Source of the DNA: Candidatus Poribacteria bacterium | GTDB lineage: Bacteria; Poribacteria; WGA-4E; UBA9662 | Reading direction: 5' to 3' | Assembly: GCA_002709695.1 (NCBI GenBank) | Contig: PAQF01000037.1 | Location: forward strand, 1 to 64,000 | Length of the DNA stretch: 64,000 nucleotides | Shown here: positions 1 through 64,000 of the stretch, piece by piece | Position numbering within the stretch: position 1 is the stretch's first letter | How the letters are laid out: each line of letters begins with the position of its first letter | The notes under the pieces: generated by a model | Databases searched by the model: none | Told to the model about the DNA's origin: nothing | Seen by the model: the letters and a program-made list of their open reading frames with translations, nothing else | Program-made: the position numbers and the translations under genes

Positions 1-60
1 ACTTGAATGACTTGAAACCTAACTTGACTTGAAACTTAACTTTAACTTGACTTGAAACTT
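1..60. repeat. Short tandem repeats at the left edge
   Basis: The 11-mer TGACTTGAAAC occurs three times, at 8-18, 25-35 and 48-58. Copies two and three extend to a perfect 17-base match (21-37 and 44-60). The array is cut by the window edge, so its full length is unknown. It lies downstream of the flagellin-like gene that ends at 194. Between the array and that gene, 61-193 holds only a 6-bp hairpin (69-74/83-88) without a T tract and a 22-codon minus-strand reading frame (118-186) that cannot be supported as a gene. Confidence 0.7.
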
Positions 61-193
61 TAATAACCTCTGGTCTGACTCAACCAGATGGGGAAAACAA
101 TGAACTCTATTCAATAATTAGCTGTTTCTGAAATCTGCTTTACCTCCTGCATTAACCGCGTAATGGTCCAATTCGACGTAGTTCATATAATTC

Positions 194-796
194 CTACCCC
201 AAGAGACTCAGAATATTCTGCGACTTAGCATTAGCCTGGGCTAGCATCGCCGTATGAAACTGCGCCCGAATTTGGTTTTTTGTTCTTTCCACAACAGCCA
301 GCGAAGGATTATTTTGGGAACTAGATACCACTAACTTTGGCAAAGGTACTGCCCCTAAATAATTCCTTTCACCACTAGTTGCATCAACAGCCGCATCCAG
401 CAAGTCCATGGCAGCTTGAGCCTGCCGATCAACTTGCATCTCTTGCAACTTTTGATGCTTCCTAACCAATGAAGACTGAAGTTTTTCCATCTCCTGATGG
501 CTCTGGTTTTCTTCAGACCGTTTTGCCTGAGGACGTTCTTTAGCTCGGAGTTTCTGTTGCTTTCTTTCAGCATCGATTTTCCGTTGTTTCCTAGCTATTT
601 CAGCACGTTCCCTACGCACTTCTTGGCGGGATTCTGCCCCGGCAAGCATATCTTTTTGGTACAGTTGCTTAACATTACCTATCTCCTCACGTGCTAACTG
701 GGCAGAACTCTTTTGCAATTGGTTAGGTTCCAACCAAGGCTTCGATGCACTTCTGCCCACTGAGGAAAGCCCATTTTTGGTTCTAATAGCTTTCAT
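194..796 (-). CDS. Flagellin C-terminal-domain-like protein with a charged helical N-terminal half
   Basis: The protein is 200 residues. Its last ~75 residues resemble the C-terminal D1/D0 helix of flagellin: a segment ending GERNYLGAV matches the EERSYLA region of the large flagellin nearby, and the end (AMLAQANAKSQNILSLLG) is a textbook flagellin C-terminus. Residues ~55-125 are a Lys/Arg/Glu/Gln-rich stretch predicted to be helical or coiled coil, and no N-terminal flagellin helix is present. It is the last gene of the flagellin island, after an flgM-like gene. The start is fixed by a complete Shine-Dalgarno (AAGGAGGT) 5 nt upstream, which argues for a translated gene rather than debris. 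It may be a minor filament, cap or junction subunit, or a binding partner of an N-terminal flagellin piece. The role is inferred; the terminal similarity is direct. Confidence 0.75.
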   Translation of the reverse strand: MKAIRTKNGLSSVGRSASKPWLEPNQLQKSSAQLAREEIGNVKQLYQKDMLAGAESRQEVRRERAEIARKQRKIDAERKQQKLRAKERPQAKRSEENQSHQEMEKLQSSLVRKHQKLQEMQVDRQAQAAMDLLDAAVDATSGERNYLGAVPLPKLVVSSSQNNPSLAVVERTKNQIRAQFHTAMLAQANAKSQNILSLLG

Positions 797-801
797 GTGG
801 T

Positions 802-809
802 ACCTCCTT
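802..809 (-). promoter_or_regulatory. Full-length Shine-Dalgarno site
   Basis: The minus strand reads AAGGAGGT here, 5 nt before the ATG at 796. It is among the strongest ribosome binding sites in the window and implies high translation of the flagellin-like gene. Confidence 0.8.
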
Positions 810-859
810 TCATAAATTTTGCTTCTTTTTGAGATTAAAGTACTAAGCTACAGGCATAA

Positions 860-1189
860 CTACCCATTCGGGCTCCCATTTACACTGACAGCTAAAATAT
901 TCTCAGCCAGAACCTCACTGTTGACCTGATAACTACCACCCGCTATCTGTTGCTTCAATCGCTCAACCTTCTCCATATCAACTGCCGGCAGTTGGTTAAT
1001 TCGATCTCTGATAGCATTGATTTCAATCCCTCTTGATGACTGTACATATTTGTCCTGAACAACAGTAGAACTCTGGTTCTTTCCTCCTGTCCTGTCCGCT
1101 GACTGATCAGGGTGTACTTTCCCTAGCCTCTGTCTCGACAGGAGACGATTGATATTATTCAGCTTGTCTTTCTGATCTATGGGTACCAT
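860..1189 (-). CDS. flgM: FlgM-like anti-sigma-28 factor (copy 1)
   Basis: FlgM binds and inhibits the flagellar sigma factor FliA (sigma-28) until it is exported through the completed hook-basal body. This 109-residue protein has the family layout: a polar, probably disordered N-terminal half, then a C-terminal sigma-binding segment (about residues 57-100) with IRDRINQLPAVD, KVERLKQQI, a G-x-Y turn and a final helix AENILAVSV. It lies between two partial flagellin genes on the same strand. A second paralog is at 6490-6825. The ATG at 1189 is preceded by GGAG about 10 nt upstream. Length and composition suit the family (usually about 90-110 residues). Confidence 0.75.
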   Translation of the reverse strand: MVPIDQKDKLNNINRLLSRQRLGKVHPDQSADRTGGKNQSSTVVQDKYVQSSRGIEINAIRDRINQLPAVDMEKVERLKQQIAGGSYQVNSEVLAENILAVSVNGSPNG

Positions 1190-1431
1190 CTTTTATTTAC
1201 TCCACACATATTGGACTCTGAGAGACACTGATATCATTCTCCTCTCACTCCTGAATTCTTGGTTATTCGCTCAAGCGTCTTGCTGGCGAAGAACTCTGAC
1301 CAAACCAACTCTGATGTACCTTTCCAACATACGTAACAGAGAACAACTGCCAAGCAACTCTCAATTCTAATTTTCATGATTTCTTAAGTACTATATCCAC
1401 AATTCTGATTCCGAAACTACCGCTATAGTTC
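1190..1431. other. Spacer between flgM copy 1 and the mini-flagellin gene
   Basis: This 242-nt stretch has no recognisable continuation of flagellin on the minus strand and no sigma-28-like box. A 14-codon minus-strand frame (1193-1237) sits behind AGGAGTGAGAGGAG and ends 3 nt before the flgM start. It could be a leader peptide, but nothing else supports it. Confidence 0.4.
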
Positions 1432-1659
1432 CTATACATTTAAAACAACATCGTCACCCAACATCAATTCACCGAGGCGAGTCACTTCATTTTTTAGCGT
1501 TTGGAATTCCAACTCGAGACTAACTCGCTTCAAATTGGTGGTATCCACTGAGGCTGCCCGAACAGCTATTTCCCGCATTCGACCAAGAATGTCCGTGATT
1601 TCATTCAAATTTCGCAACCGATCATAAACAAGATTTCCATCGACTCGCAGGGTATTCAC
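1432..1659 (-). CDS. Mini-flagellin: isolated N-terminal D1-like segment
   Basis: The product is 75 residues. The stretch ILGRMREIAVRAAS and then LELEFQTLKNEVTRLGE matches the N-terminal D1 helices of the adjacent giant flagellin (about residues 89-127, MLTRMRELATQAA and INLEFQTLKNEISR). The D0 N-terminus and the whole C-terminal half are absent. The start is GTG at 1659, with GAGGTGA about 7 nt upstream. That site overlaps the stop codon of the giant flagellin, so translation is probably coupled. It may be a functional small subunit or a decaying gene. The clean frame and good ribosome site favour expression, but no function can be assigned from sequence. Confidence 0.6.
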   Translation of the reverse strand: MNTLRVDGNLVYDRLRNLNEITDILGRMREIAVRAASVDTTNLKRVSLELEFQTLKNEVTRLGELMLGDDVVLNV

Positions 1660-1665
1660 TTCATA

Positions 1666-4600
1666 TCACCTCAACAAACTCAAAATATTCTGTGTTAAAG
1701 CATTGGCTTGGACTAACATCGCACTGCTTGACTGCGATAGAATTTGTGCCTTGGTCATATTCATGGCTTCAGACGCAAAATCCGCATCCTGGATACTGGA
1801 ACGAGAAGACTCAATGTTCTGAGCCTGACTAGCTAAATTCGACATAGTGAAGGCTAAACGATTCTGCTCTGAAGCCAGATAACTTCGCTCCTCGTTAACC
1901 ATGTATATAGCTGTATCCAAAGCCGTAATGGCTGCCCTAGCCTGATCAATATCCAAAACTGATTCATCTTCGATTTCCAAACCACTGGACGTCACACTGG
2001 TGATACCCAGTTTTAATTGGTGATTAACATCGTTATCTGCTCCTACCTGTAAATCTCTGTTTGGCGAAATTTCTATCTGTGTCCCATCCAAACTGTCATT
2101 ATGTGGGTTATAACTGTCAGCAGAAGGTATAGCTGGATCAGGACTACTCTTTATATCCAGCTGAATGCCAAATTCATCAAAATTCAGCGTCGTGTCATAA
2201 CCTACACGATATTCCAAACTCTGCTCCATTCCATTCTCACCCGTCATCGTCAGTTTCCTCGTTTCCGGTACAAAAAAATCCTGAGGGGCTCCAAGTAATG
2301 TCGTTGTCGTCCCCGATGCATCGCTGGTATCAACTTCCAAACCCAGTCGAGAGAAACCTACTGTTTGAGGGCTATCATGGAACTGATAGCCAGTTTCTTC
2401 CACAGGAGCTGTATTAGGCGAGTTAATGGCCAGCGTTGGATTAACAGTGAAATCCCTAGAAATGTTAAGTAACTGGGTTGCTGTTGTTTGGGCATCATCA
2501 CTATCAACATCCAAACCTAAATCACTAAAAGAGACGGTTTGCGATTCCGAACTGGACGAATATTTAATCTCTTGTTCGGTTCCATCAGGTATGCTGGCTT
2601 TCAATCGTGTATCAACCGTAAACTCTTGGGAATGATTCAGTAACTGCCTTGCCGTTTGTTCAGCATCATCACTATCAACTTCGAGACCCAAAGTATCGAA
2701 ATCCACCGTTTGTGATTCTGAACTGGACGAATATTTAATCTCTTCTGTCGCTCCGTTTGGAGCTGTTGCCCTCAGCCTGGCATCAACCGTAAAATCTTCT
2801 GCATTATCAAGTAAAGACGATGTCATGGCTATCGCATTGTCCGTTTCAACCTGAAGGCCTAAGCCAGATAGGGTTACTGTTTGAGAGCTGCTATCGTATT
2901 CATAAACACTTTTAGCCACCGTATTATCATGGGCAGTCACTGACATGGTGGGGTTGACTCTGAACCCTTTCGAATTCTCAAGCAGACTGGTAGCTGTCCC
3001 TTCAGCATTACTACTGTCAAGGCTAAGCCCCAAGTCGGTGAAATTCACCGTTTGGGATTCTGAACTGGACGAATAGGGAACCTCCTGCTCGGTCCCATCA
3101 GGAGCAACAGCTTTCAACCGTGTATCAACCGTAAACTCTTGGGAATGATTCAGTAACTGCCTTGCCGTTTGTTCAGCATCATCACTATCAACTTCGAGGC
3201 CCAAAGTATTGAAAGAGACTGTTTGGGATTCTGAACTGGACGAATAGGGAATCTCTTCTGTCGCTCCGTTTGGAGCTGTTGCCCTCAACCTGGCATCAAC
3301 CGTAAAACTTTTGGAATTATTCAGTAATGAATTCGTCATGACTTGGGCATCACTAGTATCAATTGTGAGGCCTAAATTACCAACGGAGATTGCTTGAGGT
3401 GACGAACTGTACGAGTAGTTGACGTCAGTAACCGTAGTATTGTTCGGAGCAGTTACCTCCAAGGTCGGATTAACAGTAAAGATCCTGGGATTACCAGCCA
3501 TCTGATCACCCAGAACCGTTCCATCACTCACATCTATTTGAAATCCCAAGTCAGAAAAAGTCGAGGTTTGGGGACTGCCTGTATAATCGTAGTTGACTGT
3601 CTCGCTTGTCCCTCCGCCAGAGGGAGTGACCGTCATTTCTCTACTGAAAGAAACCGAAAACTGATCCAATACTTGATCAGAAGGATAACCATCTACAAGA
3701 CCACTCTTAGTGCCTGCGACTGATCCAACTTCACCAAACCGGACATCTGAAGCACCACCACCACCACCACCATTTTGTACTTGACCGGATGTATCATAAC
3801 CGCCACTGCCTCCTCCATTCCATCCACCAAGATTCGTTCGGTCTTGACTATTATCTCCTTCTCCTTGTCCACCTACGTAGACATGACCAATTTGACCTGA
3901 CGTAACTTGAAATTGTCCTGTGGCATACCCTCCATTTCCTCCTGTGGCACCACCTTGGGCACCCCACACTTCTATTGTAATTTCGGTAACACCAGCAGGC
4001 GTCGTAAATGTTTGTACGCTTCCCGTATAATCGAAAGTTACATTACCACCATCATAGCTAATCTCTGCTGAACCGTCGCCGGAGCGAACTCCAGACTGGG
4101 TAGACCCGTTTGATACTCCACCAATATAAGAGGAACCACCGCCACCTCCGGCAGCATAACCGGACCCATGCTCCGCCATCATAGTTCCACCACCACCGCC
4201 ATAATATCCACCACCACCGCCACCACTACCCCATGCATTACCTGTAGATCCACTACCTCCCTGACCTTGCGTTCCATGTGTAGCACCATACGATGTTGAG
4301 TTAGCCTCTCCTCCAGCCGATTGTGCCCCCCCTGTCCCTCCTACAGCAACATTGGAACCTTCATCACCTTGACCTCCTTGAAGGCCTCCTCCAGATCCTC
4401 CTAGCTTTGACGGATATGAGCCACCACCACCACCACCAGCTACAATAATTCTCCGTGCCAAATCCTGATCCTGACCTGTATTCAACCCCCATTTTTGGGC
4501 TAAGTAGTCGTTGATCGGTGCCTTTTCTGCATCTGTCAGTACTCTATCAAAAACCAGAACTTCATCGATATTAGTAGCATCAGATAACTGGATACCACCT

Positions 4601-6429
4601 GCATTACTGTCAGCCAAGTTCAGAGCTCCTGATTTCGTCACCACAAACATCGTTCCTGTACTGAAGGTTTGGCTGGGAGCTAATCCTGACTGAGAAATAT
4701 GATTGCTTTTTCCGCTAAAATCAACCCAGTTATCCGCATCTATAGCACTCCATTCACGAGAATCCAGCCATAATTTCAAGTCACCGGATACATTCGAAAA
4801 GGCTCCAGGTAAATCTTTGACCTTACTCGCATCAACAGGATAACTATCCTTGAAATCTAAGACACCATCACTATCACTGTCAGGGAAAGTTACCGTAACA
4901 TCTTTACCATCCGTAGTACGAAATGTAACTCCGTGGTTCCCCGAAACAGAGTTCGGACCTGAAGCAGAGAAAGTATCAGAGGAAGCCAAAGTCCAAGCGG
5001 TACCATCCGATGTCGTTTCAAGCTCAATATCCCCACTACTTCTCAGTATTAGTCTATAATCACGTTTATCTTCTGTCACACTAACTGTATAGTCTCCGGG
5101 TGTCACCGGAACACCTTCCGTTGAAGCATCATGCCGGATCTCGCCGATGGCTGTGCCGGAAAAATTACTGACATTTGCTATTCCTGCACTGACCTTGGCC
5201 CTGATCATATGATCTCCTGGCCTCACTAATGGGGAAGCATCATGCCGGATTTCAGTAATGGATGTACCGGACAAACCACTTATATTAGCTCGATCTGAGA
5301 CATCTAAACGCGCGATTATTTCATGATCCCCCGGTTGCACTACTGAGGAGACATCATGCCGGATTTCAGTAATGGATGTACCAGATAAACCACTTATATT
5401 GACAGGATCCGAAGCATCCAAGCGAGTGCTGAGCGTATGGTCTCCGAGTTGTACTACTGAAGAGGCGTTATGCCGAATTTGAGTGATGGATGTACCGGAT
5501 AAACCACTTATATTGGCAGGATCCGAGGCATCCAAACGCGATATTATCGTATGGTCTCCTGGTTGTACCACTGAAGAAGCATTATGCCGGATCTCAGTAA
5601 TCGACGTACCCGACAACCTACTAATATTAGCTAGATCCGAAGCATCCAAACGCGATATTATTGTATGATCTCCTGGTAACACAATTGGTGAAGTACTATG
5701 CCGAAGTTCACTCACATCTGTAATAGATAAATTATCAATGTCAGCTATACCTGAATTGACTTGGGATTTAATACTGTAGGTTTCTCCCAGCGCAGGTTGA
5801 AATGATGAACTACTGTACCTGATACCAGTTATTGCCGTATCAGACAATTTGCTGATATCCGCTAAGCCACTAACGTCAATATGTTCATCCTTCAAGGTGT
5901 AAACCCCTTTACGAATATCATGGGATAAATTCGCATTTTTGACGCTGATTCCTATCACATCATCGGCAGTAGTATTAGCTCTATGGACTTCATTTTTGTA
6001 ATCAGTGCCATTAAGCAAACTCATCTCGTTATACTCAGTAGCATGGGCAACCCGGCTGATTTCATTTTTAAGTGTTTGAAACTCCAGGTTGATGCTAGCC
6101 CGGTCACTATTATTGAGTGTATCAGTAGCAGCCTGTGTTGCCAGTTCGCGCATTCGCGTCAGCATGCCACTTATGCCGCTCAAGCCACTTTCTGCCGTTT
6201 GAATCAGGTTATTGGCTTGTTGGGAATTCTCATTGGCTTGCTTTACCCCCTGCATCTGGTTGAACATTCGAGTACTAATAGCAGACCCAGCAGAATCATC
6301 AGCTGCCTTGTTAATCCGAAGCCCAGAAGAGAGCCTTTCCAATGTTGTCTGCAGATTGAACTGAGACTTGGACAAGTTCCTGTAGGCAAAAGCTGAGGTC
6401 AGATTACTTTTAATTCTGAAAGTATTCAT
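1666..6429 (-). CDS. fliC: Giant chimeric flagellin (1587 residues)
   Basis: This is a filament subunit with intact flagellin ends and an exceptionally large middle; common flagellins have roughly 250-600 residues. Residues 1-~145 form the N-terminal D0/D1 (ERLSSGLRINKAADDSAG, then LEFQTLKNEISR). Residues ~1490-1587 form the C-terminal D1/D0, ending AMLVQANALTQNILSLLR. Between them, in order: about six ~38-residue repeats with a SGLSGTSITEIRH core (~186-450); a DSDSDGVLDF calcium-binding-like turn (~517-526); a shortened LamG/concanavalin-like segment (LKLWLD... to YLAQKWGL, ~550-650); a glycine-rich region (~664-897) with two halves resembling the Gly_rich family (VEVWGAQGG-type and AGGGGGGS); and about nine ~57-residue repeats with an SSSSESQTV...LGLEVDSDDA core (~926-1400). 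The middle should project from the filament surface. No protease motif was seen, so flagellinolysin is unlikely. It ends at the ribosome site of the mini-flagellin gene and follows an flgM-like gene. Confidence 0.9.
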   Translation of the reverse strand: MNTFRIKSNLTSAFAYRNLSKSQFNLQTTLERLSSGLRINKAADDSAGSAISTRMFNQMQGVKQANENSQQANNLIQTAESGLSGISGMLTRMRELATQAATDTLNNSDRASINLEFQTLKNEISRVAHATEYNEMSLLNGTDYKNEVHRANTTADDVIGISVKNANLSHDIRKGVYTLKDEHIDVSGLADISKLSDTAITGIRYSSSSFQPALGETYSIKSQVNSGIADIDNLSITDVSELRHSTSPIVLPGDHTIISRLDASDLANISRLSGTSITEIRHNASSVVQPGDHTIISRLDASDPANISGLSGTSITQIRHNASSVVQLGDHTLSTRLDASDPVNISGLSGTSITEIRHDVSSVVQPGDHEIIARLDVSDRANISGLSGTSITEIRHDASPLVRPGDHMIRAKVSAGIANVSNFSGTAIGEIRHDASTEGVPVTPGDYTVSVTEDKRDYRLILRSSGDIELETTSDGTAWTLASSDTFSASGPNSVSGNHGVTFRTTDGKDVTVTFPDSDSDGVLDFKDSYPVDASKVKDLPGAFSNVSGDLKLWLDSREWSAIDADNWVDFSGKSNHISQSGLAPSQTFSTGTMFVVTKSGALNLADSNAGGIQLSDATNIDEVLVFDRVLTDAEKAPINDYLAQKWGLNTGQDQDLARRIIVAGGGGGGSYPSKLGGSGGGLQGGQGDEGSNVAVGGTGGAQSAGGEANSTSYGATHGTQGQGGSGSTGNAWGSGGGGGGYYGGGGGTMMAEHGSGYAAGGGGGSSYIGGVSNGSTQSGVRSGDGSAEISYDGGNVTFDYTGSVQTFTTPAGVTEITIEVWGAQGGATGGNGGYATGQFQVTSGQIGHVYVGGQGEGDNSQDRTNLGGWNGGGSGGYDTSGQVQNGGGGGGASDVRFGEVGSVAGTKSGLVDGYPSDQVLDQFSVSFSREMTVTPSGGGTSETVNYDYTGSPQTSTFSDLGFQIDVSDGTVLGDQMAGNPRIFTVNPTLEVTAPNNTTVTDVNYSYSSSPQAISVGNLGLTIDTSDAQVMTNSLLNNSKSFTVDARLRATAPNGATEEIPYSSSSESQTVSFNTLGLEVDSDDAEQTARQLLNHSQEFTVDTRLKAVAPDGTEQEVPYSSSSESQTVNFTDLGLSLDSSNAEGTATSLLENSKGFRVNPTMSVTAHDNTVAKSVYEYDSSSQTVTLSGLGLQVETDNAIAMTSSLLDNAEDFTVDARLRATAPNGATEEIKYSSSSESQTVDFDTLGLEVDSDDAEQTARQLLNHSQEFTVDTRLKASIPDGTEQEIKYSSSSESQTVSFSDLGLDVDSDDAQTTATQLLNISRDFTVNPTLAINSPNTAPVEETGYQFHDSPQTVGFSRLGLEVDTSDASGTTTTLLGAPQDFFVPETRKLTMTGENGMEQSLEYRVGYDTTLNFDEFGIQLDIKSSPDPAIPSADSYNPHNDSLDGTQIEISPNRDLQVGADNDVNHQLKLGITSVTSSGLEIEDESVLDIDQARAAITALDTAIYMVNEERSYLASEQNRLAFTMSNLASQAQNIESSRSSIQDADFASEAMNMTKAQILSQSSSAMLVQANALTQNILSLLR
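2230..3654 (-). repeat. Array of ~171-nt coding repeats in the giant flagellin
   Basis: About nine units of ~57 codons, each with a TV-rich strand, SSSSESQTV-type segment and LGLEVDSDDA-type segment. A block of three units is duplicated at an exact offset of 513 nt: 2611 corresponds to 3124 and 2741 to 3254. The two copies are nearly identical over long runs, which points to a recent in-frame duplication. Confidence 0.85.
5100..5870 (-). repeat. Array of ~114-nt coding repeats in the giant flagellin
   Basis: About six units of ~38 codons (SGLSGTSITEIRH and PGDHTIISRLDASD cores). The five between ~5215 and ~5720 are the most alike, and the outer ones are diverged. Period and phase are in frame, so this is a protein repeat. 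Confidence 0.85.
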
Positions 6430-6489
6430 TTTCTTTCATTCAATTTCATTTAAGTGTATTTACTGTCGTTCGAATAATCCAATTTAGGA

Positions 6490-6825
6490 CTAAGCAAATA
6501 CCGCCGGCGACAATGATTGGGTTAAGTGAATGCTAACGGACAAAATTTGATCAGCAATCCCGTTACCGTCACTGTAATAACTACCCAATGACTGTTGCAC
6601 ATCTTCGATCTTCTGGTCATCAACATCTGGAAGCTCTTGGATCCGTGCCTTGATGGCAGAAATTTCCTCACTTCTCTGGGATTGCACAAAACCATCTTTA
6701 TTATTCAAAGACTGATTCGGATTGACCTTCAAATAGGAGTTAACTGAATTAACTCCTATTTTTCCTGATTGGGTACTGTACAACCTTGAGCTACTGAGTT
6801 TGCCGTTTCTTCCAATGGATGCCAT
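6490..6825 (-). CDS. flgM: FlgM-like anti-sigma-28 factor (copy 2)
   Basis: The protein is 111 residues. The C-terminal half carries the FlgM-type sigma-binding layout: EISAIKARIQELPDVD, a short helix (KIEDVQQSL), a G-x-Y-like turn (GSYYSDGNG) and a last helix (IADQILSVSI). Copy 1 (860-1189) has the same order and a similar IxxIRxRIxxLPxVD core, so the two are paralogs. It is the first gene of the flagellin island, 60 nt upstream of the giant flagellin. A sigma-28-like promoter lies about 70-100 nt upstream of its start, so it is probably feedback-controlled by its own target, as in known class 3 flagellar genes. Confidence 0.7.
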   Translation of the reverse strand: MASIGRNGKLSSSRLYSTQSGKIGVNSVNSYLKVNPNQSLNNKDGFVQSQRSEEISAIKARIQELPDVDDQKIEDVQQSLGSYYSDGNGIADQILSVSIHLTQSLSPAVFA

Positions 6826-7193
6826 GTGCTTGCCCTCTGTTAATTTCTTAAAATTTCTTTGTTTCTGTTGCTACCCGAATTATTGCGGATGACTATGTAT
6901 CGGTAAGAACAGGAAAAAACTTTAGGCCTAAAATGAAAAAACTTTAAAAAAATATGAATTTAACCAAATTGGAGTGAGATACAGGGAGGAGATATAAGTC
7001 AGTAAAAAGTATGTTTTATCCAATCAAACTGTTATTTAAACACCAGTTATATCAACATTCCATAAAGATGGAACAGAAAACAGATAAACTGGATTCTCAG
7101 AACAAAGGACGTTAGAATTAGGGGAGAGATAATCCGGAAAGAAATCAACTTCAAATAAACAGAAGCTATCTAAAAGGAAAAGGTCAGATCCGT
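6826..7193. other. Divergent intergenic region between flgM copy 2 and the metallopeptidase gene
   Basis: This 368-nt region holds the sigma-28-like promoter directed into the flagellin island. The half near 7194 contains no promoter that I could identify with confidence for the plus-strand gene. Confidence 0.5.
6897..6924 (-). promoter_or_regulatory. Sigma-28 (FliA)-type promoter with a duplicated upstream box
   Basis: Reading the minus strand, TAAAGTTT (6924-6917) is followed after 12 nt by ACCGATAC (6904-6897). The enterobacterial sigma-28 consensus is TAAAGTTT, 11 nt, GCCGATAA, so both boxes match closely with one extra spacer base. A second TAAAGTTT lies 22 nt upstream (6946-6939). The promoter would drive flgM copy 2 and, by readthrough, the giant flagellin. 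Confidence 0.65.
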
Positions 7194-7889
7194 ATGCTCT
7201 TCTTCGATCCAATGTATCTTTTGTTTTCAGCACCAGGTTTTTTATTAGCCACGTTAGCAACTATCTTAACCAAATCTACCTTTGCCAAATATTCGCAGGT
7301 AGCCTCCAGTAAGAAGATAACTGGTGCCCAAGCAGCCAGAGAAATGCTTCAGCGACACGGCGTACATGGGGTCAATATTGAACCCACACACGGACAATTA
7401 ACTGATCATTATGATCCTACCACGAAAACTCTGCGATTATCCCAAGATGTCTATGGCAGCTATTCACTTTCAGCCGTCGGTATCGCCTGCCACGAAGCGG
7501 GACACGCAATTCAACATGCACATAAGTACGCAGCACTATCGCTTAGGTCTGCCTTGGTTCCAGCAACGAACCTGTCAACCGGCCTAGCTTTTCCAGCTAT
7601 GATGTTAGGTATGTTTCTCTCCATCGAAATGTTTGTCCTATTCGGAGTTGTCTTATTTTCAATGGGGGTTGTATTCGCTTTGGTAACTTTGCCAGTAGAA
7701 TGGGATGCCAGCCATCGAGCCAAAAGTGCAATGGTGGAGGCAGGACTCCTGTCGGAACAGGAACAAACAGGTGCCAGTGCCGTTTTAAATGCAGCCTTTC
7801 TCACCTATCTGGCAGCGGCATTAACCAACATTCTGATATTGGTCTATTATCTGTTTCGGTTAGGTATTCTGGGTGGAAGTGACGACTAG
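7194..7889 (+). CDS. yugP: YugP-type zinc metallopeptidase (PF04298)
   Basis: A membrane-bound neutral zinc peptidase-like protein of 231 residues, usual for the family. It begins FDPMYLLFSAPG, then has a KSTFAKYSQV amphipathic segment, the family signature LTDHYDPTTKTLRLS (~69-83) and the zinc motif HEAGH (residues 100-104, inside VGIACHEAGHAIQ). Hydrophobic segments lie near 8-24, ~128-170 and ~200-224. The substrate is unknown even in studied relatives. It stands alone on the plus strand, divergent from the flagellin island and convergent with the halogenase-like gene. Confidence 0.9.
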   Translation: MLFFDPMYLLFSAPGFLLATLATILTKSTFAKYSQVASSKKITGAQAAREMLQRHGVHGVNIEPTHGQLTDHYDPTTKTLRLSQDVYGSYSLSAVGIACHEAGHAIQHAHKYAALSLRSALVPATNLSTGLAFPAMMLGMFLSIEMFVLFGVVLFSMGVVFALVTLPVEWDASHRAKSAMVEAGLLSEQEQTGASAVLNAAFLTYLAAALTNILILVYYLFRLGILGGSDD

Positions 7890-8358
7890 AAAAAGATTAG
7901 GACAAATAAACGCTAACTGGAAAAACAAAAATAGACGTAAAAAATCCTGTATGATATGGAACCTTATTCCGTTTTACAATAACGCTATATCTTTCATGAT
8001 TTCCGGATAAAAATCACGAAAGATTACCTTATATATGTCTTCCTACTAAAAAGCCACAGAGGAGTTTATACAGGATCTAACAGCTTTTCTATCCAACCAT
8101 AATTTTTTGGGAGTGCTATTTGGTTCGGGCATGATCTTAACCAAAGTACCAATGTCGTATAGTAGCCAGCTGTGTAATTATGGTTCTCAAAAAATAAAGA
8201 CCAATACTCGCTTGTATGCCTGTTGACCTGCCCAGATCTTCAACTACTGATCTTAGCGAAGTGGACATCAGATTTCAAACCAACTCCACATAGTGGGCAG
8301 TTAAACCAACATCACAAATAGAGGAGGGTCATTCTGCTACTCAAGAAATAAATTAACG
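7890..8358. other. Convergent intergenic region
   Basis: This 469-nt stretch lies between the 3' ends of the metallopeptidase and halogenase-like genes. Apart from one long inverted repeat (7989-8024) I see no gene, RNA or promoter. Confidence 0.5.
7989..8024. repeat. Inverted repeat between convergent genes
   Basis: Arms ATCTTTCATGATTT (7989-8002) and AAATCACGAAAGAT (8011-8024) pair over 14 positions with one mismatch around an 8-nt loop. The position between two converging genes suits a transcript-end hairpin, but neither side has a good T tract. Confidence 0.5.
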
Positions 8359-9456
8359 TTATGTATTCAAGTCCTTTGTTTGTAACCCGTCATACATTTG
8401 CTTAAAACTTATTAGTTCCCAAATCCCATAATCTTTAGAATTTTCTTTCGTCAAAGGATCTTTTGTCGACAAGGCATCATTCATTCTCTCCCAGAATTTC
8501 AGATCTTTAATTTTCAGAACTTTAGCAGTCTTCCAAAAAGAGGTTTCATATTTGGATCCATGAAGATAATGATATAAAACAAAATTCTCTACCTCATGAA
8601 TTAACTTCTTAATAATAGAAGAGATTTCTTTAGGATGAGTGTTTTTCAGAATAATCCAATCATAAGTGTATCGAATCCAATACATATAAACAGAAAGAGC
8701 AGTTGCCTCTAGAGGTTCCAAAAAAAATAGTCGGTTACCATTCAAAATGATTCGCTCATCAATAACGGGATTTTTAGCAACATAATTTTTAAAAGAAAAG
8801 TCGTGAAAAATTTCATCTGGATCAATAATACTTTCAAAATTCTCATGAGCTTTGACACGAGAAGTCAAAGTAGAATTATAAAGATAACCATAAGAAGTTT
8901 GTTCCAGGGTTGGAATCACAAAGCACCATCCATCAGGAGTAGCAATGGCTTGTGTCCATTGAATATTAGACATTGGCCCTCGGCCTAGCACAACCGAATC
9001 AATAGGATTTGTTAAAAAATCATAATCATCATAACTTGGTGGAAACCCTCTACAATCAAAAATATAATCGGCATCAACGTCATCATAAGAATTTATGTTT
9101 CGATCCGCAACCTTAAAATCTCCGTTCTCTAAAATATAATTCTGTAAAGAATGAGAGTCATAATGCATAGCAGCACTATCCAAATGAAAAGGATGGAACC
9201 ACTTATCTGTTTTCCCACCCCACCCATCATAAAGAATACCAGTTTTTATAGTAGCTTTTATAGGGTTATCATACCAATTCATTTCTAAAGTATTCCACAA
9301 CATTGTCGGCACATCAGGAAGAGTTCCCTGTCCTACGATCTGCGTAGGAATGTCACTATCATGAATCAATTCTACTTCAACATACGGAGAAAAATACTTA
9401 TAATGTAAAGCAGTAAAACAACCCGCAAGACCTCTACCTAATACAACTATTTTCAT
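8359..9456 (-). CDS. Flavin-dependent (tryptophan) halogenase-like protein
   Basis: A 365-residue FAD-dependent halogenase/monooxygenase-like protein. The FAD-binding motif GRGLAG is at residues 7-12. The segment IKTGILYDGWGGK (~70-82) aligns with the halogenase region that holds the catalytic lysine, so K71 is the likely equivalent, followed by WFHPF. The signature GWCFVIP corresponds to the family GWxWxIP motif with its second Trp replaced by Phe. Classic tryptophan halogenases have about 500-540 residues, so this is a short form that may lack part of the substrate lid. The ATG at 9456 is chosen over an upstream in-frame start because GGAGG lies 10 nt before it. The gene stands alone and is more AT-rich and Asp/Tyr/Asn-rich than its neighbours, which hints at acquisition. 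Substrate is unknown; it could be a non-halogenating relative. Confidence 0.7.
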   Translation of the reverse strand: MKIVVLGRGLAGCFTALHYKYFSPYVEVELIHDSDIPTQIVGQGTLPDVPTMLWNTLEMNWYDNPIKATIKTGILYDGWGGKTDKWFHPFHLDSAAMHYDSHSLQNYILENGDFKVADRNINSYDDVDADYIFDCRGFPPSYDDYDFLTNPIDSVVLGRGPMSNIQWTQAIATPDGWCFVIPTLEQTSYGYLYNSTLTSRVKAHENFESIIDPDEIFHDFSFKNYVAKNPVIDERIILNGNRLFFLEPLEATALSVYMYWIRYTYDWIILKNTHPKEISSIIKKLIHEVENFVLYHYLHGSKYETSFWKTAKVLKIKDLKFWERMNDALSTKDPLTKENSKDYGIWELISFKQMYDGLQTKDLNT

Positions 9457-9603
9457 TGAGATTTTTCCTCCAACAGGTAAAGATATTTTACTCACTACCC
9501 TCCAGACTAAGGAAGGATCGTACACCAGCAGTTATTCTTCACACCAGCTTTTTTGGGACCTGATATTAGAAAAGAAATAAACCATACTCGAAAAAATACT
9601 GTC

Positions 9604-9642
9604 TAGAGAGAGGATTTATGTTCTCATGCAATCCTCTCTCTA
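9604..9642 (-). terminator. Hairpin after the sugar-import/protease operon
   Basis: Perfect 13-bp arms, TAGAGAGAGGATT and AATCCTCTCTCTA, flank a 13-nt loop. On the minus strand a run of six T follows about 8 nt later. It sits 34 nt past the stop of the Ste24-like gene and before the halogenase-like gene, so it probably ends the long minus-strand operon. Confidence 0.6.
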
Positions 9643-9675
9643 ACAACGTATAAAAAGGTAGATAAAGAAACAATA

Positions 9676-10932
9676 TTATCTCTCAACTATAGGAACATCA
9701 CGCATGGCAGAGATCCTCTCCAATACAGGAGGATGACTGTAGTTGAGAAATACGTTGACCGGATGTGGTGTTAGATTCCCCAAGTTAGCTACTGAAAGCT
9801 TTTTCAACCCTAGAATCAGCGAATCTGACAAGCCTAAGGTTTCAACTGCGTAGGCATCAGCTTGATATTCATGTTTGCGAGAAAGATAGTGCATAGCCAC
9901 AGACAACACAAACTCAATCGGGGAATAAAGGACACCAAAAAACACAAATCCTGCATAAATCCGGACATGATCTACTTCATCCATACCAAAAGCTTGAAAA
10001 AGGGATCGGTTATCAATAAAAATCGATAGTAAATAGAAAAGGAGTCCGGTATGAAGAATCGAAATCATCATCCCTTTGAAAATATGCTTTTTCTTATAAT
10101 GCCCCACCTCATGCGCAATGATGGCTACCAATTCATCAACCGAATGCTGCTCTATCAATGTATCGAAAAGCACAATCCGCTTTTTCCTGCCGAATCCACT
10201 GAAATATGCGTTTGAATGGGACGAACGTTTAGACCCATCCATAATAAAGAGATCCGTTAGTGGAAATGACACCTTCTGTGCATATTGGTGGATAGCGTCT
10301 TTCAATTCCCCTTCTGGTAAAGGCGTAAATTTATTAAACAACGGAGAAATAAAAGTAGTGTAAATTGGTGGTGCTGCCACAATAAAGATGGATACTAACA
10401 TCCAAGCATAAAGCCAAGCCAATTCAGCAGCTTTATCGAAAAAGTAAAGAATTGACCCCATAATCACAAAGCCTAAGATAGCACTCAAAAAATATGCCTT
10501 GAACTTATCTAAGACAAAAGTCCGAACCGTTGTTTTATTAAACCCAAATCGTTCCTCAATCACAAAAATATTATACACAGAAAAAGGTAGTGAGAGCCAA
10601 TCACTAACCAGAAAAAGTATGGCAAAAAAGATCAAACCGGTTGGAATAGGAGATAATTCAAGGCTACGGACAAAAATATCCAGAACGTTAAAGCCACCCA
10701 TTAGGATAAAAATGAGCATAACAATCAGGCTGATACTGGAAGAAACATAGGCAAATTTCGTGTTGGCCCGGGTATACTGCTGCGATTTACGGTATTGTTC
10801 CTGATCATAGAAGCCATCAAACTCAGCTGGCAAATCCGGAACCATTGCTTTGAGATTAAAGTACCTGGTAAGACATCGAATTAAATACTCACCAACCAAT
10901 GCAGCAATGATAATGCTTAGATAAATTTTCAT
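9676..10932 (-). CDS. M48-family Ste24/CAAX-type membrane protease
   Basis: An integral membrane zinc endopeptidase of 418 residues, the usual size for bacterial Ste24 homologs. It has multiple transmembrane segments (near 3-20, 62-85, 95-117, 148-165, 172-195, ~285-335) and the zinc motif HEVGH at 274-278. The third ligand is likely the Glu of RKHEYQADAYA. The loop before the zinc site (SKRSSHSNAYFSGFGRKKRIVLFDTLI) is typical of the family. In eukaryotes Ste24 trims prenylated proteins; bacterial relatives more likely act in membrane protein quality control. It is the last gene of the operon, 39 nt after the lipoprotein gene. Confidence 0.9.
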   Translation of the reverse strand: MKIYLSIIIAALVGEYLIRCLTRYFNLKAMVPDLPAEFDGFYDQEQYRKSQQYTRANTKFAYVSSSISLIVMLIFILMGGFNVLDIFVRSLELSPIPTGLIFFAILFLVSDWLSLPFSVYNIFVIEERFGFNKTTVRTFVLDKFKAYFLSAILGFVIMGSILYFFDKAAELAWLYAWMLVSIFIVAAPPIYTTFISPLFNKFTPLPEGELKDAIHQYAQKVSFPLTDLFIMDGSKRSSHSNAYFSGFGRKKRIVLFDTLIEQHSVDELVAIIAHEVGHYKKKHIFKGMMISILHTGLLFYLLSIFIDNRSLFQAFGMDEVDHVRIYAGFVFFGVLYSPIEFVLSVAMHYLSRKHEYQADAYAVETLGLSDSLILGLKKLSVANLGNLTPHPVNVFLNYSHPPVLERISAMRDVPIVER

Positions 10933-10971
10933 CTTAGTCTCAGTCTTAAGAAATCTTCCATATTTGGCCTC

Positions 10972-11595
10972 TTAGAACTCCGGGTCAGGAATTTCAGGTT
11001 CATCAGGAATTTCAGGTTCATTAGGTTGAGTATCCGGGTCAATGTTCAAACGGCGTTCAGGCTGCGAGGGATCGGCATCAATGAGTCCATACAACTCAAT
11101 TTCCTGTGCGTAAGGATAACCTCGTTCAATTCCACTATAGCGGCGAACGTTAGGATCGAGACTCGTGGCCGACCTGAAATCTTTGCCCACTCGTTTATCG
11201 TCCAAAGTACCACCAATTCGAAAACGTATGGCGTCAGTAACACAAGTGGTACGAAAATCAATGATAGCCCCCTGGTTATCTTTAATCTTCTTGATCTTCC
11301 GCCAGCTATCCACATTTCCTAAACCAGCATAGACAATAATATCCTCAAAATTGGTTCCGCGAATGATAATACGATGGATGGCTTTCCGCTCTGGCAAGGT
11401 AAGGATGATTTCCTTCCAGCGTCGTCCAACAGTTTCTAAGTCACCATCAATCATCTCTGGCGATGTACAAGTAGTGCCTTCAATCAAAGCGTAATTCTGA
11501 CTCCACGTCTGTTCAGGAAACAAGCTACTAACCAAACTGCTCTTACAACCTGAAATTCCACATCCAATAACCACAATAAAAACAATCAGATTCAT
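10972..11595 (-). CDS. Lipoprotein with a discoidin (F5/8C)-like segment
   Basis: A 207-residue exported lipoprotein. The start at 11595 is chosen because AGGA lies 5 nt upstream and because it gives a clean signal peptide (MNLIVFIVVIGCGISGC) ending in the lipobox ISGC. After the lipidated Cys, residues ~30-130 (a TSPEMIDGD motif, then HRIIIRGTNFEDIIVYA and TDAIRFRIGG) resemble a galactose-binding/discoidin beta-sandwich, weakly. The tail is acidic and proline-rich with a repeated EPEIPD motif. It sits between the PhyH and Ste24-like genes of the sugar-import operon, so a surface carbohydrate-binding role is possible but unproven. Confidence 0.65.
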   Translation of the reverse strand: MNLIVFIVVIGCGISGCKSSLVSSLFPEQTWSQNYALIEGTTCTSPEMIDGDLETVGRRWKEIILTLPERKAIHRIIIRGTNFEDIIVYAGLGNVDSWRKIKKIKDNQGAIIDFRTTCVTDAIRFRIGGTLDDKRVGKDFRSATSLDPNVRRYSGIERGYPYAQEIELYGLIDADPSQPERRLNIDPDTQPNEPEIPDEPEIPDPEF

Positions 11596-11632
11596 GCGGA
11601 TCCTAATTTGCCTCTTCTCGATTAGAATCGAA

Positions 11633-12361
11633 CTAGTTGGACTCCCATTTCCCATCAAGCCCTTTCCGAACAACAGCTTTCTCATCATAACCTCCATAAG
11701 CACTCGGCATATTGAGCGCAATACCAAGCAATGCTTGCAACTCAGGGGATGTTATCTCCGGAAATCGCTCTTCGCTGGCATAAGGCATCCATGTTTCAAA
11801 ACGCTTCATCCAATAGTGACCATAAGTTGGAAAAATAGCCCGGCGGACGTTTCCAGATCGATTGCCACCACCCCGATGCCAAGTTGTGCAGTCAAAAATG
11901 ACTGCGGTTCCAGCTGGAACCATCAAACGTACTTCATCTGACAAATTGCCAGCATCTTTTGGTGGTGGTTCCCCATATTTATGAGAACCAGGCACCACAC
12001 AAATTGGACCATTATCTACCATTAATTCATCCAAATACACACCAACATTCAACATCAAAGGCCGATCGCAATAAAAGGTAAAATCCGCGTGCCAACCTTG
12101 ATCCGGTGTATCTGGCTGACGAGCAATACCGTCGAACTGCAGAAGTTGCGGTCGGGATTCCAAAATAGATTCAATAGCAGATACCAATATAGGATGATTC
12201 GCCACACCCAAAAAGGTAATATCGCGGTCCAGCAAATTCCGGTATTCATCTAACTGATCGAAAGCATGACAAATTTGAGCCAGCAGGTCTACTTCTAACA
12301 TCCGTTCAATGATGTGATAGCCATTTTTGTTAAATTCTTCCTTTTGAGATGAAGTAAGCAT
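11633..12361 (-). CDS. PhyH-family Fe(II)/2-oxoglutarate dioxygenase (operon copy)
   Basis: Non-haem iron dioxygenase of 242 residues, phytanoyl-CoA hydroxylase family. The iron ligands are visible: the HxD pair H91 and D93 (GWHADF), and the distal H162 in TTWHRGGGNRS, with the following Arg as the probable 2-oxoglutarate anchor. The VPGSHKYG turn is typical of the family. It starts 3 nt after the stop of the inner-membrane permease gene, so it is co-transcribed with the sugar ABC importer and may hydroxylate or oxidatively cleave an imported compound. The family's substrates vary widely and none can be read from the sequence. Confidence 0.88.
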   Translation of the reverse strand: MLTSSQKEEFNKNGYHIIERMLEVDLLAQICHAFDQLDEYRNLLDRDITFLGVANHPILVSAIESILESRPQLLQFDGIARQPDTPDQGWHADFTFYCDRPLMLNVGVYLDELMVDNGPICVVPGSHKYGEPPPKDAGNLSDEVRLMVPAGTAVIFDCTTWHRGGGNRSGNVRRAIFPTYGHYWMKRFETWMPYASEERFPEITSPELQALLGIALNMPSAYGGYDEKAVVRKGLDGKWESN

Positions 12362-12364
12362 CGT

Positions 12365-13300
12365 CTACCCTTTAATTGCTCCACTAGTTAAGCCACCAAC
12401 AAACTCTTTCTCAAGGGAGAAAAACAGAATAGCTGGAGGGATAATAGCCAACAGTGTGCCCGCTAGAAAAATACCGTATTGCTGATCATAAAGATCAACA
12501 TATTGATTTAAGGCTACCGTTAAGGTTAATTTTGATTGAGTTTGAATAAACACATCGGGGGCGATAAAAGCATTCCAACTACCAAGAAAACTTATCAAGC
12601 AAAAAGCAGCAGTTATTGGACGTACTAGCGGCATCACAATATTCAGATATATGCCGAATTCGCCACAACCATCGATCCGTGCGGCTTCAACTAGGGTGCT
12701 TGGTACTGAAAAGAACGCCTGTCGGAACAGGAACATCCCAAAAGCACTGCATGCCCCCGGAACGATTAGCGCCCAGTAGGTATCCATCCAATTCATCTTA
12801 TGGATCAAATGATAAAGCGGCGACAGGAGAAGCATAGCCGGAATCATCATCGTACCAAGCATGAAAAGTATCAGAAAACTTCTACCACGAAACTCATATT
12901 TGGCAAGAGCATAGCCTCCCAAAGAGGAAAAGAAAAGTGTAACCATAGTAGAAGTACTAGCTAAAAAAAATGAATTGACGATATACTGCCAGAAATAGAT
13001 AGCTCCTTCCAACGTTTCTTCCTTTTCAAAAAGTTTTTTTAGGTTGCTAAAGTTGAGGGTCTGGCTTGACCATTCTGAAACTGGAGGCAGGAAAGTATAC
13101 GCCATTAATACCTCCGGATCTTTAAAGGCAGAACAAACCAGCCAGAAAAAAGGAGCCAAGATCAAGGCAGCAATACTGGTCAATACCAGATAACGGAGAT
13201 ACACCAAGGCAATCTGCTTACCTCTAGGCATGAAAGGAAAAAAATATAAGAAAAAAAACACGAAACCAAAGAAAAAAAATGTTAAATGCGTATTATTCAT
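12365..13300 (-). CDS. Carbohydrate ABC transporter permease, MalG/UgpE type
   Basis: Inner-membrane permease of 311 residues with six or so transmembrane segments. The EAA loop that contacts the ATPase is present (EAARIDGCGEFGIYLNIVMP, ~208-227). Its ATG overlaps the stop of the upstream permease gene (ATGA, 4 nt), so the two halves of the channel are translationally coupled. The N-terminus has an extra Phe-rich hydrophobic stretch (residues 8-23). An alternative start at Met24 (MPRGKQIALVYLRY) would remove it, but the ATGA overlap favours the longer form. Confidence 0.9.
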   Translation of the reverse strand: MNNTHLTFFFFGFVFFFLYFFPFMPRGKQIALVYLRYLVLTSIAALILAPFFWLVCSAFKDPEVLMAYTFLPPVSEWSSQTLNFSNLKKLFEKEETLEGAIYFWQYIVNSFFLASTSTMVTLFFSSLGGYALAKYEFRGRSFLILFMLGTMMIPAMLLLSPLYHLIHKMNWMDTYWALIVPGACSAFGMFLFRQAFFSVPSTLVEAARIDGCGEFGIYLNIVMPLVRPITAAFCLISFLGSWNAFIAPDVFIQTQSKLTLTVALNQYVDLYDQQYGIFLAGTLLAIIPPAILFFSLEKEFVGGLTSGAIKG

Positions 13301-14217
13301 AAAACTGATTCTGTCTCCAAACCACGACCAATTTTCATCTGCACGAAGCTAATAGTAAAGATAATTATAGCCAATAGCCAACCGATAGCAGCACCTGTCC
13401 CAAGGTCGCCTGCTTCAAAAGCAGTACGATACAAATAGCCAACTATTGTCAACCCAGAATCCTTCGGTCCATAACCAGCAACTCCAGCAGCGTTTTGCAG
13501 TAAAGCATAAGGCAATTCGAACAATTGGTAGGAACCTATCGTGCTCATAACAACTACAAAGAGCACAACCGGTTTAATAGCTGGAAACGTAACAGCCCAA
13601 AACAATTGCCAAGGGTTCGCACCATCAATTAAGGCGGCTTCTTCCAAATTCTGATCGACATTTTGAAGTGCAGCCAGAAAATAAATCATATTGAACCCAA
13701 CATACATCCACATGGCAGCAATAATCAAAGCAGGCATTACTAGATTCGGATTTTCAAGCCATCTTTTTTCTAAACCCCAACCGGTTACTTCCTGCAAGAA
13801 TCGGTTGAACATACCATATCGTGGCATAAAAATAACACTAAAAATAATGCCAACAAAGATCTGACCAACCAAGTAAGGACTGAACAAAATCAGTCGAAAT
13901 ACACCTTTTAGACGATCTTTTTTAGAGTTTAATAACAAAGCCATTCCCAAGGATAACGGTAGTTGCACCAATATAGAAGCAAGCGCAAATATCGTAGTGT
14001 TCCAGACTGCAATATGGAAATCACCATCAGCCAGCACAAAAGCAAAATTTTCTAAGCCAACAAAACTCCAGCTCTTTGGACCATTAGTTTGATAGAACGC
14101 CAGAATAATAGCATAAATAAATGGATAAATAAAAAAGATAAGCGTTAAGACCAAATAAGGACTCAAAAACAACCAAGGTCCGGTCCGTTTATTTAGCCGT
14201 TCTTTCCATTTTTCCAT
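13297..14217 (-). CDS. Carbohydrate ABC transporter permease, MalF/UgpA type
   Basis: Partner permease of 306 residues with about six transmembrane segments. The first is near 17-38 (LFLSPYLVLTLIFFIYPFIY, the usual family opening). The EAA motif (LEEAALIDGANPWQLFWAVTFP, ~190-211) is well conserved. It starts 25 nt after the binding-protein gene. With the partner permease and a dimer of the UgpC-type ATPase it should form the import channel. Confidence 0.92.
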   Translation of the reverse strand: MEKWKERLNKRTGPWLFLSPYLVLTLIFFIYPFIYAIILAFYQTNGPKSWSFVGLENFAFVLADGDFHIAVWNTTIFALASILVQLPLSLGMALLLNSKKDRLKGVFRLILFSPYLVGQIFVGIIFSVIFMPRYGMFNRFLQEVTGWGLEKRWLENPNLVMPALIIAAMWMYVGFNMIYFLAALQNVDQNLEEAALIDGANPWQLFWAVTFPAIKPVVLFVVVMSTIGSYQLFELPYALLQNAAGVAGYGPKDSGLTIVGYLYRTAFEAGDLGTGAAIGWLLAIIIFTISFVQMKIGRGLETESVL

Positions 14218-14242
14218 ATGTTAGACCTAAGGCTCGTTCATC

Positions 14243-15610
14243 TTAATTGGCAATTCGCTTCCGGTAAAATATGTTGTGCTGCACCCTATTTTCAACATAG
14301 GCAGAAACCCGAACCAATTCTCTTTTAATATATTCTTCTAATCCATCATCACCACTTTTATCATAGTATAAAGCCGCATTGATAAAGACTTCGTTTAGTT
14401 TGTTTCTGGCTAACTCATAATACGGACTGGCATAGTTGGATGGAACATCTTTTGCCATCTCGGCGTATAAGGCACCAATTGGCTGGTTTGTATAGAAAGG
14501 TACAGGTTCCTTAAATTCCGGTAGGTCCCAAGCATCTTTAACCGGTGGGATAATGTAGGATGCTTTGAACCTCTTACCAAGATCTTCAGCTTTTAGATAT
14601 AGGACTTTAGCAAATTCCCAAGCTAGTTTCTGATTCTTGCAGGCTTTGGTAATTGCCAGTCCTGTTCCACCCCAAGTACTGACACGTCCTCCTCCAATTT
14701 CCCAAGCAGGCAACGGCATCAATTTCATCTTGCCACTAAGATGTGGGGTATCTGTTTCAAAATGTTTGGTTCTCCAATCCGGACAAAAATAGAACAATAC
14801 CAAGCCATCAGTGACAGTTTTGGCTAAAGTTTGTCCCCAACCAGCCGAGAAAGCAATACGGTTTTTCCCACGACTTTGATGAATGTACCAGATAATGGTG
14901 TCCACCACCGTATGGTTATTGATTTTCAGCTGTCCGTCCTGAGTAAATAGCGGTTCCTTGCGTTGAAGAAGGAGTGGGGTCAGCATATCACCGTTAGCCG
15001 GTAGATCAAGCGCATACTGATCAGGGTTGCCATCGCCGTCAAGATCTCTGGTAATCTGCCGTCCCATTTTAGTAAAGTCATCCCAAGTTTTTAGGCTATC
15101 CACATCAATCCCGAGTTCCTCTACCAAATCACTTCTATAGCAAAGCATCAACGGATGCACATCATGCGGCAAGGCAAAGATTCTTCCTAACCTGGATAGA
15201 CGACTATAACGCGATTCAACAAAACGATCATACAAACCTTCGGCATGCAAACGGTCAGTTAGATCAACAAAACCGACATCTTCGATTGGGCCTTTGGTAA
15301 AGGTCCCCATAGTATCAGCTAGAATCTCAACGACATCTGGAACATTAGCATTTGTCAGAAACGCATTTTGCAGTCGGCTCTTGACTGTCCTGGCAGAAAC
15401 TAATTGTAACTGGACTTTTACTCCATGATCTCTTTGAAATTCCTCCGTAGCTTCTTCATAACCTTCCATATGGCTCCTAGCAAAGGAAACGAAAACCAAG
15501 TCCGGTTTTTCACCTCTTTTTGAAAACGCAATTACTAGATTAAAAATCCCCGTCGAAATAGCTATCAGTAGTATACAAAAAGGGACTTTACCATACGGAA
15601 ATTTTGGCAT
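14243..15610 (-). CDS. ABC transporter extracellular solute-binding protein (family 1)
   Basis: High-affinity sugar-binding receptor of the importer, 455 residues from the start chosen here. An N-terminal hydrophobic segment (about residues 9-27) acts as a signal or membrane anchor, and no lipobox Cys is evident. The mature part has the SBP family 1 pattern (LVFVSFARSHMEGYEEATEEF, DVVEIL, a WGGTGLAI hinge). The ATG at 15610 lies 19 nt after the ATPase stop. A longer form from 15658 would overlap the ATPase gene by 29 nt and add 16 polar residues before the signal, which is less likely. A DLDGDGNPDQY stretch could bind calcium. Its ligand is unknown; neighbours suggest a sugar or polyol derivative. 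Confidence 0.88.
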   Translation of the reverse strand: MPKFPYGKVPFCILLIAISTGIFNLVIAFSKRGEKPDLVFVSFARSHMEGYEEATEEFQRDHGVKVQLQLVSARTVKSRLQNAFLTNANVPDVVEILADTMGTFTKGPIEDVGFVDLTDRLHAEGLYDRFVESRYSRLSRLGRIFALPHDVHPLMLCYRSDLVEELGIDVDSLKTWDDFTKMGRQITRDLDGDGNPDQYALDLPANGDMLTPLLLQRKEPLFTQDGQLKINNHTVVDTIIWYIHQSRGKNRIAFSAGWGQTLAKTVTDGLVLFYFCPDWRTKHFETDTPHLSGKMKLMPLPAWEIGGGRVSTWGGTGLAITKACKNQKLAWEFAKVLYLKAEDLGKRFKASYIIPPVKDAWDLPEFKEPVPFYTNQPIGALYAEMAKDVPSNYASPYYELARNKLNEVFINAALYYDKSGDDGLEEYIKRELVRVSAYVENRVQHNIFYRKRIAN

Positions 15611-15629
15611 TATCGTTCTAGTATCAAAA

Positions 15630-16733
15630 TCATAAAATGGCTTTATCCGTATTAACATCGAAAAAATGGGCCCGGTCCATAGCTACAGCTAACTCTATCT
15701 TTTCACCAACCATGTATTTTTTATGAGAATCGACGCGACTAACGAAACTAGTCGTCTCCGACTTCAAGTAAACATAAGTTTCCGCACCCATAGGCTCAAC
15801 CACATCAACAACAGCTGAAATTCGACCAACTGTTTCACTATTTTCAGCTATAGCTGAACCGATATGCTCTGGGCGAATTCCAAGCACAACTTTCTGTTTA
15901 TCCAACTGCCTGAATTTTTTTGTTTGCTGTTCAGCTATCTGAAGTTGCATACCATCTTCGGAGAGAAAAGCTATCGACGAATTCTGAGCGAGAATGTGTC
16001 CATCAAAGAAATTCATTGGAGGTGTCCCAATAAAGCTGGCCACAAATTTGTTTACTGGCCGATCATAGAGAGTAATGGGGTCCGCAACTTGTTGTATTAA
16101 ACCTTCATTCATTACTACAATCCGATCCCCCATCGTCATAGCTTCAACCTGATCATGAGTGACATAGATCATGGTAGTATTTATTTCGTTATGCAGTTGG
16201 CTCAGTTCAACACGCATTTGCACACGCAACTTAGCATCTAGATTAGACAACGGTTCATCAAACAGAAAGACAGAAGGTTGACGAACAATCGCACGGCCAA
16301 CAGCGACACGCTGACGTTGTCCACCGGATAGAGCTCTGGGTTTACGATGAAGCAAATCAGTCAACCCCAACATTTGAGCGACATCATTGATCCGTGCTTC
16401 TATTTCAGTTTTCGGATACTTTCGCAACTTGAGGCTAAACGCCATATTCTCTCGAACGGACATATGTGGATAGAGGGCATAATTCTGAAAGACCATTGCG
16501 ATATCTCGGTCCTTCGGCGAAACACGGTTGACAATGCGATCATCTATCGAGATCTCACCTTCCGTAATATCTTCCAACCCCGCAATCATACGAAGAGTAG
16601 TGGACTTGCCACAACCAGAAGGTCCAACCAAGACGATAAATTCACCATCCTCAATCACTAAATTAAAGTCTTCTACTGCCTTAATGTCACCAGGATAGTT
16701 TTTTCCTACATCAACTAAAGTAACAGTTGCCAT
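15630..16733 (-). CDS. ugpC: Sugar ABC transporter ATP-binding protein, UgpC/MsmK type
   Basis: Cytoplasmic ATPase of 367 residues. Walker A GPSGCGKST is at 37-45, the Q-loop is in MVFQNYALYPHMSV, the signature LSGGQRQRVAVGRA follows, then Walker B VFLFDEPLSNLD and the switch His in THD. The C-terminal third is the regulatory OB/TOBE region (GIRPEHIG) typical of the CUT1 carbohydrate class. It is the first gene of a seven-gene minus-strand operon running to the Ste24-like protease. Symbol by family resemblance, not substrate. Confidence 0.93.
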   Translation of the reverse strand: MATVTLVDVGKNYPGDIKAVEDFNLVIEDGEFIVLVGPSGCGKSTTLRMIAGLEDITEGEISIDDRIVNRVSPKDRDIAMVFQNYALYPHMSVRENMAFSLKLRKYPKTEIEARINDVAQMLGLTDLLHRKPRALSGGQRQRVAVGRAIVRQPSVFLFDEPLSNLDAKLRVQMRVELSQLHNEINTTMIYVTHDQVEAMTMGDRIVVMNEGLIQQVADPITLYDRPVNKFVASFIGTPPMNFFDGHILAQNSSIAFLSEDGMQLQIAEQQTKKFRQLDKQKVVLGIRPEHIGSAIAENSETVGRISAVVDVVEPMGAETYVYLKSETTSFVSRVDSHKKYMVGEKIELAVAMDRAHFFDVNTDKAIL

Positions 16734-16822
16734 CTTTCCCCTGTTCCATAACTAGCAAACAGCCAATAAACATCTATGTTATCCGTTATATAAAACTAAA
16801 GTATACTGGAAATTCAAACTTC

Positions 16823-16843
16823 AGTCTACAGTTATGGTAGACT
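16823..16843. promoter_or_regulatory. Candidate operator between the divergent importer and PhyH genes
   Basis: Arms AGTCTAC (16823-16829) and GTAGACT (16837-16843) are a perfect 7-bp inverted repeat around a 7-nt spacer. They lie in the 143-nt region between the importer operon and the divergent PhyH gene, just before an AT-rich TATATAAA. A shared regulator is plausible; no protein can be named. Confidence 0.45.
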
Positions 16844-16876
16844 ATATAAAGCATACAAATTCAAAGGATACAGGAA

Positions 16877-17680
16877 GTGCAACAGCAAAAACTTTTTTTT
16901 GAAGAAGAAGGCTATTTGATTATTGAGGATCTTTTATCCTCTCAAGAAATCAAAAAATGTCAAAATGAAATAGAAAGCTTGCATCTGCAATGCAAGGATT
17001 TTCTAGACAAAAACGATCCAAGGAAAAACCATTTTCAGATGGAACCGTTTCGTAAAGAAGAAAATTGCGATGACGAACTCCCAATTCTACGAAAAATCGA
17101 GAGGACAAGGGATTTATCTGAAGTTTTCGACCAACTTGCAAAACACCCTCACTTGGTAAAAGCAGTCCAAAACCTTATCGGCGAAAATCTACTCCTGTTT
17201 CGCAGCACATTGATGCTTAAGCCCGCGTTCCACGGTTCAGCACATGGACTACATCAGGATTCAGCATATTGGCCAATGGAACCGCCGAAGCTAGTTACCG
17301 TAAGTATCGCAATTAATGATGCGACTACTGAAAATGGATGCTTCAAAATTATCCCGCGTAGCCACAAGTGGGGACTTCGTGAATGGGGAGGTATCGCTCG
17401 ACGACATGATGCTCCTATTACAGATCGAGATGATGTAGATCCTTCAGACCAAGTCGAGGTTCCACTTAAAGCTGGCAGCGCACTTCTCTTTCATAGCCTG
17501 ATGGTACACGGTTCTGGAGCAAACTTATCCCCTAAACCACGAAATACTGCTCTCTATGCGTATTTCTCCTCAGACGTTCGATATAAGCCACAAAGTGGTA
17601 AATCTATGCAGAGGACTTTTCCGGTTATAGCAGGACTCAACGGACAAACTGAATTAACACTTACTTCAGAAGAATCATAG
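16877..17680 (+). CDS. PhyH-family Fe(II)/2-oxoglutarate dioxygenase (divergent copy)
   Basis: A 267-residue dioxygenase of the phytanoyl-CoA hydroxylase family. It opens with the common FFEEEGYLIIEDLLS segment and has HxD in LHQDSAYWP, IPRSHKWG and a distal His in LLFHSLMVHGSGANLSPKPR, whose Arg probably binds 2-oxoglutarate. It differs clearly from the copy at 11633-12361, so they are not recent duplicates. The start is GTG with AAAGGA about 9 nt upstream. It is divergent from the sugar importer across a short regulatory region and is followed after 18 nt by a membrane-anchored protein. Confidence 0.9.
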   Translation: MQQQKLFFEEEGYLIIEDLLSSQEIKKCQNEIESLHLQCKDFLDKNDPRKNHFQMEPFRKEENCDDELPILRKIERTRDLSEVFDQLAKHPHLVKAVQNLIGENLLLFRSTLMLKPAFHGSAHGLHQDSAYWPMEPPKLVTVSIAINDATTENGCFKIIPRSHKWGLREWGGIARRHDAPITDRDDVDPSDQVEVPLKAGSALLFHSLMVHGSGANLSPKPRNTALYAYFSSDVRYKPQSGKSMQRTFPVIAGLNGQTELTLTSEES

Positions 17681-17698
17681 GAACGAGGATAAGCTTTC

Positions 17699-18259
17699 GT
17701 GGCCGAACAAATTCTCAAGCAAATCTTCGAGTTTCTAAAGACACCCACGGGACATTGGTTCATACTGATCTCTGTTAGTCTAATCGGTTTATGGATTGTC
17801 TACAATCAAAAACGACAAATCCCCGATCTCACCCTTGAACAGATCCGAGACGACAGTTGGTTCATCACACGAGATGATAACCATCGACTAGCTATTATCT
17901 TGGCTCTAAAATTAACCAATAAATCAGGTGGGCCCATTATGTTAAAAAACTGTCGTTTAAGTGGATATTCACCCAGAGATTTATCAACCAAACTGGTTGT
18001 TACAGGCCATGACAAAGCCTTCGAGTTGTCTCCCCCTGAGTATGACCAATTCGTTGCAGGAAATAACTACGTTATCAACCCATACACGGAATGCAAAATA
18101 TGGATGTACTACGAATCAAGAATTGTCACCATGACTGGAATGCTAAAAACACAAGCAATCTTAAGAGATACCAATCGAAAGCGAAAATCAATCCATGTCG
18201 GTATACCACGACAGGAGCAACAAATCCTCATCTATCGAGAAGAAGCGATGCGATATTGA
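17699..18259 (+). CDS. Membrane-anchored protein of unknown function
   Basis: A 186-residue protein that I do not recognise. One transmembrane helix near residues 18-34 (HWFILISVSLIGLWIVY) is followed by a soluble C-terminal domain with alternating beta-type segments (LAIILALKLTNKSGGPIMLKNCRLSGY). This resembles small beta-sandwich domains but is not diagnostic. The start is GTG with GAGGAT about 9 nt upstream, only 18 nt after the PhyH stop, so the two are likely co-transcribed. Confidence 0.6.
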   Translation: MAEQILKQIFEFLKTPTGHWFILISVSLIGLWIVYNQKRQIPDLTLEQIRDDSWFITRDDNHRLAIILALKLTNKSGGPIMLKNCRLSGYSPRDLSTKLVVTGHDKAFELSPPEYDQFVAGNNYVINPYTECKIWMYYESRIVTMTGMLKTQAILRDTNRKRKSIHVGIPRQEQQILIYREEAMRY

Positions 18260-18324
18260 ACTTCACTTGTCAAAATTTAATCTAATATGTTATTTTTTGC
18301 AAGAGGTTGAAGAACCATCGTTTT

Positions 18325-18347
18325 ATTGTTAACAATTATCATATAAT
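18325..18347 (+). promoter_or_regulatory. Palindrome plus -10 box upstream of alaC
   Basis: ATTGTTAACAAT (18325-18336) is a perfect 12-bp palindrome placed 5 nt before a consensus -10 hexamer TATAAT (18342-18347), 30 nt before the alaC start. No good -35 hexamer is present at 17 nt, so the palindrome may bind an activator or repressor. Confidence 0.45.
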
Positions 18348-18376
18348 CTCACATTCCGAGCGTATTTAAAAAAACC

Positions 18377-19549
18377 ATGAATACATTTTCCAAGCGCTTA
18401 GATCGCTTACCTCCCTACATGTTTGGCAAACTCAAACAATTAACACATGAGAGAAGACAAGAAGGAATAGATGTGATTGATCTCGGGATGGGGAATCCAA
18501 GTGAACCAACCCCAAAAGATATTATCGATAAATTGTGCGAGTCTGCATACGATCCCAAAAATCACCGCTACTCGGCTTCAAAAGGCATCTTCAATCTGAG
18601 GCGTGAAATTTGTTGGTACTACGAACGCAAATTTGGTGTACAATTAGACCCCAACCATGAAGCAACATCCGTCATTGGCACAAAAGAAGGATTATCTCAT
18701 CTAGCCCTAGCACTAATTGATGAAGGTGATTTAGCACTTGTACCTAACCCCACCTTTCCAATTCATATCTACAGTATAATACTTGCAGGTGGCAGTGTCG
18801 TCAGCATACCTCTACATGCGGAAAACGAGTTTGTACCCAGCCTAGCAGAAATTACACGCGATATATTACCTAAACCGAAAGTACTAATCTTGAGTTTCCC
18901 TCACAACCCCACAGGAGCAGTCGTTAGTATAGATTTCTTCAAAGAAGTCGTGGATTTTGCCCGAAGGAATGACATTATTGTGATTCACGATTTGGCTTAC
19001 GCCGACATCGTTTTCGATGGTTATCAAGCCCCAAGTCTTTTACAAGTCAAGGGAGCAAGAGATGTTGGCATTGAATTTTTATCGCTTTCTAAATCCCACA
19101 ACATGGCAGGGTGGCGCTGTGGTTTTGCAGTTGGTAACAGAGACCTAATTAACGCACTAGCAAAGATAAAAGGATATTATGACTATGGTATTTTCGCACC
19201 CATCCAAATAGCATCAATTGTTGCCCTCAGAATTGAGGAAGAAATTGTCAAAGAAAACGCCTGCGTTTACGAAGAACGTCGCAATATCCTAGTTGATGGT
19301 TTGAATCGTATTGGATGGGAGGTTCAAAAGCCAAAAGGAACTATGTTTGTCTGGGCAGCTATCCCCCAAGAGCATAATCATCTAAACTCGTTTGACTTTG
19401 CAATGAAGATTCTGAATGAGGCCGAAGTATGTGTATCTCCGGGGGCGGGGTTTGGTCACAACGGCGAAAATTATGTCAGAATTGCATTAGTGGAGAACAA
19501 TGACCGTATTCGACAAGCCGTTCGGCAAATCCGACGTGCATTGTTTTAA
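18377..19549 (+). CDS. alaC: Alanine aminotransferase AlaC (class I PLP aminotransferase)
   Basis: PLP enzyme transferring amino groups between alanine/glutamate and pyruvate/2-oxoglutarate. It is 390 residues and recognisably collinear with E. coli AlaC: RLDRLPPYMF, DLGMGNPSEPTP, GTKEGLSHL, LVPNPTFPIHIYS, SFPHNPTGA, VIHDLAYADIVFDGYQAPS. The Schiff-base lysine is K239 in SLSKSHNMAGWR, and CVSPGAGFG and VRIALVENNDRIRQA follow. Some homologs in related phyla are annotated LL-diaminopimelate aminotransferase; the strong AlaC-type signatures favour AlaC, but the exact substrate is inferred. It is convergent with rplQ. Confidence 0.88.
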   Translation: MNTFSKRLDRLPPYMFGKLKQLTHERRQEGIDVIDLGMGNPSEPTPKDIIDKLCESAYDPKNHRYSASKGIFNLRREICWYYERKFGVQLDPNHEATSVIGTKEGLSHLALALIDEGDLALVPNPTFPIHIYSIILAGGSVVSIPLHAENEFVPSLAEITRDILPKPKVLILSFPHNPTGAVVSIDFFKEVVDFARRNDIIVIHDLAYADIVFDGYQAPSLLQVKGARDVGIEFLSLSKSHNMAGWRCGFAVGNRDLINALAKIKGYYDYGIFAPIQIASIVALRIEEEIVKENACVYEERRNILVDGLNRIGWEVQKPKGTMFVWAAIPQEHNHLNSFDFAMKILNEAEVCVSPGAGFGHNGENYVRIALVENNDRIRQAVRQIRRALF

Positions 19550-19582
19550 AACTTCAAAAAAATATTTTATAAACCCAAGTAC

Positions 19583-19999
19583 TTATACGAGTTGGATATA
19601 ACCCATCTGAGCACCATCACCTTTTCTGGTTTTACCTCGAATTACGCGTGTGTATCCGCCATTCCTATCCTGATAACGAGGTCCAAGCTCATCAAACAGC
19701 TTTTGTAGAACTTCATGCTTGCTAATTATCTCTTGGCCATTAACATCAGGACTAAGAGGTCTCTTCTTATCATGTAACCGCTTACCATGAACCATTTTAG
19801 CCGCTTGGCGACGCGCATGCAAATCACCTTTCTTAGCTAGAGTAATCAGCTTCTCAGCAACACCACGAAGTTCTTTGCATTTTTGCAGAGTTGTGCAAAT
19901 CTGTTCATGCTCAAATAGGGCTGTGACTTGGTTGCGAAATAACGCTTTACGGTGGCTACTTGTTCTACCAAGCTTTCTCCCTTTCTTTCTATGACGCAT
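19583..19999 (-). CDS. rplQ: 50S ribosomal protein L17
   Basis: 138 residues with the L17 opening RHRKKGRKLGRTSSHRKALFRNQVTAL and the usual ending RVIRGKTRKGDGAQMGYIQLV. It lines the exit region of the large subunit. Its start overlaps the rpoA stop by 11 nt, giving translational coupling. It is the last gene of the ribosomal supercluster and convergent with alaC; no terminator stands out in the 33 nt between them. Confidence 0.97.
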   Translation of the reverse strand: MRHRKKGRKLGRTSSHRKALFRNQVTALFEHEQICTTLQKCKELRGVAEKLITLAKKGDLHARRQAAKMVHGKRLHDKKRPLSPDVNGQEIISKHEVLQKLFDELGPRYQDRNGGYTRVIRGKTRKGDGAQMGYIQLV

Positions 20000-20987
20000 C
20001 CCCTACTCCCTCACTATTCGGGATCTCTTCCTCATCAAAAGTCATCCCAAAGTGTAGATCCATCTCACTCAAAATATCTTTAATCTCATTAAGAGACTTC
20101 TTACCAAAATTACGAAATTCTAACATTTTTCTCTCATCAAGGGAAACCAGATCGCGGATTGTACTAATATTAGCAGCGTCAAGGCAATTAGCCGATCGCA
20201 CCGACAATTCCAATTCAGCAACAGGTCGAGACAGATACTTTTCAAGCTGGATCTTACTCTGGTCGATCTGAGGAATCTCTTCAACATAATTTTCGTCAAA
20301 ATCGCTGAAGAGATGGAACTGGTCGAGCAAAATCATCGCGGCCTGAGTTACAGCATCCTTAGCAGTAATGGAACCATCTGTTGATACTTCTAAAATTAAT
20401 CTATCATAATTAGTAATAGATCCAACACGCGTCCCTTCAACACTAAAATTCACCTTAGTCACGGGTGAAAATTTTGTATCTATCGGAATAATGCCTTCAG
20501 TCAATTCCTCTTCTATCACCTCACCAGCAAGAGCGTAGCCTCTTCCAACACACACCCGCATCTCTATGTTCAAACCATCGCATCGATCAAGTACAGCAAT
20601 ATGTTGATCCGGATTAATAATTTCAACTTGGCCGTTTGGCCGAATATCCGCAGCAGTTAACTGTGTAGAACCTTCTGCACTGAGATACAATGTAGCCTCT
20701 TCTCCTGCAAGAAGACGAAAACGGATCGCCTTAAGGTTCAATATAATTTGGAGAAGATCTTCACGAACACCTTCAACTGTTGAATACTCATGGCTCGCTC
20801 CTTCAACAGCAATTGCATAAATCGCCGCGCCACTAATACTGGAAATCAAGACACGCCGAAGCGCGTTACCAAGCGTAGTACCAAACCCACGGGCAAGAGG
20901 CTCTGCAATAAACCGGCCATAATTAGGCCTCAAAGTCTCCTGATCTGCAAGCAGTCGTTTAGGCTTATTAATTTCTAACCTTGTCAT
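19989..20987 (-). CDS. rpoA: RNA polymerase subunit alpha
   Basis: Assembly platform of RNA polymerase and contact for activators and UP elements. It is 332 residues from the ATG at 20987, chosen because AAGGA lies about 7 nt upstream; a longer frame from 21014 has no ribosome site. The N-terminal assembly domain includes GFGTTLGNALRRVLISS. The C-terminal domain follows an acidic linker (~228-245) and ends with two helix-hairpin-helix segments (LDAANISTIRDLVSL and NFGKKSLNEIKDIL). The gene follows rpsK directly: rpsD, usually located between them, is not here. Confidence 0.98.
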   Translation of the reverse strand: MTRLEINKPKRLLADQETLRPNYGRFIAEPLARGFGTTLGNALRRVLISSISGAAIYAIAVEGASHEYSTVEGVREDLLQIILNLKAIRFRLLAGEEATLYLSAEGSTQLTAADIRPNGQVEIINPDQHIAVLDRCDGLNIEMRVCVGRGYALAGEVIEEELTEGIIPIDTKFSPVTKVNFSVEGTRVGSITNYDRLILEVSTDGSITAKDAVTQAAMILLDQFHLFSDFDENYVEEIPQIDQSKIQLEKYLSRPVAELELSVRSANCLDAANISTIRDLVSLDERKMLEFRNFGKKSLNEIKDILSEMDLHFGMTFDEEEIPNSEGVGDAS

Positions 20988-21055
20988 CGATTTTCCTTCA
21001 TACACATTTATCAACTAATCATAATTCTAGGCTTCAATCAAACACCTAAACAGAT

Positions 21056-21427
21056 TCATACACGTCGACGTTTGGGGGGACGACACCCATTATGTGGAAT
21101 GGGTGTAACATCTTTCATTGAAGTGATTTCCAAACCAGCAGACACAAGCGCTAGAATAGCAGATTCCCTTCCGGATCCAGGTCCCTTTACCCGCACCTCG
21201 ACACGCTTAAGGCCATGCTCCATCGCTTTTCTAGCACAATCATTCGCAGTTTGCGATGAGGCGAAAGGAGTTGACTTCCTAGCACCACGAAAATTCTGCC
21301 CAGAAGTTGCCCAAGCGAGAACGTTACCATTAGGATCAGTGATAGTAATAATTGTATTGTTGAATGTTGCCTGAATATGAGCAATACCTTCAGGGACATT
21401 CTTCTTCTCTTTCCTTCTAGATCTCAA
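21056..21427 (-). CDS. rpsK: 30S ribosomal protein S11
   Basis: 123 residues with the S11 core [11 protein letters not shown]-type opening ([17 protein letters not shown]), [33 protein letters not shown] and [18 protein letters not shown] at the end. It helps form the platform of the small subunit. 56 nt downstream of rpsM. Confidence 0.98.
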
Positions 21428-21483
21428 ATCAATCTCCTACCTGAGCCAAAATCATTAAACTACCTAAATTCAATCTACAGCTA

Positions 21484-21876
21484 TTAGGCCTTACGACCAG
21501 CTTCCTTAGCCTTACGACCAACAGAGATAGTCCTAGCCTTCCCTTTGCGAGTTCGAGCATTCGTACTAGTACGCTGCCCTCGAACTGGCAAACTGCGGCG
21601 ATGACGCAAACCACGATAACTACTAATATCATTTAACCGCTTAATATCTAAATCTATTTCGCGCCTGAGGTCGCCTTCCAGCCTGTAATCACTGCTAATC
21701 TTAGTCCGTATCTGGCTCAGATCATCTTCTGTAAGATCCTGAATCCTAGTAGATGGATCAATAGCAATATCCTCAACAATGCTAGCCGCCGTAGTTCGGC
21801 CAATACCATAAATATACGTTAACGCAATATCAACTCTCTTATTTCTGGGTAAATCAACACCTGCTATTCTGGCCAT
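21484..21876 (-). CDS. rpsM: 30S ribosomal protein S13
   Basis: 130 residues, slightly longer than the common ~120. Start [26 protein letters not shown] and tail [25 protein letters not shown] are diagnostic. It contacts the 23S rRNA and the P-site tRNA. The extra length is a basic tail ending [11 protein letters not shown]. It starts 9 nt after rpmJ. Confidence 0.98.
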
Positions 21877-21885
21877 ATCCTTATA

Positions 21886-22002
21886 TTACCCCTGTCTTTG
21901 TTTGAATCTTGGGTTCTTTTTATTGATGATATATATTCTTCCCTTGCGCTTAACAATCTGACAATCGTTACTTCTCTTTTTAATTGAAGCTCTAACCTTC
22001 AT
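21886..22002 (-). CDS. rpmJ: 50S ribosomal protein L36, zinc-free (YkgO-like) type
   Basis: A 38-codon gene between secY and rpsM. The product begins [20 protein letters not shown] and ends NPRFKQRQG. The common L36 has a four-ligand zinc ribbon; here only one Cys remains ([11 protein letters not shown]), and the [12 protein letters not shown]...NPRF pattern matches the C-minus paralog YkgO of E. coli. It therefore should not need zinc, unlike S14 in the same cluster. The gene follows secY by 14 nt; infA, often between secY and rpmJ, is missing. Confidence 0.93.
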
Positions 22003-22016
22003 TCAACCCCCTCCCT

Positions 22017-23354
22017 TCACCTTCTTCTACGTCCTTTGCGTTGCTGCCCCCCCGTTAAAAAGCCATCATAACGGTGAGTAGTAAGATATGATTCAATTTG
22101 AGAAACCGTGTCTAAGACAACACCAACAACAATCAAAAGCGACGCCCCTGACACCATCGTACCAATTTTTAGCTGAGATTCAAAAATCATTGGTATCACA
22201 GCAATACCTGCCAGAAAGAGACCTCCAGGCAAAGTAATACGTGATAAGACTCCATTTATATGGTCAGCAGTCTGCTTGCCTGGACGATAACCAGGCACAA
22301 TTCCATGCTGCTTATTGAGATTTTCTGCCATTTCAACAGGATTTACTTGTACCGCAGTATAAAAATAAGTGAACCCAACAATAAGGGCACCATAAATGAG
22401 AACATAAAACGGATTCGAAGAACTAAAAATATTCTGAACACTTAGAACCCACTTCCAAGAAGCCGGCAAAAAACCAAGAATCGTGGGAGGAAACTGCATA
22501 ATTGTCACCGCAAAAATAATTGGAATCATTCCTGCAGTGTTAACTTTCAAGGGAATGTGGTTCGTTTGCCCACCATAAACTTTCCGCCCAACAACTCTTC
22601 TAGAATATTGCACCGGAATTTTCCGAACCGAGAAGTGAATAAACACAGTCACCATAATCGCCACAACAACAAGCGCCAAGAACAATACGATCCTAGTAAT
22701 CTTTAGTGTATCAAAATTACTAAGTAGCGTTATCGCTCCAGGTACAACCCCAGACACAATTCCAACCGTAATAATCAAAGAAATTCCTTGACCAATTCCA
22801 TGTTCAGTAATTTGTTCACCCAACCACATAACAAACGCAGTACCTGCCATCAAGGTAATAACAACAAGGAGTTGCCAAGCAAATGTAGGGTTAAACACTA
22901 CCGGCTGACTCGACCCGATAGACGCTGGATTCTTCAACAAAGTACTGATACCAAACCCTTGAATAACACTTAAAATAACAGTAGCATACCGAGTATATTG
23001 GGTAATTTTTTTCCGCCCATCAGGCTGTTTCGATATTGCTTCTAAGGACGGGCTCACTACGGTCAGAAGCTGCATCGCAATCGAAGCACTAATATAAGGC
23101 TGAATACCAAGCGCAAAGATGGTCATTTGCCTGAAAGCACCACCGGAAAACATGTTAACAAAACCGATTACATTACTGCCAGCTTTGCCGAATTTACCAG
23201 CAAGGCTATCAAAGAAAGTGTCCAATCCCGCATCATCTACCCCTGGCAACGTAATATGTGCTCCAACCCGATAGACAACTATCAATAAAGCAGTAATAAT
23301 AATGCGCTTTTTTAATTCTGGAATCTTAAAAGCATTCCGAATTGTTTTAATCAA
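22017..23354 (-). CDS. secY: Preprotein translocase subunit SecY
   Basis: Channel subunit of the Sec translocon, 445 residues with about ten transmembrane helices. The plug region and family signatures are present (FVNMFSGGAFRQMTIFALGIQPYISASIAMQLLT; GIGQGISLIITVGI; MAENLNKQHGIVPGYRPGKQT with the cytosolic loop contacting SecA and the ribosome). Its start directly abuts the rplO stop. adk and map, often next in other genomes, are not here. Confidence 0.98.
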   Translation of the reverse strand: MIKTIRNAFKIPELKKRIIITALLIVVYRVGAHITLPGVDDAGLDTFFDSLAGKFGKAGSNVIGFVNMFSGGAFRQMTIFALGIQPYISASIAMQLLTVVSPSLEAISKQPDGRKKITQYTRYATVILSVIQGFGISTLLKNPASIGSSQPVVFNPTFAWQLLVVITLMAGTAFVMWLGEQITEHGIGQGISLIITVGIVSGVVPGAITLLSNFDTLKITRIVLFLALVVVAIMVTVFIHFSVRKIPVQYSRRVVGRKVYGGQTNHIPLKVNTAGMIPIIFAVTIMQFPPTILGFLPASWKWVLSVQNIFSSSNPFYVLIYGALIVGFTYFYTAVQVNPVEMAENLNKQHGIVPGYRPGKQTADHINGVLSRITLPGGLFLAGIAVIPMIFESQLKIGTMVSGASLLIVVGVVLDTVSQIESYLTTHRYDGFLTGGQQRKGRRRR

Positions 23355-23801
23355 CTAAATTACCTCTATCGTCCCACCCATTGCTTCTATTTTCTCAACA
23401 GCTGTTTTCGAGAATTTATGAGCTTGAACTGTCAGTTTCTTTTCAACTTCACCATCACCCAAAATCTTTACTTTTGAATTTTTGCCTTTAACAAGTCCCA
23501 ACTCAAACATCTTTTCAAGCGAAACAATCGCCCCATCCTCAAACATATCTAGTGTCTGAACATTAACAACACTATATTCAACACGCACATGACCAGTTCT
23601 CCGAGGACCACTTTTTGGGATACGCCGAACCAACGGCATTTGCCCTCCCTCAAACCAAGCTGGGATTGAAACCCCAGACCTCGATTTCTGTCCTTTATGA
23701 CCTCGCCCGCATGTTTTTCCCGAGCCAGCCCCATGCCCACGGCCAACCCTCTTTTTTGGGCGCCTCGATTTTTTTGGAGGCTTAAGTTCGTTCAATTTCA
23801 T
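23355..23801 (-). CDS. rplO: 50S ribosomal protein L15
   Basis: 148 residues with the glycine/basic N-terminal extension (KKRVGRGHGAGSGKTCGRGHKGQKSRSG) that threads into the 23S rRNA, and a globular C-terminal domain. It follows rpsE by 27 nt, too little for rpmD (L30), which is therefore absent from its usual slot. Confidence 0.98.
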   Translation of the reverse strand: MKLNELKPPKKSRRPKKRVGRGHGAGSGKTCGRGHKGQKSRSGVSIPAWFEGGQMPLVRRIPKSGPRRTGHVRVEYSVVNVQTLDMFEDGAIVSLEKMFELGLVKGKNSKVKILGDGEVEKKLTVQAHKFSKTAVEKIEAMGGTIEVI

Positions 23802-23828
23802 CTCTAGTTCCGTATTCTCCCTATCAAG

Positions 23829-24332
23829 TTAACCCTGTATTTCCTCAACAGTTTTTCCCCGTAGACGAGCAACATCCTCAATCTTTTTCAGACTTTTCAA
23901 ACCTTGCATCGTTGCCTCCGCGGTATTCTTCATATTGCGACTACCAATTCGTTTCGTCAAGATATTACGTACGCCAGCAAATTCCAAGATCACACGCGTA
24001 GCCAATCCAGCAACAATACCCGTCCCCGGTCCTGCAGGCCTTAGCACCACTCTTGAAGCCTTATAACGACCAATAATCTGATGTGGAATAGTACCATCTA
24101 TAACTGGAATATGTACCACATTCTTCTTCGCATCAACAATACTTTTCCTAATCGCTGACGGCACATCTTTAGCACTGGAAAATCCAATACCAACTAAACC
24201 TTGTCGGTTCCCAACTGCCGTTAACGCATTAAAACTTGGCGTCCTTCCACCTTTACGAACGCGCATGACGCGGTTAATACCAATTAACTGTTCTTCGAGT
24301 TCTAATGACTCTGGATCGTTTTCTCTATTCAA
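23829..24332 (-). CDS. rpsE: 30S ribosomal protein S5
   Basis: 167 residues with the S5 double-stranded-RNA-binding domain (RVMRVRKGGRTPSFNALTAVGN) and the C-terminal fold (VLRPAGPGTGIVAG, DILTKRIGSRN-like region). It is important for decoding accuracy. The start is TTG with GAGGAG 6 nt upstream. Confidence 0.97.
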   Translation of the reverse strand: MNRENDPESLELEEQLIGINRVMRVRKGGRTPSFNALTAVGNRQGLVGIGFSSAKDVPSAIRKSIVDAKKNVVHIPVIDGTIPHQIIGRYKASRVVLRPAGPGTGIVAGLATRVILEFAGVRNILTKRIGSRNMKNTAEATMQGLKSLKKIEDVARLRGKTVEEIQG

Positions 24333-24378
24333 CGAAATCTCCTCAAGTTTAGATGATGTCCCTGATCACAAAAAAGGG

Positions 24379-24750
24379 TTAGAACTTCAAACCGCCTTTC
24401 CTTGCTGCTTCAGCGAGAGCTGCTATACGTCCATGATAGAGGTTTCCGCCACGATCAAAGACCACCGATTCTATATTGCAATCTTTTGCTTTTGCAGCAA
24501 TTAACCCTCCGACCTGCTCTGCAGCTGAGATTTTTTTCGCTTCAGTAGGTAACACTTCTCGCAATTCAGGCGATAAAGTAGATGCTGATGCTAGCGTAGC
24601 ACCCTTCGTGTCATCAATAACCTGCGCGTAAATATGTTTCAAACTCCGAAAAACAACCAAACGTGGTACCTGTTCAGTACCATAAACTCTGCCGCGTATA
24701 CGGGCCTTTCGCCTTTTCAAATTATGCTGCTTCTTCTTTATCCGATTCAA
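24379..24750 (-). CDS. rplR: 50S ribosomal protein L18
   Basis: 123 residues; a 5S rRNA-binding protein with the basic N-terminus ([25 protein letters not shown]) and the end [26 protein letters not shown]. The start is TTG with GGAG 8 nt upstream. Confidence 0.97.
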
Positions 24751-24809
24751 CAGATTTACTCCAAATTATCTAAAATATCCACTTATTGACATGGTGATAA
24801 TACCAAAGA

Positions 24810-25379
24810 CTATACAGCGGTCTTGCCCTCTTTATTCCGCACCTGCTCGCCTTCGTAGCGAATGCCTTTTGAAGGCTTATAAACTTCGGGTTTCTTAATT
24901 TTTCGGATTGACGCTGCAACTTGACCCACCATTTGCTTATCAATTCCTTTAACGCTAACAGGTATATGAGGCAAACCATCAATATTCTCCGGAGGATCGA
25001 CTGTAACTGTAATCCCTTCAGGAGGATCAAAAGTAACAGGATGAGAATAACCAACATTTAAAACCAAACAATTTTGACGATCGATTTCCGCACGGTAGCC
25101 AACACCAACGACATAAAGTTTTTTTTCAAACCCTTCACTGACACCAGTCACCATATTAGCAACCAAACTCCTCGATAATCCATGTAAAGCTCTATCTGCC
25201 TTTTCATCTGTTTCCCGTTCAAAACGGATGAGACCATCAGCAACATGTGCTTTGATGCTTATAGGAACAGTCCAATCCAACTTGCCCTTAGGTCCCTCAA
25301 CTTCAACCGCCCCATTTTCTTTTAATTGGACTTGGACCTTGTCCGGAATTTGGATTGGCAAATTTCCGATTCGAGACAT
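24810..25379 (-). CDS. rplF: 50S ribosomal protein L6
   Basis: 189 residues in two related domains. The start MSRIGNLPIQIPDKV and the C-terminal signature PEVYKPSKGIRYEGEQV are typical. It sits at the base of the L7/L12 stalk near the GTPase centre. Confidence 0.98.
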   Translation of the reverse strand: MSRIGNLPIQIPDKVQVQLKENGAVEVEGPKGKLDWTVPISIKAHVADGLIRFERETDEKADRALHGLSRSLVANMVTGVSEGFEKKLYVVGVGYRAEIDRQNCLVLNVGYSHPVTFDPPEGITVTVDPPENIDGLPHIPVSVKGIDKQMVGQVAASIRKIKKPEVYKPSKGIRYEGEQVRNKEGKTAV

Positions 25380-25411
25380 CTTGCTTTCCCCTTTTTCTAG
25401 TTATTAGCCTC

Positions 25412-25810
25412 TTACCAAACATAGCAAAGGACTTCGCCACCGATTCCTTCTCTCCGACACTGTTTTCCAGTTTTAACACCACTTGACGTCGACAACACAG
25501 AAACACCTAAACCTCCGTATACTCGCGGTATTTCTGCCACACTAGCGTAGATACGCCTGCCCGGCTTGCTAATCCGACGAAGCCCCGAAATAACCCTTTC
25601 TTGGTTATCAGCGTACTTCAAATATATTCTTAAAATACCCTGTTTTCGATCTTCGATTAACCTGTAACTTTGAATATAACCTTCTTCATGTAATATCCGT
25701 GCTATCTCAGATTTCAACTTGGATCCAGGAATCTCAACCCGGTCATGCCTAACCATATTAGCATTACGAATCCGAGTCAACATATCTGCGACAGTATCTG
25801 TCATTGACAT
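25412..25810 (-). CDS. rpsH: 30S ribosomal protein S8
   Basis: 132 residues from the ATG at 25810, which has GGAGGG 6 nt upstream. An upstream in-frame extension to 25894 would run into rpsN and is rejected. Core: [16 protein letters not shown] at the start and [31 protein letters not shown] at the end. In enterobacteria S8 represses the spc operon by binding its mRNA; no such site was identified here. Confidence 0.97.
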
Positions 25811-25824
25811 TGGTTTCCCTCCCT

Positions 25825-26010
25825 CTACCAGCTGGCTTTCCTGACACCAGGAATTTTTGCTTCTCTTGCAAGGGAACGAAAACAAATTCGACACAACTCA
25901 AATTTCTTAAGATATCCGCGTGGCCGTCCGCACTGACGACAACGATTATATTTTCGAGTCTGAAACTTTGGTGTTCTCTTTTGCTTTGCAACCTGGGCCT
26001 TAGTTGCCAA
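25825..26010 (-). CDS. rpsN: 30S ribosomal protein S14, zinc type
   Basis: 61 residues, the short S14 form with a zinc ribbon ([21 protein letters not shown], two CxxC pairs at about 24-27 and 40-43). It differs from the long zinc-free form of enterobacteria and stands between rplE and rpsH as usual. Confidence 0.98.
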
Positions 26011-26050
26011 TTAGTTTCTCCTTAAATAATAAATTAAAATACTTAATCGC

Positions 26051-26596
26051 CTAGGTACGTTCTTGCAACGGCATTCCCAGTAGATTCAATAATTCGTAAG
26101 CTTCTTCATCCGTCCGTGCGGTTGTTACTATGGTGATGTTCAAACCTCTCACATCACTAACTTTATCATACTCAATTTCTGGAAATATAATCTGCTCCCG
26201 CAGTCCCAGCGAGTAATTCCCTCGACCATCAAAAGAGTATGGGGAAATTCCACGAAAATCACGAATCTGCGGTATAACAACATTAGCTAGCTTATAGAAA
26301 AAATCATACATCCTATCCTTACGCAAAGTAACACGACATCCAATTGACATACCTTGCCTAAGCTTGAAGTTAGATACTGACTTTTTAGCCTGAGTGATAA
26401 CTGCACGCTGGCCAGCAATCAAACTCAGTTCCTCAACCGCATCTTCCAACAATTTCGGTGTCTGAATAGCCTCACCAACCCCAATGTTTAGACTTATTTT
26501 TTCAAGCTTAGGTACTTGCATCGAATTCTTATACCCAAACCGATCGACTAATGCAGGCACAACTTCTTGTTGATACAATAACCTTGCGGGATCCAT
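26051..26596 (-). CDS. rplE: 50S ribosomal protein L5
   Basis: 181 residues; binds 5S rRNA and P-site tRNA. Signatures: [42 protein letters not shown] and [18 protein letters not shown]. 15 nt downstream of rplX. Confidence 0.98.
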
Positions 26597-26611
26597 TTCA
26601 TATACCCTAAT

Positions 26612-26965
26612 TTATGTGCGTTCAACACTCTCATTATCTACAACTGATATTCTCTCTCGGAAAACCTTCGTTCGACCGCCAACTTCCTTTGCTACACCAC
26701 GCCGTTTAGTGCGAACAGGCTTATCGGTCCTAGGACACACCAATTTCAAATTCGACAGGTGTACAGAACCTTCTATCGAAACCGCTCCCCCTTGTTGTGT
26801 TTGAGGATCCGGTCGCACATGCTTTGTTATAAAATTAACACCTTCTACAATAGCACGTTCTTTTTCAGGAAAAATCTCGAGAAGTTCACCTTTCTTCCCC
26901 TTGTCTTTCCCACTCAACACTAAAACCTGATCCCCTATTTTCAAGCGCGCTCTTTTTTGAGCCAT
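26612..26965 (-). CDS. rplX: 50S ribosomal protein L24
   Basis: 117 residues with an N-terminal KOW motif (KIGDQVLVLSGKDKGKKGELLEIFP). It is an assembly initiator of the large subunit. The ATG at 26965 is used, with AGGAGAG about 8 nt upstream; the preceding in-frame codon is TTG. Confidence 0.97.
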   Translation of the reverse strand: MAQKRARLKIGDQVLVLSGKDKGKKGELLEIFPEKERAIVEGVNFITKHVRPDPQTQQGGAVSIEGSVHLSNLKLVCPRTDKPVRTKRRGVAKEVGGRTKVFRERISVVDNESVERT

Positions 26966-27020
26966 CAACTCTCTCTCCTAACTCAATACAAATGAAATAC
27001 CTTAAAACTTTCAAAAAATT

Positions 27021-27389
27021 TCAAATAGCTTCCGGTGCTAAAGACACAATTCGAGTAAAATCCTTATCGCGCAATTCGCGAGCTACAGGCCCAAAAACCC
27101 GTGTCCCTTGAGGTTGATTTTGTGGATCCAGTATAACCGCCGCATTTTCATCGAACTTAATGTAAGAACCATCTGGCCTGCGATACTCTTTTGCTGTTCG
27201 GACAACCACCGCACGAACAACACTCCCTTTCGGCACCTGACTATTTGGAACAGCTTCTTTCACACTAGCTACTATAATATCCCCAATTCTCGCGTAACGC
27301 CTTCGACTGCCACCAAGAACTTTTATACACATAATTCGTTTAGCCCCAGAATTATCTGCAGAATTCAACATCGTATAAGTCTGAATCAT
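27021..27389 (-). CDS. rplN: 50S ribosomal protein L14
   Basis: 122 residues, highly conserved ([57 protein letters not shown]). It lies at the subunit interface. Confidence 0.98.
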
Positions 27390-27426
27390 CTCACAAACCC
27401 TATGCTTCTCTCAACAATATTGTATC

Positions 27427-27684
27427 TCACTCAACTTTTGAAACAATGCTCTGTAAGCGCCATCTTTTCCGACGACTTAAAGGCTTGCTTTCAACAATTC
27501 GTACAACATCACCAACCTGACATTGATTACTTTCATCATGAGCCAAAACTCTTTTGGTACGCCTGACGACCTTTTTATACACAGGGTGCCGGTAGGTACG
27601 TTCTACAGCTACTGTAACACTCTTGTCCATTTTGTCACTCGTCACCGTACCCGTTCGGACCTTCCTAATACCTCTATCTGACAA
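27427..27684 (-). CDS. rpsQ: 30S ribosomal protein S17
   Basis: 85 residues; an OB-fold 16S rRNA-binding protein (GTVTSDKMDKSVTVAVERTYRHPVYKK; GDVVRIVESKPLSRRKRW). The start is TTG with AAGGG about 9 nt upstream; the Ser-Asp-Arg opening fits the family. Confidence 0.97.
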   Translation of the reverse strand: MSDRGIRKVRTGTVTSDKMDKSVTVAVERTYRHPVYKKVVRRTKRVLAHDESNQCQVGDVVRIVESKPLSRRKRWRLQSIVSKVE

Positions 27685-27695
27685 TTTAATTTCCC

Positions 27696-27896
27696 TTATC
27701 TTTCAATTCCAAGACTACGTTCACGCAGAATCGTCTTGGTACGAGCAATATCTCTACGTACTTTTTTTAACTGGGATGTATCATCAAGCTGACTGAGAAC
27801 ATTCCGAAACTTTAAACTGAATAGACTCTCCTGTAAATCCTGCAAATCACTTTCCAGCTCTTCTGTTGGCTTAACGCGCAAGTCTACTGTGTCCAT
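27696..27896 (-). CDS. rpmC: 50S ribosomal protein L29
   Basis: 66 residues, two helices (TEELESDLQDLQESLFSLKFRN; VRRDIARTKTILRER). It sits by the polypeptide exit, a docking area for trigger factor and SRP. Only 3 nt separate it from rplP. Confidence 0.97.
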   Translation of the reverse strand: MDTVDLRVKPTEELESDLQDLQESLFSLKFRNVLSQLDDTSQLKKVRRDIARTKTILRERSLGIER

Positions 27897-27899
27897 TGC

Positions 27900-28322
27900 T
27901 TAACCCATTCCGTCTGAGGATCTAGTAATAAATTTGGTCTTGAAAGGGAGTTTATGAGAAGCTAGACGCATTGCTTCCTTAGCCTCATCAAATGGAATCC
28001 CACTTAACTCATATAAAACTCGACCTGGCTTAACAACAGCAACCCAGTACTCAGGTGTTCCTTTACCACTTCCCATACGCGTTTCCGCAGCTTTCTGCGT
28101 TATAGGCTTATGTGGAAAAATCTTAATCCAAACCTTCCCACCACGACGAACATAACGTGTCATTGCAACACGTGCAGCTTCAATTTGGCGGCTCGTCATC
28201 CAACCAGATTCAACAGCCTGCAAAGCATGCTCACCAAAATCAATACTGGACCCTTTGACAGGTGTACCACGCCGTTTGCCCTTTTGAATTTTCCGATACT
28301 TCGTGCGCTTCGGCATTAACAT
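27900..28322 (-). CDS. rplP: 50S ribosomal protein L16
   Basis: 140 residues with the classic start [16 protein letters not shown] and core [27 protein letters not shown]-like. The first ATG (28322) has AGGAT 8 nt upstream and gives the usual ML-PKR opening, so it is preferred over the second. L16 organises the A-site tRNA pocket. Confidence 0.98.
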
Positions 28323-28386
28323 AAAACTTTATCCTTTCTAAAAGCAAACACATCTAGGAAAGACCACATAAAAATCGAACCCAACA

Positions 28387-29136
28387 CTAATTACTACCCC
28401 CTGAACTCGATGACCTTGACCTACGTGATCTTCGCCTGCGGCTTTCACCAGCTGTAGGAAGCTGAGATATACGACTTGCTACAGCATCTTCATCAAATGG
28501 ATCCCCTATTATCTCTCCTTTAAAAATCCATGTTTTAATTCCAATCTTCCCATAAGTTGTAGCAGCTTCAGCAAATCCATAATCAACGTTTGCACGCAAA
28601 GTATGTAGCGGCACACGGCCTTGAATTGCAGATTCACTTCGAGCCATCTCAGCTCCACCAAGACGACCACTCACCGCAATTTTAACGCCTTGGGCACCAG
28701 CTTTCATCGAAGATTCAATGGTTTTCTTCATCGCTTGCCTAAAATTAGCACGGCGTAGAATCTGCATTGAGACGGCCTCGGCAACAAGTTGGGCATCAAG
28801 CTCGGGCCTTTTAATCTCCTCAACCTCAATCCGGACAGGTCTTCCAATTAGCTTTTCTAAATCAGATTGCAACTGTTCAGTCTCACTACCACGACGTCCA
28901 ATTACAATCCCAGGACGAGCAGTATGAATTCTTACAGTACATGTGCCGGATCCTGATTCCTTCCTTTTGATTTCAGTTCGAGAAATCCCCGCACGGAAGA
29001 GTCTTTCTTTGATGAATTTCTGTAACGTTAGGTCTTCATGAAGCCACTTTGCATAATCTTTCTTTTCATACCAAGTCGACTCCCAAGATTCAATGATACC
29101 TATACGTAAACCACGCGGATGGGTCTTCTGGCCCAC
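28387..29136 (-). CDS. rpsC: 30S ribosomal protein S3
   Basis: 249 residues: start GQKTHPRGLRIGI, KH domain with GRRG loop (VIGRRGSETEQL), C-terminal GVKIAVSGRLGGAEMARSE. The tail is an Arg/Ser-rich extension (RRRRSRRSRSSSSGG) that is longer than usual. It is part of the mRNA entry helicase. GTG start with AGGAGG 5 nt upstream. Confidence 0.98.
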   Translation of the reverse strand: MGQKTHPRGLRIGIIESWESTWYEKKDYAKWLHEDLTLQKFIKERLFRAGISRTEIKRKESGSGTCTVRIHTARPGIVIGRRGSETEQLQSDLEKLIGRPVRIEVEEIKRPELDAQLVAEAVSMQILRRANFRQAMKKTIESSMKAGAQGVKIAVSGRLGGAEMARSESAIQGRVPLHTLRANVDYGFAEAATTYGKIGIKTWIFKGEIIGDPFDEDAVASRISQLPTAGESRRRRSRRSRSSSSGGSN

Positions 29137-29224
29137 AAAAACCTCCTAAAACTCAAGTTCGTTACTGTAATTAGTATTAATAATATCAAACCACATTCGA
29201 AACAGCAGAAATTTCAAAATAATC

Positions 29225-29572
29225 CTACTCTTCCTCTGACCATTCACTCACAACAACCTTGATATGGCATCTTCTTCGCAAAGTTCTATTGGCAATACCT
29301 CTTGATCTGGGACGAATCCACTTACGTACTATCCCATCATCCACAAAGATCATTTTAACGTACAACATTGTTTCATCAACGTCCGAGCTATTATCCAACA
29401 TATTTGCCACCGCTGAATTAATCAATTTCATGATGACAGGAGATCCCGCTTTGTGTGTCAATGACAATTGATCTAGGGCATCATCAACATATTCCCCACG
29501 AATCAAATCAGCAAGCAACCTAACTTTACGAGGAGCAATCGCCACATTTCTCTGGCTAGCAACCGCTTCCAT
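29225..29572 (-). CDS. rplV: 50S ribosomal protein L22
   Basis: 115 residues; its beta-hairpin lines the exit tunnel (WIRPRSRGIANRTLRRRCHIKVVVSE). Core: RNVAIAPRKVRLLADLIRGE. No deletion is evident in the hairpin region where macrolide-resistance changes occur. Confidence 0.97.
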   Translation of the reverse strand: MEAVASQRNVAIAPRKVRLLADLIRGEYVDDALDQLSLTHKAGSPVIMKLINSAVANMLDNSSDVDETMLYVKMIFVDDGIVRKWIRPRSRGIANRTLRRRCHIKVVVSEWSEEE

Positions 29573-29607
29573 AATACAAACCCCTTAATTTTAAAAAGCC
29601 TATAATA

Positions 29608-29871
29608 CTACAACGAGGAGGAATGAGACCTAAAAGTCCGGGTTGGCGAAAACTCACCCAACTTATGCCCAACCATATTTTCTGTAATATAAACAGGAAA
29701 AAACTGTTTACCATTATGGATTGCAAACGTATGACCCACAAAATCCGGGGTAATCATTGACCGACGAGACCAAGTACGAATCGCACGTTTGCTTCCAGAT
29801 TGATCCATTCGCTCTATCTTCTTCAATAGCTTAGGATCAACATAAGGCCCTTTCTTGAGCGAACGAGACAT
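29608..29871 (-). CDS. rpsS: 30S ribosomal protein S19
   Basis: 87 residues: [20 protein letters not shown], then [50 protein letters not shown]-type ending, all family-typical. It is located in the head of the small subunit with S13. Confidence 0.98.
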
Positions 29872-29906
29872 AGTTTCCTTTCAAATTCAATAAATTAATG
29901 GAAAAA

Positions 29907-30722
29907 TCAACCTACAATTAACTTACTCGATTTCTTTTTAGGGTTTCGAGTTTTATATCCCTTAGTCGGAACCCCCCAAGGAGTACAGGGATGTCTTCCT
30001 CCAGAACTTTTTCCTTCCCCTCCACCGTGAGGGTGGTCAACTGGGTTCATTGCAACCCCTCGAACTTTTGGTCGCCGGCCAAGCCAACGGGACCTACCTG
30101 CCTTACCAATTGTTACATTCCCATGATCAACATTTCCAACTTGACCGATAGTACCAAGGCAGTCCCCCAATATCAACCGAATCTCACCAGAAGGTAACTT
30201 AACCCTTACATATTTCCCTTCACGATCAAGAAGTTGTGCTGATTCACCAGCACTTCGAACCAACTGCCCACCTTTACCAAGAGTCATCTCAATATTGTGA
30301 ATGAAAGTTCCAGGAGGAATACGTGAAAGCGGCAAAGCATTTCCAACCTTAACCTCAGCCTCAGCACCTGAACACAACATTTCTCCTACCTGAACCCCCA
30401 ATGGTGCGATGATATAACGCTTTTCACCATCAGTATAATGAAGGAGTGCAATATGCGCAGATCGGTTAGGATCATATTCAATCGATGCTACTTTAGCCAA
30501 GACCCCGTGTTTATCTCGCTTAAAATCAACAACACGGTATCTCCGCTTATGCCCTCCACCACGCCTGCGAACAGTAATTCTACCCAAAGAATTACGGCCG
30601 GCCCTTCTCTTACTACCTTTGGTCAAAGACTTTTCTGGATACCAGCGTGTCAATTCAGCAAAGTCATTGCTCGTCATTGTACGCCGACTTGGAGTCGTAG
30701 GTTTATATGTTTTAGTTGCCAC
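29907..30722 (-). CDS. rplB: 50S ribosomal protein L2
   Basis: 271 residues. The signature [21 protein letters not shown] near the C-terminus contains the conserved His at the peptidyl transferase area. The start is GTG with AAGGTG about 8 nt upstream. Confidence 0.98.
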
Positions 30723-30766
30723 GTGATTTCACCTTATATCATAATCTCTATGGATGTATCCAAAAG

Positions 30767-31066
30767 TTAAATACTTTCAAAGAGTCGAATATCCGTCCCT
30801 GCTTCAACAGTCAAAATAGCCTTCTTAATATCCGGTCGCCTGCCACGATTAGCACGCATTAATTGACCTTTTGTCTTACCATGAACAAGTACGGTATTCA
30901 CTTTCAAAATTTTCCCTTTAATATCAAAAATATCCTCGGCTGCTTGTCGAATATCTGCCTTGGTAGCATTCCGATCAACGACTAAAGTGAATTTGTTCTC
31001 CTCACGCAAAATAGTCGTCTTTTCAGTTATTAAAGGTTTTTTAATTACTTGATACGGTGCTTTCAT
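30767..31066 (-). CDS. rplW: 50S ribosomal protein L23
   Basis: 99 residues (VIKKPLITEKTTILREENKFTLVVDRNATK; KVNTVLVHGKTKGQLMRANRGRRPDIKKAI). It is the exit-site docking protein for trigger factor and SRP. Confidence 0.98.
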   Translation of the reverse strand: MKAPYQVIKKPLITEKTTILREENKFTLVVDRNATKADIRQAAEDIFDIKGKILKVNTVLVHGKTKGQLMRANRGRRPDIKKAILTVEAGTDIRLFESI

Positions 31067-31104
31067 AAAATTCTTAAATACCTCTCCTTAATTTTGACAA
31101 ACTG

Positions 31105-31731
31105 CTAGCTAGCATATTTCTGCTCCAGTTTATCCACAGCACTCTCCATAACAACTATATTATCATGCCAAAGCATCTCATAGACATTCAGTAAATCCCA
31201 AGTACAGCTATTTACTCCACGAATATTTCGAGCAGACAGATGAATATTTGGATCGTAGTCACCTAAAACAATCAGCGTCTTCCCTTCTAAATTGAGGACA
31301 TCTAGAAACTCCACTAATTCCTTTGTCTTAGGAACCTCCATACTGAAATCCTGAACTAGCCGATAACACTCCGACTGAAAAACATCAGCCAAGATAGACT
31401 TCATACCTAAACGTCGAACTTTTTTGGGTAAATCAATTCGAAAACTACGGGGCCTAGGCCCAAACGCCACTCCACCACCCACACGAATAGGTGATTTGAC
31501 ATCTCCAACTCGCGCCCTGCCAGTTCCTTTTTGACGATATAACTTCCTACCACTCCCCTTGACCTCGCTACGTATTTTGGTCGACGCAGTACCCCGGCGT
31601 TGATTTGCCAAATAGGCTACCACACATTTATGAACAACGGGAGCATTGACTGGCATACTGACAAATCTCTCGCTCAATTCCTTTTGAGAAACAACCTTAC
31701 CTAATCTGTCATACACATCTAATTTTGGCAT
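31105..31731 (-). CDS. rplD: 50S ribosomal protein L4
   Basis: 208 residues from the ATG at 31731, 7 nt after the rplC stop. A longer frame reaching into rplC is rejected because [20 protein letters not shown] is the family start. The extended loop that lines the exit tunnel is present ([32 protein letters not shown]-type). In E. coli L4 represses the S10 operon; no leader for that was recognised. Confidence 0.97.
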
Positions 31732-31738
31732 AAACACA

Positions 31739-32377
31739 TCAATCCTTAGACTTAACCGCTTTTCTAATAACCAACAAACCATTTCTACTTCCAGGAACAG
31801 CCCCTTTGACAAGCAAAAGGTTGCGTTCAGGATCAGTTTTAATGACTTCCAGATTTTGTACTGTCGCTTTCTTGTTTCCCATACGACCAGGCATTTTCTG
31901 GCCCTTAAAAACTCGAGACGGTTGAGCACTTTGACCTATGGACCCCGGCCGACGGTGATCTTGTTCGCCACCATGACTCTTCCGCCCCCCAGCAAATCCC
32001 CAACGTTTTACAACTCCAGCGAACCCTTTTCCTTTCGACTGGCCTGTTACATCAACCAAATCCCCCTCCGAAAACGTGCTTGAATCAATAACAAAACCAA
32101 GAGACACATCATCAAGTGAATCCACTGGCAACTCTTTTAAATAACGCGTAGGCTGAACATTAGCTTTCTTGAAATGGCCTAGTTCTGGCTTATTAAATTT
32201 ACTGTCTTTCCGATCAAAAAAACCGACCTGAACAGCATTATAGCCATCCTGCTCAGCTGTTTTAATTTGTACAACCGAACAAGGTCCTGCTTCGATCACA
32301 GTAACTGGTACTGCTTCACCTGACTCGTCGAAGACTTGGGTCATCCCAATTTTCCTACCAAGTATTCCATTAACCAT
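31739..32377 (-). CDS. rplC: 50S ribosomal protein L3
   Basis: 212 residues: MVNGILGRKIGMTQVFDESGEAVPVTVIE opening, and the loop SHGGEQDHRRPGSIGQ that approaches the peptidyl transferase centre. 27 nt downstream of rpsJ. Confidence 0.98.
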   Translation of the reverse strand: MVNGILGRKIGMTQVFDESGEAVPVTVIEAGPCSVVQIKTAEQDGYNAVQVGFFDRKDSKFNKPELGHFKKANVQPTRYLKELPVDSLDDVSLGFVIDSSTFSEGDLVDVTGQSKGKGFAGVVKRWGFAGGRKSHGGEQDHRRPGSIGQSAQPSRVFKGQKMPGRMGNKKATVQNLEVIKTDPERNLLLVKGAVPGSRNGLLVIRKAVKSKD

Positions 32378-32404
32378 AATTTTATGTATCCAAAAAATGC
32401 GAAA

Positions 32405-32716
32405 TTAAAAAGTTGTGATTTGCACATCAACACCTGAAGGAAGATCCAGCCGCATTAAAGCATCAACTGTTTTAGGAGTAATCTCCACAATATCGATTAA
32501 ACGGACGTGAGTTCGCATTTCAAACTGCTCACGTGCTTTCTTATTGACAAACGTAGCTTTCTGAACGGTCCATATGTTTCTTTTTGTCGGAATTGGAATC
32601 GGACCAGCAACAACTGCACCAGTTTGCTTAGCCGTTTCTGCAATTACCGAAGCCGACTTGTCCAGCAAACGATGATCAAAAGCCTTCAAACGGATTCGAA
32701 TTTTCTGACTATCCAC
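32405..32716 (-). CDS. rpsJ: 30S ribosomal protein S10 (NusE)
   Basis: 103 residues from GTG at 32716 (reads [19 protein letters not shown], the family start), with GAGGAG ending 4 nt upstream. A longer frame would start at a TTG inside that ribosome site and is rejected. S10 also works as NusE in transcription antitermination. 63 nt downstream of tuf. Confidence 0.96.
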
Positions 32717-32779
32717 TATTCTCCTCAAACTGGTACATAACTAGAAACTAAGCTCCTTCAATCTAACAATACAAATAAA

Positions 32780-33979
32780 CTATTCTGTAATTTTAGATAC
32801 CACTCCAGCACCCACAGTATGACCACCTTCACGTATAGCGAAGCGAAGCCCTTCTTCCATTGCAATTGGCTTTGTAAGCTCAACAGTAATCTGGATATTA
32901 TCACCTGGCATCACCATTTCAACACCATCTGGTAGATGCATCTGCCCCGTTACATCTGTTGTACGAAAATAAAATTGCGGTCGGTAACCAGTAAAGAAAG
33001 GCGTCCAGCGCCCACCTTCTTCCTTGCTTAAAATATAGGCTTCAGCTTCAAATTTGGTATGTGGGCTAACTGAACCCGGCGCGGCTAAAACCTGTCCTCG
33101 CTCAACCGAGTCACGATCAATCCCACGCAATAAAGCACCAATATTATCACCTGCCTCTCCACTATCAAGCAATTTACGGAACATTTCTACTCCAGTACAA
33201 ACAGTATCTTCCGTTTCTCGTAGACCAATAATTTGTATCGGGTCACCAACATTAACCCGACCTCTTTCAACTCGCCCTGTCGTTACAGTACCACGACCAG
33301 AGATCGTAAATATATCTTCAATCGGCATCAAGAACGGCATATCGACATCTCTTTCAGGTTGAGGTATGTAATCATCAACTGCCTGCATCAACTCGATAAT
33401 TGGCTGACAATCCTCACTAGCTGGATCCCCACTGGCTTCCAAGGCCTGCAAAGCTGACCCAGCAACAATAGGAATATCGTCCCCAGGAAAGTCATATTCA
33501 TCAAGTAATTCACGAACTTCCAATTCAACGAGCTCAAGCAGTTCCTCATCATCAACCATATCTGCCTTATTAAGGAAAACAACGATGTGCGGTACATTCA
33601 CCTGTCTTGCCAACAAAACATGCTCTCGCGTTTGTGGCATTGGACCATCAGCAGCCGACACGACTAGAATCGCGCCGTCCATCTGAGCGGCACCTGTAAT
33701 CATATTTTTAATATAATCTGCATGTCCTGGGCAATCAACGTGGGCGTAGTGACGATTCTCAGTTTCGTATTCAACATGAGCTGTATTAATAGTGATTCCA
33801 CGTTCCTTTTCTTCAGGTGCGGCATCAATTTCCTCATAAGTTTTCACGTAATTTGATTCGCTTAAGCTCGACATTACCATGGTAATAGCTGCCGTCAGCG
33901 TAGTCTTTCCATGATCTACGTGGCCAATAGTACCCACATTAGCGTGAGGTTTTGTCCTTTCAAACTTCTCTCTTGCCAT
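32780..33979 (-). CDS. tuf: Elongation factor Tu
   Basis: GTPase of 399 residues delivering aminoacyl-tRNA. G1 GHVDHGKTT, switch [15 protein letters not shown]4 NKAD (in place of the commoner NKCD) and G5 region SAL are present. Domain 3 has the tRNA- and kirromycin-contact region [23 protein letters not shown]. It lies between fusA and rpsJ, joining the str and S10 groups. Confidence 0.99.
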
Positions 33980-34026
33980 TTTACAAAACTCCTTAAAAAT
34001 TCAAATTAGTCTAGATTGCCGATTTG

Positions 34027-36159
34027 TTATTCTGCACTAGTTTTCGCAGAAACAACCTCTTCAAAAATACTCTGAGGAACCAAACTATAGTGTGAGAACT
34101 CCATTGAATGCGTCGACCTCCCTTGGGTCAATGACCGAAGAGTTTTTACATATCCAAATGTACCAGACAATGGGACATAAGCCTTGATTACCTGAACACG
34201 AGATTTGCTCCTCACTTCGGTATCAAGAATTTGCGAACGACGAGAATTCAAATCACCCATCACCTTACCTAAGTAGTCATCCGGGACAATTACTTCAACC
34301 GTCATTATCGGCTCAAGTAATATCGGACTAGATTTCTTAACTGCCTCTTTGAAAGCCATGGAACCAGCGACGGAAAACGCCATTTCGGATGAATCTACTG
34401 GATGATACGAACCGTCAAATAATCGCACACCAACATCAACAATAGGATACCCTGCAAGACCCCCTATCCCCATAGCACTTTCAATGCCTTTCCTGACTGC
34501 AGGTATATACTCCGAGGGAATAACTCCCCCCTTAATTTCATTGACAAATTCAAATCCAGCACCTTTATCAATTGGATAAACTTCTAGACACACATGCCCG
34601 TACTGTCCACGACCACCTGTTTGCCGAACATACTTCTTATCAACTATAGAATGGTGACCCACTGTCTCCCGATAAGCCACCTGTGGTTGCCCAATATTTG
34701 CAGAGACTTTAAATTCACGGGAAAGCCGATCCATGATAATCTCTAAATGGAGTTCTCCCATACCTGAAAGTAACATCTGATCTGTTTCAGGATCCTGATG
34801 AACCTTAAACGTAGGATCTTCCTCTGCCAGCCTAGCCAAAGCCACGTTCATCTTATCAACATCAGATTTTGTTTCCGGCTCAACAGCAATAGAAATCACA
34901 GGCATAGGGAAATCCATGGATTCTAGAACGATCGGAGCATCCATCTGACATATCGTATCGCCCGTCGTAATATCCTGCATACCAATTGCAGCAACAATGT
35001 CTCCGGCATATACTAACTCTCGATCTTCTCGCCTGTTAGCATGCATCTGCAACAGACGGTTAACCCTTTCAACCTTACGAGTAGAACTATTATAGACTTT
35101 TGTCCCTTTAGCCAAGACACCAGAATAAACACGGAGAAAGGTAAGCCTACCAACATGCTGATCTGTCATAATCTTAAAAGCCAAAGCAGAAAAAGGTTGG
35201 GTTTCATCCGGTAAACGCTCCTCAACTACGTCTGTTTGGGGATTCACCCCTGTGATAGCCGAGACCTCCCGAGGGTTTGGCAAATAAGAAACGATTGAAT
35301 CCAAGATCGGCTGAATACCTTTATTCTTTAAGGCTGCTCCACACAAAACTGGAACGACGTCACCAGCAATAGTCGCATTCCTTAGACCATCATTCACGTT
35401 TTGCTCACTAATTTCCTCACCTTCCAAATATTTCACTAGGAGGTCATCATCCCAATCAGCTATTAACTCCAACATCCGGCTACGATAATCGTCAACCACA
35501 TCTTTCATATCATCTGGAATCGGCACTTCATGTACTGTCATTCCAAAATCATGATCTTCCCACTTCAGAGCCTTCATCTTAATAAGATCAACTATTCCAC
35601 TAAAAGTCTCAGCAGAACCAATTGGGATTTGAATTGGTATCGGTTGGGTCCCAAGCCGTTCAATCATCATTTCAACAGTTCGAAAGAAATCAGCTCCGGT
35701 ACGATCCATTTTGTTTATAAAAGCAATGCGAGGAACATTATACTTATCGGCCTGACGCCAAACAGTTTCAGATTGAGGTTCAACACCACCCACAGCGCAA
35801 AAGACAGCGACAGCACCATCTAGTACACGAAGAGACCTTTCAACCTCAGCCGTAAAATCAATATGACCTGGAGTATCAATAACATTGATACGGTGATCCA
35901 TCCATTGACAAGTGGTAGTTGCCGAAGTAATCGTAATACCGCGTTCTTGCTCCTGCGCCATCCAATCCATAACCGCTGTACCATCATGTACTTCACCAAC
36001 TCTGTGAACACGACCTGTATAATACAAGACTCTTTCTGTCACAGTCGTCTTACCAGCATCGATGTGCGCCATGATACCAATATTCCTTGTTGCTTCCGGC
36101 GAGAAATGAGACTTGCTCGCAACATTTCCTTTTTCAGATTCGACGAGATCAGATTGCAT
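34027..36159 (-). CDS. fusA: Elongation factor G
   Basis: 710-residue translocase GTPase. G1 [10 protein letters not shown]2 region [14 protein letters not shown]3 DTPGHIDF and G4 NKMD are all present. The domain IV tip is intact ([10 protein letters not shown] ... [12 protein letters not shown]). The N-terminal ~20 residues before the G domain are slightly longer than usual. Confidence 0.99.
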
Positions 36160-36220
36160 TGTTAAACTCTAAAATTCAATTCCGCTTTCATTCATAATAA
36201 ATAATATTATATCCAACATT

Positions 36221-36691
36221 CTACCAACGGAAATGGGCGAAAGCTCGATTAGCTTCGGCCATACGGGCCTGCTCATCCTTCCTTCGCATAGCCCCCCCTT
36301 GGTTATTAAAGGCATCGATGATCTCCCCAGCCACACGCTCTGCCATAGTTTTATCGTTACGACTGCGTGCCGCTTGAATAAGCCATCGAATAGCCAAAGT
36401 GGTACGACGAGCAGGCCTAACATCAACTGGAACCTGATAGGTTGCCCCTCCAACTCGCCTTGACCTAATCTCAAGAAGCGGTTTGGCATTATTTATAGCT
36501 TGGCGAAAAACAACAAGTCCTTCCTCATTAGACCTCTGCTCAATGAGCTCAAAGCTATCATAGAGAATCCGCTGGGATACACTTTTCTTGCCGCTGCGCA
36601 TCATAACATTTACAAATTGCGCAACTAATTCACTATTATATTTCGGATCAGGTACTACTTCTCGCTTGATGGAGTCTCTACGCCGTGCCAT
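36221..36691 (-). CDS. rpsG: 30S ribosomal protein S7
   Basis: 156 residues (RRDSIKREVVPDPKYNSELVAQFVNVMMRSGKK; GGATYQVPVDVRPARRTTLAIRWL). It initiates assembly of the small-subunit head. 14 nt downstream of rpsL. Confidence 0.98.
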   Translation of the reverse strand: MARRRDSIKREVVPDPKYNSELVAQFVNVMMRSGKKSVSQRILYDSFELIEQRSNEEGLVVFRQAINNAKPLLEIRSRRVGGATYQVPVDVRPARRTTLAIRWLIQAARSRNDKTMAERVAGEIIDAFNNQGGAMRRKDEQARMAEANRAFAHFRW

Positions 36692-36705
36692 TAATTAACT
36701 CCCAA

Positions 36706-37077
36706 TTAATCTGTTTTTCTCGCGCCATACTTCGATCGCCCCTGCTTACGATTCTCGACCCCGGCCGTATCCAACGTTCCTCTAACAATATGATATCTAA
36801 CGTTCGGCAAATCTTTGACACGACCACCACGCACTAGCACTACAGAGTGCTCTTGTAGATTATGGTCAATTCCACCAATATAGCAAGTTGCCTCAAAACC
36901 ATTACTAAATCGAACACGAGCCACTTTCCGAAGTGCGGAATTCGGTTTCTTTGGAGTGATAGTTTTAACCTGAAGACAAATCCCTCTCCTTTGAGGGCAC
37001 CCTTGCAGAATTGGAGCTTTACTCTTCTTCTTCGCTGATTTTCTCTTTTTCCTTACCAATTGATTGATTGTCGGCAT
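36706..37077 (-). CDS. rpsL: 30S ribosomal protein S12
   Basis: 123 residues with the decoding-centre motif [17 protein letters not shown] in the streptomycin-sensitive form (the Lys of PKKPNS is retained) and [22 protein letters not shown] at 37077 is used; the codon before it is TTG. It is the first gene of the supercluster, about 175 nt downstream of the predicted transcription start. Confidence 0.98.
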
Positions 37078-37123
37078 CAAAAAACCATCCCACCCTAAAA
37101 ATTAATTGTATATAAACTAAAAC

Positions 37124-37154
37124 AAAGCCCCGAAGACGCGCAAAATGGGGCTTT
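37124..37154 (-). terminator. Terminator-like hairpin in the rpsL leader
   Basis: Arms AAAGCCCC and GGGGCTTT (perfect 8 bp, 15-nt loop). On the minus strand it is followed by GTTTTAGTTT, weakly T-rich. It lies between the promoter at 37261-37289 and rpsL, so it could be an attenuator of the ribosomal supercluster. It could instead terminate ppk2 readthrough. Confidence 0.55.
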
Positions 37155-37260
37155 TGAACTCACTTAATCCGAGCAAAAACACAAACATTAGTTCTATTCT
37201 CGGGCACCACCCCCCTTGCGATAACCACCTAATTAGGTAAATCAGTCAGGCAAATTTTTG

Positions 37261-37289
37261 ATTTTACTAAATAAGCCTCAATTTGTCAA
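37261..37289 (-). promoter_or_regulatory. Strong sigma-70-type promoter of the ribosomal supercluster
   Basis: Reading the minus strand: TTGACA (37289-37284), 17-nt spacer, TAAAAT (37266-37261). The -35 is perfect and the -10 matches 5 of 6 at ideal spacing. It points at rpsL across a leader of about 175 nt. Confidence 0.8.
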
Positions 37290-37402
37290 GTCTTTTTTAT
37301 AATCTAATGTGAAGTACAAACCAATTAACAACATTACTTTAACTAGCTTAACCAATAAAATCACGCCAGAGAACCATATTACCTGAATAGTACCATCATA
37401 GG

Positions 37403-38209
37403 TCAATCTTTGATCTCTATATCCGAAAAATCTCGTTCAGGTTCAGGATACTTCATGTCGAGCCCTTCAAGAGCCTTGACAATTGCTTTCCCAATTACCA
37501 AATCTCGATACCACTTATTATTGGCCGGCACAATGTGCCACGGAGCAACTTTGGTGTTGCACTTGCTAAGAACTACTTCAAATGCTTCCATATACTGATC
37601 CCAATACTGGCGTTCACGCAAATCCGCATCTGAAAACTTCCAATGCTTGTTGGTACGATTCAGCCTATCCTCAAAACGTTTTTTTTGCTCATCTTTCGAA
37701 ATGTGCAAGTAAAACTTCAAAATGGTTGTTCCATTTTCTACCAGCATCTTTTCAAAATTGTTAATCTGATTATATCTTTTGCTCCACACAGTTTTTTGAA
37801 CTAGATTGTGCACTCGTACAACCAACACATCCTCATAATAAGATCGATTAAATATAACTATCTTTCCCTTTCTCGGCGCAGCGAAATGATAACGCCACAG
37901 AAAATCGTGTGCGGCTTCCTCAACAGAAGGAGCCTTAAAATTCTTAACATCACACCCTTGTGGATTGACGGCCCCCATTACATGCTTAATTGTTCCATCC
38001 TTTCCACCTGCATCCATAGCCTGTAAAACAATCAACAATGAATTGTTACTATCACTGTATAATAATTCCTGTAACTCGATAATTTTGTTGATGGTTTTAC
38101 GCAATTTACCTTGTACATCGCGTTTGCGTTTATACTTTCCCTTATAGCTAGGATCAAAATCCGCGAGTTTTACCTTTTCACCAATTGGTACAATGAGTGG
38201 CTGAGACAT
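37403..38209 (-). CDS. ppk2: Polyphosphate kinase 2 family
   Basis: Soluble kinase of 268 residues that transfers phosphate between polyphosphate and nucleotides. Walker A AMDAGGKDGT is at 64-73, Walker B with lid FNRSYYEDVLVVRVH at ~119-133, and the lid motif RFEDRLNRTNKHWKFSDADLRER follows. The single-domain length fits the one-domain PPK2 classes (I or III). Direction (nucleotide phosphorylation or polymer synthesis) cannot be read from sequence. It lies upstream of the ribosomal promoter on the same strand. Confidence 0.92.
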   Translation of the reverse strand: MSQPLIVPIGEKVKLADFDPSYKGKYKRKRDVQGKLRKTINKIIELQELLYSDSNNSLLIVLQAMDAGGKDGTIKHVMGAVNPQGCDVKNFKAPSVEEAAHDFLWRYHFAAPRKGKIVIFNRSYYEDVLVVRVHNLVQKTVWSKRYNQINNFEKMLVENGTTILKFYLHISKDEQKKRFEDRLNRTNKHWKFSDADLRERQYWDQYMEAFEVVLSKCNTKVAPWHIVPANNKWYRDLVIGKAIVKALEGLDMKYPEPERDFSDIEIKD

Positions 38210-38295
38210 AACACACCCAAATCCTGTTAGATCCAGTATTTATTTATATACTACCACAGAAATAGGTAATCACCCAAACACAAGCCGCATTTTGA

Positions 38296-38325
38296 TTGAA
38301 AAAGAAGCAAAAAATGTGCTACACT
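38296..38325 (+). promoter_or_regulatory. Promoter of the tyrA leader RNA
   Basis: TTGAAA (38296-38301), 18-nt spacer, TACACT (38320-38325), preceded by TG one base upstream (extended -10, TGCTACACT). It reads into the structured region at 38332-38492. Confidence 0.6.
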
Positions 38326-38331
38326 CTTAAT

Positions 38332-38492
38332 TGTGAGAGCTGTAATTATACAAAGTTTTGAACCTACCAGCACGCTTACAAATTAGCAACCAGATTTAGC
38401 TGTCCTAGTTGCTAATACGGAAAAGCTAAACTCAAAAGTTGAAACTAGCTAAATTGATAAAAGAACGGGGTTTAATGGAACCCTGTTTTTTT
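38332..38492 (+). ncRNA. Candidate structured leader RNA or 6S-like small RNA upstream of tyrA
   Basis: About 160 nt bounded by a promoter and an intrinsic terminator with no reading frame. An apical 9-bp stem is perfect (ATTAGCAAC 38382-38390 with GTTGCTAAT 38408-38416). Outer helices pair TTTTGA with TCAAAA, AGCT with AGCT and TTAATT with AATTGA, giving a rod with a large internal bubble as in 6S RNA. The segment TTGAACC (38358-38364) can also pair with GGTTTAA (38469-38475) in the terminator, as an antiterminator would. tyrA starts 39 nt after the terminator with no second promoter seen, which favours attenuation. No T-box signature was seen. The class is undecided. Confidence 0.5.
38465..38492 (+). 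terminator. Intrinsic terminator upstream of tyrA
   Basis: Arms ACGGGGTT and AACCCTGT (8 bp with one G-U pair), 6-nt loop, then seven T. It is the best terminator in the window and lies between the leader RNA and tyrA. Confidence 0.85.
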
Positions 38493-38531
38493 ATGTTCAT
38501 AGCAGCCAATTAACGACAGAAATAATCATAA

Positions 38532-39422
38532 ATGATAGTAAAATTTCAGCAGATAAAAAATATTACAATTCTTGGTGTTGGATTAATCGGAGGTTCCCTC
38601 GGCTTAGCTCTTAAGGAAAACGGTTTCAAAGGCCAAATTACAGGACTAGGCCGGCGAAGAGAAACTCTCAACATTGCATTAGAACATAATGTCGTCGACT
38701 TTGCTACAACAGACTTTAAGTCGGGCGTAGAAAAAGCAGATCTTCTCATCATAGGCACACCAGTTTCACTTATCCCTCAAATGGTTAAACGAATTTCGGA
38801 GCAAGCACCTCCAAAAAAACCTTTATTCATTACTGATGTAGGAAGTGTCAAAACCCAAGTCGTCAGAGAAATTGACAATTTTCTAAGTGATCAAGACTAC
38901 ACACACATCCATTTCGTCGGTTCACACCCGATGGCGGGGTCAGAAAAAACCAGCGTCGCCGAAGCAAGATCTAACCTTTTTAACAACGCAAAGTGTATCA
39001 TCACACCTTCAATGTGCACATCACCAACCGCAATTCAAGTAGTCAAAGACCTATGGGAATTTATAGGTGGATACACAATCGTTCTATCACCAACTGATCA
39101 CGATTACCTCGTAGCTGGGGCCAGCCATTTACCACACTTAATCGCATCAGTTTTAACCCAAACAACACAGTCAGTTCAAACCAAATCCCTTAGAGCCCTT
39201 GAGCTTGCAGCCACAGGCTTTCGAGATACAACACGGATCGCAGCCGGTTCTCCAGAAATATGGAGAGACATTTTCCTGCAAAATTCGGAGTTTCTGATAC
39301 CTATGGTTAAATCAACCATCCAAACTCTAGAACAACTAAGCACTCTACTAACAAATAAAGACTCCACCAAAATTGAGGAGTTTCTAGCCCAAGCAAAAGA
39401 AATAAGGGACACCTTGCAATAA
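38532..39422 (+). CDS. tyrA: Prephenate/arogenate dehydrogenase
   Basis: NAD(P)-dependent enzyme of tyrosine synthesis, 296 residues. The Rossmann motif GVGLIGGSLGLALKE is near residues 15-29. The TyrA signature HPMAGSEKTSVAEAR follows at ~134-148 with the catalytic His. It ends without an ACT domain, so feedback control by tyrosine through ACT is not expected. It lies behind the structured leader and terminator, and cmk follows after 2 nt. Confidence 0.93.
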   Translation: MIVKFQQIKNITILGVGLIGGSLGLALKENGFKGQITGLGRRRETLNIALEHNVVDFATTDFKSGVEKADLLIIGTPVSLIPQMVKRISEQAPPKKPLFITDVGSVKTQVVREIDNFLSDQDYTHIHFVGSHPMAGSEKTSVAEARSNLFNNAKCIITPSMCTSPTAIQVVKDLWEFIGGYTIVLSPTDHDYLVAGASHLPHLIASVLTQTTQSVQTKSLRALELAATGFRDTTRIAAGSPEIWRDIFLQNSEFLIPMVKSTIQTLEQLSTLLTNKDSTKIEEFLAQAKEIRDTLQ

Positions 39423-39424
39423 AG

Positions 39425-40096
39425 ATGAATACTAGAAAGTCGACCATTGCGATTGACGGACCTGCAGGATCGGGCAAAAGCACCGTGACTCGCAAAGTTG
39501 CTGAACAAATCAACTACCTCTACCTCAACTCTGGTTCGATGTACCGAGCAGTAACACTACTTGCATCTCAAAGAGAAATTTCCCCAAATAATAGGACTCA
39601 ACTGACTGATCTAGTGCAGAAACAATGTCAAATTGACTTTGCTGATAACGGTAAAAAGACTCTGCTCAATGGTATAGATGTTTCCGAAGAACTCCGACAC
39701 CCCGAAATTGAACAACAGGTCGTAGTAATAGCAAAAATCCCCGAAGTCCGGCAGGAAATGGTAAAACAACAACGCCGCATCGCTAAAAATAGCGGTGTTA
39801 TAGCCGAGGGACGTGACGTAACAACGGTAGTATTCCCAGACGCTGACTTGAAATTTTATATTACAGCATCAATTGAAGAACGTGCGAGACGGCGATTTAA
39901 TGAGTTTCAGACCAAAGGTGTGGCATGCTCGTTTGAACAAATTGAAAACGAGATACGAATACGAGACCAACAAGACAAATCACGTCAGCACAGTCCTCTT
40001 AAGAAGGCTGAAGATGCAATCATCATAGACACAACACAGTTAGAAATCAACCAAGTTATAGATCTCATCCTAAAAAAAATAAAAGAAGACCAATAA
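39425..40096 (+). CDS. cmk: Cytidylate kinase
   Basis: 223-residue CMP/dCMP kinase. The P-loop GPAGSGKST is at 12-20, followed by YLNSGSMYRAV and the family signature GVIAEGRDVTTVVFPDADLKFYI, with RDQQDKSRQHSPLKKAEDAI as lid and base. tyrA-aroA-cmk is a known arrangement; here aroA is missing between the two. Confidence 0.96.
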   Translation: MNTRKSTIAIDGPAGSGKSTVTRKVAEQINYLYLNSGSMYRAVTLLASQREISPNNRTQLTDLVQKQCQIDFADNGKKTLLNGIDVSEELRHPEIEQQVVVIAKIPEVRQEMVKQQRRIAKNSGVIAEGRDVTTVVFPDADLKFYITASIEERARRRFNEFQTKGVACSFEQIENEIRIRDQQDKSRQHSPLKKAEDAIIIDTTQLEINQVIDLILKKIKEDQ

Positions 40097-40537
40097 TCAC
40101 ACCATTAGTTTATAAACACCGAATGAGCGAGAAACAAAAGTACAAAGCTCCCATCCAATTCAAGACGTTGGCTAGTACCATTCCACTATAAACTCAGACA
40201 AAACAACTAGCAAACTAGTCGAAAATGCTGAACCCCCAAAACATTAGGATGAGATTGCCTGCCCAATTTCAATCAGTATATAAATCCATAAATAAAAAAA
40301 ATCACAAAGTACATAAGTCCTGCTCTCTAAATGGATTCGCTTTCAACATAACACCCCAAAAGATTTAGGATGAAATATTGATGATAGATTTTGATAGATA
40401 TCAAAAGTGTACGTAGGGAAGCAAACAAGATTTAAGTAAATCTTAAAGTCACTCAACCTTTTCAAACATAATCCCTTCGAGTGTTGGGTGGAAACTCACT
40501 AACTCCCACATGTTTAGATAACCAAAAGGGCACCTAA
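40097..40537. other. Intergenic region with short repeats
   Basis: A 441-nt region without a gene. It contains a near-repeat of about 25 nt (CCCCAAAACATTAGGATGAGAT near 40232-40255 and CCCCAAAAGATTTAGGATGAAAT near 40353-40376) and a perfect palindrome at 40389-40406. These may be regulatory sites for the toroid/esterase genes that follow. Confidence 0.45.
40389..40406. promoter_or_regulatory. Perfect 18-bp palindrome
   Basis: TTTTGATA, GA, TATCAAAA is symmetric over 16 of 18 positions. It lies 132 nt before the toroid-like protein and resembles a dimeric repressor site in form; no regulator is encoded nearby. Confidence 0.45.
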
Positions 40538-42196
40538 ATGTTAAAGTACGAAAACTTAGTAGAAAAACTGGGCGAGCGAGTTGAATCTATTCTGCCTTGC
40601 CAGATAATGGATCCAAGCCGGGATGATTATGGCGGTTTTTTCATTGATGGAGTAGCAACACCAACAAGTGTGAACATGGTAGCTCCCCTTGGTCACGCAT
40701 ATTTACTGAAAGGAGGAAAGTATTATCAAAACGAAGAGATTTTGAAACGTATCCTGGCTATAGCAACCTTTGGACGCAAGATCCGAAGAGAAAGCGGATG
40801 TTTTGACCTTATTACCACCAATTTTGATTCGTCACCTGACACCGGATTTCTCGTGATGGCTATCGCACCTGTCGTACGTGCGGCGAGACAAGCAAAAACC
40901 TATGGTGATAAAGGAGCAGAAAAAATTGTAGAGGAATTAGGTGAGATCATTCAAACAGCAGTCCCCGGGATGATCACCGGTGGATTTCACACACCAAACC
41001 ATCGATGGGTACTGGTGGGAGCACTGTCACAGGCGTTGGAGCTTTTTCCCAATTTAGACGGCATGGGCACTATAGAAAAATACCTCGCTGAGACCATTGA
41101 CATCAATACCGACGGTGAATATATTGAGCGGAGTGCAGGTGTCTACAATGCTATTTGTAATCGCTCTCTAAGATTAGCAGCCGATGCGCTCGGCCGACCG
41201 GAACTACTAGAACCCGTGCGACGAAATCTAGATTTATCCTATCATATGTTGAACGCAGATGGAACAGTTGTGACGAGTTTTTCGCGGCGGCAAGACCATG
41301 GAACTCGAGTGGTTCCTGGAAATATGGTGGATACTTATTACTATATGGCACGGCGGGACAAAAATGGCTTTTATGCCGCGGTAGCTGACTGGCTATATTC
41401 AACCTCTCCCGAAGCAGGTTGGATACTCGAACCGTTTCTCACTCACTCTAATTGGCGTGAGGATAATCTCAAACGAGATAGATTGCCAAAGAGTTACTCA
41501 AAAGTTTATCCAACATCCAAATTGTGGAGGGTGCGACGAAACAAAACGAGTGCAACAACTGGCGCCGGTATTACAACGCCTTTTAGCATTAAACATGGAC
41601 AAGCTGAACTAACGTCGGTAAATTTCTGCGCGAGTTATTTTTCAATTGCACAATTTACCGGTGAAACATTCGAAGAAGCAAATGGACAAATCTGCATGAC
41701 ACACAAGAGTATAGACCCAGATGGAAGAAGACCAGGTTACGATATGCCATTAGGGCGAGAAGTCGCTTTTGATGAATTTTACAACACTCGAAAAGAGCGA
41801 AATCTTTATAAACTACCACCATTGTTTACCACACTGGAAGTTAAAGAAATTGAAGAGGGATTTAACTTGCATATAACATCAACAGGCTATAATAGGGTGC
41901 CGTTCCAGATTGCTTGTGATTTCAGACCAGGCGGAGAAATAGATTTTGGACACGGAGCAATACAAGGAAAAGCTAATGAGATTTTACTCCTGAAGGGAGG
42001 TAGTGCCACTTATCATGTAGGAAACGATGCAATTTCAATTGGCCCAGGAGCATATGGGCATCGCTTTTGGCAAATGCGTGGCAGTGAATCTATTCCCGAC
42101 ACATTCCGAGTACTCATAACGTTTCTGACCCCCGTAGACCACACACTATCAATTAAATATGGTACATGGTCAGCCGCAAACGAAAGAATCATGTAG
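40538..42196 (+). CDS. Uncharacterised protein, possible (alpha/alpha)-toroid glycan-active enzyme
   Basis: The protein is 552 residues with no signal peptide. The N-terminal two thirds are helical with recurring aromatic/His patches (DPSRDDYGGFF, GGFHTPNHRWVLVGAL, GEYIERSAGVYNAICNRSL, MVDTYYYMARRD), similar in style to heparinase/alginate-lyase (alpha/alpha) toroids. The last ~170 residues are beta-rich (FQIACDFRPGGEIDFG). The NHRW and ERSAGVYN motifs recall catalytic Asn/His/Tyr sets of such lyases, but I cannot place it in a named family. It precedes a CE15-like esterase on the same strand, which supports action on an acidic polysaccharide. Confidence 0.5.
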   Translation: MLKYENLVEKLGERVESILPCQIMDPSRDDYGGFFIDGVATPTSVNMVAPLGHAYLLKGGKYYQNEEILKRILAIATFGRKIRRESGCFDLITTNFDSSPDTGFLVMAIAPVVRAARQAKTYGDKGAEKIVEELGEIIQTAVPGMITGGFHTPNHRWVLVGALSQALELFPNLDGMGTIEKYLAETIDINTDGEYIERSAGVYNAICNRSLRLAADALGRPELLEPVRRNLDLSYHMLNADGTVVTSFSRRQDHGTRVVPGNMVDTYYYMARRDKNGFYAAVADWLYSTSPEAGWILEPFLTHSNWREDNLKRDRLPKSYSKVYPTSKLWRVRRNKTSATTGAGITTPFSIKHGQAELTSVNFCASYFSIAQFTGETFEEANGQICMTHKSIDPDGRRPGYDMPLGREVAFDEFYNTRKERNLYKLPPLFTTLEVKEIEEGFNLHITSTGYNRVPFQIACDFRPGGEIDFGHGAIQGKANEILLLKGGSATYHVGNDAISIGPGAYGHRFWQMRGSESIPDTFRVLITFLTPVDHTLSIKYGTWSAANERIM

Positions 42197-42422
42197 AACA
42201 TTAAATCATAAAGCGAAAGAGACAAATTATCATAACTACTACGGTCAAATCAAAGGGCATGCGGATCTTGAACTAATTGAAGATGATATTTTCAACTCAA
42301 TTACATCTATCACCTTAACTACAAACAGGACATTTAATCGACATGCTGCTATCACATATAAATATAATTTAGTCCTGTTTAACAGACGAATTCTACAGAA
42401 ATGATAATGAGGTTTAGATCAC

Positions 42423-43571
42423 ATGAAATTAATTAACAAATTACCAGATCCTTTCCTGAAGGAAGACGGCAATCGCGTGGTTACTCTAGAAGATTGGAAT
42501 CTTCGCCGACAAGAAATAAAAGATATGATTATCAACATCCAATACGGATCTATGCCCAACTCACCTGAAAAAGTGACAATAACAAATCTAGAATCCAAGA
42601 CACTGGATGGCGGTGAAACCCAAGACGAATTATATTTTGATTTTGTGCCGAAAAGGGATCAACCTGAAATCAAGTTCGGTATGAATGTTACAGTCTTATC
42701 TCCATCTGTAGAAGCAGTCAAAAGACGGCAAAATTCAGTCAAAGATTTTGGCGTAAATGGAATACCAGCCCTAATATACGTAGGTAAATCAGTATTCTAC
42801 GATCTCCTCCAAAATGGCTATATGATGATCTGTTATGAAAACAACCAGCTAGAACCAATGGAAATGGGTAACCCAATTGTTGGCCCAGCTCAACAAGCTT
42901 ACGAAGAACTAGAACCAGGCAAATATTCTTGGGGGTCAATTTCAGTTTGGGCTTGGGGAGCTTTACAATTGCTAGAGTATGCTCTTACATTAACTGCTAT
43001 CAACAAAAAACAGATTATGATTTCAGGGCACTCCAGAAACGGCAAAACAGCGTTGCTAGCAGGGGCACTTGATGACCGAATTGCTATTGTCAACCCTGCT
43101 GGATCTGGATGTGCGGGAGCTGGATCTTACCTTGCACTGGGGGATGATTGTGAAGATCTGGCTGCACTTACCAGCAGAAAACGGTGGTGGACATGGACTC
43201 ATCCTGACTTTGAGAAATGGGCGGGACGCGAAAAAGACCTACCTTTTGACCAACATTTCCTGATGGGACTCGTTGCCCCAAGACCATTATTACGGACAGA
43301 AGGACACAACGACCTCTGGGCAAATCCAAAAGGTACATACGCTTCGTTCTTAGCAACACAACCAATTTACGATTTTCTTGGAACACCTAAACGAAATGGT
43401 ATACACATCCGAGAAGGAGGGCACTATCAGGGAGAAGAAGATTCTGCTGCACTGTTGGCTTTTGCCGACTGGCATTTCTTCAATCTTCCACCTAAACACA
43501 ACTTCCAAGAGGAGTTGTCAGAAAACATGAAACTTCCTACATTATTTCACTGGACACGCCCAAATGAATAA
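42423..43571 (+). CDS. CE15-like alpha/beta-hydrolase (glucuronoyl esterase type)
   Basis: A 382-residue serine esterase. The nucleophile motif GHSRNGKTA places the Ser at 204, the pattern typical of CE15 (G-S-R-x-G-K). NPAGSGCAGAG and WWTWTHPDFEKWAG follow, and the likely catalytic His is in REGGHYQGEED. CE15 enzymes cleave esters between glucuronate and lignin or methyl groups. No signal peptide is obvious, so it may be intracellular or the start may be further upstream. It is 226 nt after the toroid-like gene; that gap has no gene I can support. Confidence 0.75.
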   Translation: MKLINKLPDPFLKEDGNRVVTLEDWNLRRQEIKDMIINIQYGSMPNSPEKVTITNLESKTLDGGETQDELYFDFVPKRDQPEIKFGMNVTVLSPSVEAVKRRQNSVKDFGVNGIPALIYVGKSVFYDLLQNGYMMICYENNQLEPMEMGNPIVGPAQQAYEELEPGKYSWGSISVWAWGALQLLEYALTLTAINKKQIMISGHSRNGKTALLAGALDDRIAIVNPAGSGCAGAGSYLALGDDCEDLAALTSRKRWWTWTHPDFEKWAGREKDLPFDQHFLMGLVAPRPLLRTEGHNDLWANPKGTYASFLATQPIYDFLGTPKRNGIHIREGGHYQGEEDSAALLAFADWHFFNLPPKHNFQEELSENMKLPTLFHWTRPNE

Positions 43572-43728
43572 GATCCAATGTAAGACTTAAGTACTCCAAA
43601 ACAAAACACTTTTACACATATCAGTGAAAGCATGCCACCTAGAAATCGAAGTTGTGGACTAGCCCCAAAGAATACATAGTCCTTCGCGTTCAGCTCTTTT
43701 GATTTGTTAATTTTCCTTGAAGATGAAT

Positions 43729-44550
43729 TTAGTCATCGAACCTCCAGATTCGGAGAGCCGTTTTTCCCAGCATCCACTCCCGATCCTCAGGGGTAAAAAA
43801 ATCCATTTCATTTTTGACAACAGTTAATGCTTGCGTATAAGAAGCTTTACTCAAGCACACTGGCCAGTCCGTCCCCCACATAATTCGGCTTCCACCAAAC
43901 GTATGATAGACTTTTTTTACCATATCATGTGTATCGACCCACGGATAGCCCATCTTAGAAATCGACCATGTATGGCTAATCTTCACATAAACTCTAGGAA
44001 AATTTGCCAAATTAAGGAGTAATTCGAGCTTCTCAGGTTGATCTGGCGGACAATCTGCCATGTGGTCAACAACAACATCCAAATCTCCATGCCGATCTAA
44101 GATATCAGCAAGGTCTGTTAATCTTTCAGACCTCGTTAAAATTAGCATAGGAACACCTAATTGTTCCGCACGATCGAAAATCGGATCCATTAAAGAGCCA
44201 GCAAACCAATCCCCTGAGGCATCTATTGAGGGGCTTAAGCGAACACCATGAAGCCCATGTTGTTCCGTCCAATAACTCAAGTGGTCAGGAGCGTCTGGAT
44301 CCTCTGGATTGATGCGGCCAACGGCCATAAACTTATCGGGATAAGTTTTCACAACATGTGCGACGTAACTATTATCCCACCGATAATGGATAACTTGAAC
44401 TAGCACCGTCTTATCAACATCATTTTCGCGCATCAATTTAAGCAACATTTCTGGTGTTGCATCTTCCTGAGGTGGATTTTTTGTCTCCTGAGCCCAAGGA
44501 AATTCAGGATCGTTCTTCCAAATATGAACATGAGGATCAATGATTTTCAA
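43729..44550 (-). CDS. Amidohydrolase-family TIM-barrel hydrolase (PF04909 type)
   Basis: 273 residues, metal-dependent hydrolase of the type that includes fuconolactonase and decarboxylases. The metal motif HVH is at 7-9 (IIDPHVHIW), a barrel strand carries VVVDHMADCP, and the end motif IMWGTDWPV holds the conserved Asp. The start is TTG with GGAG about 6 nt upstream. The neighbourhood (CE15-like, sulfatase) suggests a sugar-acid lactone or similar, but the substrate is inferred. Confidence 0.82.
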   Translation of the reverse strand: MKIIDPHVHIWKNDPEFPWAQETKNPPQEDATPEMLLKLMRENDVDKTVLVQVIHYRWDNSYVAHVVKTYPDKFMAVGRINPEDPDAPDHLSYWTEQHGLHGVRLSPSIDASGDWFAGSLMDPIFDRAEQLGVPMLILTRSERLTDLADILDRHGDLDVVVDHMADCPPDQPEKLELLLNLANFPRVYVKISHTWSISKMGYPWVDTHDMVKKVYHTFGGSRIMWGTDWPVCLSKASYTQALTVVKNEMDFFTPEDREWMLGKTALRIWRFDD

Positions 44551-44787
44551 TTTTTTCTCCTACAATATAGTGGATTTGGTTTTAATTCTCTAAAGAAACG
44601 AAAGCCTCATAGTTTACCTACTAGCAACCGTCTAACTAGAGAATCAAGCATATTACAACCTTTAAACAAGTTGATTTTAGCCCCTAATTTTTTCTTTTCG
44701 GTATAAATTTCCGATAATGATAGAACCCCGAACTTAGGGGTGTTAATACTGCTTTTAGAAACAAGTAATCAAAACGAAAAAGTATGC

Positions 44788-46293
44788 CTAGATCTGTTCG
44801 TTATCCAGATAATCCATTTCCGGCTTGAGCTCCCAACGACATCGGTCTCTTGGTCGCACGTACCGCCCCCAAGAAGCAAGAACCTGCTGATCGGCACGGA
44901 GTTGGGCCATGCGTTCGGAGATCCATTCAGGATCCCATCCGTTCAGAACTTTAGTTTTCAGTTTTTCAACCGTTTCGCGATGCGCAGGATCGGTGGCCAA
45001 ATTGTTGAGTTCACGCGGATCGATATCCAAGTTGAAGAGCTGGCACGGCTGACCATGGTAATAGTTGAGTTTCCAAGCATCAGAACGGATCATGCGTTGA
45101 AAGACACCTTTTTCTGGAAAAGGGCCACCAGCTCCAGCTGCGTCTTGACAAAATTCGGAGAAAGCCACATTATCCCACCTAGTGTTTTTCGGCTCAGTCA
45201 ACAACGGAAGCAAGCTTCGCCCTCGTGAGTTGGGTAGAGTAGGACAACCAAGAGCATCGATCATAGTCGCGTTGATGTCAAGCGAGGAAATAACCTTGTC
45301 ACAACGGATATTCTCAGGTAAATGGCCCGGCCAAGCAAGGATTGCTGGAACTTTGACCGAATCCTCGTAAAAAGTTTGCTTCCACCATAAACCATGTTCA
45401 CCAACTTGCTCTCCGTGATCAGACATATAAACGATAAGAGTATTATCCTCCAAACCGTTCTCACGTAAGGAAGTAAAAATTTGACCAATCATAACATCCA
45501 TCCTGTCAACTAAAGCCCAATAAGCAGCGCGAGCACGGCGTATTTCCTCTTCACTGACCTCCTCAATATCACAAGATCTTCGCCAGAACTTGATGTGGGG
45601 ATGTAAGTGTTCACCAAAAGGTTCGGGATTCTGCGGGAGAGTAACGTTTTCATAATAGTAACGGTAGTCCTCCAACCGGGCAACAAAGGGCTGATGAGGC
45701 AACATAAAACCAACCGAGAGCGAGAAGGGCTCGGCCGACTGGCCGGAGCGTTTCTTCACCCCCAACCGATTTAGATAATCGATAGTGGCAGCAGTAACAT
45801 CTTCATCGTGAACTTGGTATGCACTTTGACCATGACCAGAAAGTCTAAGGCTAGTACGCTCCGGCCCGGTGGTACCCGAAAGAGCACCGTGGTCTACACT
45901 GACGCCACCAAGCTGGTTAGGCCCATGATCCCCAACCAAACGCTGAGCATAACCATGAAACTGGTCGGGCCCCACCGAATGCATTCGGCCTACAAGCGTA
46001 GGGTAGTAGCCACCAGCCCCCATAGCATGAGCAAAAGTCGGAATCCCAGAATCAAGCATATGAGAGTTAGTCCACACTTGATTCTCATACGGATAGCATC
46101 CCGATAACATCGACATGCGAGAGGGCACACAAATAGGTGAAGGACAGTAAACATTTTCCAGAAGGACTCCTCGCTCGGCCAATTGATCAAGATTAGGTGT
46201 TTTGACTAATGAATCTCCATAACAACCAGTAACAGCTGCAGCATGTTGATCCGAATGTATATAAAGCAAATTAGGACGTTGATTTGATTTCAA
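44788..46293 (-). CDS. Type I sulfatase (formylglycine-dependent)
   Basis: A 501-residue arylsulfatase-family enzyme that hydrolyses sulfate esters, probably on glycans. The calcium-binding Asp is in HSDQ near the N-terminus. The maturation motif CVPSR puts the formylglycine Cys at 55. Later signatures are LIVYMSDHGEQVGEHGLWWKQTFYED and TRWDNVAFSEF. No signal peptide is present. The start is TTG with AAGG upstream. A formylglycine-generating enzyme is not encoded in this window. Confidence 0.92.
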   Translation of the reverse strand: MKSNQRPNLLYIHSDQHAAAVTGCYGDSLVKTPNLDQLAERGVLLENVYCPSPICVPSRMSMLSGCYPYENQVWTNSHMLDSGIPTFAHAMGAGGYYPTLVGRMHSVGPDQFHGYAQRLVGDHGPNQLGGVSVDHGALSGTTGPERTSLRLSGHGQSAYQVHDEDVTAATIDYLNRLGVKKRSGQSAEPFSLSVGFMLPHQPFVARLEDYRYYYENVTLPQNPEPFGEHLHPHIKFWRRSCDIEEVSEEEIRRARAAYWALVDRMDVMIGQIFTSLRENGLEDNTLIVYMSDHGEQVGEHGLWWKQTFYEDSVKVPAILAWPGHLPENIRCDKVISSLDINATMIDALGCPTLPNSRGRSLLPLLTEPKNTRWDNVAFSEFCQDAAGAGGPFPEKGVFQRMIRSDAWKLNYYHGQPCQLFNLDIDPRELNNLATDPAHRETVEKLKTKVLNGWDPEWISERMAQLRADQQVLASWGRYVRPRDRCRWELKPEMDYLDNEQI

Positions 46294-46368
46294 TTGAGAC
46301 CTTAAACTCCTTGTTCTAACCTTTTCCCAAATAGATGACTTCTATTCTCAAAACACCAGTTCAATTTC

Positions 46369-47994
46369 CTAATAGCCAACAGCACAACCATCTCGACGCG
46401 GATCAGATCCAGCAATCAGAGTTTTATATTCGGGATGAACAAAAATCGCTTGCCCACCACCAAAAAACGTAGGAGGCGAATACCAATTTGGAGGCACAAT
46501 ACGATGTTTTTTTTCTCGCAATCGGTTGCTGATACCATCCGGAATTCCTCTTTCAAGTGAGATATTACCATCATCCATAACCCGAAAACGCGGGGCATCC
46601 AGTGCTGATTGAACATCCATATTAAAATCAATCAAGTTACTTACCAATTGAAGATGACCTTGAGGTTGCATTTGACCACCCATCACACCGAAAGTAACTA
46701 ATGGAACACCATCCTGAGCGATCATACCCGGTATAATTGTATGCATCGTACGTTTGTGGGAGTCAATACAATTTGCGTGACTTGAATCCAACGAAAAGCC
46801 AGCACCACGATTCTGCAGCAAAATCCCTGTATCTCCTGCAACTAGCCCAGAACCAAAACCATGAAAGAGACTGTTAATGAAAGAAACTACGTTTCGGTCT
46901 TTATCAACAACCGATAAGTATATAGTATCATCGCCCATTCTTGGATTCCCTGCACTCGGATTTGGCATTGCCTGATCGGGATCAATACGATTTTTCTGGG
47001 CCTTAGCATATTCAGTTGATAACAAACCATCAACCGGAACATTTTCAAAAGTGGGATCGGTTATATATTCATACAAATCTGAAAAACTTAGTTTCATAGA
47101 TTCAATTAAACAATGCAGCGATTCGGTACTATTGTGTCCCATAGCTGAAATATCAAATTCAGATACGACATTTAATGCCATCAAGGCAGCAATACCCTGC
47201 CCATTAGGAGGAATTTCACAGATATCATAACCTCGGTAATTAACCGAAATTGGTTCAACCCAATCTGAAGTATGGTTGATAAAATCTTTCATGGCAAACA
47301 ATCCACCATTCTCAGTAGAAAATTTGACAATTTTTTCAGCAATTTGGCCACGGTAGAAAGCATCCCTCCCACCTTCACCAATCAGGCGTAGTGTTCGAGC
47401 TAAGTTAACGTTCTTGAAAATCTCCCCTGGCTTTGGTGCACGAGCATCAATCAGGTAGGTCTGTAGAGTATCCGAACAATATGATAATAAAGGCACACTA
47501 GCTTGCCAAGACGCACTAATTTGCGGACTAACAGGAAAACCATTTTCAGCATAGAAAATAGCTGGTTTCAGAACATCCGCCATCGTCATTGTTCCACATT
47601 TTTCCAGAAGCATAGCCCAACCATCCACTGCTCCTGGCACAGTTACAGCATACATACTATGATAATCCGGGATGTGTGATAGTCCTTGATCAATGAAAAA
47701 TGCTTGTTCGGCAGCATAAGGTGCCCGGCCACTAGCGTTAAGTCCCAGAATTTCTCCATCTTCTGGTCGATATATAAGCATAAAGGCATCTCCACCAATC
47801 CCTGTCGACATCGGCTCAACAACATTCAACATCGCGGCTGTAGCAACAGCTGCATCTATGGCATTCCCACCACTTTGTAGAATCTGTAATCCGACATGAG
47901 CTGCCAATGGCTGGCTAGTTGCAACTGCCCCACTCTGGCTAATAACTGCAGATCGTCCTAGGCCGAAGCGATTCGGCTGATAATCACTAAACAT
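46369..47994 (-). CDS. ggt: Gamma-glutamyltransferase family protein
   Basis: A 541-residue Ntn-hydrolase that self-cleaves to expose a catalytic Thr. The expected nucleophile is T357 (GDDTIYLSVVDKD), aligned with the TTHYSVVD site of E. coli Ggt. SGGNAIDAAVATAAMLNVVEPMSTGIGGDAF and the LLQNRGAGFSLD region are typical. There is no signal peptide, so it is likely cytoplasmic, as in the YwrD-type branch. The start ATG has AGGAG about 9 nt upstream. Substrate may be glutathione, gamma-glutamyl peptides or a related amide. Confidence 0.9.
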   Translation of the reverse strand: MFSDYQPNRFGLGRSAVISQSGAVATSQPLAAHVGLQILQSGGNAIDAAVATAAMLNVVEPMSTGIGGDAFMLIYRPEDGEILGLNASGRAPYAAEQAFFIDQGLSHIPDYHSMYAVTVPGAVDGWAMLLEKCGTMTMADVLKPAIFYAENGFPVSPQISASWQASVPLLSYCSDTLQTYLIDARAPKPGEIFKNVNLARTLRLIGEGGRDAFYRGQIAEKIVKFSTENGGLFAMKDFINHTSDWVEPISVNYRGYDICEIPPNGQGIAALMALNVVSEFDISAMGHNSTESLHCLIESMKLSFSDLYEYITDPTFENVPVDGLLSTEYAKAQKNRIDPDQAMPNPSAGNPRMGDDTIYLSVVDKDRNVVSFINSLFHGFGSGLVAGDTGILLQNRGAGFSLDSSHANCIDSHKRTMHTIIPGMIAQDGVPLVTFGVMGGQMQPQGHLQLVSNLIDFNMDVQSALDAPRFRVMDDGNISLERGIPDGISNRLREKKHRIVPPNWYSPPTFFGGGQAIFVHPEYKTLIAGSDPRRDGCAVGY

Positions 47995-48320
47995 TACTAT
48001 TTACTCCTGAACGCAATTTTATTTTCGGATGGTATACTTTAAGTCAAAAGACCTAGAATTCTATATCCTATAATATAGAACCTGAGGCTAATGATTTTTT
48101 CTCGAAGATCAGAAAACCCGAAACTTCCATGTAATTGCAACGAGACGACATCTTCGTTAATCGAGCTAGATTTTACAACCCAGCTCAAGACAAATGACTT
48201 AAGTTCTAAGTTGGCCACATTCCTCCTTGAAATCTTCGTCGGTTTATATCCGCCAAATCAAGACCACCATCCAATTAATCTCGGCATTATCAAACCTAAC
48301 AAAAATTAACCGAAACTATC
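47995..48320. other. Intergenic region upstream of the GGT gene
   Basis: 326 nt. It contains a strong 22-bp palindrome (48060-48081) 66 nt before the GGT start and no gene that can be supported. Confidence 0.5.
48060..48081. promoter_or_regulatory. Palindromic operator candidate upstream of ggt
   Basis: Perfect 8-bp arms TTCTATAT and ATATAGAA with a 6-nt centre. The size suits a dimeric regulator, and the site lies upstream of the GGT start on the minus strand. Confidence 0.45.
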
Positions 48321-48854
48321 TTAATTTTTTCTCGGATTGGAAAAATCATAAATAGCTAACCCTCCATTGTCCTGGATTCCATAAGTCCCTGCATACATGC
48401 CATCTTTATCAATAAACGTTATCGATCCTCCATTGGAATCGTGTGAGAGAATTAAACTGCCATTTTTTTCCTCTGATTGATAACCAATTGAGACAAAAGC
48501 GGTGTTTTCTGCTCCACCAAAGGACATATGCACACGACTCATTGGCGTTTTTTGGCTCAATATGCCAAATACCCCTCCATCTTGATCATTACGAAAATAC
48601 CCGTTTTTAACACCTAAATTATCAATTATCGAAATGCTTCCACCATATTTGTCAGTTTCCATAATCAGCATATCATTACCCGCCTGGTTGATAATAGACA
48701 GCTTTTTGCAACGGATTGTCTCAAACTCAGCAATTTTGCCTTCCTTTTCTTGAGCATTAACATCTCCACTCAGAAAGCTAGGCAACAATTGTCCCGTAAT
48801 GACAAGCAAACCTCCAACCAACATAAAACAAAGTCTCTCTTGTAATTTGATCAT
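48321..48854 (-). CDS. Secreted beta-repeat protein of unknown function
   Basis: 177 residues from the ATG at 48854 (GAGG 10 nt upstream). A signal peptide is clear (hydrophobic run about residues 12-27, cleavage near NAQ). The rest consists of short glycine-rich beta units (GGSISIIDNLGVKNGYF; NGSLILSHDSNGGSITFIDKDGMYAGTYGIQDNGG), which suggests a small solenoid or beta-sandwich. I do not recognise the family. It is monocistronic on the minus strand. Confidence 0.6.
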   Translation of the reverse strand: MIKLQERLCFMLVGGLLVITGQLLPSFLSGDVNAQEKEGKIAEFETIRCKKLSIINQAGNDMLIMETDKYGGSISIIDNLGVKNGYFRNDQDGGVFGILSQKTPMSRVHMSFGGAENTAFVSIGYQSEEKNGSLILSHDSNGGSITFIDKDGMYAGTYGIQDNGGLAIYDFSNPRKN

Positions 48855-49343
48855 AATCAAGTAACCTCAATCAACAAAATATTATAGACATATAAAGAAA
48901 CTAGGAATCTCTAAATGGGACAGTCTTTAAACCTCCTCTGTTCTCACATAACCCGATTTAACTTCAAACCCTTTTCAGGAATGGGACTAAAAAGCCAAAA
49001 CAATGACTCTTTAGGATAATAATAGAGAAGGATAAATCTCTTCAAAGCAGCTCAGTTCTGTTAGAAATCATAAGTATTTTACTTCAAGTACAAATCAGTG
49101 AAAAGACCACTTTATGAATATTCGGCAGATAATCGTTGGACATTGAGAGATCAATACTTTACGTTGCACAAACGAAAATCACAACCGAGACTAGGAGGGA
49201 AAATGCTAATAGTTACTAGTTATTACAGTGGTAGACGCGGTATCTATATACCGTTTTTCACCCAGTACACCTAAACATGAGAGTACTTAGCAAATAATCC
49301 AATATAACCCATCACTCAAATCGAATACTCGATAGAAGGAAGA
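48855..49343. other. Intergenic region
   Basis: 489 nt without a gene. A small hairpin with five T (CGGTAT, CTAT, ATACCG at 49238-49253, T at 49254-49258) is the only structure seen. On the plus strand it would be a weak terminator, but no plus-strand gene precedes it. Confidence 0.4.
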
Positions 49344-51242
49344 TCACTTCGCCCAAGGAGGACCTCCTCCACCTGATTTTCGACTTTGTAACATGACTCG
49401 ATCATTCTCATTCAACCCACTAAGAACAACAGCATCAATCTCGTTTTGCATTCCAACCGTCACGGAAGTCCGAATTGGGTTCGCACCACCATCTTTCATC
49501 ACGTATTTATCGCGTTTGATCTTGATAGTCGTTGCTGCACCATCAAGAATTTGCTGGTTTCTTACCAGTATCGCAAACGCTTGGAGACCAGGTCGCAGAC
49601 CTCTCTGCATTGAATCGAGGCTAATCGATAATTGACTCCCTTGAACGCTTGTAACTGTACCATTGAAAGTTTTACCCGTGATGCTTTTAAGCTGAACAGA
49701 TTGTTTGCTTTTGAAATTACCAGCACTAGCTCCAACTTGCGCTTCAGCTGTCACCGTTGTTTCACCCTGAATAGCTTCAATTGGAATCAACAATACAGCT
49801 TTTTCTTCATAAGTAATAATATCAACATCCGTGCTCATGCCGGGTCGAAGTTCAGGTGGAGAATCGATAACTTCGATCATAATTTCAAAACTAATGATAT
49901 TGTCCCGTTCAACACCAATTGGCGAAATCTCCATCACTCGACCTCGATAAGCTCTACCTTTGTAGGTATCGCTCTCAATTTCAGCGGTTTGATCCATCTT
50001 TAGCTTCTCCATGTCCACTTCGTTAATATAAGTTTTGACCACCATCTGAGAGAGATCTGAAATGGTCATCAAGGGTGGACTCTGAGAGAAAGCTGATCGA
50101 CCGGAAGTAACGATTTCCCCTTCTTCCAACTCAAGTAACGTAATTGTTCCTGAAATCGGGGAGCGGATTGTAGTCCAGTCAAGCCGCTCCTTTTCCGTTT
50201 CCAGACTACTTTCGTTTCGAAGGAGGCCAGCTTCCGCAATGATCTTCCCCTGATCTGAAACAACCTGTTCTTGCTCAATTGTCATACTGGTCTGATTAAG
50301 TTGGGTCTTGGCAATATCGAGTTGAAGTTGGTTGCGCTGTTCCTGTGCATTTCGCACTTCACGCAGTTTTTCAAGGTTCAACTTTTGCATCCTAAGCGTC
50401 GATTTACGTGTTTCAATGATACTTTCTTTTGCTTTAACAGTTTTCTTTTGGGATTCAATGGTCTGCTTTTGAGCAGCCACGCGTTGTTTAGCACTATTAT
50501 GCTGGGAAGTAACACTAGCAAATCGGGTTTCGGTTTCTTCCAGAGCCTTTTTAGAGACAAACTTTTTCTCAAAGAGATCTTTATTCCGGTCTCTTTCCGA
50601 CTTAGCATTGGCAAGATTAACCCCTGCAGACACTAAAGACGCTTCATTATCAATCAAAGTCAACTTCGCTTGATTTAAGGCCAGTCGAGCTTGTTCCAGA
50701 GAGAGATGATCTTGTTCTAGGTTATTCTTCGCAGCTTGAATGTCAGTTTCGGCCTGTGTTAACCTCTGTACAGATTCAGCCTTCGTGGTAGCTAAGTTGG
50801 ATTTGGCAATTTTGAAATTATTCTCTGCCTCTGTTAACCGAGTTGAGAGTTGTGCTCTTTTTAGTTCAGTGTTGAGTTCAGCTTGCTTCACAGAGGCCTT
50901 CGCCGCGTCAACATTGGCTTCAGCTTGACGCTTATCTTCCATAATCCGCTTGGGATCTAATTCGAGTAAGACTTGCCCAGCTTCTACATAGTCACCTTCA
51001 TCAACCAGTAATTTGACAATTTCACCTTCAACATTGGATTTAACCTCAACCTCAACCAAAGCTTCCAAGTTGCCAGTGGCACTAATCCTTTCTTGAAAAT
51101 CACCACGCTTGACAATACCAACTCGCTGTTTTGTCTGAGGAGACGTCCCTCCCGGTTTTCCACCACTCTTTTGGTTACTACAGGATACACCAACAACAGC
51201 CAGTATTACTAATACTAATAAAAACAATCTATGTCTATCCAT
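49344..51242 (-). CDS. MacA-like periplasmic adaptor with a very long coiled-coil hairpin
   Basis: A 632-residue membrane-fusion lipoprotein from the ATG at 51242 (AGGTGA about 5 nt upstream). It has a signal peptide with lipobox (VVGVSC). The biotinyl-lipoyl-like first half LVDEGDYVEAGQVLLELDPKR is followed by a Gln/Lys/Glu-rich helical hairpin (~residues 90-340) that is far longer than in MacA (total ~370 residues). The second lipoyl half WTTIRSPISGTITLLELEEGEIV, the barrel (VVKTYINEVDMEKLKMDQTAEIE) and a membrane-proximal domain follow. It should link the two permeases downstream to an outer membrane channel. Confidence 0.88.
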   Translation of the reverse strand: MDRHRLFLLVLVILAVVGVSCSNQKSGGKPGGTSPQTKQRVGIVKRGDFQERISATGNLEALVEVEVKSNVEGEIVKLLVDEGDYVEAGQVLLELDPKRIMEDKRQAEANVDAAKASVKQAELNTELKRAQLSTRLTEAENNFKIAKSNLATTKAESVQRLTQAETDIQAAKNNLEQDHLSLEQARLALNQAKLTLIDNEASLVSAGVNLANAKSERDRNKDLFEKKFVSKKALEETETRFASVTSQHNSAKQRVAAQKQTIESQKKTVKAKESIIETRKSTLRMQKLNLEKLREVRNAQEQRNQLQLDIAKTQLNQTSMTIEQEQVVSDQGKIIAEAGLLRNESSLETEKERLDWTTIRSPISGTITLLELEEGEIVTSGRSAFSQSPPLMTISDLSQMVVKTYINEVDMEKLKMDQTAEIESDTYKGRAYRGRVMEISPIGVERDNIISFEIMIEVIDSPPELRPGMSTDVDIITYEEKAVLLIPIEAIQGETTVTAEAQVGASAGNFKSKQSVQLKSITGKTFNGTVTSVQGSQLSISLDSMQRGLRPGLQAFAILVRNQQILDGAATTIKIKRDKYVMKDGGANPIRTSVTVGMQNEIDAVVLSGLNENDRVMLQSRKSGGGGPPWAK

Positions 51243-51350
51243 TATCACCTGTTCTTTTGCATTTCAAAGTATTTCTATTGATATTAATATAAACTTCATA
51301 ACCTAGACCAAGATATACAACAATATCCTCAGAACCAATCCGCACCGGTT

Positions 51351-52661
51351 CTAATCAGACCTAAGAGCCTCAATCGGTTGTAATTTGGAAGCCTTATTAG
51401 CAGGATACAGCCCGAAAAAGAGCCCCACACAAATGGAAACAGACAAGGCTAGAATAATTGCCTGTACTGAGATAACAGCTGGCCATCCACTCTCCGGCCA
51501 GACAAATTTCGTGATTACCCAAGCAAAGCCTTTACCAGCAAAAACACCGATTGAAGCGCCCAAAATGCCCCCAGAGAAGGTCAGAACTATAGCTTCAATT
51601 AAAAATTGAATCAGGATATCTCTTCTCTTAGCTCCAACAGCTTTTCTTAAACCTATTTCTTTAGTGCGTTCGGTAACCGAAACCAACATGATATTCATCA
51701 CACCGATACCGGCAACAACCAGCGCAATCCCCGCCACCGCACCCATACTAATCTTCATAATCGCACCCATCTTTTCAGCTTGGGACAATTCTTCCTTGGC
51801 AGTCCAATACTGATATTCTTCACCAGTGTTGTTGTGTTGACGACCTAATACAAATTTAGCATCTTCTGTTACACTTTCAACCAGATCTAAGTCGGTAACT
51901 TGTACCCGAATCCGCTCGATGTCTTTTCTTCCTTTGAGGCGTTGTTGCAAGGTGGTAATCGGAATAATGAAACGATCATCCCAACCTTCGGTATCCATTG
52001 AACCACCTTTTTCCTCCATCACGCCAATAACTGTCAATCGAACATCGAAACGGGATCCACGCTTCCAAGAACTTTGTCGGGTAGCTTTAACTTCTTTTCC
52101 AATTGGATCAGTATTCCCAAACAGATCTTCTTTAATCTTGGAACCAATAACAGCAACGGACCTAGCTTCCCTGTCATCGGCATCAGAGAGAAATCGTCCG
52201 GACGATACATACCAATTATGCAAAATATCATACCCACTGGCAGTAGCCACAACACGGGAGGGTTTGCTCTGTCCGTTGTAATTCAGGTTGACTCCCCCAA
52301 AATCATCTTCAGGCACAACAAGATTGACGTTGGCGACAGTTTCAAGTAACGCTTCTACATCCGGTGTTTCTAGTGGTTCGGCACGATTGCGTCCCCATCG
52401 CCCTCGCCTAGTAACTCTTGAAGCCGCATTGCTCAAAGTTCCCGACTGACGATCCCAAGCATCTTTGTATATCTCAATTACATTTAATCCACCGGTCTTC
52501 TCAATCTCACGTAGCACCAAGGCTCTAGACCCATCACCAACTGAAACGACCCCCACCACAGCACAAACTCCAATGACAATACCAAGAACAGTCAATGCTG
52601 ATCTTAACGGACTTCGCCGTAGGCTGGACAGTGCCAATCCTATATATGCTAAAACACCCAT
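51351..52661 (-). CDS. MacB-like ABC permease (FtsX family), second copy
   Basis: A 436-residue four-helix permease. The first helix (about 17-40, RSALTVLGIVIGVCAVVGVVSVG) precedes a large periplasmic MacB core domain (~50-300). Three C-terminal helices follow from ~305 (MNIMLVSVTERTKEIGLRKAVGAKRRDILIQFLIEA). The NBD of MacB is missing, so it needs a separate ATPase. Its start is 1 nt after the stop of the partner permease, so they are coupled. Together with the adaptor it forms a tripartite export set for macrolides, peptides or lipids; the cargo is not known. Confidence 0.88.
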   Translation of the reverse strand: MGVLAYIGLALSSLRRSPLRSALTVLGIVIGVCAVVGVVSVGDGSRALVLREIEKTGGLNVIEIYKDAWDRQSGTLSNAASRVTRRGRWGRNRAEPLETPDVEALLETVANVNLVVPEDDFGGVNLNYNGQSKPSRVVATASGYDILHNWYVSSGRFLSDADDREARSVAVIGSKIKEDLFGNTDPIGKEVKATRQSSWKRGSRFDVRLTVIGVMEEKGGSMDTEGWDDRFIIPITTLQQRLKGRKDIERIRVQVTDLDLVESVTEDAKFVLGRQHNNTGEEYQYWTAKEELSQAEKMGAIMKISMGAVAGIALVVAGIGVMNIMLVSVTERTKEIGLRKAVGAKRRDILIQFLIEAIVLTFSGGILGASIGVFAGKGFAWVITKFVWPESGWPAVISVQAIILALSVSICVGLFFGLYPANKASKLQPIEALRSD

Positions 52662-52662
52662 T

Positions 52663-53967
52663 TTACTCCTTTCTCAAGGCCTCCACAGGTTGAAGATTGG
52701 CTGCTCTAAAAGCTGGGTAGAGACCAAAGCCTATACCAATTGTCGCAGAGAAAACCAATGAAATTCCAACCCACTCAATAGCAAAAATAAACGGCCACTG
52801 ATCAACAATAGTCACAAATCGAGAAGCCAATTTGGAACCGAAGTACCCTAGCCCCATTCCCAGCAAAACACCGAGGGCCCCTCCAACGCTACACATAGCA
52901 GTTGATTCCGCCAGAAATTGAAACAGAATGTCTCTCTGCTTCGCACCAAGGGCTTTGCGGAGACCAATTTCCCGCGTTCGTTCGTTGACCGAAACTAACA
53001 TCATATTCATGATACCAATACCTCCTACTACTAATGAAACACAAGCAATGACGCTCAACGTAATTTGCAGGACTTTTCTTATCCGATCAAGCACATCCAC
53101 ACTCTCAACCGTAAATCGAGTTCTAAAGAACTCGTCTTCGCCGTTGTGGTATTTCCGCATTACGGTCTTGACTTCTTCTGCTGCTTGATAAACCAAATCT
53201 ACACTCTTAGCTTGGACTGCTAGCATCGTTACTCGATCATCACCAGTAAAGCGATCTTGCATGGTGGAAAGCGGCATAAAAACGTGATTATCCATATCCC
53301 AACCGTAACGGATACTAGTTCCACGCGGGGTCATCACACCAACAACCGTAAGGCGTTCAGCCCGTCGAATGCTTTCCTCATTTGATCTTCGCCCAGGACG
53401 ATAACCTGTTCCAAAAACAATTTTAATTTCTCTACCGATGGGATTCTGCCCCATAAACAGTTCGTCAATCAGTTTGAAACCCACCACACAAACGCGAGCC
53501 TTATTCTGAACATCTTCATAGGTAATAAATCGACCGGAATGTAAATCCCAATCCATACTTGTCTGTAGAGTTGGTGTAATACCATGATACCCAGCCCGTA
53601 CTTCATTACCATCTTCCCCTTGGATAGTTGAGCCTCCCCAAACCGGAATGCGTGGAACCACCGTTCTGACAGACGGGGCTTCCGCTTCAATAGCCAAGAC
53701 ATCATCATAGGCAAAGTATTCTTTGCTACGGTTTGGGACCCAGCGACCACCTTTTCGAATGTGACCGCTTCGGTAGAGCGAGAATTGATCTGCCCCACCA
53801 AAACGGTTGGCCTCTTCCATCACGATTGCCTTAGCACCATCCCCTATGGAAATCATGGCCAAAACAGCACCAACCCCGATGACAATCCCAAGCATCGTAA
53901 GTGTTGTCCTTAGCTTGTTTGCCAAGATAGCAGCAATACCCGCAAGTATACCTTCACTAATTCTCAC
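52663..53967 (-). CDS. MacB-like ABC permease (FtsX family), first copy
   Basis: A 434-residue permease with the same plan: N-terminal helix (LRTTLTMLGIVIGVGAVLAMISIGDG), MacB periplasmic core and three C-terminal helices after MNMMLVSVNERTREIGLRKALGAKQRDILFQFLAEST. It is a diverged paralog of the downstream permease, probably a heterodimer partner. It lacks an ATPase domain. GTG start. No ATPase gene exists between here and the next gene upstream, which is on the other strand. Confidence 0.88.
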   Translation of the reverse strand: MRISEGILAGIAAILANKLRTTLTMLGIVIGVGAVLAMISIGDGAKAIVMEEANRFGGADQFSLYRSGHIRKGGRWVPNRSKEYFAYDDVLAIEAEAPSVRTVVPRIPVWGGSTIQGEDGNEVRAGYHGITPTLQTSMDWDLHSGRFITYEDVQNKARVCVVGFKLIDELFMGQNPIGREIKIVFGTGYRPGRRSNEESIRRAERLTVVGVMTPRGTSIRYGWDMDNHVFMPLSTMQDRFTGDDRVTMLAVQAKSVDLVYQAAEEVKTVMRKYHNGEDEFFRTRFTVESVDVLDRIRKVLQITLSVIACVSLVVGGIGIMNMMLVSVNERTREIGLRKALGAKQRDILFQFLAESTAMCSVGGALGVLLGMGLGYFGSKLASRFVTIVDQWPFIFAIEWVGISLVFSATIGIGFGLYPAFRAANLQPVEALRKE

Positions 53968-54141
53968 TGGAGGGCATCCTTAAGTATAAGATCATCTCTA
54001 CCATATTAATTATAGACGGAACCAATGCAAATAATGATTATACTCTTTTTCAATTATTGCCTCCAAAGTGAAATTTAAACAGAGTACCTGCTCTTAACAT
54101 TACTCAACTCTTTCAATTAAGCATTTAAGAAGACTTATAAC

Positions 54142-54175
54142 TTGACAAATATCAAGCTCCAGTTTAATATTTGTC
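54142..54175 (+). promoter_or_regulatory. Promoter overlapped by a palindromic operator, upstream of the BMC-P gene
   Basis: TTGACA (54142-54147), 17-nt spacer, TAATAT (54165-54170): near-consensus promoter. Superimposed are perfect 9-bp inverted arms GACAAATAT (54144-54152) and ATATTTGTC (54167-54175), which cover the -35 and -10 hexamers with 23 bp between their starts, about two helix turns. A dimeric repressor bound here would block the polymerase. Confidence 0.75.
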
Positions 54176-54252
54176 AGATTCTTCCTTCAATTGCATTAAA
54201 TAGCAATTTGTTATCCCAAAACCTATATTTAGTTAGATATTCTCGTTATTTT

Positions 54253-54540
54253 ATGACACTTGGTAAAGTTGTTGGTACAGTCGTTGCAACACGCAAAGAC
54301 GAAAAGCTAATTGGAAACAGATTGATGATAGTTCAAGAGGTTGACCTTGATAATGAACTCATCAGGCAGTATACCGTTGCTGTTGACTCTGTTGGAGCAG
54401 GAATAGGAGAAATCGTTCTGACAGCTGGAGGGAGTTCTGCCAGATACACTGAGGCAACAAAAGGAAAACCAGTTGACGCTGCAATTGTAGCCATTGTTGA
54501 TACAGTGGAAATAAATGGGGAGATCATATATCAAAAGTAA
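54253..54540 (+). CDS. Bacterial microcompartment vertex protein (BMC-P, EutN/CcmL family)
   Basis: A 95-residue pentameric shell protein that caps the vertices of microcompartments. It matches EutN/CcmL over its length: LGKVVGTVVATRK at the start, LIGNRLMIVQEV, and the hallmark AVDSVGAGIGEIVLTAGGSSAR. The ATG at 54253 is used because the upstream in-frame extension begins inside the promoter. It is the first gene of a plus-strand group, followed after 9 nt by a class II aldolase-like gene. No BMC-H hexamer gene is in the window, so a complete shell would need genes elsewhere. Confidence 0.9.
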   Translation: MTLGKVVGTVVATRKDEKLIGNRLMIVQEVDLDNELIRQYTVAVDSVGAGIGEIVLTAGGSSARYTEATKGKPVDAAIVAIVDTVEINGEIIYQK

Positions 54541-54549
54541 AGAAATGAG

Positions 54550-55596
54550 ATGAGTGAATTCGAACTAGAAAACACCTACTTAACTGGTAGCCAGTCGCCG
54601 CCCCCCGACAAAAGTTATCGGCATAAAGAATGGTGTAAACGTGGTTATCAGCCTTCCCTTGCGCAAATATGCCCAGACAGTGAAATCGGCACAATCATAG
54701 GACAAATGGGTTGGGTCGGAAGCCATTCTCATTCCCACGGGTATCTTTGGGGATCAGCTGGGAATTTAGGCTACTTGCTGCAGAAACGTATCAGCGAGAA
54801 TCATCTATTGCCAATTAGTCATTCTCCGCGTTACCAACTTCCGCCAGCAATCGTAGTACAGAACCTAGCTGGACGACATGTACTCTTGAGTAAGTCCGGA
54901 TGTCGGCTCGATATGATTGCTATTGAGCACCCTTCACTCAACATAACAGTACTTGAAGTTGAAGATGACGGCTGTCACTACCGAATGCGTTTGGGAACCC
55001 CATCGATTCAACAATTAAATCACATGAAGATTGAGGCACCCAAACCAACAAGTGAGTTTTTTCATTACATGCTGATCTTCGACCGGTTAGGTGATAACGG
55101 CTTTAATGCGCTTGTTCATTTGCAACCCAAATTTCTGAATTTAATTTCTCGATCGGAACACGGTGAACCATCTCGGTTTTATAATTTCCTAAGAGGGTAT
55201 GAACCAGAAACCCCGCTCATATATGATCAATCAGGCGGTATCGGGCTTGTCATGGAAAAGGCCCCAGGAATTCCAGACCTTTCTTTTGAAAGTTTGCGTC
55301 TCTTTACTGGTGAAGACTTAGCTGAGAATAATAGGTCAAATCACCGTCATGTGGTTTACTGGATTGGGCATGGAACCTTCTCACGTGGCACCGACATCCT
55401 GGACGCATACCGTCATGCAGAATATTTCGAGGCTGCTGCTCGAATGGCATGGGAGGCAAACCAGAAATCAATTAACGCACAAGCTTACACTGATGACATT
55501 GTGTCGTGCATAATGCAGGAATTTCAGAAGAATCAAGAAACATCCTCATCACAAGATTCCTTTAACCAACCTCAAGAGAATCTCTTCAATTATTAG
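54550..55596 (+). CDS. Class II aldolase-like protein linked to the BMC vertex gene
   Basis: A 348-residue protein with features of the class II (zinc) aldolase/adducin fold in the usual order: GSAGNLGYLL at 68-77 (in place of TSGNIS), LLSKSGCRL at ~112-120, HLQP at 190-193 and WIGHGTFSRGTDILDAYRHAEYFEAAARMA at ~271-300. The second zinc His of the usual HxHP is Gln here (HLQP), and a His-rich HSHSHG stretch at 59-64 is unusual. Fuculose/rhamnulose phosphate aldolases occur in planctomycete-type microcompartments, so the pairing with BMC-P is suggestive. It may be a divergent or non-zinc member. The tail is Gln/Ser/Asn-rich. Confidence 0.6.
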   Translation: MSEFELENTYLTGSQSPPPDKSYRHKEWCKRGYQPSLAQICPDSEIGTIIGQMGWVGSHSHSHGYLWGSAGNLGYLLQKRISENHLLPISHSPRYQLPPAIVVQNLAGRHVLLSKSGCRLDMIAIEHPSLNITVLEVEDDGCHYRMRLGTPSIQQLNHMKIEAPKPTSEFFHYMLIFDRLGDNGFNALVHLQPKFLNLISRSEHGEPSRFYNFLRGYEPETPLIYDQSGGIGLVMEKAPGIPDLSFESLRLFTGEDLAENNRSNHRHVVYWIGHGTFSRGTDILDAYRHAEYFEAAARMAWEANQKSINAQAYTDDIVSCIMQEFQKNQETSSSQDSFNQPQENLFNY

Positions 55597-55740
55597 GAAA
55601 AATGTAGTATAAATCTTAGTTTGTATATTAGGTTCCATTATAAATCCCTTAGCCAGTCGAATTTGTCTCATCAACCTCAATCCAAATCTTATTTTTTTGC
55701 CAAATTTCAAACCAGAATCCAAATTTCTTCTCAATAAAGT

Positions 55741-57396
55741 GTGAATACTTTCCTCTTTAAAAATAGTTTGCTAAGACAAGTTCCGTTCAGTCTCAAATTT
55801 CTGCGATGGAATTTCAGGATTCTTTTTCAGCTAACTATTAGTTTCATCTCTCTAACTGCTGCCTACCCTTCCGAAAAAGAAGAAATTTCGCTCATTGCTG
55901 TTGGTGACATTACAATTGGCAGTGAGCTCACACCAATTTTGAAGAAATCTGGCGTTGATATTGTATTTTCGGAAGTCAGCAATTTGTTACAGTCCGCCGA
56001 TATTTCAGTTGCAACTTTAAATACAAGTATCTCTGATCGAGGTGAACCCAAATACGGTTTGAACCATAAAGCATTTCGTGCCATCCCAGATCTTGCTGGC
56101 AGTATCTCAAAAGCGGGCTTCGATTTAATGTCACTTACAACTCCACACTTACTCGACTTTGGTACCGAAGCTTTAGAAGATACAATCCAACTTCTCAATA
56201 ATTCCCACGTAAAAACAATAGGGGCAGGCCTGACAGAAGAGGATGCAAACAAACCCGCTTGGTTCAATGTCAAAACAGCACAGGTTGCATTTCTGGCATA
56301 CTCTCACGGCCGGTTTTTTGCAACACAAGGAGACGGATTCATCTCTCGTGCGCTTCACAGTTCTATGATCGAAAAAGTAACAAAGCTTTCAAAACGGGCT
56401 GACTTACTTATAGTAATGACACATTGGGGAAAACCCCGGCAAACAACAGAAGTCACGAAACGCCAGCAATTTTTTGCCCATGCTTTGGTTGACGCTGGTG
56501 CAGATCTTGTTCTCTGTCAACGACTTCATATGCTGCAAGGAACTGAAATTTACCAAGGTAAACCGATCGTCTATAGCTTAGCCGACTTTGTCTATGACAA
56601 CTATGACAAACAATACACAAGGATTATCTCTCCCAAAATAACCTTCTGCAATGGTGAACTAAAGCTGATTGAGCTGATACCAGTTTGGGTAGGTAACCCT
56701 AAAGCTAAATATCAACCCCAAATCTTGAACGGTGAATTAGCTAAACTTGCACTTGAAAACTATCAGTTTCTTTGTAAAGAATTAAACACAGAGGTGATAA
56801 TAGAATCAAATAAAGGTTTTATCTACCCAAGACCGCCAAAAAATCATAGCCAGCAAGACGCTTTCGGTATTGGTGACTATGTTGAGAAAAACCGTGGTAA
56901 CAAGCCTGAGAAGGTAGTCTACCTTCTCGACATCTCATCCAGCATGAACAGACAAAACAAACTACAACTCGCTGTCTCAGCTATAAAAGATGCAATTAAC
57001 ATGCTAAAACCAGACGACCAATTTAACCTTATCACCTTCGATTCTAAAATTGACCTGTACTCAAAAAGCACGTTGGCGGCAACACCAGAGAACATCAGCG
57101 CTGCCTGCAAATTCCTGGATCAACTGCAACACGGTTCTGGCACAAACCTTTCTACTGCTATTGAAAATGGACTAAAGTTAACACCTTCAACTCTGGTAGT
57201 CGTGTCTGATGGCACCCCAAGTCGTGGGATAAGAAATCCGGAAAAAATTTGGGAGATGGTCCATCGCTGGAACATCTCCCAAACCAGGATTATGACCATC
57301 GCGCTTGGCAACGATCATTCCAATAATAACGTTAAATTATTACAACAACTAGCCAGTGATCATAATGGAAAGATGGTCTCCATTAATATCAAGTAA
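55741..57396 (+). CDS. CapA-like domain fused to a von Willebrand factor A domain
   Basis: A 551-residue exported protein. After an N-terminal hydrophobic segment (~24-40), residues ~48-320 resemble the CapA/PgsA metallophosphatase-like family: GDITIGSEL, LLNNSHVKTIGAGL, VMTHWGKP. The typical GHHPH metal motif is CQRLH here (~259-263) and the SLGNF segment is SLADF, so the metal site is altered. Residues ~392-551 form a VWA domain with an intact MIDAS start DISSS (397-401) and VVSDGTPS. CapA-VWA fusion is uncommon. The start is GTG with no clear ribosome site, so the N-terminus is uncertain. Confidence 0.75.
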   Translation: MNTFLFKNSLLRQVPFSLKFLRWNFRILFQLTISFISLTAAYPSEKEEISLIAVGDITIGSELTPILKKSGVDIVFSEVSNLLQSADISVATLNTSISDRGEPKYGLNHKAFRAIPDLAGSISKAGFDLMSLTTPHLLDFGTEALEDTIQLLNNSHVKTIGAGLTEEDANKPAWFNVKTAQVAFLAYSHGRFFATQGDGFISRALHSSMIEKVTKLSKRADLLIVMTHWGKPRQTTEVTKRQQFFAHALVDAGADLVLCQRLHMLQGTEIYQGKPIVYSLADFVYDNYDKQYTRIISPKITFCNGELKLIELIPVWVGNPKAKYQPQILNGELAKLALENYQFLCKELNTEVIIESNKGFIYPRPPKNHSQQDAFGIGDYVEKNRGNKPEKVVYLLDISSSMNRQNKLQLAVSAIKDAINMLKPDDQFNLITFDSKIDLYSKSTLAATPENISAACKFLDQLQHGSGTNLSTAIENGLKLTPSTLVVVSDGTPSRGIRNPEKIWEMVHRWNISQTRIMTIALGNDHSNNNVKLLQQLASDHNGKMVSINIK

Positions 57397-57506
57397 CTAA
57401 AAAATACATTTAATAAAATGTAGCTTCAAATGTTTAAGCAAAATAACAGTATCGGAACTAAAAGCCCAAATAGGACTGCGCAAATACTAAGGCTAATTAA
57501 ACTTCC

Positions 57507-59465
57507 GTGAAAGAAAGGCCCCACGAACCAAACACTCCAAAAGCCCTCAATGGCCTAACAGCCAAATCCCTTTTAATTGCTACCTTCATCTTTCCTATCA
57601 ATGTATTTTGGATTATTCAACTCGAAGTCGTCCGGTATACCCATCCCACTCTAGTCCATCCACTATCAAACGCTATTTTTATTATCTTTTGGCTTGTCAT
57701 AGTTGGTTATAGCCTTAAGATCATTTCTCCTAAAATTGGGCTTACCCCACAAGAGGTCTTAACAATCTACATTATGTTATGCGTCGTTTCCTCACTATGT
57801 TCGCATGATATGATCGAGATTTTAGTTACTCTAATGGGACACCCATTCCGTTTTGCAACCTCGGAAAACGAGTGGCGAGACCTATTTTGGCGCCAATTGC
57901 CAGAATGGTTAATAGTAAACAATGAAAAAGTTCTAAAGGGTTATTATGAAGGTGCTTCCTCATTGTATGTCAAAGAGCACTTGACTGCTTGGATGATGCC
58001 GTCTTTGTGGTGGATCACCTTCATATTCGTTCTCTTAACCGTAATGCTTTGTATCAACATAATCCTGAGAATCCAGTGGACAGAACGAGAAAGACTAACT
58101 TATCCTATCATCCAACTTGCACTTGAAATCACCGACCAAAAACTTACCTTTTTCAGAAATAGGCTAATGTGGCTTGGTTTTGCACTTGCTAGTTTGATTA
58201 GTATTCTAAACTTACTAAACTCCATCTTTCCGGAATTACCTTACATACCAGTGAAACGACAGAACATTCATCAATATTTCACCAGCCCACCTTTGAACGC
58301 AATGGGAGGTGTCCGTGTTGCGTTCTATCCATTTGTTATTGGTATTAGTTTTCTCATTCCTTTAGACTTATTATTCTCCTGCTGGTTCTTCTATTGGCTT
58401 TATAAAACAGAGTTGATGGTCGGTAAAATTGTTGGGATGTCAAATTTACCTGGATTTCCATATGCTAATGAACAAGCATTCGGTGCTTACATTGGCTTAT
58501 TAGTATTCACTTTCTGGGCAGGAAGATCACATTTTAAAAATCTGACACACCATCTTTTACACCCTCATGATACAAAGACAAAGGAGAAAAATACTGATAA
58601 TAATGAACCAATTTCATACCGTTTAGCTTTTTCAGGTATTATAATTGGCCTTGCATTTCTAACAATTTTTTCGTACAAAATAGGTATGTCATTTTGGGTA
58701 ATCCCAATATTTTTTTTCATTTACTTCTTGCTAGCAATTATGATTGCAAGACTTCGGGCAGAACTTGGGTTTTTGGTACACGATTTGCATAGAATCGATC
58801 CACATAGCATGATCATTACCGGAGTTGGCACACGTAGACTTGACACAGGAACCTTAATCACATTTTCGGTTTATATGTTTTTTAATCGTGCTTATCGTGC
58901 ACACCCAATGCCTCAACAACTTGAAGCACTGAAAATTTCACGCGTCCAGAATATCAATCCTAAACAAATTGTTATTTCAATTTTGGTTGCAACTCTAATG
59001 GGATCATTCATAACTTTTTGGTTACTTCTCGACAATTATTATCGGCATGGAGCTGAATCAGGGTATTATGGACCATGGGCACTAGGGTTCGGTCGTCAAG
59101 TCTATAACCAACTTGCAGGCTGGCTGAATTATCAGCAAGACCATGATTCAATTGGCATGGGTTTTGCCGGAATTGGCTTAGGTTTAACATCAGCATTGAT
59201 GATTCTTCGCGCCAGGTTTCTATGGTGGCCACTCCATCCACTCGGTTACGCGATGGCAAATAGCTGGGGTATGTCGAACTTATGGAGTTGTCTTTTAGTT
59301 GTTTGGTCGATTAAGTTTCTCATTCTCCGCCATGGAGGTCTAAAATCATATCGTCGTGCTATCCCATTTTTCTTAGGAATGGCCTTGGGAGATTATATCT
59401 TTGGAAGTGCATGGAGCATCGGAAGTATATTAACAAACACCACATTGTACCAATTTTGGCCATAA
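57507..59465 (+). CDS. Large polytopic membrane protein (DUF6785/DUF6784-like)
   Basis: A 652-residue protein with about 12-14 hydrophobic segments, e.g. ~20-38, 52-70, 84-102, 165-188, 213-230. It resembles the uncharacterised DUF6785/DUF6784 family common in Poribacteria and Planctomycetes, whose shape recalls oligopeptide transporters. Notable segments: TERERLTYPIIQLALEIT and MIARLRAELGFLVHDLHRIDPHSM. The role is unknown, with transport being the natural guess. The start is GTG; hsp20 follows after 25 nt, so both may share a transcript. Confidence 0.65.
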   Translation: MKERPHEPNTPKALNGLTAKSLLIATFIFPINVFWIIQLEVVRYTHPTLVHPLSNAIFIIFWLVIVGYSLKIISPKIGLTPQEVLTIYIMLCVVSSLCSHDMIEILVTLMGHPFRFATSENEWRDLFWRQLPEWLIVNNEKVLKGYYEGASSLYVKEHLTAWMMPSLWWITFIFVLLTVMLCINIILRIQWTERERLTYPIIQLALEITDQKLTFFRNRLMWLGFALASLISILNLLNSIFPELPYIPVKRQNIHQYFTSPPLNAMGGVRVAFYPFVIGISFLIPLDLLFSCWFFYWLYKTELMVGKIVGMSNLPGFPYANEQAFGAYIGLLVFTFWAGRSHFKNLTHHLLHPHDTKTKEKNTDNNEPISYRLAFSGIIIGLAFLTIFSYKIGMSFWVIPIFFFIYFLLAIMIARLRAELGFLVHDLHRIDPHSMIITGVGTRRLDTGTLITFSVYMFFNRAYRAHPMPQQLEALKISRVQNINPKQIVISILVATLMGSFITFWLLLDNYYRHGAESGYYGPWALGFGRQVYNQLAGWLNYQQDHDSIGMGFAGIGLGLTSALMILRARFLWWPLHPLGYAMANSWGMSNLWSCLLVVWSIKFLILRHGGLKSYRRAIPFFLGMALGDYIFGSAWSIGSILTNTTLYQFWP

Positions 59466-59490
59466 AGAATACAATTTAAGGAGAAATGTT

Positions 59491-59994
59491 TTGAAATTCG
59501 AAAGCAAATTGGTCGGCGAATTCTTCGAGATGCAAAAGGAAATTGATCGTCTTTTTGATTCCTTTACGAGATCATCTTCAAATATTCCAACCGAAACCGG
59601 ACTATGGCAACCACCAACCGATATTTACGAAACAGCAGACAGCTTTGTCGTCAAAATGGAAGTTGCTGGAATTAAACCTGACGAAGATGTAAAAATCGAG
59701 ATTGAAGGCAATAAACTTCTTATTCGAGGTAATAGACAAGATAGAACCGAGCTTAAAAAACAGCATTATCACCAAGCAGGCCTGAACTATGGCCTGTTTG
59801 AGCGAAACGTAGTGCTCCCAAACGTTTTAGAACAGGAAGTAACTCCAACTGCTACCTATGAAAACGGGTTTCTTGAAATACATATTTTAAAGGAAAAACA
59901 TAAGACAAAAGAAATTGTAGTGGTCGAATTGAGCGACACGAGGCTAGCCCCAGATTTGGAACGAAAGGAACTTATAACAGATGAATCAGAATAG
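59491..59994 (+). CDS. hsp20: Small heat-shock protein (Hsp20/alpha-crystallin)
   Basis: A 167-residue holdase chaperone. The alpha-crystallin domain spans ~45-140 (PPTDIYETADSFVVKMEVAGIKPDEDVKIEIEGNKLLIRG ... FERNVVLPN), followed by a short acidic tail. The start is TTG with AAGGAG about 8 nt upstream. Its 3' end overlaps the lon start by 14 nt, so chaperone and protease are translated together. No CIRCE element was seen. Confidence 0.92.
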   Translation: MKFESKLVGEFFEMQKEIDRLFDSFTRSSSNIPTETGLWQPPTDIYETADSFVVKMEVAGIKPDEDVKIEIEGNKLLIRGNRQDRTELKKQHYHQAGLNYGLFERNVVLPNVLEQEVTPTATYENGFLEIHILKEKHKTKEIVVVELSDTRLAPDLERKELITDESE

Positions 59995-62374
59995 TGAAAC
60001 CAAATTAAATAACAATGAAAACACCGAAAACGAAGAAAATGCTGATATTGTAGAGGAATTTCCAATCATTCCGATTTCTGGAGATCTTGTTGTTTTTCCC
60101 CACATGCCTCCCATACCTCCATTTTCTCCTCACCACATTGCCCTATCCGGAATGATGGTTGCTACCGCTGTTGAAGACGCCATGGTGAACGGTCCACGGG
60201 CACTTTGTATATTTCACCACAACGAAGAAAAAGACACTGATAACTTAACTAAGGATGATCTCAGCCTAATCGGATCCTTAGTCCAAATTGTAAAGTATAA
60301 AAAAGATGGTGAAAACGTTCTTTTTCTTGCACAAGGACGCTCAAGAGTTAAAATTGAAGAAATAACACAAAATACGCCATTCATGAAGGCGAAAGTAACC
60401 GTCATTGAAGAAGAAGAACATGAATTAGATGACCAGAGCGAAGCTTTGCTCCGTAGTATCGTTGATTTATTTACACAGATTGTTGAAACTTCACCACATT
60501 ATCAAGAAGAATTCGCTATAGTTGTCCAAAACATTGATAATCCTGGTCGTTTAACCGATTATGTTGCTTCGGTCGTATCGCTTAAAACTCAAGATCGGCA
60601 AAAAGTGTTAGCCGAGATAAATGTTTTGAATAGAATGGAAACCCTCCTACCTATTCTAACAAAAGAGTTAAATGTTGTAGAACTTGAAACGAAGATTCAA
60701 TCCGATGCGCAGGCAGAAATTAGTGATTTACAAAGAGAACATTTTTTACGTGAACAGATGCGGGCTATCCAAAAAGAATTGGGTGATAATGAAGATATTT
60801 CGGTAGAGATTGAGGAGATGCGGCAGAAACTTGCGGAGATGAATATGCCGGAGAAAGCTAAAAAAGCTGCCGAACGGGAAATTAAGAGGCTGTCACAAAT
60901 GCAATCATTCTCTCCAGAAGCTACTGTGTGTCGGAACTATCTGGATTGGACGTTAAATCTACCTTGGGATAAAAGCACAGAAGATTCACTTGATATCAAA
61001 AAAGCACAGAAAATTTTGGACGAGGATCACTATAATCTAATCAAAGTCAAAGATCGTATTCTGGAATTCTTGGCAGTACGCTCGTTAAAACCTGAGGCCA
61101 AAGGGCCAATTCTTTGCTTTGTCGGTCCGCCAGGCGTTGGGAAAACCTCACTAGGAAAATCGATTGCGCGATCAATGGGAAGACAATTTGTCCGAATCTC
61201 GCTGGGAGGGATTCGTGACGAAGCCGAAATTCGGGGACACAGAAGAACCTATATAGGTTCTATGCCAGGACGAATTATTAAAGGGCTACGCCAAGCTGAA
61301 TCAAATAATCCTATATTCATGCTTGACGAGATAGATAAGCTAGGATCTGATTTTCGTGGAGACCCAAGTTCTGCCTTGCTCGAAGTTCTTGACCCAGAAC
61401 AAAACAGCTCATTTGTTGACAATTACCTGGATGTTGACTTCGATTTATCCAAGGTAATGTTCATTGCCACAGCCAATCAAATGCATACAGTACCACCAGC
61501 CTTACGCGATCGCATGGAAACACTAGAATTACTAGGTTATACAACAAATGAAAAGGCAATGATTGCCAAACAATATCTTATTCCACGACAACTTGACCAA
61601 CATGGTCTTACCAAATCAAATCTGACATTCAGGAAATCAGGAATACTAAGTGTCATTGAATCCTACACAAGGGAATCAGGACTCCGTAACCTTGAGCGGG
61701 AGCTAGGAAAAATCTGTCGCAAAGTTGCACGCAGTATTGCACAGGGAGAAGACAAAAAAACAATTGTTACTGCCAAAAAGTTGAATCAATATTTGGGACC
61801 AATCGAGTTTCATCCAGAAATTGCCGAACGTAATGGTGAAATAGGTGTAGCAACTGGTTTGTCCGTAACACCACATGGGGGAGAAATTCTGTTCATCGAA
61901 GCAACAGTAACCAAAGGTGAAGGAAAGCTGATGTTAACCGGACAAATTGGCGATGTAATGCAGGAATCAGCCAAGGCAGCAATGAGCTGTGTGAGTTCGA
62001 AATCTGAGGTGCTTAATTTCGACCCTAAGTTCTTCAAGGAACACGATTTTCACATCCATGTGCCAGCAGGAGCTATCCCCAAGGATGGTCCATCCGCAGG
62101 TATCACAATTGCTACCGTTCTCGTTTCATTAGCCACCCAAAGAAAGGTATCTCCAGACGTTGCTATGACAGGCGAGATTTCACTGCGAGGACGTGTTTTG
62201 CCAATTGGAGGATTAAAGGAGAAAGTCCTAGCCGCTAAGCAAGCAGGAATCAAAATGATCATTGCCCCCGAGAAGAACCAGAAAGATCTAGTTGAAATTC
62301 CTGATGATGCTAAAGAAGGACTTAATTTTGTCTTCGTCAATCAAATCGATCAGGTTTTTAAAAAAGCGTTATAG
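59981..62374 (+). CDS. lon: ATP-dependent protease Lon
   Basis: A 797-residue LonA protease. The N-terminal substrate domain spans ~25-240. Walker A GPPGVGKT is at 382-389, Walker B IFMLDEID at ~445-452 and the sensor region ATANQ follows. The catalytic Ser is S705 in PKDGPSAGIT and the catalytic Lys is in GGLKEKVL (~744-750). It degrades misfolded and regulatory proteins. It overlaps hsp20 by 14 nt in a different frame. Confidence 0.98.
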   Translation: MNQNSETKLNNNENTENEENADIVEEFPIIPISGDLVVFPHMPPIPPFSPHHIALSGMMVATAVEDAMVNGPRALCIFHHNEEKDTDNLTKDDLSLIGSLVQIVKYKKDGENVLFLAQGRSRVKIEEITQNTPFMKAKVTVIEEEEHELDDQSEALLRSIVDLFTQIVETSPHYQEEFAIVVQNIDNPGRLTDYVASVVSLKTQDRQKVLAEINVLNRMETLLPILTKELNVVELETKIQSDAQAEISDLQREHFLREQMRAIQKELGDNEDISVEIEEMRQKLAEMNMPEKAKKAAEREIKRLSQMQSFSPEATVCRNYLDWTLNLPWDKSTEDSLDIKKAQKILDEDHYNLIKVKDRILEFLAVRSLKPEAKGPILCFVGPPGVGKTSLGKSIARSMGRQFVRISLGGIRDEAEIRGHRRTYIGSMPGRIIKGLRQAESNNPIFMLDEIDKLGSDFRGDPSSALLEVLDPEQNSSFVDNYLDVDFDLSKVMFIATANQMHTVPPALRDRMETLELLGYTTNEKAMIAKQYLIPRQLDQHGLTKSNLTFRKSGILSVIESYTRESGLRNLERELGKICRKVARSIAQGEDKKTIVTAKKLNQYLGPIEFHPEIAERNGEIGVATGLSVTPHGGEILFIEATVTKGEGKLMLTGQIGDVMQESAKAAMSCVSSKSEVLNFDPKFFKEHDFHIHVPAGAIPKDGPSAGITIATVLVSLATQRKVSPDVAMTGEISLRGRVLPIGGLKEKVLAAKQAGIKMIIAPEKNQKDLVEIPDDAKEGLNFVFVNQIDQVFKKAL

Positions 62375-62604
62375 ATCTACAAATGTAATTTAAAACTTGA
62401 TCCTACTAAATATTAAGGGAGAAAGCGGAACCCCATTGATCCACAATACACTTTTGTCATTCAAATAAACCTGTTACTTCGGAGATAAAAATAGGCAAAA
62501 AAAGGCAAAGTTTCAGATAGAAAAAGTAAATTTCCTCGGCACCCACTTTGAAAATCAACATCGAATTGATCGCCTTCCATTTTAACCTTCACATACACCG
62601 GCAA

Positions 62605-63024
62605 TCATACTTGCACAAACTCGATCAAAACGCCATCCGGATCTTTGGCACAGACAACTCCCACAGCATCCGGTGCCACAACGGGTTCCGCCAGGAACAT
62701 TATACCATTTTGTTCTAGTTTCCTCATGGTTTCGTGCACATCCTCAACAAAGATGGTCAACCAACGAACTCCAGGATTAAACTCATTAAATACTGGCTCA
62801 GGTGGCAACTTAATATCCATTAGTTTAATCAATGTATTTCCCACTTGTAAACGTACTTGGCGAAACCCTCTTGGAGCCAATTTCGCTCCTATAGCCACCT
62901 CCGCAGGAATTTCGATATCCACAACTATCTCAAAGCCTAAACATTGATGGTAGAAATGCAGTGATTCCTCAAAATCACTGCAAACAATAGCAATATCCAC
63001 AGTAGGATGTGTTAATTTCAGCAC
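62605..63024 (-). CDS. VOC (glyoxalase/bleomycin-resistance) superfamily protein
   Basis: A 139-residue single-domain metalloenzyme-like protein with paired beta-alpha-beta-beta-beta modules (VDIAIVCSDFEESLHFYHQCLGFEIV; VRWLTIFVEDVHETMRKLEQNG), ending KDPDGVLIEFVQV, the usual metal Glu. Possible ligands are His, Gln/His and Glu. Substrate unknown. The start is GTG with AAGGA about 10 nt upstream. It is convergent with lon; the 230 nt between show no clear terminator. Confidence 0.85.
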   Translation of the reverse strand: MLKLTHPTVDIAIVCSDFEESLHFYHQCLGFEIVVDIEIPAEVAIGAKLAPRGFRQVRLQVGNTLIKLMDIKLPPEPVFNEFNPGVRWLTIFVEDVHETMRKLEQNGIMFLAEPVVAPDAVGVVCAKDPDGVLIEFVQV

Positions 63025-63659
63025 AACATGAGTTCCTTTTTTCTACAAGGATCTTAAGTTGAATTCTTTTGAGAAGATAATACGTGTCTTGTTAATTAAC
63101 GTCAATTACTTTCTAAACTTTCTAAACGAAATAACAGACACACACCACTAACAACAAATCCACCCAGAAGAAACCCTAAAATAGTCCCATTTTGGGAACC
63201 ACACATCACCAACCCTCAGCAAGATAGCCTTACTTTCCTCACTAACAAATATAGATTAACCAAGCCATCCAAACATAGATACACTACTAGCAATAACATA
63301 GTGTCCCGAATTCAAAAAAACAAATAAAACACAGGTTTCAAAAAGACAATCTATATCTAGAATAATATCAAACACAAAACAAATTACACCCCACACTATC
63401 AAGCCTTGGCTTATCACCCAATTCTTATTAGAATACCAAAAGCTAAATCAAAAAATCTCTTCGATATCAAGCCAATATAAACCATTTTAAAAACTACTTT
63501 ATTGCATTATATGAGTCCTAAAACATTATGAGGTGCAAAACACTCAAAAACCAAAAATATAAAAGGAATTGAAAGTAAATGTCGATTCTACTATTATATT
63601 TAACGTATCGAGTTTCTAATTCGACTAAAAATCCTATGTACACAGAGCAGCGGGGTAAA
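63025..63659. other. AT-rich intergenic region
   Basis: 635 nt, very AT-rich. It contains the palindrome GTTAATTAAC (63091-63100), a tandem TTTCTAAAC pair near 63111-63128 and the promoter at 63569-63597. No gene was found. Confidence 0.5.
63569..63597 (+). promoter_or_regulatory. Promoter of the enolase-superfamily gene
   Basis: TTGAAA (63569-63574), 17-nt spacer, TATTAT (63592-63597). Each hexamer matches 5 of 6 consensus bases at ideal spacing, 62 nt before the ATG. Confidence 0.65.
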
Positions 63660-64000
63660 ATGAAAATAACTGACATCGAAACATTTATTGTTGATGCTGG
63701 CTGGCGACCTTGGATCTTTGTCAAGATGATAACTAACGAAGGAATTACCGGCTATGGTGAATGTAGTGATGGAAGATCCCCACAAGGAGTAAAGGGTACA
63801 ATTGAAGACCTAAAACCTTTGCTCATTGGTCAAGACCCAAGAGCATACGAAATGCGGTTTTGGGATATGATCCGGGGAACACGCCAGAGCCCTGGAGGTA
63901 TTGCAGCTAAAGCTATTGCAGGACTAGAGTGTGCTTTGGTTGATATTAAAGCAAAAGCTCTGGGTATTTCTGTTGTTGAGCTGTTTGGCGGTCCAATGCG
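63660..64000 (+). CDS. Mandelate racemase/muconate lactonizing family enzyme (partial)
   Basis: The first 113 residues are present; the gene runs off the right edge. The N-terminal capping domain is recognisable: KITDIETFIVDAG, VKMITNEGITGYGECSDGR, TIEDLKPLLIGQDP, and AKAIAGLECALVDIKAKALGISVVELFGG, which leads into the barrel. The catalytic Lys/metal residues lie beyond the window. Members act on sugar acids; its place in this genome would fit sugar-acid catabolism, but the substrate is not readable. Confidence 0.9.
   Translation, partial: MKITDIETFIVDAGWRPWIFVKMITNEGITGYGECSDGRSPQGVKGTIEDLKPLLIGQDPRAYEMRFWDMIRGTRQSPGGIAAKAIAGLECALVDIKAKALGISVVELFGGPM

Follow-up and report, generated by a model that had tools for sequence, protein, structure and literature searches.

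Giant flagellins and flagellins that carry additional domains have both been described before. The giants of Bermanella marisrubri and Oleibacter marinus form thick filaments without a recognisable functional domain (Thomson et al. 2018, PMC6248924). That study did not settle the purpose of giant flagellins, or how their duplicated regions fit a chain path that runs out and back. Domain-bearing flagellins form a broad set: the survey by Eckhard et al. (2017, PMC5595980) counts 61 domain types in flagellin hypervariable regions.

Here we describe a giant flagellin gene from a Candidatus Poribacteria bacterium. The window, that is, the whole stretch of DNA that was analysed, comprises 64,000 nucleotides of contig PAQF01000037.1. 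The genome is a draft of 87 contigs in which several flagellin genes stop at contig edges. Between two complete flagellin ends, the protein holds two distinct repeat arrays, and between the arrays lies a payload that includes a glycine-rich domain with its halves in swapped order. The features of the locus are as follows.

194..796 (-): 200-aa charged protein ending in a flagellin C-terminal helix (PF00700 positions 54-86)
860..1189 (-): second FlgM-like protein, downstream of the giant (PF04316, 51 bits)
1666..6429 (-): giant flagellin, 1587 aa, without cysteine, in a single open frame
1672..1929 (-): D1/D0 C-terminal half, residues 1501-1586 (Flagellin_C)
2113..3663 (-): B array, nine ~57-aa units, residues 923-1439 (unit HMM, DNA repeats)
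3739..4041 (-): N-half of the glycine-rich domain, placed second, residues 797-897 (PF12810 11-94)
4051..4461 (-): C-half of the glycine-rich domain, placed first, residues 657-793 (PF12810 97-209)
4483..4785 (-): short LamG/ConA-like segment, residues 549-649, conserved in a paralogue (C20)
4831..4881 (-): one predicted TSP3-type calcium-binding motif, residues 517-533 (exact DxDxDGxxDxxDxxPxD match)
5068..5985 (-): A array, eight ~38-aa units, residues 149-454 (unit HMM, DNA repeats)
6004..6414 (-): D0/D1 N-terminal half, residues 6-142 (Flagellin_N)
6490..6825 (-): FlgM-like protein, 111 aa (PF04316, 25.1 bits, just above the cut-off)
6898..6924 (-): putative sigma-28 (FliA)-type promoter, TAAAGTTT-N13-CCGATA, preceding the FlgM-like gene and the giant flagellin

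Flagellin ends, repeat arrays and promoter

Both ends of the giant are complete. In Pfam, Flagellin_N (PF00669) aligns over model positions 1-137 of 139 (E 7e-33) and Flagellin_C (PF00700) over positions 1-86 of 86 (E 1.6e-21), and among NCBIfam models the protein scores far better with flagellin than with FlgL (1e-57 vs 9e-19). With both D0/D1 regions complete, it belongs by sequence with the filament flagellins (FliC), and its enlarged central region and 1587 residues place it among the giants, which exceed 1000 aa. The original prediction of a flagellin of this length, with intact ends and a large surface insert, was right. The protein does not qualify as a flagellinolysin, a class marked by an HExxH gluzincin domain: its score with NF033876 (34.9 bits) falls far short of the cut-off of 205, and the best-scoring stretch, residues 1456-1518, lies within the flagellin C-terminal part. 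A scan of the genome contigs with the insert as a single protein revealed no relatives.

The repeats that had been noticed by eye, of ~38 residues and about nine of ~57, prove to be eight A units (period ~38) and nine B units (period 57). HMMs built for each family find 8 A and 9 B units in the window giant, and 10 A and 8 B units in a second giant flagellin of the same genome (C30). Unit E values in the window giant are 1e-12 or better, and the best shuffled control reaches 0.08. Because the HMMs were trained on copies from these same two proteins, their counts are a description of the arrays and not a test; both arrays are also detected at the DNA level by TRF and direct-repeat searches. Within the B array, units B3-B4 are copied as B6-B7 (amino acid identity 89% for B3/B6 and 74% for B4/B7; 80% at the DNA level), so the array has changed in length during the history of the gene. 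A short-read assembly may have miscounted the B units.

From its sequence, the B array looks like tandem copies of the flagellin's own outer-domain segment, because the B HMM matches the outer-domain segments of ordinary 376-377-aa flagellins from another family of the same order (E 7.5e-5 and 2.3e-4, with the best shuffled control again at 0.08). In paralogue C20, the one B-like unit is matched as well (E 3e-7). A corresponding origin of the A units from the ordinary outer domain was not supported, since HMM matches to ordinary flagellins were not above chance. An AF2 model of three B units was poor (pLDDT 44).

Upstream of the giant, a FlgM-like gene ends 60 nt away, and 73 nt upstream of that gene stands the one match in the window to TAAAGTTT-N13-CCGATA, where shuffles predict 0. 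Genome-wide, this pattern has 6 exact matches in 5.2 Mb, of which five lie at flagellin loci, including that of the C30 giant. The locus of the window giant is thus predicted to be a site of class III (sigma-28) transcription. FlgM-like genes flank the giant on either side, and the genome has four FlgM matches in all. The 200-aa charged protein lacks a flagellin N-terminal domain and has a homologue beside the flagellins of contig C80 (E 1e-20). Small charged, coiled-coil-like proteins with a flagellin C-terminal helix (194-796(-) in the window, L010:1164-1772(-) and L293:714-1358(+)) adjoin flagellin genes at two loci of this genome and are also present in the sister species; the gene for one of them has a sigma-28-type promoter.

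The payload and its permuted glycine-rich domain

The payload opens with the DSDSDG turn that had been read as calcium-like. It lies in an exact DxDxDGxxDxxDxxPxD motif at residues 517-533; the stretch has no Pfam match. The short segment that follows was originally described as LamG/ConA-like. It is real and conserved, since it recurs, likewise shortened, in paralogue C20 at 63-65% identity. Its kinship with LamG is marginal at the sequence level: hhalign gives a marginal match to the last LamG strand (probability 15%), Pfam gives no match even at E 10, a search of PDB sequences found nothing, and the phylum's 84 other genomes lack the segment apart from one marginal match. Thus, the segment itself stands, its assignment to LamG or to concanavalin A-like domains finds no significant profile match, and the term lectin is supported by none.

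By homology, the glycine-rich domain is a member of PF12810 in permuted order. The C-half comes first and matches model positions 97-209 (E 3.6e-11), and the N-half follows and matches positions 11-94 (E 6.3e-12), which bears out the swapped order first suspected from the letters. Both halves exceed the curated cut-off (43.9 and 46.4 bits vs 24.5). They are complementary, without overlap, and the native ends are fused through 3 residues. Their identity to the canonical domain of C20 is 52 and 53%. On the C20 domain, the permutation break maps to a loop that follows the ATDVR motif, which ends at 199, and precedes the RVIVA strand, which starts at 213 and is aligned from 211. In the permuted domain, the new termini occupy the loop that connects its SDVR strand to its RIIVA strand.

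To place this arrangement, ~160 loci with such glycine-rich domains were gathered from IMG/VR and GTDB genomes, and the gaps between halves were surveyed in 197 proteins, including the window gene and C20. Neighbouring halves in N-to-C order number 186, with a median gap of 11 residues. The 36 neighbours in C-to-N order occur in tandem arrays or cut frames at gaps of at least 55 residues, except for the 3 residues of the window gene; none of the other ~195 proteins carrying the halves has a tight C-to-N junction.

AF2 folds the permuted order with a mean pLDDT of 84 and a pTM of 0.83, from an alignment of natural C1-linker-N2 stretches of tandem arrays plus N-halves, which itself supplies the C-before-N order from proteins whose halves belong to different domains. 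The model has strands at both new ends (15-19 and 249-253), and at the fusion of the native ends it has confident strands (142-147 and 150-155, pLDDT 97-98). In a Foldseek search of the PDB, ALK/LTK glycine-rich domains came top at E >2 over ~70 aligned residues, which is not significant; such short alignments are expected when a sequential aligner meets a permutant. A viral structure library gave four matches to phage proteins at E 1e-3 or better, with poor rmsd; two of these proteins bear the names PE-PGRS family or receptor-tyrosine-kinase-like. The phage collection had no match to the domain at 1e-5, and IMG/VR has many canonical ones.

The swapped halves had been put down either to permutation or to losses from a longer array. 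The evidence favors a true circular permutation over array loss: the halves are complementary, their 3-residue fusion is unique in the survey, the new ends lie at a hairpin loop, and the predicted fold is confident. It can still be argued that the halves are what is left of a longer tandem array after decay or misassembly, and that they do not fold as a permutant. Tandem N-C-N-C arrays do occur in other proteins, the assembly is a draft, and a 20-nt glycine-codon run recurs within the giant gene. However, a remnant would not account for halves that fit together without overlap at a spacing otherwise replaced by at least 55 residues. Moreover, exact repeats of at least 20 nt are absent from the permutation junctions; the exact 20-mers shared with C20 are only glycine-codon runs away from them. 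The halves also show dN/dS values of 0.22-0.33 against C20, in a set of paralogue comparisons where several dS values are near saturation. We consider a remnant improbable. For the gene as a whole, the absence of exact repeats at the junctions, the intact frame and dN/dS well below 1 make an assembly chimera unlikely.

Paralogues and the probable exchange of payloads

Other contigs of the genome (C20, C30, C40 and C80; the window giant is C37) encode further flagellins. C30 (L013:3306-7448(-)) is the second giant (1380 aa). It shares both arrays with the window giant, at 83% identity over A1-A5 and 55% over B. Its middle (residues ~505-785) is unrelated to the window payload and has no significant Pfam or PDB match. 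The C20 flagellin, which runs off its contig, combines the LamG-like segment, the canonical glycine-rich domain and one B unit. In a tree of the last 138 residues, C37 pairs with C30 (96/94), and C20 pairs with a sister-species fragment (94/83). The payload common to C37 and C20 conflicts with this pairing of the cores, so the simplest reading of the sequences is that payloads have been exchanged or replaced between arrays.

In the comparison with C30, dN/dS is about 0.05 for D0/D1, 0.10 for A and 0.14 for B; in that with C20, it is 0.17 for the LamG-like segment. As judged from these ratios, the arrays shared with C30 are under purifying selection. Among the 73 genomes of the order, PF12810 is found only in this one, and there only in two flagellins. 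The nearest glycine-rich domains elsewhere come from Bacteroidota; several of the proteins that carry them have sorting-type tails and look secreted.

Any flagellin match at all was found in 5 of the order's 73 genomes, and the three genomes of this bacterium's family have 8-14 matches each. Within this genome, the C80 flagellin (L010:3157-4482(-)) has a complete Laminin_G_3 domain (E 4e-25), and the insert of the C40 flagellin (L017:1-1704(-)) resembles a long coiled coil with Ala/Gln/Asn-rich heptad-like repeats; contig ends cut both genes. A sister species of the same genus (G001, contig C124, L050:39-2108(-)) has a flagellin with a Peptidase_S8 subtilase (E 5e-59) and a Fervidolysin-type prodomain, both in the hypervariable region. 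The Asp/His/Ser motifs of this protein look complete, although the assembly lacks its first ~25 flagellin residues; it differs from the known metallopeptidase flagellinolysin. In another genome of the same family (G002), two flagellins (L057:4924-6109(+) and L058:4327-5115(-)) have hypervariable regions with YWTD/LDL-receptor class B repeats (PF00058); their frames are broken in the assembly.

Proposed role and relation to known flagellins

Our preferred explanation, which we hold to be somewhat better than even, is that the giant is a filament flagellin serving as a display scaffold that keeps its payload off the core, with adhesion as the likeliest role. Transcription would start at the sigma-28 class III promoter and pass through the FlgM-like gene, and the complete D0/D1 ends should permit export and polymerisation as in any flagellin. 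The chain would run out via the A array, reach the payload (TSP3 motif, short LamG-like segment and permuted PF12810 domain) at its mid-point and return via the B array, leaving the payload away from the filament core. The B array probably arose by tandem copying of the outer-domain segment, as its HMM matches suggest. The payload may have been acquired horizontally, its glycine-rich part being closest to Bacteroidota proteins, and the permutation would be most simply derived from a tandem duplication whose outer halves were later lost. Payloads appear to be exchangeable, in that the same two arrays enclose an unrelated middle in C30. A filament decorated in this way could adhere to particles, polysaccharide or a host surface; adhesion to a host or to glycans had been suggested from the letters.

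A wider reading, for which we would give slightly less than an even chance, is that these genes form a flagellar cassette system. Outgoing and returning arrays would act as stalks for a tip payload that is swapped among paralogues (permuted or canonical glycine-rich domain, LamG, an unassigned domain and, in related species, subtilase or YWTD-type domains), yielding filaments that differ in binding or enzymatic function. The permuted domain would then be an adaptation to insertion in a hairpin-like scaffold.

The giant might instead be of the ordinary kind, with an insert that serves mainly to make the filament thicker or stiffer for swimming, and with a payload that has no binding role. The thick filaments of Bermanella and Oleibacter, built without such domains (PMC6248924), and the share of the insert taken up by the two arrays, which is most of its length, agree with this. 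Yet the payload includes a domain family known from secreted surface and phage proteins, and bulk alone leaves unexplained why giants with the same arrays differ in payload; we therefore think this unlikely. It is a more open matter, though still short of probable, whether the giant is a minor or specialised component (tip, proximal segment or surface-induced filament) of a flagellum whose main filament consists of the ordinary 381-aa flagellin of the C40 core flagellar cluster. That flagellin adjoins FliD-like and FliS-like genes, and the giant has a sigma-28 promoter and adjoining FlgM-like genes of its own. Such a role would refine, rather than exclude, the display of a payload on the filament.

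As far as tested, two things are new here: a pair of arrays that flank an exchangeable payload, and a flagellin bearing a permuted PF12810 domain. An earlier PF12810 case may exist among the 61 domain types of PMC5595980. A limited literature search found no report of a circularly permuted PF12810 domain. Like the Bermanella and Oleibacter giants (PMC6248924), the window giant exceeds 1000 aa and has conserved D0/D1 regions and a duplicated outer region with an insert between the copies. Unlike them, it has two distinct repeat families, with 8 A units before the insert and 9 B units after it, and the insert contains identifiable domains that paralogues have exchanged. Since two paralogues carry the same arrays with different payloads, the function of the payload can be separated from that of bulk. 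With flagellinolysin and the domain-bearing flagellins of PMC5595980, it shares a foreign domain within the hypervariable region of a complete flagellin; in place of a metallopeptidase, its payload has the TSP3 motif, the LamG-like segment and PF12810. Because one genome holds both a natural permutant of an ALK/LTK-type domain and a canonical paralogue 52% identical to it, the pair offers a clean test case for the folding and evolution of such domains. Overall, the domain resembles the PF12810 domain of ALK/LTK, in that both halves pass the family cut-off and ALK/LTK structures head its PDB fold matches, and it differs in being circularly permuted and borne by a flagellin.

Follow-up and report, generated by a model that had tools for sequence, protein, structure and literature searches.

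A lidless phage-type halogenase gene probably carried into a bacterial chromosome, with peptides or proteins as its possible substrates

Genes annotated as tryptophan halogenases have been noted in cyanophages since the first cyanophage genomes, and to our knowledge they have no known role. Protection against antibiotics by these enzymes is treated as speculative in a review (PMC2984593). VirX1 from cyanophage Syn10 is described as halogenating many small aromatics (PMC8407142). SrpI is described as an obligate leader-dependent peptidyl-tryptophan brominase, which brominates a C-terminal tryptophan (PMC10858898, PMC10286304) and needs Lys84 for activity (PMC10858898); according to PMC10286304, free tryptophan is not brominated by SrpI and free indole is brominated at C3. 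Here we describe a gene that we interpret, on balance, as a lidless phage-type halogenase carried into the chromosome of a marine bacterium, whose likeliest substrate would be a peptide or protein with an aromatic side chain to be halogenated.

This short flavin-dependent halogenase-like gene lies on the minus strand at positions 8359..9456 of the window, which is the whole 64,000-nucleotide stretch of DNA that was analysed. The first-pass annotation had placed it exactly, and the open reading frame is intact, encoding 365 aa from an ATG at 9456 to a stop at 8359, with a Shine-Dalgarno-like GGAGG (9467..9471, minus strand, read from the sequence) 10 nt before the ATG. Its description as a halogenase-like flavoenzyme agrees with the match to PF04820 (E 1.8e-28, 100 bits against a curated cut-off of 21) and with that to phrog_2928 ‘tryptophan halogenase’ (1.8e-76), while the NCBIfam search gave no family and PADLOC no match. 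The protein is 146 residues shorter than PyrH (511) and 173 residues shorter than PrnA (538), in line with the early estimate of about 150. It had also been called AT-rich and compositionally distinct. Indeed, its GC content (34.0%) is below that of every one of the 37 other window ORFs scored (mean 42.7%, range 37.8-48.3%) and its GC3 (26.0%) is likewise the lowest (mean 36.8%, lowest of the others 30.3%); codon choice does not set the gene apart, as it is outside the 12 worst local fits among 38 window ORFs. In the same window, positions 1666-6429 (minus strand) encode a 1587-aa flagellin with flagellin N and C ends and a long repetitive insert, part of which is a glycine-rich domain of the ALK/LTK type (PF12810, 8.3e-17).

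The FAD motif, the catalytic-lysine region and the GWxxxIP motif on which the gene was originally recognized are all present, as the dinucleotide motif GRGLAG (residues 7-12), K71 in KTGILYDGW and GWCFVIP, respectively. By arithmetic from the ATG, the codon of the catalytic Lys71, which corresponds to K79 in PrnA and K84 in SrpI, is at 9244..9246, that of Glu250 in FLEPLEATA is at 8707..8709 and those of Trp177-Cys178-Phe179 in the WxWxIP region are at 8920..8928 (all minus strand). We take Glu250 to be E346 in PrnA numbering. Conservation was assessed in an alignment in which 105 fetched relatives, merged with their identical copies into 90 rows including the window halogenase, were joined by L110 to give 91 rows, and from all counts of which the partial L028 was excluded. 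The catalytic lysine is Lys in 91/91 rows, the Glu250 column is Glu in 88 and Gln in 3, the HxF motif has its His in 85 rows and its Phe in 88, and positions 300-301 are Gly-Ser in 85 rows each, counts that come from many close kin and do not represent independent events.

Two halogenase signatures are altered. WxWxIP reads GWCFVIP, with Phe179 replacing the second Trp, and FxxPxxSxG (written Fx.Px.Sx.G) reads FLEPLEATA, in which Phe and Pro are kept and both Ser and Gly are replaced by Ala. The Trp-to-Phe change, correctly seen in the first-pass annotation, is a mark of the whole class (85/91 rows) and no oddity of one gene. WxWxIP is thought to block monooxygenation, and active FDHs without it are described in the same source (PMC8407142). 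The Trp1 and Trp2 substrate motifs, as defined in PMC8269204, are represented by GTLPDV (44-49) and HPFHL (88-92), compared with ATIPSL and HLFGN/HPFER. For Trp4 at the C-terminus there is a partial likeness only, the profile alignment pairing YG..W...SFK.WYD of the window halogenase with YYGNFEEEFRNFW of RebH.

The AlphaFold2 model of the protein (43 alignment rows; pLDDT 90.0, pTM 0.89) takes the halogenase fold. In VIA-align the top 48 entries, counted as one row per entry, were all variant-A tryptophan-type halogenases (Z 38.8-29.7), including AbeH (Z 38.8, the superposition covering 360 of 365 residues at rmsd 3.1), PyrH (35.5), PrnA (33.9) and VirX1 (29.7), and the next matches were CndH (26.9) and CmlS (26.8). 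Foldseek matched the model to PyrH with E 1.3e-23 and a TM of 0.82 by query length. Moreover, CmlS, PltA and PltM ranked well below the tryptophan halogenases in a profile search of PDB sequences. These data indicate that the window halogenase groups with halogenases and not with plain monooxygenases; both refuting tests proposed at first, on structure and on placement, came out in favour of the first-pass reading.

PyrH residues 97-165, comprising the lid with Trp3 (group B), have no counterpart in the window halogenase, and most of the shortening of about 150 residues is, as judged from this profile alignment, one deletion, that of the lid. In PyrH, loop 153-158 orders on tryptophan binding, and Q160 and Q163 contact the tryptophan carboxylate (PMC8269204); all of these fall inside the missing stretch. 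H88 and F90 preserve the aromatic HxF motif, which comes directly before the lid site and stacks on the indole, and 7 residues lie at the lid site between F90 and H98. This site measures 6-9 residues in 85/85 Trp-x-Phe (W-F) rows and 27-62 in 6/6 Trp-x-Trp (W-W) rows, and one tree branch with support 100/99 cuts off the six W-W rows. Since lid loss, the W-to-F change and Gly-Ser co-occur in the 91 rows, we consider them linked marks of one class.

Six loci (L022-L027) from MAGs of Rhodobacteraceae type and of gammaproteobacteria also encode lidless W-F proteins with 26-30% identity to the window halogenase; for the SrpI-type protein of L025 the value is about 30%. In the three neighbourhoods scanned (L022, L025 and L027), the halogenase genes of L025 and L027 adjoin YcaO cyclodehydratase genes, and those of L022 and L025 adjoin genes for bacteriocin exporters of the NHLM type that contain C39 peptidase domains. 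The landmarks described for SrpI are Lys84, Tyr102, Tyr110 and the loop P105-Q106-Q107-V108-S109, and its LysC fragments 81-135 and 85-135 imply Lys80 and Lys135 (PMC10858898, PMC10286304). L022 matches the published residues at 9 of 10 positions, the exception being Asn for Lys135. Based on this agreement and on the YcaO/NHLM context, L022-L027 were taken as SrpI orthologs by published residue numbers, and we take the lidless class to include, from these sequences, SrpI orthologs in RiPP clusters. The FMEPLEATA of L022 has the same Ser and Gly losses as the window FLEPLEATA, together with the same W-F change, suggesting that such changes need not abolish activity. In addition, Prochlorococcus sp. 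MIT 0701 has a gene for a 414-aa lidless W-F halogenase (L021:6001-7242). Outer-membrane efflux genes and HlyD-like secretion genes lie close to it, and in the tree its protein is the sister of the SrpI-type rows. No YcaO was found in the window's genome and no RiPP precursor was recognisable among the small ORFs in the flanks of the halogenase gene, which argues against a RiPP pathway; no RiPP gene lies beside it. The titles and abstracts searched in open-licence literature contained no link between phage halogenases and SrpI, which may be in print elsewhere; the word ‘phage’ is absent from the texts PMC12615548 and PMC12871659, and the SrpI similarity network of PMC11791876 may include viral sequences.

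The suggested resemblance to small marine-phage halogenases was confirmed in identity, size and phylogeny. A plain-protein scan of viral sequences with the window halogenase found nothing, but tblastn and alignment-based scans did find relatives. Among 50,697 phage records, 62 had a tblastn match, mostly cyanophages, with best full-length identities of 44-45% (S-RIM14, S-ShM2, S-SSM2 and AG-345-E15); for the isolate phages S-RIM14, Sf-CH8 and AG-345-E15 a full-length identity of 43-46% was obtained. When IMG/VR was scanned with an alignment of four rows, 358 candidate stretches matched the pattern, and at least 260 of these encode relatives. The IMG/VR relatives analysed were the best 80 of 260 matches, and the closest among these, L029, is 54% identical over the full length; its contig, of 9 kb, also encodes tail-fibre-like proteins and a 2OG-Fe(II) oxygenase. 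The mean GC content of 52 viral relatives is 33.8%, against 34.0% for the window gene. In a tree of 77 rows, from which near-identical sequences had been removed, the window halogenase pairs with L029 (support 100/94), and the 57 other rows of its clade come from viruses or from contigs that look viral. The alternative tree, in which these 57 rows are united to the exclusion of the window halogenase, had p 0.045 in an AU test, so nesting inside the viral clade is favoured only marginally.

A scan of one genome per species (84,980) gave 12 loci, none of them a clearly cellular close member: L017-L019 are on viral-looking contigs, and the other eight, not counting L020, have 26-32% identity. L017-L019 are binned as Euryarchaeota MAGs, and their contigs appear viral; the halogenase of L017 is nearly the same as that of L108, a viral contig, a phage-family protein is encoded on L018, and L019 has both a virion-protein match and a phage-type gene for photosystem II D1. 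In the viral neighbourhoods, 2OG-Fe(II) oxygenase genes were often found (22/51 halogenase loci) but were commoner still at transaldolase control loci without halogenase (13/14), and this linkage was therefore dropped. A C-terminal Trp was found in 7/487 ORFs of viral neighbour proteins, giving no sign of a dedicated substrate.

Within the window the gene is isolated, as first noted, its neighbours being two metallopeptidase genes whose DNA is syntenic with G001, a genome of the same genus. Comparison with G001 by blastn and MAFFT delimited a foreign segment of 1782 bp (7892..9673) holding one gene. It is flanked by host genes syntenic in G001 for a putative neutral zinc metallopeptidase (PF04298; 7194..7889, plus strand) and an M48/Ste24-type CAAX protease (9676..10932, minus strand), which neighbour each other in G001. 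The flanks align to G001 at 80% (6898-7891) and 87% (9674-16768), and between them G001 has 476 bp unrelated to the 1782 bp of the window. Therefore, the halogenase gene came in as part of a foreign stretch of about 1.8 kb. The 476-bp sequence at the insertion site of G001 (L152:990-1465, G001 C82) is itself different, and the space between the metallopeptidase genes may thus be prone to insertions. Positions 7892-8358 have no copy elsewhere in 58 genomes, just two matches of at most 45 bases; neither a convincing flanking repeat nor a tRNA was found at the insertion, and viral neighbour proteins gave only short, chance-level matches to the segment flanks.

This halogenase form occurs in 1 of 58 relatives and, by profile A3, in 1 of 84 phylum genomes, which is the window's own. 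The PF04820 profile matches 74 of the 84 genomes and alone is not specific. Most of these matches, of about 420 aa, are presumably geranylgeranyl-reductase-like flavoproteins and were not counted as halogenase evidence; the exceptions are the window halogenase and an ordinary long halogenase of 538 aa in G019, of the same phylum. Taken together, a phage-type halogenase fold and a foreign origin are very probable. Transfer from a virus to the bacterium would be the simplest reading, which we favour, though not firmly, as heavily viral sampling makes it less certain.

In the proposed mechanism, FADH2 from a general cellular reductase would bind at GRGLAG and react with O2 to form a C4a-hydroperoxide, which would oxidise a halide to hypohalous acid; bromide is a first guess by analogy with SrpI and from the habitat. 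The hypohalous acid would pass along the tunnel to Lys71, which, with the help of Glu250, would halogenate by electrophilic substitution an aromatic ring that His88 and Phe90 hold from either side. The search for a flavin reductase partner that had been suggested at first found none with PF01613 and PF03358 in the 96%-complete genome, while a PF01613 protein is present in 3/4 relatives. The likeliest substrate would be a peptide or protein, modified at an indole or phenol side chain. Since a lid of about 70 residues that helps to hold free tryptophan is lost, the pocket should be open, and an open pocket suggests a substrate larger than free tryptophan. The early suggestion of a new substrate can thus be sharpened, as the free-tryptophan lid is missing and the nearest characterised lidless relative, SrpI, is described as brominating peptides. 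The window protein probably has halogenating activity; a peptide or protein substrate, suggested by the lid loss and a relative at 30% identity, is a more tentative proposal.

A different substrate would follow if this phage-derived enzyme halogenated free small aromatics, such as indole, phenol or a metabolite, as VirX1 or BrvH, and not peptides. The activity of VirX1 on many small aromatics (PMC8407142), the bromination of free indole at C3 by SrpI itself (PMC10286304) and the absence of RiPP neighbours and of YcaO in the genome are consistent with this. However, the VirX1 relative L014 is on the long W-W side with 62 lid-region residues and is only 26% identical to the window halogenase over 232 aligned positions, and the Trp3 region is deleted in the latter; we consider this reading rather doubtful. 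The protein could also have lost halogenation while keeping the fold and be a flavin monooxygenase or oxidase, for which the change of WxWxIP, thought to block monooxygenation (PMC8407142), to WxFxIP and the incomplete FxxPxxSxG would speak. This is improbable, as Lys71 is invariant in all 91 rows, the best solved-structure matches are all halogenases, and L022 has the same W-F and EPLEATA, SrpI being an active brominase that needs Lys84 (PMC10858898).

With regard to the gene's history, it may be a recent capture without a role in the bacterium and heading to decay. Its form is found in single genomes of the 58 relatives and of the 84 phylum members (profile A3), it has no partner genes and no PF01613 or PF03358 reductase, and its composition is still phage-like; on the other hand, its 365 codons are intact behind a good Shine-Dalgarno sequence, and all class-conserved catalytic residues are kept despite only 54% identity to the closest viral protein listed, and we consider this history rather unlikely. 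Assembly or binning error, joining a phage fragment to a bacterial contig, has to be weighed for a metagenome-type assembly of 87 contigs, and the MAG contigs with phage genes (L017-L019, two of which hold them with this halogenase family) suggest that mis-binning does happen for this family. An artefact is nevertheless most improbable here, given G001-syntenic host DNA on both sides within one 64-kb window (80% and 87%) and no other phage gene in the 1782-bp segment. Finally, an old cellular gene could be the source of the phage copies, in which case the bacterial copy would not be of viral origin. The AU test only marginally rejects a viral clade without the window halogenase, but none of the 12 loci among 84,980 species is a clearly cellular close member and the same-genus site in G001 is without the gene, and there is little chance that this direction is correct.

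These comparisons separate the phage halogenases into two groups: the W-W group bears the lid and includes VirX1, and the W-F group, which is lidless and far larger, also contains the peptidyl brominase SrpI. The nearest chemically studied relative brominates peptides, suggesting a testable job for a large viral enzyme family that is present in hundreds of viral contigs. The split offers a cheap test: peptides, not free tryptophan, and bromide, not chloride. It is conceivable, but unlikely, that marine phages broadly carry SrpI-type peptidyl- or protein-tryptophan halogenases which, in the course of infection, modify a virion or host protein, and that the bacterium took one as a stand-alone enzyme for the halogenation of proteins. 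The window also indicates that such a phage-type gene can settle alone in a bacterial chromosome.

PyrH, PrnA, RebH, AbeH and SttH share with the window halogenase the fold, the FAD motif, the catalytic Lys and Glu, the HPF aromatic stacking motif and a Trp1-like GTLP, but they keep the lid of about 70 residues and WxWxIP, and their structure-based identity to it is 19-22%. VirX1 (PDB 6qgm, from cyanophage Syn10, iodinating) has the phage FDH fold with Lys and Glu (Z 29.7), but is 507-531 aa long, with the W-W motif, a kept lid and FIEPLESNG. The SrpI-type proteins (L022-L027) are like the window halogenase in being lidless, in the W-F motif, EPLEATA and catalytic Lys, and in GS before the Y-D-T-x-F-W stretch. 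In contrast to SrpI of sponge-microbiome RiPP clusters, the window gene, at about 30% identity, is without YcaO, exporter and precursor peptide, and its protein has HLDSAAM in place of the leader-contact loop (SrpI 104-110, PQQVS). The short cyanophage halogenases of 359-390 aa (S-ShM2/S-RIM14, Sf-CH8 and marine virus AG-345-E15; phrog_2928) are alike at 43-46% identity in their lidless W-F layout and AT-richness, whereas the window copy sits in a bacterial chromosome and has a host metallopeptidase gene on either side.
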